A stretch of 24,833 nucleotides of DNA from IMG/VR virus record IMGVR_UViG_3300040806_002508, positions 1-24,833 of that record, one strand, 5' to 3'. Origin of the DNA: a virus. The position numbers and the translations under genes are program-made. Shown one piece after another: positions 1 to 24,833 of the stretch; the stretch's first letter is position 1; every line of letters starts with the position of its first letter. The notes beneath the pieces are model-generated. The model was not told the origin of the DNA. It made no database searches and was given only the letters and a program-made list of their open reading frames with translations.

Positions 1-126
1 TTCCAGTTCTATCTGATTGGCCTTAAGCGTGGCGTTGTCCGCCCGTAGTTTCATCACATAAACGCCCGCACCGGCTATACCAGTGATCAGCATTATGGCT
101 ATCGCCATCTTTATCGTTGAAAACAT
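1..126 (-). CDS. Small membrane-anchored protein, C-terminus beyond window
   Basis: This is a partial gene of 42 visible codons that runs off the left edge. It starts at the ATG complementary to 124-126. The N-terminus has a short charged start (MFSTIK) followed by about 20 hydrophobic residues (MAIAIMLITGIAGAGVYVM). After this comes a polar, helix-prone stretch (KLRADNATLKANQIELE). This is a type II membrane anchor with the beginning of a periplasmic coiled coil. It lies just downstream of an M15 peptidase/endolysin, so an i-spanin-like lysis role is possible. That role is inferred from position and topology only. An ATAAATA motif lies 8 nt upstream of the ATG. Confidence 0.6.
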   Translation of the reverse strand, partial: MFSTIKMAIAIMLITGIAGAGVYVMKLRADNATLKANQIELE

Positions 127-134
127 AATGTACG

Positions 135-141
135 TATTTAT
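135..141 (-). promoter_or_regulatory. Late-promoter-like ATAAATA
   Basis: The minus strand reads AATAAATACG, matching the T4-type late consensus (TATAAATA). It overlaps the stop codon of the M15 peptidase gene and ends 8 nt before the next ATG, so any transcript from it would have almost no leader. Confidence 0.5.
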
Positions 142-614
142 TGGATAAGGCCAGGCTTGTAAACGGTTTTACCGTTTTCCTTCATAGCAGTCAGTATGCT
201 TTTACGATTGCCCTCTGACTTGTATGACACGTGTACCCAACCTGAGTCTGGTATGCCCGGAGTGTAGAATTCCAATATCAATTGGTCGAAGTCACAGTTC
301 TCGGATATCCATTTGGCCACGTCGTAGTTGCCTGTGCCTGGACATTCAATGTCCACGGCCTCGCCTTTGCAGTGTTGTGACTTGCTCGAACCACCAACCG
401 CTTCATTGAGTGCTGGTCCCCTGTATCCAGAGTTGATCACCGTGACACCGAAGTTGTCTCTGACCTTCTGTACGACATTTTCAAAAAGTGCTTTAGCACT
501 TTCAAGATGCTCCGCACCTGGTGTGTTGTCTAGGCCTTTCCTTGTGGCTGTCTGGCTTTTTGTGAATTCCGCTAGTGTGAAGTTTGTGCTTAATCTCATA
601 AAACTATTTATCAT
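138..614 (-). CDS. M15-family peptidase / endolysin-like protein
   Basis: This 158-residue protein resembles the Peptidase_M15_3 family of zinc-dependent peptidoglycan carboxypeptidases/endopeptidases. The family's conserved stretches are visible: NSGYRGPALNEAVGG, then SQHCKGEAVDIE (Zn-ligand H and D), and WVHVSY near the C-terminus (third Zn-ligand H). The likely role is cleavage of peptide cross-links in host peptidoglycan, as an endolysin at lysis or a virion-associated lysin. No signal peptide is seen, so it would need a holin or other access route. The first ATG (614) is used here. A second Met (codon 6, 599) directly follows an ATAAATA motif lying inside the first codons, so the start is not fully settled. 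The next gene downstream encodes a membrane-anchored protein, consistent with a lysis module. Confidence 0.85.
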   Translation of the reverse strand: MINSFMRLSTNFTLAEFTKSQTATRKGLDNTPGAEHLESAKALFENVVQKVRDNFGVTVINSGYRGPALNEAVGGSSKSQHCKGEAVDIECPGTGNYDVAKWISENCDFDQLILEFYTPGIPDSGWVHVSYKSEGNRKSILTAMKENGKTVYKPGLIQ

Positions 615-644
615 AATGTACGTATATTATACACCAAATATTTC

Positions 645-661
645 ATGGGTTTATGACCCAT
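645..661. repeat. Inverted repeat before late promoter
   Basis: The sequence is a perfect 6-bp inverted repeat with a 5-nt loop (ATGGGT-ttatg-ACCCAT). It sits between two divergent genes and abuts the TATAAATA element. It could be an operator or a chance palindrome. Confidence 0.4.
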
Positions 662-668
662 ATAAATA
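661..668 (+). promoter_or_regulatory. Exact T4-type late promoter TATAAATA
   Basis: This is a perfect 8/8 match to the T4 late promoter core. It faces the plus-strand gene starting at 678. Only 9 nt separate the motif from the ATG, so the transcript would be leaderless or nearly so. Confidence 0.6.
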
Positions 669-677
669 GATGTGAAC

Positions 678-1199
678 ATGATTGAAAAAGTAAAACTTAA
701 TCTTACCGATACTCCATTCTTGAATTCAGATCATAAAACACACTCGGGATCATGCATCAAACACCAAGTCAAAGAACTTACTGATATACATGATAGGTAC
801 GGTGGTATGCCAGAAACTTATACCATGCACAATACTTTGATACATCAACTTTGGTGGGACAAAGATTCTATAGACTTTGCCAACATAGGCAAACAGTTAG
901 GCATGGAAGTGATCACTGTCAGTAGTATCCTGCAACCGCCTGGAAATGTTATACCTCTTCATAGAGACACTTTCTACGCTATCACAAAACAATTTCCTGA
1001 TGACACGAGGACGAAAGTAAGAGCAAACATCTATCTTGAAGACTGGAAGATGGGACACTTCACACAGTACAATGACGAAGTAGTCACTCACTGGAAAGCA
1101 GGTGATGGCCTACTATGGGATAGTTCGATAGAACACCTAGGAGCCAATTGCGGGTTCCAAGACAAGTATACTTTACAAGTTAGCGGATTTTTAAATTAA
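678..1199 (+). CDS. 2OG-Fe(II) oxygenase-like (aspartyl/asparaginyl hydroxylase type)
   Basis: This 173-residue protein looks like a 2-oxoglutarate/Fe(II)-dependent dioxygenase of the Asp/Asn beta-hydroxylase type. The iron triad is readable: H95-R-D97 (PLHRDT) and distal H153 in WDSSIEHLGAN. A core strand (KVRANIYLEDW) lies between them, and DKYTLQVSG follows. The substrate is unknown; family members hydroxylate protein side chains or small molecules. The ATG at 678 is chosen. An in-frame GTG at 672 would add two codons but sits directly beside the TATAAATA motif. The gene is on the opposite strand from its neighbours, and its stop codon abuts the stop of the convergent gene (1199/1200). A second, distant relative is encoded at 3027-3602. 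Confidence 0.75.
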   Translation: MIEKVKLNLTDTPFLNSDHKTHSGSCIKHQVKELTDIHDRYGGMPETYTMHNTLIHQLWWDKDSIDFANIGKQLGMEVITVSSILQPPGNVIPLHRDTFYAITKQFPDDTRTKVRANIYLEDWKMGHFTQYNDEVVTHWKAGDGLLWDSSIEHLGANCGFQDKYTLQVSGFLN

Positions 1200-1940
1200 T
1201 TACCAAGACCTTTTACTCAACAAAGCGGATTCTCCTGCCTTACTGAATAAAAATCTATCTTCTGTGGTTTTTGTTATCTGATATGGACCAAAATACTTGG
1301 TCAAAAATAGACATTCACTGATTGCTGATTCGTCAAGTTTGAACGCTTTTATCTCATTCATAATCATCTTGGTGTTTCCAAAAGCGTGTAATTCGAATTT
1401 TAATTGATCTGCATTTCGTTTTTTGATAGTAACGATGTTATTGTCAAGTTTGAACTCCATCATTTGGAATCTGTCAAAGAAATCTTTGATCTCACCAAGT
1501 TTCAGTTGGTTAATTTTTTGATTGTATGCTTCTGGTGTCCTAGGTAGTATGTCTGCTAGATTTTTAGCACTTGCTTCAAAAGGAACTGTCCTCTTATGGT
1601 ATGTGAATTCAAAGTTTTCAATGTTTGTCAATTTACTAAGATCGTCTAAGAATTTGCCAATATGTTGATCAACGTTCTCTGTCCTCGAGAATTCGATGAA
1701 CACTCTGTGTTTGCCATCTTCCAGTGTGCCTGGTGTGGCATCCGCGTCCAACACTTCCTTGTATCCTGTCTCTGCGAATTTCTCAAGATCTTTTGCGGCC
1801 GCGTGTGAGTCAACCGAAAATGCCAGTACCATGATGTTTAGGTCCTCGCCCATCTTGGATTTGAATTGGTCAACCGAGAATCGTTTTGAAACTACTCCGT
1901 CCAGGTCTCCGGCCTTTAATCCTTCATTAACTAATGTCAT
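1200..1940 (-). CDS. Conserved phage protein of unknown function (246 aa)
   Basis: I recall similar proteins from T4-like marine phages but know no function. The 246-residue product is soluble, with no membrane segment or signal peptide. The N-terminal part (VNEGLKAGDLDG, SVDQFKSKMGEDLNIMVLAFSVDS) looks like an alternating alpha/beta domain of about 100 residues. The C-terminal part is Lys/Phe-rich and ends in LLSKRSW. It overlaps the upstream gene 1927-2409 by 14 nt, so the two are probably co-translated and may act together. In related phages these two genes tend to sit side by side. That is from memory and was not checked. Confidence 0.75.
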   Translation of the reverse strand: MTLVNEGLKAGDLDGVVSKRFSVDQFKSKMGEDLNIMVLAFSVDSHAAAKDLEKFAETGYKEVLDADATPGTLEDGKHRVFIEFSRTENVDQHIGKFLDDLSKLTNIENFEFTYHKRTVPFEASAKNLADILPRTPEAYNQKINQLKLGEIKDFFDRFQMMEFKLDNNIVTIKKRNADQLKFELHAFGNTKMIMNEIKAFKLDESAISECLFLTKYFGPYQITKTTEDRFLFSKAGESALLSKRSW

Positions 1941-2409
1941 CTAAACTACTTAAATCTCCAGACGCCTGTGCCTGCTCGTCTTGGCTCTCGATCTCGTCCC
2001 GGCCATGTTTGAAATTACCGATCAATGCTTTTGGCATTCGTATTTCAACTACCCAAATATCGTGGGCGTCAATCTTTCCTTTTACGGTGCCTGGCCTATA
2101 ATCTGCAGGACTTTTAATTTCTCTGGGTTTTAACAGTTCATCCTTTTTGTATATAACTTTACAACCCCTGTCTAATAATCTCTTTCCACCTGCTGGATCT
2201 GGCATCTTGTCCGCCGGCCACATGAATGAACATGTGACAAAGTGTCTTGAATCAACTGGGCCTGACAGTAATTCTCCGTCCTCCCAGTTCTGGAACACGT
2301 ACACGTCCAACTCATCTACCACCCTCTCGAAGTCTTTGAGTATGCCCAAAGTAGGTCCTACGGCGTATAACGATTGTACGTTTTTGATTATGTCTAAGAC
2401 GTCATGCAT
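1927..2409 (-). CDS. Conserved phage protein of unknown function (160 aa)
   Basis: No domain with a known activity is recognised. Visible features are a central Trp-rich strand (CSFMWPADKMPDPAGGKRLL), a DYRPGTVKGK loop and DIWVVEIRMP. The C-terminus is acidic and Gln/Ser/Asp-rich (DEIESQDEQAQ onward), typical of a flexible tail. Two ATGs compete (2409 and 2405, different frames); the annotated frame starts ATG CAT GAC at 2409. An ATAAATA element ends 6 nt upstream. The gene overlaps the following 246-residue gene by 14 nt, forming a two-gene unit. Confidence 0.75.
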   Translation of the reverse strand: MHDVLDIIKNVQSLYAVGPTLGILKDFERVVDELDVYVFQNWEDGELLSGPVDSRHFVTCSFMWPADKMPDPAGGKRLLDRGCKVIYKKDELLKPREIKSPADYRPGTVKGKIDAHDIWVVEIRMPKALIGNFKHGRDEIESQDEQAQASGDLSSLDDIS

Positions 2410-2415
2410 AGTGCT

Positions 2416-2422
2416 TATTTAT
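2416..2422 (-). promoter_or_regulatory. Late-promoter-like ATAAATA
   Basis: The minus strand reads GGATAAATAAG. It lies 6 nt before the ATG at 2409. It is the likely promoter of the 1200-2409 gene pair, again with almost no room for a leader. Confidence 0.5.
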
Positions 2423-2486
2423 CCTTAAGATCTGTGTTGTTAAATATGCATAGTTTATTTGGAAATTATATCGTAAGTAATTATAT

Positions 2487-2693
2487 ATGAGTCTACATCA
2501 AAGACACATCAAATTACAATCAACAATCAACTACGAGGAACCTTATGCTTTTAACAAGCCTACAACTACGGCCTTTATTTCAACGGAAACTATGGAAACA
2601 GATGAGGAAAAAACGGGTTTACGACAAGCGAGTGAAACTGTATATGCAGAATCAGAATTGGCTCAAGATAAGGAAACAGAAGGACAGACGTAG
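2487..2693 (+). CDS. Alternative overlapping ORF, probably not the real gene
   Basis: This is an open frame of 68 codons starting at the ATG of TATATATGAGT. The product is acidic and Thr/Glu-rich toward the C-terminus. It overlaps the basic 74-codon frame at 2545-2769 for most of its length, and both are unlikely to be real. No clear ribosome-binding site precedes it. It is kept only because codon evidence by eye cannot exclude it. Apart from these two frames and a late promoter near 2416, I see nothing else between 2410 and 2761. Confidence 0.15.
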   Translation: MSLHQRHIKLQSTINYEEPYAFNKPTTTAFISTETMETDEEKTGLRQASETVYAESELAQDKETEGQT

Positions 2694-2769
2694 GAGAAGG
2701 GTGTTGATGAGGATATGGCGAGCCAGCCAATTGGTCATGCTCAAGCGGATGTACAATCAGTCTATTTGA
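2545..2769 (+). CDS. Small very basic protein, possible nucleic-acid binder
   Basis: This 74-residue frame is preferred for the stretch between 2410 and 2761 because its ATG has a good ribosome-binding site (GAGGAA, 5 nt before ATG). The product is extremely basic: MRKKRVYDKRVKLYM is followed by KIRKQKDRRRRRV. It has two Trp residues in the body and no acidic patches. Such composition suggests RNA or DNA binding, but no family is recognised. The 3' end overlaps the convergent minus-strand gene at 2762 by 8 nt. The frame lies on the strand opposite most genes. The competing frame at 2487-2693 is acidic and lacks a good ribosome-binding site. Confidence 0.4.
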   Translation: MLLTSLQLRPLFQRKLWKQMRKKRVYDKRVKLYMQNQNWLKIRKQKDRRRRRVLMRIWRASQLVMLKRMYNQSI

Positions 2770-3037
2770 TGAACTGATCCATCGCTTCAGCGTACCACTG
2801 TCGGTAGTGCTGTTCTATACGTTCGAATGGAATCTCGTCTCTCTGTGCGACGGGTATCCCAGGTAGTTCATTCTTTAATACTTCCTTGTTGACGAGATCA
2901 AGCACCACTGTGTATTCCAGCATCTTGCCTGGACCTATCTTCTTCTTGGACAGTTCAACGAACTCGTCAAACTTCCTGTCTGGTTTTATTATGTACTTCA
3001 CGCAGAAGTATCTTTTTTTATTGTGTTTACTTCCCAT
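2762..3037 (-). CDS. Small conserved phage protein, unknown function (91 aa)
   Basis: The product is 91 residues, charged, and has a basic N-terminus (GSKHNKKRYF). It has a probable beta-hairpin (YFCVKYIIKP, TVVLDLV) and a C-terminal helix ending WYAEAMDQFIK. No functional motif is visible. Its start overlaps the end of the 2OG-Fe(II) oxygenase gene by 11 nt, so it is translationally coupled to it and to gp44 further upstream. In T4 the gene following 44 is 62 (clamp-loader small subunit). This protein is too short and shows nothing that identifies it as gp62. Confidence 0.65.
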   Translation of the reverse strand: MGSKHNKKRYFCVKYIIKPDRKFDEFVELSKKKIGPGKMLEYTVVLDLVNKEVLKNELPGIPVAQRDEIPFERIEQHYRQWYAEAMDQFIK

Positions 3038-3602
3038 TATACCATGCCGTTATAGTTAAAATATATCTGTCCTCCCATCCTGCATTACAGGCCGAATGAT
3101 ATATTTTATGATTGAATGTCAGGGCACTGCCTTTTTTTAGGAAATAGGCAACTTTGTCTCCAACAAATAAAGCGTGTCCCACTTTTGGATCTGTCAGAGA
3201 TATCCATACTCTCCTTACTTTGTTTCTAGAATTATTGTTGTTTTTGTTACCAGAATTTTGTATGAAATCATTATAGGTATCCACGTGTGGTGTGGTAAAA
3301 GTTCCAGGACCATGTTTTATCACTACAAGTTTAGATCCTTCTTTTTTGATTCTGAGTTGGTCCCACGCACTCTTTGGAATCAGGTTTGTAAATTCAGGAT
3401 TGAGATATCTAGTAAATTCTTGTGATTTTTTCGTGTAGGACGAGAATATTTTATTTTGTAGTGTAATCTGCTGTTCCGATCTATTTTTATGTATCCCTGG
3501 ATCAAAGCCTTGTTCGACGATTGTAGATTTACTTTCCAAGGTACTCCACAGTTTCTTCCATGGAAGTCTGATTGTACCTAAAAAATCTATCGTCTTAACC
3601 AT
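3027..3602 (-). CDS. 2OG-Fe(II) oxygenase-like protein
   Basis: This 191-residue protein carries the H-x-D...H iron-binding pattern of 2-oxoglutarate-dependent oxygenases. H106-V-D108 is in TTPHVDTYND and distal H169 is in NHKIYHSACN. A possible 2OG-binding Arg179 is in WEDRYILTITAW. The core matches the protein at 678-1199 in layout (HxD, then a strand, then the distal H, then a [D/E]-[K/R]-Y stretch), so the two are probably distant paralogues. An Asn/Lys-rich low-complexity insert (residues about 116-128) separates the halves. The substrate is unknown. The start codon overlaps the gp44 stop by 8 nt (ATGGTTAAG containing TAA), so it is expressed with the clamp loader gene. Confidence 0.72.
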   Translation of the reverse strand: MVKTIDFLGTIRLPWKKLWSTLESKSTIVEQGFDPGIHKNRSEQQITLQNKIFSSYTKKSQEFTRYLNPEFTNLIPKSAWDQLRIKKEGSKLVVIKHGPGTFTTPHVDTYNDFIQNSGNKNNNNSRNKVRRVWISLTDPKVGHALFVGDKVAYFLKKGSALTFNHKIYHSACNAGWEDRYILTITAWYNGK

Positions 3603-4521
3603 TTGATAGTCTCGCCAGTTTGATCATCACACTTGCTAGATTGATCTCAGGATCAGCGACGAATGAATGATCAACCAATCCCTGCTTGATAATTAGTACC
3701 GCTTTGTCCTGTGCGTCCTCATCTTTGGATATGATTTCCAAGTTGTCATACAACCATCTGTATATCTCCTCGCACTCCTCCGGCCTTGCTTGGGCACAAA
3801 CAAGTTTTCTTGCTTCTTGAATCTTGCCCTGCTTGAACAAGTCCACCATCTGCAGTCTGTAGTCCTGTTGTCCTGAGTCACCTGATGCTGGTGGCATCAA
3901 TTTCCCGTCCCTACAGTTCTGTTGTAGCATGTTGATGCACTTCCTGAGGTCTGGATAACTTGCCTTCACATATGTGTCCAGTATTTCAATGTCTGGTGTG
4001 ATGCCTTCCTGTATCAGGATCTCACACGCCCTTGCTGTGAATTCCGTCTTGTCTATGGTTTCCATGTGGAAACCTTGGCATCTCGAATGCAGTGCGGGTA
4101 TCACCCTGTTAGGATAGTTACAAGTTAGTATGAATCTCGCTGACGTGTGATACATCTCCATCACACCACGCAACGCCGCCTGTCCGTTTGGACTCATGTA
4201 ATCTGCCTCGTCGAGCAAAACATACTTGTAAGACCCAAAAGGCATTATCTGTACGAAGTTGTTGATCTTCTCCCTCACAGTATCAACACTGTTTTCACGA
4301 GAAGCATTTATTTCTAATATGTCATAACTGCTGACATCCATTTCCGCAAACAACACCTTCGCCAGTGTCGTCTTGCCCACGCCCGGAGCACCACTTAATA
4401 GCAAGTGAGGGATAGCCTTGTCATCTATCCAAGCCTGTATCTGTTGCCTTTGTGCTTCATCTCTGACCACGTACTCTTTCAGAGTCTTAGGCCTGTATTT
4501 TTCTACCCATAGTTCTTTCAT
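3595..4521 (-). CDS. 44: Sliding-clamp loader large subunit (T4 gp44-like AAA+ ATPase)
   Basis: This 308-residue AAA+ protein matches the RFC / T4 gp44 clamp loader subunit, which uses ATP to open and load the gp45 sliding clamp at primer-template junctions. Motifs in order are WVEKYRPKTLKEYV (RFC box), Walker A GAPGVGKTT (44-52) and Walker B VLLDEAD (101-107). Sensor 1 is TCN (133-135) and the SRC arginine-finger box is at 146-148. A helical C-terminal collar domain follows. Length is close to T4 gp44 (319). The start overlaps the stop of the DUF2061 gene as ATGA. Its usual partner gp62 is not recognisable next door. Instead a 2OG-Fe(II) oxygenase gene follows with an 8-nt overlap. Confidence 0.95.
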   Translation of the reverse strand: MKELWVEKYRPKTLKEYVVRDEAQRQQIQAWIDDKAIPHLLLSGAPGVGKTTLAKVLFAEMDVSSYDILEINASRENSVDTVREKINNFVQIMPFGSYKYVLLDEADYMSPNGQAALRGVMEMYHTSARFILTCNYPNRVIPALHSRCQGFHMETIDKTEFTARACEILIQEGITPDIEILDTYVKASYPDLRKCINMLQQNCRDGKLMPPASGDSGQQDYRLQMVDLFKQGKIQEARKLVCAQARPEECEEIYRWLYDNLEIISKDEDAQDKAVLIIKQGLVDHSFVADPEINLASVMIKLARLSNG

Positions 4522-4700
4522 TTAATTTTGTCCCATATCCATTCGTGACCATAAAACATCACACTTCCTGCCGGAATGCTGGCCAGTGAAAGACCAAACG
4601 TGTACCATAGGTCTCCTCCTGTGACTAGAGCATAACTCATAAACCAACCCAATCCTAAAAGTTGCCAAGTGCAAGTTTTTACAAGTCTTCTGTATTTCAT
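4518..4700 (-). CDS. DUF2061-like small membrane protein
   Basis: This 60-residue protein starts RRLVKTCTWQLLG and has two hydrophobic segments (about residues 13-28 and 33-48). It ends in HEWIWDKIK. This is the layout of the DUF2061 family of small inner-membrane proteins (basic start, SW/TW pair, conserved H-E-x-x-W near the end). No biochemical role is established for the family. It sits between uvsE and gp44 with 5 nt and an ATGA overlap respectively, so it is transcribed with replication/repair genes without an obvious functional link. Confidence 0.7.
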   Translation of the reverse strand: MKYRRLVKTCTWQLLGLGWFMSYALVTGGDLWYTFGLSLASIPAGSVMFYGHEWIWDKIK

Positions 4701-4705
4701 TAATG

Positions 4706-5749
4706 CTATATTACAGCAGTTTCCTTCGCTTGTCTATATAATTGTTCCGTGGCCATGTTTTTACCTTTGGCCTCCACTTGTATGTCGAAGTTTTCCGAGA
4801 ATGATAGTGCCCAATCATTGACTTTCCTGTTTGGTAACAAGTCCGAGTGTGCTCTCAGTTTCTGTTTCTTGCAACCACGTGCCAGTAGGTCCTTGATGTT
4901 GTGCATCTCTGTGTGCGTTTTGTCTCCCAAGTTCGCAACTGCAAGGTGTTCGTCCCTGGAATAAGAGTAGTGCATACTTGGTCTCTGTCCACGCCAACTG
5001 TCGATGACTCTTTTGACCCTGTCATCGTTTGCGTCAATGTATTCCTCATCACGTATCCAGTGGTGATGTATGTCCATCACAAGTGCTAGGTCCTTTTCCA
5101 GTTCAAGACTGGCATCCAGACCCCACCCCATCTCATCATTCTCGATAGTGATCAAATTTCTTGCTTCCTGAGAAAGTCTAGGCAAAGCCTTACGTATGCC
5201 ATCTGGTCCTTGTTTGCCCGAGATGTGTACGTTTATCTTGCAACCATCCTGGAAACTTTTGCCAAAACCCATCCAACGTGCCATGTCCGCGTGGTATTCG
5301 AATTCTTCTATGCTACGTTCTACTATGTCTGGTGTGGCACTGGAAAGCACACAGAACTGACCTGGATGGAAACTGATTTTGACATCAAATGTTCGTGCCA
5401 TCTCACCAACGGGTGCGAATAAATTTTCTAAATGACTTTGTATATGAGGTTGTTGCCACCACGACTTCCAATCTTTCTCTGTGTATCCTTGTAACATCTC
5501 ACTACCAAGTCTGACCATCCTACGTTCAGGTGGTAGGCTACCAACACGTTGTATCAATCTACGTGCGGCCAAAGTGTTATGGGTCATGATGTCCCACTGT
5601 CGCTGTTCTGCCTCGTCCTTGTGTTCACGTAGCCAACGCATTGTGGTACTTCTGCCGTTCAGTTCTCTGTCTTTCGCGTTGACTTTCATACCGCCAAACT
5701 CCGACTCGTTGTTGAGCCATTTGCAACAGAAACCAAATCGTTGTACCAT
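4706..5749 (-). CDS. uvsE: UV-damage endonuclease (UvsE/UVDE family)
   Basis: This 347-residue TIM-barrel enzyme nicks DNA 5' of UV photoproducts using metal ions. The N-terminus FGFCCKWLN corresponds to the family's LGYCC start. HPGQFCVLSS (HPGQ 128-131), NVHISGKQGPDG (H175), TIENDEMGWG (E203) and LVMDIHHHWI (D226, H228) supply the metal ligands. AHSDLLP (300-305) and QVEAKGK (E326) follow. Length is in the usual 300-350 range and nothing seems missing. A phage that replicates in sunlit water would benefit from direct UV repair, in place of T4 denV. The gene is probably co-transcribed with the DUF2061 gene and gp44. The ATG is preceded by TATAATATAAGC, a possible -10-like early element. Confidence 0.92.
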   Translation of the reverse strand: MVQRFGFCCKWLNNESEFGGMKVNAKDRELNGRSTTMRWLREHKDEAEQRQWDIMTHNTLAARRLIQRVGSLPPERRMVRLGSEMLQGYTEKDWKSWWQQPHIQSHLENLFAPVGEMARTFDVKISFHPGQFCVLSSATPDIVERSIEEFEYHADMARWMGFGKSFQDGCKINVHISGKQGPDGIRKALPRLSQEARNLITIENDEMGWGLDASLELEKDLALVMDIHHHWIRDEEYIDANDDRVKRVIDSWRGQRPSMHYSYSRDEHLAVANLGDKTHTEMHNIKDLLARGCKKQKLRAHSDLLPNRKVNDWALSFSENFDIQVEAKGKNMATEQLYRQAKETAVI

Positions 5750-5780
5750 GCTTATATTATAACAGATATTTGTAAAATGT

Positions 5781-6170
5781 CTACTCTAACAATGTTTCCA
5801 TCATTGCCCAATGTCCAATGATGTCGCTACAGTGCAGTTTGAAACCATACTCTCGGTCAATGTCTCGTAAGATTTTGTTGGCCTTTGCCATACTGAGACC
5901 CGCATTGGCTGGAAGTTGTAGGGCGTTTATTGTCTTACGTCTCAGACCTTTAGCGGCCTGTACCCTATGCCAGCCATCAGTGAGCAAATAATATCCACTG
6001 TCTTTTATTGGTGTGACCAGTATTGGATCCCACGCACCGTCTTTCTTCAATTTGTTTATCCATGTCCTCTTTTCCTTGTTAAGAGGACGTTCAACTCCCA
6101 GTCCCATCTCGGCCATTGTGACCAGTTTGTCTATTTCGACTTTGACTTTTTTCTTCTTAATCTGTTTCAT
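5781..6170 (-). CDS. ParB-like nuclease-domain protein
   Basis: This 129-residue protein contains a compact ParB/sulfiredoxin-like fold: WDPILVTPIKDSGYYLLTDGWHRVQAAKGL. The DGWHRVQAA stretch (65-73) corresponds to the family's DGxHRxxAA box, which binds nucleotide in ParB/Srx-type proteins. The N-terminus is Lys-rich, consistent with nucleic-acid binding. Single-domain ParB-like proteins are common in phages and have varied or unknown roles. Nothing indicates a partition function here, because there is no ParA. It overlaps the upstream Zn-ribbon gene by 14 nt. Confidence 0.7.
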   Translation of the reverse strand: MKQIKKKKVKVEIDKLVTMAEMGLGVERPLNKEKRTWINKLKKDGAWDPILVTPIKDSGYYLLTDGWHRVQAAKGLRRKTINALQLPANAGLSMAKANKILRDIDREYGFKLHCSDIIGHWAMMETLLE

Positions 6171-6402
6171 AATCTATGTTGTCGATGTCTTGTATTATTC
6201 TCCATTCCTCACCGTGTGGGAGTGGTTTACGTAGTGGATATTTGTTTACGTCTGATATCTCTCTGTACTTGTTTGCACAAGGTGGACCACAGAATGGTCG
6301 GATGATCCTTTTGTCATACTTTGTGTCGTGTAGGCTGTCATACCAGTATATTGCGTTTAAGAATTGTTTATTGCAGACGTAACAGGTGTGCGGTCTAGTC
6401 AT
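6157..6402 (-). CDS. Small four-cysteine zinc-binding protein
   Basis: This 81-residue protein has C7-x2-C10 and C38-x3-C42, a likely structural zinc site. It also contains an aromatic stretch (IYWYDSLHDTKYD) and an acidic C-terminus. No enzyme motif is seen. It sits in an overlapping run (8 nt with the GroES-like gene upstream, 14 nt with the ParB-like gene downstream), so all three are translated as a set. The function is unknown; DNA, RNA or protein binding are possible. Confidence 0.6.
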   Translation of the reverse strand: MTRPHTCYVCNKQFLNAIYWYDSLHDTKYDKRIIRPFCGPPCANKYREISDVNKYPLRKPLPHGEEWRIIQDIDNIDYETD

Positions 6403-6838
6403 TGCCAGGTAGTTTTGTCATCTGTCGCATACCACCAGTGTTGACATATCCTGCCTGCATTCTGTTCTGATCTGGTTCGTCTTCTGATACCAACAAGATG
6501 TCATTCTCGTCAATCATTCGTACTTCTAGTTCCACGCCCTCTTTCTTGACCTTGAGTGCTCTGGACCATCTGCCGTGTGCCACAAGCAACCACTGGCCTA
6601 CTTTTACATCTTCCTGCTTGTTGCCGATTGCATACACCTTGCCCCATCGCGGATGTATTCCTCCCTGTGTGCCGTCGTCGTCTGTGAGTATTATCCCACC
6701 TTTGGTCTTGGTCTCACCAAAGTGCATGTTGGACACTAAAACTCTCTTCTTGAGTGGTGTGATGTCCGAATCAACAGTGTATTGTTTTCCACCGTGTGAT
6801 CCAAAACCCTTTGATTGTAAGTCTTCTAATTGTCCCAT
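6395..6838 (-). CDS. GroES-like co-chaperonin (gp31-type analogue)
   Basis: This 147-residue protein carries a Cpn10-type core. ITPLKKRVLVSNM opens the barrel. KTKGGIILTDDDGTQGG looks like the mobile loop that docks on GroEL. GKVYAIGNKQEDVKVGQWLLVAHG and ENDILLVSE complete the fold. T4 encodes gp31 to replace host GroES for capsid-protein folding, and this gene probably does the same job. It is longer than bacterial GroES (about 97) because of an N-terminal extension, a longer loop with R-W-x-R-A-L, and a Gly/Asn-rich tail. It is first in an overlapping three-gene set. Confidence 0.8.
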   Translation of the reverse strand: MGQLEDLQSKGFGSHGGKQYTVDSDITPLKKRVLVSNMHFGETKTKGGIILTDDDGTQGGIHPRWGKVYAIGNKQEDVKVGQWLLVAHGRWSRALKVKKEGVELEVRMIDENDILLVSEDEPDQNRMQAGYVNTGGMRQMTKLPGND

Positions 6839-6859
6839 TATAGGATTATTTTAACAGAT

Positions 6860-7330
6860 TTATTCCAGTCCGTCAAGTGCGGCGTCTATGCCTTTTTTGG
6901 CTGTGCTCTCAGTCTTAGGTTTGAACACCTCAACTGGTTTTGCCTCAGGTGCCGGTTCAACTTTTGGTGCTGGTGCAACTTCAACTTTTTTTGGCTGTGG
7001 TGCGACCGTTTTCTTTGGTGCCGGTTTGGCCGCCACTGGTGTCATCTTCTGCACAGTCTGTTTGACTGGTTCAGATTTAACTGCCGGTGTTGCCTTTCCT
7101 TTTGTTGGAGTGTCGCTGACCATTCCTTTTGGTTGCTCGTAATATTTTTGTATTACTGCTTCTTTTTTAGTCACAATAGAACCACTTGGTCCTATAACGT
7201 CTCCCCTTGCGTTGACATTCATATTACCAACTGCCTGAACAGACTCATTGGCCGCTCTCAGTTTTTCTATGTCAACCATACGTCCTTGCATAGTCCTATA
7301 CATTCTTTTTCTTGGTGCTCTTGCTACCAT
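6860..7330 (-). CDS. Lys/Pro/Ala-rich phage protein, possibly structural
   Basis: This 156-residue protein has an ordered N-terminal half (RMYRTMQGRMVDIEKLRAAN, then NVNARGDVIGPSG). The second half is low-complexity and made of Lys, Pro, Ala and Val (VAAKPAPKKTVAPQPKK and similar). The tail is probably unstructured. I recall similar N-termini in T4-like cyanophages but with no assigned role. An AGGAG ribosome-binding site lies 11 nt before the ATG. The long plus-strand frames antisense to it are shadows of this repetitive composition. Confidence 0.7.
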   Translation of the reverse strand: MVARAPRKRMYRTMQGRMVDIEKLRAANESVQAVGNMNVNARGDVIGPSGSIVTKKEAVIQKYYEQPKGMVSDTPTKGKATPAVKSEPVKQTVQKMTPVAAKPAPKKTVAPQPKKVEVAPAPKVEPAPEAKPVEVFKPKTESTAKKGIDAALDGLE

Positions 7331-7358
7331 AATAATATGCTCCTATTACTATTACTTA

Positions 7359-7880
7359 TCATCTCAGAAATTCGGTGATGTCCAAATTGTACAGCAATGG
7401 ATTTATCTTGTGTACCCCTATCAGGAACAAACAGAAACTGGCCACACTTGATCCCCTACCAACACCCCAAACTATGTTGTTTGCTCTCAGTGTGTCTATG
7501 AAGTATATCAGGAACTGTAGCACACGTATGAAATCCTTCTTCTCGAACAGATCATACTCCATCTGTACACGCATCTTCTCCTCATCGTTCTGACACTTGT
7601 CTAACAACCATTGTAGGACATTTATTTGGTAATACTTCTCGGGCATATGCCAATGGTCACAGTTGGCCTTGTCGAATTCCTTGAGTCCTGTTTTCTTTTG
7701 TATGGCTTTCACCACTGGAAGATCTATACCCAACTGCTTCAAACTGTTAGAATACTTGTCAATGTCCTCGAGGTATAATTTTGATATGTCGAAGTCTGGA
7801 TCTGTGTAGAGCAAGTCAATGACATCCTCTTCCGAGAATATCACATCACCAAAATCATTTATTTTTGTCTTTTCCGCCAT
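7359..7880 (-). CDS. Stand-alone DNA polymerase III alpha-like fragment
   Basis: This 173-residue protein ends in VWGVGRGSSVASFCLFLIG followed by HKINPLLYNLDITEFLR. This matches the GRGS box of bacterial DnaE/PolC palm domains, which contacts the incoming nucleotide's triphosphate, and the following PLxYxLxFERFL stretch. The catalytic Asp motifs that lie farther on in DnaE are absent, and the protein stops a few residues after the box. It therefore cannot be a polymerase on its own. The N-terminal 90 residues are acidic and helical. It overlaps the 211-residue gene upstream by 26 nt. It may be a remnant or a repurposed nucleotide/polymerase-binding domain. The missing remainder is not found nearby. 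Confidence 0.65.
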   Translation of the reverse strand: MAEKTKINDFGDVIFSEEDVIDLLYTDPDFDISKLYLEDIDKYSNSLKQLGIDLPVVKAIQKKTGLKEFDKANCDHWHMPEKYYQINVLQWLLDKCQNDEEKMRVQMEYDLFEKKDFIRVLQFLIYFIDTLRANNIVWGVGRGSSVASFCLFLIGVHKINPLLYNLDITEFLR

Positions 7881-8490
7881 CTAGTACCTTTGGTTGGAAT
7901 TCAAATATTTTAGCATGGTACTCGTGCTTGGTGTCAACTGGAATCTCTTGATTGTTCCAACTGAAGTGTCCTGTGTAGATGCCTTTGTCGAGTTCCTGAT
8001 CATATGTTGCCGTGTCTGCCCTCAACCACCATGGATCAAATTTGCTGTATTTCTTAGAAAACCAATCGGGTCTATCTAACAGTATAAGTTCTTTGCTGTC
8101 TTTGTCAACCGTGTAGGTAATACCATCGCCCTGCCACGATGATAGTTCTATGTTGTTGATTATTATCTTGCTGTCCAGTATGCTGTTGGCCTTGCAGTAG
8201 CAAACTGCCGCCATTATCTGATCATAGGGCGGCTTTGGTAATTCAATGAACCTGTTCGTGGTCTGTTTCTTCAACATGAGATAAAGAGGTTCGTCACGCC
8301 ACGTGGTGATAGTGTTGGCGAACACCTGCTCGAAAAGATTTTTCAACCTCTCGAAATATTCTGTTTGTTCTTTAAGACTTGCTGTGTGTGGTGTCAGTGA
8401 TACGTTCAGTTTGTATTCATTTGCGAACAGTTCACCGTCTACTATTATAATTGATTTGAATTTGGTCTTCCAAGTGAATGTGTTTGACAT
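7855..8490 (-). CDS. Conserved phage protein, unknown function (211 aa)
   Basis: No known domain is recognised. The protein is soluble and alpha/beta in feel. It starts NTFTWKTKFKSIIIVDGELF, has a Trp-rich middle (RPDWFSKKYSKFDPWWLRAD) and ends in a Lys/Asp tail (DGGKDKNK). The ATG at 8490 is chosen. An upstream TTG (8493) is in frame but less likely. A GTAAATA late-like motif ends 6 nt before the ATG. Its stop lies inside the next gene (26-nt overlap with the DnaE-like fragment), so the two are coupled. Confidence 0.7.
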   Translation of the reverse strand: MSNTFTWKTKFKSIIIVDGELFANEYKLNVSLTPHTASLKEQTEYFERLKNLFEQVFANTITTWRDEPLYLMLKKQTTNRFIELPKPPYDQIMAAVCYCKANSILDSKIIINNIELSSWQGDGITYTVDKDSKELILLDRPDWFSKKYSKFDPWWLRADTATYDQELDKGIYTGHFSWNNQEIPVDTKHEYHAKIFEFQPKVLDGGKDKNK

Positions 8491-8496
8491 CAAAAC

Positions 8497-8503
8497 TATT
8501 TAC
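8497..8503 (-). promoter_or_regulatory. Late-promoter-like GTAAATA
   Basis: The minus strand reads TAGTAAATAG, one base off the ATAAATA form. It overlaps the stop codon of the upstream gene and ends 6 nt before the ATG at 8490. Confidence 0.35.
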
Positions 8504-8757
8504 TAGTCGATGTTGACCAGGTCACCTAGGTCTGGCTCGTTCCTTAACTTCTTGTTGTTCTTGTGCCATTCCTCGATCCGCCTTTCTCTGATCGCGTTTC
8601 TGTATGTGGCCAGTGCGTGTTGGAGTTGTGCCAGCATTTCTGGGTTACGTCCAAATCTTCTCGCGGAGTTGACTTTACGAGAAAGATCTTTTATCCTTTT
8701 AGAAATCTCCTCGTCGGATAGGTTTCCTATTTCTTCTTGTAATGGATGAAAATACAT
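8503..8757 (-). CDS. Small helical charged protein (84 aa)
   Basis: The product is 84 residues and almost entirely charged helix: LSDEEISKRIKDLSRKVNSA, then RNAIRERRIEEWHKNNKKL. It is probably a coiled coil or helical hairpin. The function is unknown. A strong ribosome-binding site (AGGAGGT at 8762-8768) is spaced correctly for the ATG at 8757. A GTG at 8760 would be only 1 nt from it, so the ATG is preferred. It lies between structural genes and accessory genes and may be an assembly factor, which is only a positional guess. Confidence 0.7.
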   Translation of the reverse strand: MYFHPLQEEIGNLSDEEISKRIKDLSRKVNSARRFGRNPEMLAQLQHALATYRNAIRERRIEEWHKNNKKLRNEPDLGDLVNID

Positions 8758-8769
8758 CACTACCTCCTA

Positions 8770-9333
8770 TTAGATGTAGTTGTTTCCTAATTGGTGCATC
8801 AAAATTGTTGTACCATTATCTGGTGTCATGAATTCATAAAGATATCTTCCAGAAGTTGGAACCGTGATTGTGTCTGATGATCCGTCGCCGCCTGACACGT
8901 TACCTGCCACTAGTACAGCACTTGGTATTGTCAAAGTGTGTGCAGTGCTGGCAAATGTGACATCTAGTATTATTCTGCCTAATGTTGTTGTTGCCGGCAG
9001 GTTTGTGAAAGTTAATGTACACGCTCCACTGGTTGTCAATGTCTGGTAATGTCCATTTTCGTGATTGAGCGTGATCGATCCTGATGCTGTACCGTGTGGA
9101 TATACCACCTCGCTTATGTCTTTGATTTTGGCTCTAAGGACTTCATTATCAGCGAAGTTACTTGAAGCGTTCAAACTTGCTTTGTTTGTTTGAAGATCTT
9201 CTATTTCTGTCTTTGCTTCTGTGAAATTTGTTTTGGTTGCTGAAAAGTTATCCCTGAAGCCTTGTGAACTGTTGTCCTGACCGGCCTTTGGATATGTTCC
9301 GTCTATGTTTCCTGGTACTATGTTACTAGCCAT
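8770..9333 (-). CDS. Small virion/fibre-type structural protein
   Basis: This 187-residue protein has an N-terminal module (VPGNIDGTYPKAGQDNSSQG, then FRDNFSATKTNF and a helical linker TEAKTEIEDLQTNKASL). I recall this module from structural proteins of T4-like cyanophages. The C-terminal half is beta-rich and Thr/Ser-rich, with TLTFTNLPATTTLGRIILDV and a Gly-rich loop, as in trimeric fibre tips or baseplate attachments. No enzyme motif is present. An ATAAATA element and an AAGGAA ribosome-binding site precede it, the ATAAATA lying inside the 3' end of the 836-residue gene. Confidence 0.7.
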   Translation of the reverse strand: MASNIVPGNIDGTYPKAGQDNSSQGFRDNFSATKTNFTEAKTEIEDLQTNKASLNASSNFADNEVLRAKIKDISEVVYPHGTASGSITLNHENGHYQTLTTSGACTLTFTNLPATTTLGRIILDVTFASTAHTLTIPSAVLVAGNVSGGDGSSDTITVPTSGRYLYEFMTPDNGTTILMHQLGNNYI

Positions 9334-9336
9334 TGA

Positions 9337-11847
9337 TTAAATTCCTTTGTCCTTAAATTTAAGATATTTATCGTTGCTTCTCTCCACCTTTATTATTGTG
9401 CCCGCCTGTGGTACTTCCTTGGTAAAAGTGATTGTTGTCTTTTTAGTCGTTGTGTTGTGAGAAAGTGTGATGCCAAACTCGTGATCCGCTGATCTCAGAG
9501 TTCCGTCCGCTGTCAGATAAGTTGGCTTGATGTTGTTGTCCGCAGTAACACCTTGTCCAACGTACACTGTGTTTGTGCCTTCCTTGACTAAGATGTCCTC
9601 CTCGTGTATCAATTCGTCCACGACGAAACTGCTTGTTGTTCCGTCTGCTGTGAATGTTTCCGTGGCAACTTTGCTCTTGGTTATGAGATATCTGTCTATA
9701 ATAAATTTAATTTTTTTGAAATCCAGAGATTTATCTTCTATTCTTTTCTTGATCAACGCGGATGTTCCTGGTTTACAGTAACAGATAGGCACTGCTGTCA
9801 CGTATCCCAATGGTGCCAGGTCCCCTGCCTGTGTTGTCTTCATCCAAAGTGGCAGATAATCCCATTCCTTGTGTCCCAGGCTCTTCATCCTTGACCTCAT
9901 ATTAGCCACAGCGTTGGGATAAACTTTCTCTATGAACCCTAGGTCAGCACTCAATTGATTGGCATAACGCACTTTGGATCCTGCTGTGCTGAAAGAAAGA
10001 CCGCCGTCTGTTGTGATCTCATAGTCTACATAATCCGCAGAGGCATTCATGCTTGAGGCTCTAGGTCCCAGCATTGGTTTAACGACATCGCTTCTCAGAT
10101 TCACGGAACTGCTTACCGCATTTCCGTCATTGTTCACAAGGTCATCTTTTACATCAACGTATACCACCTCGTACTTGACTGTGGTGCCTTCTTTGGCCAC
10201 CGCTGTCTTTATACCTCCGAAGTAAAGTGTTTTTGGAGAGTGATTCTGTTCCATCTGTTGTTGGAACGTGGTCAGTGTCTTTGATTCAAGACCTGACATC
10301 ATGAGCATCTCTGGTTTCGACTTCATACCAAAGTTACTGTCTTCTCCTCTGTAAATGTATTCCGAGGAGTTGATGTTTGGATCCTGTGCTATGTTGTAGA
10401 ATATGTTTTGGTCTATGAAAGATGTCGCGTGTCCGGTCATGTTTCCGTACTCGGTTTGGGTGTATGGAATGTCCAGGTTCAGTGTGAATTCTTTAGAAGC
10501 CGCCGCCGACTGGTATTGATCACTCACAGTCACCGTGAATGTGTACGCTCTTGTGGAATCTGTGAAGTCACTTGGATCGATGGAACCCAACAAGTTGCCC
10601 TGCTCTGAGAGAGTTATACCTGTAGGCAGTGATCCTGAAGTCAACGAGTAGGTGAGAACCCTATCGCTTTCCTCAGCGACTGCCTCTATGGACAACATAC
10701 TTGGAATGTCCGCTTTCAGTGTTCCTATCACTGTTGGTGTTGTGAATGCTATTCCGATATCTATCTCACCGATCACTTTCATCGTGAACGTTTGGTCTGT
10801 GAATACATTTAGGCCCGTGGTTATGGTCCTGTTTGCCCTCACAGTGAAGGTGTAGGTTGTCTCTACCGCTGACTGGCTAGCCAATGTTCCATAGATCTCA
10901 CCGGAGTTAATATCTATAAGGAATCCACTTGGTAAAGATCCTGATTGGATTGAATATTCTAGATCCCCCTGTAATGGATCGAAATCCTCGACCTCGATCT
11001 TGATGACGACAGCGTTGTCGTGTCTGAAAGTTCCAAGGTCCGAACCTGTCTTGAAAACCGGTCTCCTGCTGGCACTTAGGTCCATCGTCAAAGGTGAATT
11101 TTGTATTTGTGTTGCGTCGATTGTTATTGCTGTGTTTGATACCCTCCAGAAATCCGCAGAGTAGACAAATATTGAATTGTTCTGTTCAACATAACTTGTA
11201 CCATCGGATACCCTGACAACAAAATCAAAGTTTTTGCTTATACTCTTTGTTGTTACTGTCCTATCATATGTTCCGTCGAATTGGTCCTCGTTGCCTGTGC
11301 CGTCGTATCCTCCCCGTTCTCCAAAACGCTGGTCTTCTGTCAGTTCCACAGTACCGGATATCAGTCCATTTTCGCTCATGGTCACACCTGGTGGCAGTGA
11401 GCCCTGAACAATCTCATACACAAGTGTTTGTCCCGCTCTGGTGTCGGAATCAGTGGCCTGCATCTGTAGAGAAACGCTTGAACCATCTATGACCCAGTAC
11501 AATCCAACGCTGGTGCTATCGTCCAGTTGCAGTTGTCCGGAAGCAGTCGTGAAAGTTGGAGTGTCCTCACCTTGAACGTCTAGGGAAAAAGTCCTGTCTG
11601 TGATAGCGGTACCGGCCGTGGCTCGCACGACGAAGGTGTAAAGAGTTCTCTTGGCAACCTCAGCCGGAGTACCTGTCAAGAGCCCGTCCGTTGTTACCTG
11701 CATTCCTGCGGGTAGGCTCCCTGCTATCACGGAGTAAGTTATGGCCGTTGAATCGCTTGTGTTCGCCTCCAATTGGAGAGAATACGCTACTTGTTCATCT
11801 ATAGTTGCAATTTTACCTGCCGTGGTTGTCCACACTGGTGTTGCCAT
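9337..11847 (-). CDS. Large virion protein with Ig-like (He_PIG) repeats
   Basis: This is an 836-residue structural protein. Four repeats carry the LPxG...G.(I/L).G signature of putative Ig domains (He_PIG): LPAGMQVTTDGLLTGT near 45, LPPGVTMSENGLISGT near 151, LPSGF near 305 and LPTGITLSEQGNLLGS near 407. From about residue 465 a non-repeat region follows with Met-rich helices and a KHEWDYLPLWMK-like patch (the visible text is GHKEWDYLPLWMK). A beta-rich C-terminal domain ends at KDKGI. The Ig-like array probably forms a rod or a carbohydrate-contacting surface on the tail or baseplate. A good promoter (ATAAATACC) and ribosome-binding site (AAGGAG) precede the ATG. Confidence 0.8.
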   Translation of the reverse strand: MATPVWTTTAGKIATIDEQVAYSLQLEANTSDSTAITYSVIAGSLPAGMQVTTDGLLTGTPAEVAKRTLYTFVVRATAGTAITDRTFSLDVQGEDTPTFTTASGQLQLDDSTSVGLYWVIDGSSVSLQMQATDSDTRAGQTLVYEIVQGSLPPGVTMSENGLISGTVELTEDQRFGERGGYDGTGNEDQFDGTYDRTVTTKSISKNFDFVVRVSDGTSYVEQNNSIFVYSADFWRVSNTAITIDATQIQNSPLTMDLSASRRPVFKTGSDLGTFRHDNAVVIKIEVEDFDPLQGDLEYSIQSGSLPSGFLIDINSGEIYGTLASQSAVETTYTFTVRANRTITTGLNVFTDQTFTMKVIGEIDIGIAFTTPTVIGTLKADIPSMLSIEAVAEESDRVLTYSLTSGSLPTGITLSEQGNLLGSIDPSDFTDSTRAYTFTVTVSDQYQSAAASKEFTLNLDIPYTQTEYGNMTGHATSFIDQNIFYNIAQDPNINSSEYIYRGEDSNFGMKSKPEMLMMSGLESKTLTTFQQQMEQNHSPKTLYFGGIKTAVAKEGTTVKYEVVYVDVKDDLVNNDGNAVSSSVNLRSDVVKPMLGPRASSMNASADYVDYEITTDGGLSFSTAGSKVRYANQLSADLGFIEKVYPNAVANMRSRMKSLGHKEWDYLPLWMKTTQAGDLAPLGYVTAVPICYCKPGTSALIKKRIEDKSLDFKKIKFIIDRYLITKSKVATETFTADGTTSSFVVDELIHEEDILVKEGTNTVYVGQGVTADNNIKPTYLTADGTLRSADHEFGITLSHNTTTKKTTITFTKEVPQAGTIIKVERSNDKYLKFKDKGI
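9365..9371 (-). promoter_or_regulatory. Late-promoter-like ATAAATA inside gene end
   Basis: The minus strand reads CGATAAATATC within the last codons of the 836-residue gene (coding D-K-Y). It is 31 nt before the ATG at 9333, with a ribosome-binding site between, so it is a plausible promoter for 8770-9333. Confidence 0.4.
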
Positions 11848-11866
11848 TACTGTACTCCTTACTAGG

Positions 11867-11873
11867 TATTTAT
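11867..11873 (-). promoter_or_regulatory. Late promoter ATAAATA with normal leader
   Basis: The minus strand reads CAATAAATACCTAG, 19 nt before the ATG at 11847, with AAGGAG between. This is a textbook late gene front for the 836-residue protein. Confidence 0.6.
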
Positions 11874-11879
11874 TGGCAA

Positions 11880-12038
11880 TTACCGGCTATTATTCTGTGT
11901 ACGAATCCAGTGTTCCAGGTGCTGTCTGAGGTTCTCCCGTGCGGTCTTGTCCTGTTCACGTCGTATTGCCTCCTCCAAGCGTTTGATCTCGGAATGTGCT
12001 GACTTGCGCCTGTTGTGGTCGTTCCTGTGTTTCCTCAT
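11880..12038 (-). CDS. Small charged coiled-coil protein (52 aa), easily missed
   Basis: This 52-codon frame lies in the 221-nt gap between two large virion genes. It starts ATG AGG AAA at 12038 and ends TAA at 11880. A good ribosome-binding site (AAGGAA) sits a few bases before the ATG. The product is very basic at the start (MRKHRNDHNRRK). It continues as a charged helix with spaced Leu/Ile (EIKRLEEAIRREQDK, then ENLRQHLEHWIRTQ). The stop lies just before the late promoter of the 836-residue gene. The function is unknown. The composition resembles the 84-residue gene at 8503 and would suit a helical assembly or scaffolding peptide. Confidence 0.6.
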   Translation of the reverse strand: MRKHRNDHNRRKSAHSEIKRLEEAIRREQDKTARENLRQHLEHWIRTQNNSR

Positions 12039-12068
12039 TGTTCCTTGTTAAGGATATGCTATGATCTA

Positions 12069-13496
12069 TTAAGATTCGTCGTAGAACGGAATAACTCTCA
12101 TTGTACCGGCGATCTTGATCTTGATATAGCCTGTTGGCGTACCTGGCAATGCCGATGCACCTCCCGCCGATCCCACAGTTGATTGTGTGGCCGTGTTAAG
12201 ATCCACAACTCCAGTACCCTGTGTGCTGATTGAAATGTCACCATCTGATGTATCATTCTGTAAGGTGTCTGCCCTCACAGTTGTGGCCTCCATCAACGTG
12301 AAGTTGGCCTCTGTGGCAGTAAGTTTCACATTGGTACCTCCAACCGCAACGTTCTGTCCTGCGGCAGGTGATAGTGTGATACCGCCTGATGTCGCTGACA
12401 CTGTGTTGCCGTCCAATCTCAAGTTGTCAACATTAAGTTGTCCTGTTGTGGTCTGTGTTCCTGCGTGAGTGATTGGTCCTGTTAGTACGATAGCACCTGT
12501 TCCAGCCGGATCGATCGTTATGTCTCCGTTTGTGTCAGAAGTGATAGTACCGTCTGCGATAATATTCAAGTCACCAACTGCAAAAGTTCCTGTGGTCAAT
12601 GATCCTGACACAGTTGTGTTACCCGTCGTGGCAACGTCCGCCGTGTTCAACGTTCCTACCACTGTTGTGTTTGGTATGATTCTGACCTGTCCTGTTCCCG
12701 ATGCGTCTAGTTCTAGGTTTGCATTCGAGGCGTTGGTTGTGATTGTGTTGTCGGCCATTGAAATACTATCAACGGTCACCGTTCCTGTCATCGTGGCCGC
12801 GTTGATTGTAGGTGCTGTTAGAACTTTATTTGTTAAAGTTTGAGATCCTGTTAGTGTGGCAACCGTTCCATCAATCGCCGTTGTGACTGTGTTTCCCGTC
12901 GCACTTGTGGTTATACCAGTTCCACCAGAGAACTGCATCACCTCCGAATCAAGATCAATTGAATTGGTAGTCGAGTCGTCTGCTGTGAAATCTAGATCTG
13001 CGGCTGTTACCTGTGCATCAACATAGGCTTTGATAGATTGTTGTGTTGCCAAAGCAGTTGCTGAATCTGATCCCATGGCATCTTCGTCTAGTATACCTGT
13101 TACAGTTGCACCCGACGCCAGTGCCAATGATGTGCTCAAAGTTGTGGCACCTGTGATCGTTGCCGCACCCGCGACATTCAACGTGCCTGTTGTCTGTATG
13201 TTCTCTGCTATTGTGATCTGTGTCGAATCGTCAGAACTCAAGGTCGTGCCAACGAATTTCATCGCACCCAGTTTGATGCTACCTGTGCCATTTGGTGTGA
13301 TGGTTATGTCACCGTTAGTGACCCCTGTTGTGATAGCGAACGTGTTCACATCTAGATTTGCATCAAGCGTGTTGATGTCATTATCTGTACCGTAAAGTTC
13401 CACGAAGTTGTCGTTGATCTTGTCAAATGCTGTTCTTAGTGGATCACCCGTGCCGTCGTTAGCACTTGATCCTATGTTGATGTTCTGTCTAGCCAT
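12069..13496 (-). CDS. Fibre-like structural protein 1 (shared N-module)
   Basis: This 475-residue protein is the first of four paralogues (by position). All begin with a module reading INIG...NDGTGD.LR.A..KIN.NF.ELY, here residues 1-35. The rest is Thr/Ser/Gly/Asn-rich beta-repeat sequence with units such as GDITITPNGTGSIKLG and ANLELDASGTGQVRI. An ATQQSIKAYVDAQV segment, often found in phage fibres, is also present. It ends in a short beta domain (IKIKIAGTMRVIPFYDES). The likely role is a tail-fibre or baseplate-attached fibre. Low sequence complexity makes homology weak outside the module. A late promoter lies 29 nt upstream with AAGGAT between. Confidence 0.75.
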   Translation of the reverse strand: MARQNINIGSSANDGTGDPLRTAFDKINDNFVELYGTDNDINTLDANLDVNTFAITTGVTNGDITITPNGTGSIKLGAMKFVGTTLSSDDSTQITIAENIQTTGTLNVAGAATITGATTLSTSLALASGATVTGILDEDAMGSDSATALATQQSIKAYVDAQVTAADLDFTADDSTTNSIDLDSEVMQFSGGTGITTSATGNTVTTAIDGTVATLTGSQTLTNKVLTAPTINAATMTGTVTVDSISMADNTITTNASNANLELDASGTGQVRIIPNTTVVGTLNTADVATTGNTTVSGSLTTGTFAVGDLNIIADGTITSDTNGDITIDPAGTGAIVLTGPITHAGTQTTTGQLNVDNLRLDGNTVSATSGGITLSPAAGQNVAVGGTNVKLTATEANFTLMEATTVRADTLQNDTSDGDISISTQGTGVVDLNTATQSTVGSAGGASALPGTPTGYIKIKIAGTMRVIPFYDES

Positions 13497-13525
13497 ACTT
13501 TATGTTAATCCTTTTTTGTTATGGG

Positions 13526-13532
13526 TATTTAT
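13526..13532 (-). promoter_or_regulatory. Late promoter ATAAATA
   Basis: The minus strand reads ACGATAAATACCCAT. It lies 29 nt before the ATG at 13496 in the 64-nt gap between two fibre genes. The AAGGAT ribosome-binding site lies downstream of it. Confidence 0.6.
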
Positions 13533-13560
13533 CGTAAATTCTATAAACCTAATGTAATTA

Positions 13561-15147
13561 TTATAGGTCTATTATGACTCTCTGGAATTTGAACACTGTG
13601 CTGTCGTTGGTGATGTTGGTGGCCAATAACCTGACGTTGCCATCATCGATGTCCGCCGTGAATGTGCAAAGTGGATCCGTGTAAGATCCCGTGTTTCCAA
13701 ACACGGTAACGTAGGCCTCCGTGGTGCTGTCAGCACTTGGGCCGTGTACCAGTGTGGCTTCCACCATCTCGAACCTGCTGTTGGTGGTGTCTGATATGGA
13801 GATGTAGTACTTGGCACTCCTGTACGAAGCACTAGACCAACTGTCTATGACGGTGGTGGCAGATGTGGCCACAGTTGCGGTGTTGTCACCGATCTCGGAG
13901 TGGTTCAGTGTTGATGCATTCGATATGGTCACGAATCCTATGTTGCCCGCACCGTCCGTCTTCAGCACTTGGCCCGCTGAACCGTCTGACGTTGGGAAAC
14001 TGAAACCGCTGATGGACACCGTTCCCGTGCCATTGCCTGAAAGTTCTAGGTCGGCGTTAGAGGCATTTGACGAGATCGTGTTGTCTGTTATGGTCACACC
14101 ATCGATGGTCATTCCACTTGTGGTTGACAATGTGGTGAATGTTGCCGCCACCGGTGTGGTCGCACCGATCACGGTGTTGTCGATGGCACCACTGTTGATG
14201 TCCGCTTTGGCCATCACTACGGATCCTGTTCCGCTCGCTGATAGCACTAGTTCTGAGTTGGACTGCGTGGTTGTGATCGTGTTGTCTGTGATGTTGATAT
14301 TGGAATCTATGGTCAGGTTGCTGATGTTCACTGTTCCGGTACCTCCCGGTGTTAGGTTCAGGTCAGCGTTTGAACTGGTGGCTATGATATTGTCATTGAA
14401 CGTGATGTTGTCTATGGTGGTTGTACCCGTCAGGGTCGTTGCTCCTGTGACAGACAAAGTCGAAAGTGTTGTGAGTCCACTCACGTCCAGTGTTCCTGTA
14501 GTGGTTATGTTCTCATCGCCGAAACTGATATCTCCAGATGAGTCGGTGATCGACCCATTGGCCAGTGTTAGGTTTCCAATCGTGGATCCTGTTGCCACAG
14601 TCATGGTGCCCGTGGTGGTTATGTTCTCATCGCCGAAACTGATGTCCCCCGATGAGTCAGTGATCGACCCATTGGCCAATGTTAGATTCCCGATTGTGGA
14701 TCCTGTTGCGGCATTCAATGTTCCCACTGTGGCCGTGCCTGAAACACTAGCAGTTCCGTCTACGATCAAATTCTCGTTGATGTTGATCGCTGTGGAATCA
14801 TCCGAGCTCAAACTTGTCCCGTTGATTTTCAATGCTCCAAATATCACAGATCCGGTGCCATTCGGCAGTAAATTTATGTTTTCATTTGATCTCGTGCCTT
14901 CGATGTTGTTGTCATTTATCCTGATGGCCGGGAAGGCCACGGCACCGGTGCCTGCAGGTGAGAACACCAGATCATCGTTTGATCTAGTGGCGGATATCTC
15001 GTTCCCGCTGAAATCAAGGTCACCACCTGTGAGTGGAGATAGGTACAGTTCCGTGAACATGTCGTTCACTTTAGTCATTGCGGATCTCAGAGTATCACCT
15101 GTGCCGTCGTTTGCGTTTGAACCTACATTTAATGTTTGTTGTGCCAT
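13561..15147 (-). CDS. Fibre-like structural protein 2 (shared N-module)
   Basis: This 528-residue paralogue opens with LNVGSNANDGTGDTLRSAMT followed by KVNDMFTELY. It then has repeated 'SN.DL.L.P.GTG.V' units (for example NADLNLTPGGTGTVNIS). Residues about 144-219 are two tandem copies of a 38-residue unit (GSTIGNLTLANGSITDSSGD and onward). The C-terminal about 110 residues form a beta domain (SYRSAKYYISISD, DIDDGNVRLLATN, VFKFQRVIIDL) shared with the next gene. Its ATG is 1 nt from the stop of the upstream paralogue (TAA-C-ATG), so translation is coupled. Only a weak ribosome-binding site is seen. The likely role is a tail fibre. Confidence 0.78.
   Translation of the reverse strand: MAQQTLNVGSNANDGTGDTLRSAMTKVNDMFTELYLSPLTGGDLDFSGNEISATRSNDDLVFSPAGTGAVAFPAIRINDNNIEGTRSNENINLLPNGTGSVIFGALKINGTSLSSDDSTAININENLIVDGTASVSGTATVGTLNAATGSTIGNLTLANGSITDSSGDISFGDENITTTGTMTVATGSTIGNLTLANGSITDSSGDISFGDENITTTGTLDVSGLTTLSTLSVTGATTLTGTTTIDNITFNDNIIATSSNADLNLTPGGTGTVNISNLTIDSNINITDNTITTTQSNSELVLSASGTGSVVMAKADINSGAIDNTVIGATTPVAATFTTLSTTSGMTIDGVTITDNTISSNASNADLELSGNGTGTVSISGFSFPTSDGSAGQVLKTDGAGNIGFVTISNASTLNHSEIGDNTATVATSATTVIDSWSSASYRSAKYYISISDTTNSRFEMVEATLVHGPSADSTTEAYVTVFGNTGSYTDPLCTFTADIDDGNVRLLATNITNDSTVFKFQRVIIDL
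14489..14716 (-). repeat. Two tandem 114-nt units in fibre gene 2
   Basis: The same 114-nt segment occurs twice with an exact period (anchor TCATCGCC at 14513 and 14627). The copies differ by a handful of mostly synonymous bases (for example ATATCTCCA versus ATGTCCCCC), which shows selection on the protein after duplication. Confidence 0.85.
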
Positions 15148-15148
15148 G

Positions 15149-16735
15149 TTATACTTTTATCACCCTTTTCACGAATTTTATTACTTGGTTGTTAGTGTTA
15201 TTTACTGTTCCTAGCAACCTAACGTTGCCGCCCGATATGTCCGCACTCAACACTATTGATTCATACGCAGTTGATCCATCTCCCTGACCGTTGCCTACAC
15301 GTGCAAAAGAACTGACATAGGCGTTGGTCCCGTCGTGTGTGACGTTGGCCTCCACCAATGCGTACCTGTCCGCGGTGCTGTCTGACATCTGTATCAAATA
15401 TTTCACGCTCCTGTGTGTTGACGCACTGAATGAATCTATGGTCTGTGTCGAGGAGTCGCCTGTTATGGTGACCGTGCCATCCGCTATGTCTGATTCCACG
15501 TACAGGATTGGGAAGGTGGTCAAGGAGAGGTTCTTGGATGCATCCGTCTTTATGAATTGTCCCGCCGCATATGAGTTTGGCCAACTGAAACCATTTATTG
15601 AAACGTTGCCTGATCCACTGGCACTGATCTCAAGGTCAGCGTCGGTGGTGTTGACCGTGATCTGGTTGTCCTTGATGTTGAGCTGTCCTGCATTTAACTG
15701 TGTGTTTGTGAAGGACACCGTGGTGAAGGTTCCAGCGGCCGGTGTGGAGGCGCCTATCACTGTGTTGTCGATGGTGCCTGAATCTAGATCGATGTTTGAA
15801 ATCTGTGTGGAGCCCGTGCCATTGCCTGACAGCACCAGGTCGTCATTGGATCTGGTGACCTTGATCACGTTGTCCGTGAGGTTGATGCTGGAGTCTATGG
15901 TGAGATTGCTGACATTGACAACTCCCGTGCCACCTGGCGTAAGATTCAGATCCGCGTTTGAACTGGTTCCTATTATGTTGTCATTGAACGTGAGGTTGTC
16001 CACCGTGGTAGTTCCGGCAAATGAAGATGCACCGGACACTGTGGCACTACCCAATGTTGTTGCTCCTGCATTGAAATTCCCCGTGGTGGTTATGTTCTCG
16101 TCGCCGAAACTGATGTCTCCAGATGAGTCAGTGATTGACCCGTTTGCCAGTGTTAGGTTACCTATAGTGGATCCTGTGGCCACAGCCAGTGTTCCTGTGG
16201 TGGTGATGTTCTCGTCGCCGAAACTGATGTCTCCAGATGAGTCCGTTATGGATCCATTGGCCAAAGTTAGATTCCCGATTGTGGATCCTGACTGAGCACT
16301 CATGGTGCTGGATATCACTACGTTTCCGGTGGTTGTGAGATCACCGTCCACTGTTAAATTTTCATTAATGTTTATCGTGCTGGAATCGGTGGCAGTGATT
16401 GACGTACCAGAGAATCCCAGTCCGTCTATGACCAATTGACCTGATCCGTTTGGTATGAATTTTATGTCCTCGTTTGATCTTGTGCCCTCGATGTTGTTGT
16501 CGTTTATCTTTATCGCCGGGAAAAGCACAGCACCAGTGCCGGATGGTTTCAACACTATGTCCGCGTTGGAATCGGTTGAACTGATCTCGTTCTGATTGAA
16601 GCCCAGCGTGGTTGCAACCAACGGATCAGCGTACAACTCCGTGAAGTTGTTGTTGATCTTGATGCCCGCACGCCTTATGGTATCGCCCGTGCCGTCGTCC
16701 GCGGTTACACCTATGTTTATCAGTTCCTGTGCCAT
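15149..16735 (-). CDS. Fibre-like structural protein 3 (shared N-module)
   Basis: This is exactly the same length (528 residues) as fibre protein 2 and clearly its duplicate. The N-module reads INIGVTADDGTGDTIRRAGI then KINNNFTELY. The beta-repeat middle has the same 114-nt tandem repeat at the equivalent place (residues about 145-220). The matching C-terminal domain reads HRSVKYLIQMSD, ADISGGNVRLLGT, IKFVKRVIKV. The middle and tip segments diverge between copies. A late promoter ends 10 nt before the ATG. Its stop is 1 nt from the start of protein 2. The likely role is a tail or baseplate fibre with possibly distinct specificity. Confidence 0.78.
   Translation of the reverse strand: MAQELINIGVTADDGTGDTIRRAGIKINNNFTELYADPLVATTLGFNQNEISSTDSNADIVLKPSGTGAVLFPAIKINDNNIEGTRSNEDIKFIPNGSGQLVIDGLGFSGTSITATDSSTININENLTVDGDLTTTGNVVISSTMSAQSGSTIGNLTLANGSITDSSGDISFGDENITTTGTLAVATGSTIGNLTLANGSITDSSGDISFGDENITTTGNFNAGATTLGSATVSGASSFAGTTTVDNLTFNDNIIGTSSNADLNLTPGGTGVVNVSNLTIDSSINLTDNVIKVTRSNDDLVLSGNGTGSTQISNIDLDSGTIDNTVIGASTPAAGTFTTVSFTNTQLNAGQLNIKDNQITVNTTDADLEISASGSGNVSINGFSWPNSYAAGQFIKTDASKNLSLTTFPILYVESDIADGTVTITGDSSTQTIDSFSASTHRSVKYLIQMSDSTADRYALVEANVTHDGTNAYVSSFARVGNGQGDGSTAYESIVLSADISGGNVRLLGTVNNTNNQVIKFVKRVIKV
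16074..16301 (-). repeat. Two tandem 114-nt units in fibre gene 3
   Basis: The same unit as at 14489-14716 appears with the same period (anchor TCGTCGCC at 16098 and 16212). The four copies across the two genes show that duplication preceded or was spread by gene conversion. Confidence 0.85.
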
Positions 16736-16745
16736 AATTTAATGG

Positions 16746-16752
16746 TATTTAT
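16746..16752 (-). promoter_or_regulatory. Late promoter ATAAATA
   Basis: The minus strand reads CCATAAATACC, 10 nt before the ATG at 16735. There is no room for a normal ribosome-binding site. Confidence 0.55.
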
Positions 16753-16754
16753 GG

Positions 16755-17588
16755 TTACGGAGAGACGTTCTTGAATGGATGATCACTGGGCAGATTACCG
16801 GTCAAACCCCACTTGTGCGCCAGGTATCCCTCGGCCTTTTCGAGTGTTGTGATATCTGTTGCACCCGTACCTGGTAAGTCAGCCACCATCATAAACTCCG
16901 CACATTTGCCTGCAAGTCGATTGCCGCCTCTGTTTTTACAAATTCTAACGTCCTGGTTGGTGTTGATGGCATTGTCATAGTCGTTGACTGGGGTGAATAT
17001 GTTAGCACCACTTACTCTACAACCAATTTGATTGCCTGTCTTGTTTAAGAAAAGGGAAATAATATACCAAGTGTGATTAGATAAACCACTGTCCCAGGCT
17101 TGACTGTTGCCTATAGTTGATGAGATTCTATCGGAACTCAATCCATCCAGATCTAACTCACCATCCCAAGTACTGGCGTTGCTGGCACTGATAGCATAGT
17201 CTCTCTTTGAACTGGCCGAGACTGTGCTGTTCTCCACACTCCAGAATGAGTCTTTTACGTTGTCAACTGATGTGTAATGGAATACTCCAGCACACCAATG
17301 ATTTCCGCTTGATGCTACTGCTTGTTCCGAACTTGTTGTAAAATCCTCCGCGCCATCAAAACTAAATGTGTTATAACCGTTTAGGCCTGTTAGGTTATTA
17401 GGTGTTCCTGTTATAGTAATTGTTGAGAAGTTTCCTGACTTATCTGTCACAGCAGTGTACTCATTCGAACTTAATGTATAACTGTTAGTGTCCGCCCCGT
17501 CTATCCAAAATGATGTGCTGATGCTGTCTGAAGGATTCCAATTGCTACCGCCAACTGTGATGATGTGTCTGTGTTTACCCAGAGGCAT
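16755..17588 (-). CDS. LamG/concanavalin-like structural protein
   Basis: This 277-residue protein has a jelly-roll-like alternation of strands and ends in KAEGYLAHKWGLTGNLPSDH followed by PFKNVSP. That ending is very typical of LamG/lectin-like domains in marine phage and bacterial surface proteins. FWIDGADTNSYTL near the start is also common in that group. It probably binds glycans, perhaps as a fibre-associated receptor-binding or decoration protein. It lies between fibre genes 3 and 4. The ribosome-binding site (AGGAGGA) overlaps the stop codon of the upstream fibre gene, giving coupled expression. Confidence 0.65.
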   Translation of the reverse strand: MPLGKHRHIITVGGSNWNPSDSISTSFWIDGADTNSYTLSSNEYTAVTDKSGNFSTITITGTPNNLTGLNGYNTFSFDGAEDFTTSSEQAVASSGNHWCAGVFHYTSVDNVKDSFWSVENSTVSASSKRDYAISASNASTWDGELDLDGLSSDRISSTIGNSQAWDSGLSNHTWYIISLFLNKTGNQIGCRVSGANIFTPVNDYDNAINTNQDVRICKNRGGNRLAGKCAEFMMVADLPGTGATDITTLEKAEGYLAHKWGLTGNLPSDHPFKNVSP

Positions 17589-17592
17589 CCAG

Positions 17593-17599
17593 TCCTCCT
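17593..17599 (-). promoter_or_regulatory. Strong ribosome-binding site overlapping stop codon
   Basis: The minus strand reads TAGGAGGACTGGATG. The stop TAG of fibre protein 4 shares bases with the AGGAGGA site of the LamG-like gene, tying its translation to that of the fibre. Confidence 0.65.
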
Positions 17600-18854
17600 A
17601 TGATGACCTGTAGTCCTTGGCAATGTTGCCCAGGAAGTTGGTTCCGTCGTTGATGATCGTCACGACATCGATGTCTCCACCGCCTGTGGATAGTGTGCTA
17701 CTGTTGGATGGGAACTTCACAGCACTTGAACCGTCAGTGCCAAATGTGGCCGTCCTTGTTCCTGTGCCATCCTGTGTGATGATCAATGTGACTGAACCAC
17801 CCGTTGGTAGGTTGGTGATGTTGAATTCTGTGTTAGTGCCTAATGTGACAGTGTGTATGCTGGCCGCCGAACAGTCAACTGTGATGGTCGAGCTCGAAGT
17901 TAATGAATTGATCTTCTCAATGTATCCGGCGTTGAATGTCACCGGACCCTGTGCGACAACTCCGCCCGTGCCCGATGGGTCAAGTGTGATGTCGGCGTTT
18001 GAAGGTGATTGAATAGTTGAACCGTTGAATGTGATGTCACCCGTTGAACCACCGCCCACTGAATCTGCGTATGCTTTCACAGCCGCTGATGTTGGGATTG
18101 TCGTGTCGTTGTTGTTTGATCCTATGCCCTCACCTGCTGTCACTATGCTGGCCGCGGCAAAGTCCGCAACTTCTAGATTGCTTATACTATTTCCAGTGCC
18201 GTTGGCGTCTATTGTCTTGTTGGTGAATGTCAATGTGTCTGATGCTATGTTGGCATCCTCGGCATCAACATAGGCCTTGATCGACTGTTGTGATGCGATC
18301 GCTGTGGCACTGTTTGATGCCATGTTGTCCTCGTCAAGGAACACACCCGAAGTGAAGTCCGCGATGTCGATGTTTGAAATACTATTGCCCGTGCCGTTGG
18401 CGTCGAATGTCTTGTTGGTAAATGTTGTTGTTGAACTCGCTGTGACATCACCTGCCGCTGACGCTTCCAATCCTATGGTGCCTGTGCTGTGATCGTACGT
18501 GAACACGTAGTTGTCTTCGCTGGCTCCCACAGTTTGATCTGCGTTGAAAGTAAAGTTACCTAACACAACATTACCTGTTCCGTTAGGAGTGATCGTGATG
18601 TCCGAATTTGTAGTGATGCTTGAGATTGTGCTGTTTTGTATTGATAAAGTGTCAATCTCTATAGAACCTGTTCCGTTGGCCTGTAGTTTTAGGTCACCGT
18701 TCGTTACATCAGTGGCTATTAGACCAGATGATCCATCCCTCACCAAAGAGTATACTTCCGTGAAATTCGTGTTGATTTTCTGCATAGCGGTACGTAGAGT
18801 ATCGCCTGTGGCTGGATTTCCCTGTACACCTATATCTATATTAATTCTCGCCAT
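17598..18854 (-). CDS. Fibre-like structural protein 4 (shared N-module)
   Basis: The 418-residue product starts at MARINIDIGVQG (ATG 18854). A longer frame back to 18953 is rejected because it crosses the palindromic promoter and has no family match. The N-module ends TGDTLRTAMQKINTNFTEVY. Two internal repeats (NKTFDANGTGNSISNIDIAD and NKTIDANGTGNSISNLEVAD) and an ASQQSIKAYVDAEDAN segment follow. The C-terminal beta domain (VTLGTNTEFNITNLPTGGSV, then NDGTNFLGNIAKDYRSS) resembles the tip domain of the 187-residue protein. It is the first gene of the fibre block in transcription order. Confidence 0.78.
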   Translation of the reverse strand: MARINIDIGVQGNPATGDTLRTAMQKINTNFTEVYSLVRDGSSGLIATDVTNGDLKLQANGTGSIEIDTLSIQNSTISSITTNSDITITPNGTGNVVLGNFTFNADQTVGASEDNYVFTYDHSTGTIGLEASAAGDVTASSTTTFTNKTFDANGTGNSISNIDIADFTSGVFLDEDNMASNSATAIASQQSIKAYVDAEDANIASDTLTFTNKTIDANGTGNSISNLEVADFAAASIVTAGEGIGSNNNDTTIPTSAAVKAYADSVGGGSTGDITFNGSTIQSPSNADITLDPSGTGGVVAQGPVTFNAGYIEKINSLTSSSTITVDCSAASIHTVTLGTNTEFNITNLPTGGSVTLIITQDGTGTRTATFGTDGSSAVKFPSNSSTLSTGGGDIDVVTIINDGTNFLGNIAKDYRSS

Positions 18855-18865
18855 AATCTGATACT

Positions 18866-18882
18866 CGTATTTATTAAATACG
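18866..18882. promoter_or_regulatory. Perfect 17-nt palindromic bidirectional late promoter
   Basis: The sequence is CGTATTTA-T-TAAATACG, an 8+1+8 perfect palindrome. Each half carries a late-promoter core (TAAATACG). It sits in the 31-nt gap between divergent genes 17598-18854 (minus) and 18886-19164 (plus). One element can therefore read both ways. Confidence 0.6.
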
Positions 18883-18885
18883 AAT

Positions 18886-19164
18886 ATGTTCGTAGAAACC
18901 CTTAAAACCATCAAGTTGTACAAGAGGGAGAGCAAGTACGGGGTCATGCACAACTATCGAAGGCGGAACATGATCTACGTGTTCAGGTGTGACGCCTGTT
19001 CCGAGACATTCCAGAGGCCCAAATCCAAGGTGGATCCCGCTCGTGCCTCAAACGACTACAAGCACGTGTGCAGTAATTGTGATTCCAAGAAGTTTGCCCA
19101 AAGCGTGGGCGTCAAAATGCGTCGGGTGTATCAACTGGACGCCAGCAGTACCAAGACCCTATAA
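18886..19164 (+). CDS. Small Cys4 zinc-finger protein
   Basis: This 92-residue plus-strand protein has C35-x2-C38 and C62-x2-C65. The spacing is 23 residues and many Lys/Arg lie between, consistent with a zinc ribbon that contacts nucleic acid. The N-terminus is basic (KLYKRESKYG, HNYRRRN). A full HNH nuclease motif is not visible. The ATG lies only 3 nt from the palindromic promoter and has no ribosome-binding site, so a leaderless message or a later start (Met21 or Met29) must be considered. Its 3' end overlaps the convergent gene by 6 nt. Confidence 0.65.
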   Translation: MFVETLKTIKLYKRESKYGVMHNYRRRNMIYVFRCDACSETFQRPKSKVDPARASNDYKHVCSNCDSKKFAQSVGVKMRRVYQLDASSTKTL

Positions 19165-19902
19165 CTGTCTCCACCGGATGTCGTTCCTGTGGCCGTCTAT
19201 CCATCTCTGTAGGTCAGCGTAGATGCCACACTTTATATTTGGCTGATCAAAGTACCAACGCAGGAACGGATTGCCCTCAAGATATTCCTTGCGGTTGATG
19301 AAATAGAAGTTTGTTTTGGGAAATTTCCTGAACGTCTGCCTCAGTTGATACATCCATTCATACTTGAGGTAGGCCTTCATGCTGGCCCTGTCTGGATAGT
19401 TTGTGCTGTTCTTGTAGATGTTGTTCTGTATCCTGCTGGGCGTGTCCATCTCCCATTGTTGGGCACCCATTATGTCGAACGCCATTATCACTATGTTCTT
19501 TATGCCGGACTCCGCGGCCATCAACACCGCACTGCAACCGGAACCACGTGCCTTGGAGAAGTCGTTCGTTTTGATCTTGCCACCTTTCTTTATGTCACCA
19601 CCACGCCATAACCTGTATATCTTCAGTCCCTCTGGCACGTCCATCTCATGGTCATCTTCACACAGGTAGTTCCAAGCACTGATATCATCAGGACCATGGA
19701 TACTCGGTGATTCCTTGCCGTTGTTGTGCCAATTGGCCAGTTCCTCGTACATGGGAGGGTTCACCGCCACTATGTGATCACACAGCATGGGATGATCCCT
19801 GTATATGGCATTACAACCATATATGATTCCATTGCCTTTCAAGTGATCTATTGGGAAGATGTTTCTCGATTCACCGTTGCCTATTATGAATGCTGTATCC
19901 AT
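19159..19902 (-). CDS. GNGES-motif Rossmann-like protein, glycosyltransferase-like
   Basis: The 247-residue form starts at MDTAFIIGNGESR (ATG 19902, overlapping the upstream stop as TAATG). The frame extends to 19926 but the earlier start is less likely. GNGESR (8-13) and YGCNAIYRD (28-36) are followed by a strand-rich middle, GSGCSAVLMAAESG (a nucleotide-loop-like turn) and IVIMAFDI. This architecture resembles the CST-I/GT42 sialyltransferase and DUF115 groups, which share GNGPS, CN and a later SG...G.D. The relation is distant and inferred by eye. The gene at 23858-24496 is a shorter paralogue. Confidence 0.55.
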   Translation of the reverse strand: MDTAFIIGNGESRNIFPIDHLKGNGIIYGCNAIYRDHPMLCDHIVAVNPPMYEELANWHNNGKESPSIHGPDDISAWNYLCEDDHEMDVPEGLKIYRLWRGGDIKKGGKIKTNDFSKARGSGCSAVLMAAESGIKNIVIMAFDIMGAQQWEMDTPSRIQNNIYKNSTNYPDRASMKAYLKYEWMYQLRQTFRKFPKTNFYFINRKEYLEGNPFLRWYFDQPNIKCGIYADLQRWIDGHRNDIRWRQL

Positions 19903-20237
19903 TACACGCCAAATGATTCTCCACAACCACAGGCGCTGGTCGAATTTGGATTTGAAATCTCAAACTGTGATCCAAAAGTTTCCTCTATCCAGTCAATCTT
20001 TGTGCCCGCCACGTACAGCATCGAAGTCTCGTCAACGACAAATCTTCCTGTGCCCCAGTCGGTCATTTCATCACCTTCTTTGACATCTTCCTTTTTGTCT
20101 ATGAATCCCCATTCGTACTTGAAACCAGCACAACCACCGCCATTGACGGCCAGGCTGACTGCGTACTTGTCAGGGTTTTTTGAAAGCAGTTTCTCCATCT
20201 GTGCCTTAGCGGGATCTGTAATATCAAACCATTTCAT
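19902..20237 (-). CDS. A-type iron-sulfur carrier (HesB/IscA/ErpA family)
   Basis: This 111-residue protein has the family hallmarks: C36 in GGGCAGFKY, then C103 and C105 in SACGCGESF near the C-terminus. The other body motif, FVVDETSMLYVAGTKIDW, matches the family's DxxSxxxLxGxxIDY. It probably receives and hands over [Fe-S] clusters to apoproteins. In phage it may support host or phage Fe-S enzymes during infection. Length is normal (about 107-120). Its stop overlaps the start of the next gene (TAATG). A phage-borne copy is uncommon enough to notice, although similar genes are known from marine phages. Confidence 0.9.
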   Translation of the reverse strand: MKWFDITDPAKAQMEKLLSKNPDKYAVSLAVNGGGCAGFKYEWGFIDKKEDVKEGDEMTDWGTGRFVVDETSMLYVAGTKIDWIEETFGSQFEISNPNSTSACGCGESFGV

Positions 20238-20251
20238 ACTATTAATTATCT

Positions 20252-20563
20252 CTATCTCTTGCCACTGTTTTGTATTCCAACGCTCATCCAGAACCTAGTG
20301 GCATCCAGTTTCTTCTCGAAACTCATGTAGGCGTTCTGATGCTCCCAATGGTTCTTGGGATTCTCTATCTCGCCCGCTGGTTCGAACCACCATCCCCACT
20401 TGCCTTCACAATTTTCCTGGCACCATTCTATACATTCACCCATGACACCATTTGAGTTGAGATCGATGTTGAACGCAAATTTCTGCATGTATCCGCAATC
20501 GTCTGGGACGTCCGACATCTCTGGTTTAACTTTCTTTACTTTGACTTTACCGTAACTCCTCAT
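20252..20563 (-). CDS. Small conserved protein with Cys/Trp-rich core (103 aa)
   Basis: The start is taken at ATG 20563, where TGATG overlaps the upstream glycosyltransferase stop and GGAAG precedes it. An ATG at 20599 in the same frame would add 12 residues that overlap coding sequence. The protein has a basic N-terminus (RSYGKVKVKKVKPEMS). A central Cys/Trp-rich section follows (CIEWCQENCEGKWGWWFEPA) with aromatic and acidic residues, then a HWEHQNAYMSFE segment. No family is recognised. The 14-nt gap to the Fe-S carrier gene suggests co-expression. Confidence 0.6.
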   Translation of the reverse strand: MRSYGKVKVKKVKPEMSDVPDDCGYMQKFAFNIDLNSNGVMGECIEWCQENCEGKWGWWFEPAGEIENPKNHWEHQNAYMSFEKKLDATRFWMSVGIQNSGKR

Positions 20564-21258
20564 CACTTCCAGTTGTCCACCACCCATTGGTCGGCACACT
20601 CCATGGGATTAGGTGAACCATGGAAAACCGCCACTCGGTTGCCTGGTTCTATCTTGGCAGGTGTCCGAAAGAATTTCTTCCCATCTTTTGTCAATAACTT
20701 TGTGTCTTTGAGACCTATCATCTCCCATTTGTATGATCTTATCCATTCCTCAGGGAACCAAGTGATATCATTGTGTGCCTTCTTCGTTATCCAGTCCTGA
20801 TCTCCATGATTCTGTTGCATGACCTGTGCTGACCTGTCCTTGAAGTCCATCCACAGATAGTCCATCGTGCCCGCCTCCCATCGCATACAACTGGAGTTTG
20901 ACAGTTTCCAGTCTTTTATCCTACACCTGTTGAAGTCCCTTATGATATTGAACTTTCCTGTATGGGTGAACAGTGGATCGATGTTGTCGAATATCACAAC
21001 GTCCAGATCAAAAAACAAAATGTTACCCTTGACGGGCATCTCGGGTGCGAACATCCATAGTTTGCTCCACCAGGACTTGATCCATGGATCATTGGGCAAC
21101 TTTACAGCGTTGATGTCTGTATCCAATCCATTAGGATCATCTGTTAGGCAGTGGAACTGATAGGGCACCGTTGTGTGCCTTGCCACCATGTTCTTAAGAA
21201 CGTTAGCATAAACTGAAGGATATTTGCTACCCCACTTAACGCACACTACGTGATTCAT
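20563..21258 (-). CDS. GT-A-type glycosyltransferase with DxD motif
   Basis: This 231-residue protein has a Rossmann-like start (NHVVCVKWGSKYPSVYANVL) and YQFHCLTDDP. The DLD triplet at residues 84-86 (ILFFDLDVVIFDN) matches the metal/sugar-nucleotide-binding DxD of GT-A enzymes. EAGTMDYLWMDFK and a late VAVFHGSPNP (substrate-pocket His) are consistent with GT8-like transferases. The likely role is transfer of a sugar to a phage or host surface structure or to modified DNA; the substrate is unknown. Start and stop overlap neighbours (23 nt upstream with the 373-residue gene; TGATG downstream). Confidence 0.72.
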   Translation of the reverse strand: MNHVVCVKWGSKYPSVYANVLKNMVARHTTVPYQFHCLTDDPNGLDTDINAVKLPNDPWIKSWWSKLWMFAPEMPVKGNILFFDLDVVIFDNIDPLFTHTGKFNIIRDFNRCRIKDWKLSNSSCMRWEAGTMDYLWMDFKDRSAQVMQQNHGDQDWITKKAHNDITWFPEEWIRSYKWEMIGLKDTKLLTKDGKKFFRTPAKIEPGNRVAVFHGSPNPMECADQWVVDNWK

Positions 21259-22357
21259 ATCCTCGCTTCAACCCTTCTATCTGTATCTGTTTCCATTCAT
21301 CTCCGTCAAGTGTGTATGGGTAATCAGTCTCTACCGACGGTCCATATATTGTCCTAATGCTGGTTATGTTCAAATTGTCATTCATGACTCTGTGTATCTT
21401 ATGTATGGAGGCATCTGTGCCAAATGTTCTCTGTAGATCAACCTGTCCTATCTTGATGTATCCAAGCGACAACTTCGGATCTTCCCAATCGTACCCGTTG
21501 TCTTCCAACCATGACCTGTATTCGTCCATCTCTTTCTTCTTGAAATCATCCTGCTCGGTTATTGTTTTACCCCACTCAACATCAAACTCACCAGAATAAT
21601 ATCGTTGGTGGTTGATCTCAGAACACAACGCCTCGGTCATCTTTGGTGCGTGTTCATCTCTGAATACTTCATACAGTGTCTTGCCAACCTGGCTCCAGTG
21701 CAAGTACACACCACCCAATTCCCTATCATACCTGTTTTCCTTGAACAGTTCAAAATCCTCTTCGTGTAGGTCGTGCCTGGGTGCGTTGAGAAAGGTGGTT
21801 ATCTGAGATGGCCTCATCCATTCCGGTTCGAATGCCTTTTTCCTGTCGGCGTTGACCCAACTTTCGATCTCGTGGCAGATGTTGTTGAGTTGTCGGATCG
21901 CGTATTTGGTTTCTGCGTCTGCCTGTTTGTAGTAGTCGGACATTTGCCAGGCGGTGCCCTGTAGTTCCTCGAAATACCTATGCAGTAAATTACAGGCCTC
22001 GTGTTTGAGTTTTTTACCTGGACTGTTCTTGCCCACCGGCAGTCTTGAACTGTACTGGAAATCGTCAGCACTGAAAGGATGTATCTTTTCATACGCTGGA
22101 CTGAAGTCAAAGGAGTTTATTTTGGCGATACTTTTATTAAGTTCACCCACGAGATGCTGTAGATTCCTCTTTGAATCTGCGAAACCAAGGAAGCAGAAGT
22201 TCTTTTCTAATATTCTTTGTTGTTTAAGGTTGTCCTTCAAGGCCGCCAACCACCTGTGTCCTAAGGGGGTGTCGTATATCTGGAAGTAGTAGGCCTTTTC
22301 GGTCAGGCCCACCCTAACTATATCATGGATGAATTTATTCTTTTCTGTAGATGGCAC
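21236..22357 (-). CDS. Conserved phage protein, unknown function (about 373 aa)
   Basis: The open frame extends back to 22480 but that stretch lies inside queD. A GTG at 22357 (GTG CCA TCT ACA), with GGAG 7 nt before it, is the most plausible start and overlaps the end of queD by 23 nt. The protein starts near KNKFIHDIVRVGLTEKAYYF. It has helical stretches, repeated WxxxxxxY-like aromatics and many Lys/Glu, and no membrane segment. No domain is recognised. I have seen similar proteins in marine T4-like phages without a role. Its position between queD and a glycosyltransferase is the only context. Confidence 0.6.
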   Translation of the reverse strand: MPSTEKNKFIHDIVRVGLTEKAYYFQIYDTPLGHRWLAALKDNLKQQRILEKNFCFLGFADSKRNLQHLVGELNKSIAKINSFDFSPAYEKIHPFSADDFQYSSRLPVGKNSPGKKLKHEACNLLHRYFEELQGTAWQMSDYYKQADAETKYAIRQLNNICHEIESWVNADRKKAFEPEWMRPSQITTFLNAPRHDLHEEDFELFKENRYDRELGGVYLHWSQVGKTLYEVFRDEHAPKMTEALCSEINHQRYYSGEFDVEWGKTITEQDDFKKKEMDEYRSWLEDNGYDWEDPKLSLGYIKIGQVDLQRTFGTDASIHKIHRVMNDNLNITSIRTIYGPSVETDYPYTLDGDEWKQIQIEGLKRGYESRSVR

Positions 22358-22784
22358 TGTTGGCTCCGTGTTCCATACATTCCACTTCCACCACGTAACA
22401 TCTGTTGTCAGTCTTTTCCCTGACCAACTTGTCCGCGAAGTCAAATGCGTGTTTGGCGAACATCTCCGCACCGACACCATCGAACTCCACGATCTCCGCT
22501 AGGTCGTGTTTCTCAAGTTCTTTTAACTTGTCCAGGTGTGGGTCATTGATGTCAACAGCGGTCTTGTGATCGAAGTGATCCTCCAACCATTTCTTCAGTG
22601 GCTTCAGTGATCCGAAATCCACCGCCCAGTTCTTGTTGTCCAGTCGATCGCAACCGAATGTGAATCTGAATGCGAGGCTGTATCCGTGTAGCAAATGGCA
22701 GTGTGAGTGGTCTGCGTTGGGTTGTCTGAACACGCAGGCTAGTCCTATGTTGTGTCCGTATGTTTTAGTCGAGTAGTAAGTCAT
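22335..22784 (-). CDS. queD: QueD / 6-pyruvoyl-tetrahydropterin synthase family protein
   Basis: This 149-residue enzyme of the PTPS/QueD family makes 6-carboxytetrahydropterin or a related pterin on the preQ0/queuosine route. Motifs are HSHC-x3-HGYS (Cys29, His33), FDHKTAV (His73 with Asp72) and VECMEHGANSA (Glu138). The Zn-site HGH of classical members is HGY here (Tyr35), with extra His at 26, 28 and 30. I recall this variant in alphaproteobacterial and marine phage QueD-like proteins. Only queD of the pathway is in this window. A strong ribosome-binding site (AAGGAG) precedes the ATG, and the start is in a predicted stem (see leader). Confidence 0.85.
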   Translation of the reverse strand: MTYYSTKTYGHNIGLACVFRQPNADHSHCHLLHGYSLAFRFTFGCDRLDNKNWAVDFGSLKPLKKWLEDHFDHKTAVDINDPHLDKLKELEKHDLAEIVEFDGVGAEMFAKHAFDFADKLVREKTDNRCYVVEVECMEHGANSAIYRKE

Positions 22785-22853
22785 CGTTTCTCCTTGCGTT
22801 GATGACTTGCAGAGTGTTTATAGAGGGTTGAAAGTCTTGAGTCCTCTCGATCA
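22778..22853 (-). promoter_or_regulatory. Structured queD leader, two exclusive folds
   Basis: The 69-nt gap before queD plus its first codons can fold two ways in the minus-strand RNA. (1) AAGTCATC (22801-22808) pairs perfectly with GATGACTT (22778-22785), burying the ATG in an 8-bp stem with the AAGGAG site in the 15-nt loop. (2) AGAGG (22843-22847) pairs with CCTCT (22822-22826). Its loop GACTT (22832-22836) pairs with the same AAGTC (22804-22808), forming a pseudoknot that would release the start. A shorter pseudoknot pairing AGA/UCU would put an A-rich AUAAACAC linker between the helices, as in preQ1-I. A CAAC-CCUCU junction also resembles that class. The resemblance is by topology only. 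A TATAAACA within it could instead be a late promoter. Confidence 0.45.
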
Positions 22854-23108
22854 TCAGTTCAACTTCTTGTCCAACTTCTGATCCATGTCCATCTGGAACG
22901 CTGTGTCTCTGATGCGATCCGTCAGTTCGTTCGGTATATTTAACTCACCGTCTATGATACTCTTAAGGAAGTGTATCATCACAGTGAACTCGTTCCTGTT
23001 GGCCACGGTTTCTGGATCTATACCGTGTTTCTCCATGGCGTTCAGCATGGCTTCTGATACATCTACCAGGGCCTTGATGCTCGTTGAGTGCTTGTCAAAG
23101 TGTGCCAT
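22854..23108 (-). CDS. Small helical phage protein, unknown (84 aa)
   Basis: The 84-residue product is almost all helix, acidic, with evenly spaced hydrophobics (ALVDVSEAMLNAMEKHGIDP, IHFLKSIIDGELNIPNELTD). No motif is recognised. Start and upstream stop overlap as TAATG with the Sm-like gene, so the two are translated together. Its stop (TGA, 22854-22856) is immediately followed by the queD leader. Confidence 0.6.
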   Translation of the reverse strand: MAHFDKHSTSIKALVDVSEAMLNAMEKHGIDPETVANRNEFTVMIHFLKSIIDGELNIPNELTDRIRDTAFQMDMDQKLDKKLN

Positions 23109-23416
23109 TAGGTTATGATGCTGGGTTTCTTGGGAACCTCGATCTTGCTGAACACCCTGTTGTATTCATCGGCGATCTTGTCATTAATGTGTGCTATCGA
23201 AATCAACTTGTCGATGGCGATGTTGAACGGTTCGTCCTGTTTAGCAGTGGAGAAAAATGTACCAAATGCCAGACCCTGCGGACCATTCATCAGCACAAGT
23301 GCCTTCTCGATACTGACGTATCGTGTGTCGGTCCTGCTGAGATATTTTGCGATGACTTCTTCCCCTGAAGCCAATTTAAGAGTAACTAGATCTCCATCTT
23401 TTATTTTATCAAACAT
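23108..23416 (-). CDS. Sm-like / Hfq-like small protein (tentative)
   Basis: This 102-residue protein opens with DGDLVTLKLASGEEVIAKYL, the strand-turn-strand with G-x-x-x-x-A typical of the Sm/LSm fold. A second strand set follows (TRYVSIEKALVLMNGPQGLA) and then a helix. LSm proteins bind RNA, and a phage copy could affect mRNA stability or ribosome access. The match is by pattern only and the key Sm2 Gly/Asp is not obvious. The ATG has AAGGAT and TATAAT close in front. I recall homologues across T4-like cyanophages as hypothetical. Confidence 0.5.
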   Translation of the reverse strand: MFDKIKDGDLVTLKLASGEEVIAKYLSRTDTRYVSIEKALVLMNGPQGLAFGTFFSTAKQDEPFNIAIDKLISIAHINDKIADEYNRVFSKIEVPKKPSIIT

Positions 23417-23430
23417 ATCCTTATTATAAA

Positions 23431-23841
23431 CTATCCTACTAGATTGTCAATGTATTTCTTCAATTCCTTGTCCTCGACATTGGGTGGTATGCGATTCATA
23501 AAAAATATCTGGTAACTATCACTTCCGTACTTGCCTATGCCGTGTAGGTCATTGGCATCCTTGCCGTCCCATTCAAGGTACTGTGCCGTCATCCGTCTTA
23601 TTCTTTTTGACCTTACCTCCCACATGCCCAACGGTTTGAGCATTTCCTGTTGTGTTTTCAATCTGCCTCTTAGGTACGCTCGCGGGTTGGGATATCTTGC
23701 GAACAACTTTGGTAACACTATCTTCACATGTTTCCTGTAGGTAAGATTCAGACACATCACGCCCACCATGTGCTTCCATTTCTTGTGCGGAGATTTTATT
23801 TGTTGTTGGACCATCAGGTGATCCACCATCGGTTTGATCAT
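23431..23841 (-). CDS. MBD4-like HhH-GPD DNA glycosylase
   Basis: This 136-residue protein aligns by eye with the catalytic domain of the vertebrate/plant MBD4 glycosylase. VMCLNLTYRKHV is near the N-terminus and MLKPLGMWEVRSKRI is in the middle. The helix-hairpin-helix LHGIGKYGSDSYQIF (99-113) is followed by NVEDKELKKYIDNL. The catalytic Asp of the GPD element is D124 (VED). MBD4 removes T or U mispaired with G after cytosine deamination; here the substrate is not known. It is compact, with no MBD domain, and lacks the four-Cys FeS cluster of EndoIII/MutY. It joins UvsE as a second DNA-repair enzyme in the window. Confidence 0.8.
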   Translation of the reverse strand: MIKPMVDHLMVQQQIKSPHKKWKHMVGVMCLNLTYRKHVKIVLPKLFARYPNPRAYLRGRLKTQQEMLKPLGMWEVRSKRIRRMTAQYLEWDGKDANDLHGIGKYGSDSYQIFFMNRIPPNVEDKELKKYIDNLVG

Positions 23842-23857
23842 ATTATAATTTTATATG

Positions 23858-24496
23858 TTATTTGCTTTTTGTCAACTGCTTGTTGATGAACCGGGCCATG
23901 CCGTCGTAGGTTTCCTGGAACACGTTGGAGTGCTGGCTCCATTCCTTTGGCATCTCCCAACGATCATGGTTCACAACTATCCATCGCGTGTCTGGATCTG
24001 AATATCCCATCAACTTGTGGAATTGGTATATCCAGTAACTGGGATCAACAGGTCTCTTGATGTATGTGTAACCTTCCGATCCTGTGTACATGTTGTTGAT
24101 TTTGCCTTTTTCCAACGGATGTAGATCGAAACCCAACATGAATATGGCCTTGGGTTTGAAAGTAAGTCCTACCACTCCTGCGTAAGGGCCTGTGCCCCAG
24201 TGGAATGGCTCGTCCTGTCTCCGCTCTCCCTTATAAGGTAGGTCGGGAAATTTTTTTACGTTGGGCCAGTGTGCGAATTGGTCCGCCCAGTTGTCCCTGG
24301 TGTAAACAGTGGTGCCTTTACCAACCGCGTTCACGGCCTGCTGGCACATATGTCTGTCAGCACAAACAAGATATTCAGTGACGTAGTCTCTGTAGATTGC
24401 GTTACAACCTATTACCGTGCTGAATATTTTCAATGGCGAGATGTCAAATCCCCTACGGCTTTCACCGTTGCCGATTATACTAACATACTTGGTCAT
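23858..24496 (-). CDS. GNGES-motif Rossmann-like protein, shorter paralogue
   Basis: This 212-residue protein starts MTKYVSIIGNGESRRGF, with GNGESR at 9-14 and GCNAIYRD at 30-37. It shares both motifs with the protein at 19159-19902. Middle strands (EYLVCADRHM), GTGPYAGVVGLT and IFMLGFDLHP follow the same order as in GT42/DUF115-like folds. HWPNVKKFPDLP and KRPVDPSYWIYQFHKLMGYS are specific to this copy. A sugar- or nucleotide-transferring role is a weak inference. A TTAAATA motif ends 5 nt before the ATG. Confidence 0.55.
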   Translation of the reverse strand: MTKYVSIIGNGESRRGFDISPLKIFSTVIGCNAIYRDYVTEYLVCADRHMCQQAVNAVGKGTTVYTRDNWADQFAHWPNVKKFPDLPYKGERRQDEPFHWGTGPYAGVVGLTFKPKAIFMLGFDLHPLEKGKINNMYTGSEGYTYIKRPVDPSYWIYQFHKLMGYSDPDTRWIVVNHDRWEMPKEWSQHSNVFQETYDGMARFINKQLTKSK

Positions 24497-24501
24497 AATG
24501 C

Positions 24502-24508
24502 TATTTAA
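24502..24508 (-). promoter_or_regulatory. Late-promoter-like TTAAATA
   Basis: The minus strand reads GATTAAATAGC, 5 nt before the ATG at 24496. It follows the same near-start placement seen at several other genes. Confidence 0.35.
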
Positions 24509-24518
24509 TCACCCCTTT

Positions 24519-24536
24519 AAACGCACACAGGCGTCT
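24519..24536 (-). terminator. Weak hairpin in intergenic gap
   Basis: In the minus-strand RNA, AGACGC pairs with GCGUUU around a 6-nt loop (one G-U pair). It lies in the 81-nt gap after the gene at 24578. No long U-run follows, so it is at best a weak terminator or a processing site. Confidence 0.2.
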
Positions 24537-24577
24537 GTATACTGCTGGTAAAAATGAAATAGGAATAGTTGTACATA

Positions 24578-24832
24578 TCACTCATTTCCGTTGATTAAAT
24601 GCCATACGGTGAGATATTTGTCCCAGGCCTTTTGCAGTGTTGGATACTTCCTCCGCAGTGCTATTGCTTCTGCACCCACCATTTCCGACTCCTCGTATGC
24701 CCGTTCCTCATCCTTGGCCTGCTGTGATTGTTCCACCAAAATCCTGTCACCATTTGGTAATTGCTCGTACACCGTTTCTCCGCCATCGGGCGAAACATAT
24801 ATGGGATTGATCCTTCTTGCTTTCCTAGGCAT
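24578..24832 (-). CDS. Small conserved phage protein, unknown (84 aa)
   Basis: The product is 84 residues. The ATG complementary to 24830-24832 is 1 base from the window edge, so the gene may be complete, but an upstream start cannot be excluded. The N-terminus is basic (PRKARRINPIYVSP), followed by DGGETVYEQLPNG and then a charged helix ending WHLINGNE. I recall similar proteins from T4-like cyanophages with no function assigned. Confidence 0.65.
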   Translation of the reverse strand: MPRKARRINPIYVSPDGGETVYEQLPNGDRILVEQSQQAKDEERAYEESEMVGAEAIALRRKYPTLQKAWDKYLTVWHLINGNE

Positions 24833-24833
24833 C

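Follow-up and report, generated by a model that had tools for sequence, protein, structure and literature searches.

The stretch of DNA analysed here (the window; 24,833 nucleotides, positions 1 to 24,833 of the IMG/VR virus record IMGVR_UViG_3300040806_002508) carries on its minus strand a queD-like gene encoding 149 aa (22335-22784), which is preceded by the leader described below. The product was assigned to the PTPS family by Pfam (PF01242, E 1.8e-15) and to the QueD-like proteins by PHROG (2389, E 1.6e-41), which agrees with the name queD given to the gene in a first-pass annotation of the sequence, but it scored below the NCBIfam QueD cut-off and the exact reaction of the enzyme is therefore not certain. 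An LHGY motif is present in the protein at the position where classical QueD has LHGH. Immediately upstream of the leader lies an 84-aa gene (22854-23108, minus strand) with no Pfam or PHROG family match. As regards the pathway, 12 of 18 records contain folE and 11 of 12 a homologue of queE, and no convincing copy of queC was detected in the records searched with a protein query, which was run without a positive control. In known phages the products of this pathway serve to modify DNA with 7-deazaguanines, which shields it from restriction (PMC6884629).

Elsewhere in the window, a T4-like late-promoter sequence (TATAAATA, 661-668, plus strand) is located immediately 5' of a plus-strand open frame starting at 672. 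A 173-aa open reading frame (7359-7880, minus strand) matches, along its full extent, a PHROG of short DNA polymerases (11127), which suggests that the polymerase gene is split, and several long adjacent frames at 12069-18953 (minus strand) share repeated motifs (e.g. NLTLANGSITDSSGDISFGDENITTTG) and are probably tail-fibre-like paralogues.

Two mutually exclusive folds in the queD leader

All features of the leader are read on the minus strand. Directly at the start of queD, AAGTCATC (22808-22801) pairs perfectly with GATGACTT (22785-22778) to form an 8-bp stem, referred to as the trap, with the ATG (22784-22782) inside its 3' arm and the Shine-Dalgarno sequence AAGGAG (22795-22790) within its 15-nt loop; both partners are kept in 102 clade members. 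Further upstream, AGAGG (22847-22843) and CCTCT (22826-22822) form the stem P1, for which pairing and compensatory changes were observed in homologues. The two strands of P1 enclose L1 (ACTCAA, 22842-22837, 6 nt in the window), the 5' strand of P2b (GACTT, 22836-22832), the U of a conserved U.C mismatch within P2 (22831), the 5' strand of P2a (CA, 22830-22829) and L2 (NC, 22828-22827), the last assigned from the alignments and by comparison with preQ1-I (PMC11625349). The 3' strand of P1 is followed by L3 (ATAAACACTC, 22821-22812), which is A-rich with a near-invariant UC at its end, by UGC (22811-22809), of which U and G pair with the CA of P2a and C stands opposite the mismatched U, and by the 3' strand of P2b (AAGTC, 22808-22804). 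As AAGTC is complementary to GACTT and also belongs to the trap, it is common to pseudoknot and trap.

The first-pass annotation had described the trap stem, with the start codon in it and AAGGAG in its loop, and the AGAGG/CCTCT stem upstream, and both are present in the window as described. Its GACUU/AAGUC helix exists as well, but is only part of P2, which goes on through the U.C mismatch into two more pairs. The proposal that an H-type pseudoknot and a start-codon trap exclude each other is now supported by compensatory changes and matched trap partners in homologues. The window leader does not stand out in folding energy (z -0.44; an equal or better fold in 66 of 200 shuffles), so that the window sequence alone could not prove a structure; the homologues do.

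Distribution and conservation of the element

Most near relatives of the window queD in viral contigs (84-100% identity) have almost the same leader. Across 102 related leaders the core showed a mean divergence of 3.3%, compared to 43% at 4-fold sites of the adjacent queD, indicating strong selection on the leader. At more distant queD loci both helices recur with other sequences, namely AGAGG/CCUCU, UGAGG/CCUCA, AGCGG/CCGCU and AGUGG/CCACU for P1 and GACUU/AAGUC, AACG/CGUU, GGCG/CGCC and CAGCA/UGCUG for the pseudoknot. A DNA pattern built from the conserved parts, TCATCCCN{4,8}AAACTCTGC, matched at least 120 stretches, and among the matches listed a perfect P1 was found in 83 of 92 queD-preceding copies and in 0 of 13 other sites; the pattern did not fully include P1, and the 83 of 92 are free of the selection for this stem that affects alignment A3 below. 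Several of the remaining nine copies differ in one pair, have a single base inserted or escaped scoring as their context was cut.

Altogether we collected about 190 distinct copies in more than 200 viral contigs, both as lower bounds, and every one of them is upstream of a queD-like gene. The element is thus present in hundreds of uncultured aquatic phages and abundant in aquatic viromes. When 18 records were searched whole, 17 of them (the window and 16 large contigs) gave exactly one strong match each, and the eighteenth, a chance pattern match, served as negative. One strict pattern applied to 84,980 bacterial and archaeal genomes led to a single contig with a copy, a short contig from a Bacteroidetes metagenome bin. 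Among named phages, a BLAST search with the element returned only short chance matches and no isolate, and five queD loci of named phages gave no match to the new covariance model; where inspected in named phages, queD directly adjoins the gene before it or overlaps with it. Close queD relatives (~79-87% identity) at twelve loci have no element (L056, L058, L071, L074, L075, L077, L210, L243, L261, L262, L284, L285), and gain or loss of the leader thus occurs between near relatives.

Covariation and architecture of the pseudoknot

The elements follow one order of P1 (5 bp), L1 (NCU and a variable stretch), P2b (4-7 bp), U.C, P2a (2 bp), L2 (NC) and L3 (~10 nt). The covariation in related phages that the first-pass annotation had proposed to look for turned out to be strong in both P1 and P2. 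In a first alignment of 66 non-redundant copies (A3), P1 was paired to 97% and P2 to 79% in a single fixed register, and the covariation score was 0.587 compared to 0.168 ± 0.017 for shuffled controls, which ignore kinship among the sequences, and to at most 0.13 after sliding, a control that allows for kinship. As collection of these copies demanded at least 4 pairs in P1, this stem is partly selected and P2 is unselected. A covariance model (R1) recovered further copies missed by the collecting script, and the model-based alignment of 76 copies (A4) gave a score of 0.513 (shuffled 0.153 ± 0.012), with P2b paired to 81% in a single fixed register and compensatory changes in all five pairs, and P2a paired in 100% of cells. 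Over the 66-76 distinct elements P1 is paired to 96-97%, with compensatory changes in three of its five pairs, invariant GG/CC pairs and a G-C closing pair in 76 of 76 copies (A4). In four copies of A4 (L440, L457, L486, L454) UCANC is changed to UCGNC jointly with a change of CUCUGC to CUCCGC, an A-U to G-C compensatory change, which shows that P2 runs on through the conserved U.C mismatch into two more pairs.

Among the loops, L1 starts with NCU in the copies read and varies in length, nearly every copy keeps the C of L2 that adjoins the P1 3' strand, and L3 is A-rich with UC at its end and shorter in one clade. In this clade (L283, L428, L464, L471, L475, L480, L482, L468, L481, L460) the shortened L3 (UAAUUCUGC) occurs with a P1 of AAGG/CCUU, so that loss of the A-rich stretch is possible. 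Six copies (L309, L340, L451, L450, L441, L429) have at least one extra base between UCA and the P1 3' strand (e.g. UCAUCC|CCGCU) and offer a natural test of the geometry of the L2 pocket. A possible outer helix TGATGA/TCATCA in the window clade was discarded, as several copies lack it and the stop codon of the upstream gene accounts for it.

The competing trap

For 157 distinct leaders we scored the pairing of a strand from the P2b 3' arm with the start codon or Shine-Dalgarno region. The mean best-helix score was 16.1 within leaders versus 11.3 between leaders, and in ~90% of the leaders the trap overlaps the P2b 3' strand; as the trap partners are matched within leaders, the two folds compete throughout the family and not merely in the window. 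The trap covers the start codon in most copies, including the window, as in AAGUCAUC/GAUGACUU (window), UGUCAUUG/CAAUGGCA, CCAUUAUUA/UAAUAAUGG, UGUCAUCUU/AAGAUGGCA, GCCAUUG/CAAUGGC and CCCAUAA/UUAUGGG, or else the Shine-Dalgarno sequence, as in CCUAUG/CAUAGG(AG). Within the CCUAUG...CAUAGG trap of some freshwater copies a TATAAT was noticed and set aside as loop, since the arms are kept and the TATAAT is not. In the window clade the base at -1 (G) and codon 2 (ACT) are invariant (102/102), and Thr codon 6 varies (ACT, ACA and ACC in 77, 18 and 7 leaders). The median energy of the trap was -5.5 kcal/mol versus -3.0 kcal/mol for the bare P2 duplex, a figure without pseudoknot loop terms, and the window trap reaches about -8 kcal/mol. 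From these medians the trap is favoured over the P2 duplex, and the pseudoknot would require an effector to persist. Short or weak traps occur in L076, L270, L467, L476, L478 and L479.

Taken together, compensatory changes and matched traps leave almost no doubt that the leader is a genuine, conserved RNA for which two folds compete.

Transcription start

Among 106 distinct upstream sequences from outside the AGAGG clade, TATAAT was found upstream of P1 in 38 (0.9 expected) and a late-type TAAATA or TAAGTA in 46 (2.3 expected). In many copies the -10 element is separated from P1 by about 7 nt, and the motifs are mostly located 10-16 nt before P1, so that in those copies the mRNA begins with the element or in its immediate vicinity. 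For the window clade, the preceding gene reaches right up to the element.

Comparison with known regulatory RNAs

The layout resembles that of the preQ1-I riboswitch, an H-type pseudoknot with a G-C floor and a C reading the guanine-like face of the ligand (PMC11625349). Like preQ1-I (RF00522; types I-III), the element is an H-type pseudoknot of ~45 nt with a 5-bp P1 closed by G-C, a conserved C immediately 5' of the P1 3' strand, which is the position of the preQ1-I specificity base, and an A-rich L3, and the controlled gene belongs to the same pathway. In contrast to preQ1-I, its L1 is longer, the ligand contacts U6 and A30 are not kept (base 6 of L1 is A, U or C), a C instead of an A precedes the P2 3' strand, whether extended or not, in nearly all copies, and an additional conserved CUC-UGC with the U.C mismatch is present. 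Furthermore, the Shine-Dalgarno sequence lies outside P2, whereas translational preQ1-I switches bury part of it there, and the output is predicted to be ON instead of OFF. The preQ1-II (RF01054) and preQ1-III (RF02680) classes share with the element a pseudoknot, translation control and queuosine-related genes, but are HLout folds of four or five helices.

The first-pass annotation had suggested comparison with the Rfam preQ1-I, II and III models by Infernal, and membership of these classes was not supported. RF00522 at its gathering threshold gave 0 matches in the window or 10 loci, and at E ≤ 10 none on 16 short stretches; in 16 whole contigs no match fell on the element and chance sites scored higher, and in the 17 whole records with a copy the model misses all of them. 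The element site of L024 reached ~10 bits compared to a cut-off of 39 bits. Rfam searches at gathering and permissive thresholds led to nothing credible for the element, which is uncatalogued, and the open-access literature searched, with most subscription papers falling outside, contained no description of it. In its working the element would be a pseudoknot switch of preQ1-I type with a different platform, and it cannot be filed as preQ1-I. The manA and wcaG motifs are structured RNAs upstream of metabolic genes in marine T4-like phages (PMC2864571), but the element precedes different genes and neither motif was matched in the Rfam searches. The element looks like a new, phage-restricted genetic switch outside the catalogued RNA families.

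Proposed mechanism and alternatives

As in riboswitches, an aptamer-like conserved domain and a competing expression platform are combined in a 5' leader, and we consider the leader to be a phage-restricted translational switch, most likely a small-molecule ON riboswitch (probability roughly 60%). Without effector the trap would be the more stable fold and queD would be off. An effector would bind in a pocket between P1 and P2, formed by the conserved C of L2, the G-C floor of P1, the CU of L1 and L3, and the bound pseudoknot would keep the shared strand, so that the trap opens and queD is translated. This reading is favoured by covariation above shuffled and slid controls, the exclusive association with queD and the matched traps, by the divergence of the core, the distribution of P1 among the pattern matches listed and the single strong match per record, and by the trap energy, the -10 elements, the presence of folE and queE and the preQ1-I-like layout. 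Against it count the loss of U6 and A30 as such, the confinement of all copies to phage-like contigs, where leader-regulating proteins are common, the less usual polarity of an ON switch for a biosynthetic gene, the weak traps of some copies and the element-free queD relatives.

A guanine- or pterin-like small molecule is the most likely effector, with a protein resembling Com of phage Mu as the main rival. In Mu, Com binds a structured site beside a hairpin that contains the start codon of mom, and presumably activates translation by melting this hairpin (PMC6483171). Opening of the trap in the same manner, by an RNA-binding protein of phage or host that recognises the pseudoknot, is less likely: logic and kind of gene (DNA modification) are the same, with a start codon in a hairpin opened by an upstream structured site, and near-invariant loops would also suit a protein site, but in Mu a zinc-finger protein binds a simple stem-loop, with no pseudoknot described, whereas very different phages share the pseudoknot of the element and its pocket-like arrangement. 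No candidate for a dedicated activator emerged: the upstream 84-aa gene matches no Pfam or PHROG family, and a similar sequence, as judged by eye, precedes queD in several element-free contigs as well.

An OFF switch, in which the bound pseudoknot blocks ribosome access and the second hairpin is incidental, appears improbable. The translation-controlling preQ1 classes do occlude or sequester the Shine-Dalgarno sequence when bound (PMC11625349), and P2 lies a few to ~15 nt before it; in the clades read, however, this sequence is not within P2, and different clades preserve the second hairpin through matched partners, as does the invariance of codon 2 and of the base at -1.

That a promoter or operator in the DNA, or a short coding frame, takes the place of an RNA switch is very improbable and largely refuted already. 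TATAAACA inside the element looks like a T4-like late promoter, but the window has 2 TATAAAYA sites, no enrichment over the 1.66 expected, the promoter-like -10 elements lie upstream of P1, and P1 and P2 show compensatory pairing. The window element can likewise be read as a short open frame (DFHPSINTLQVI), but this upstream frame is broken by ±1 nt changes in L1 (element length shifts the frame in 57 versus 45 sequences) and third positions are frozen in most of its codons. An RNA thermometer, with the trap of about -8 kcal/mol as the only relevant structure, is hardly credible, as it leaves the strong conservation of the upstream pseudoknot unexplained.

For the small-molecule ON riboswitch, likely ligands are compounds of the pathway or its surroundings that present a guanine-like face, for example GTP, 7,8-dihydroneopterin triphosphate, another pterin or a 7-deazaguanine. 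Whether it is a new phage-confined class in which a pterin or 7-deazaguanine intermediate (or GTP/dGTP) is the signal that switches queD ON, with a preQ1-I-like pocket rebuilt with different contacts, is at present an evenly balanced question. Virus-confined structured RNA switches are few, and this one accompanies just one family of genes. Should it prove to bind a metabolite, it would directly link the sensing of guanine, pterin or deazaguanine pools by the phage to protective DNA modification. As an ON version of the preQ1-I layout it would also help to study how the same small pseudoknot can acquire other ligands and reverse its output. If the sensing of a pterin or 7-deazaguanine (or GTP/dGTP) is true, DNA modification in these phages would depend on the supply of its precursors.
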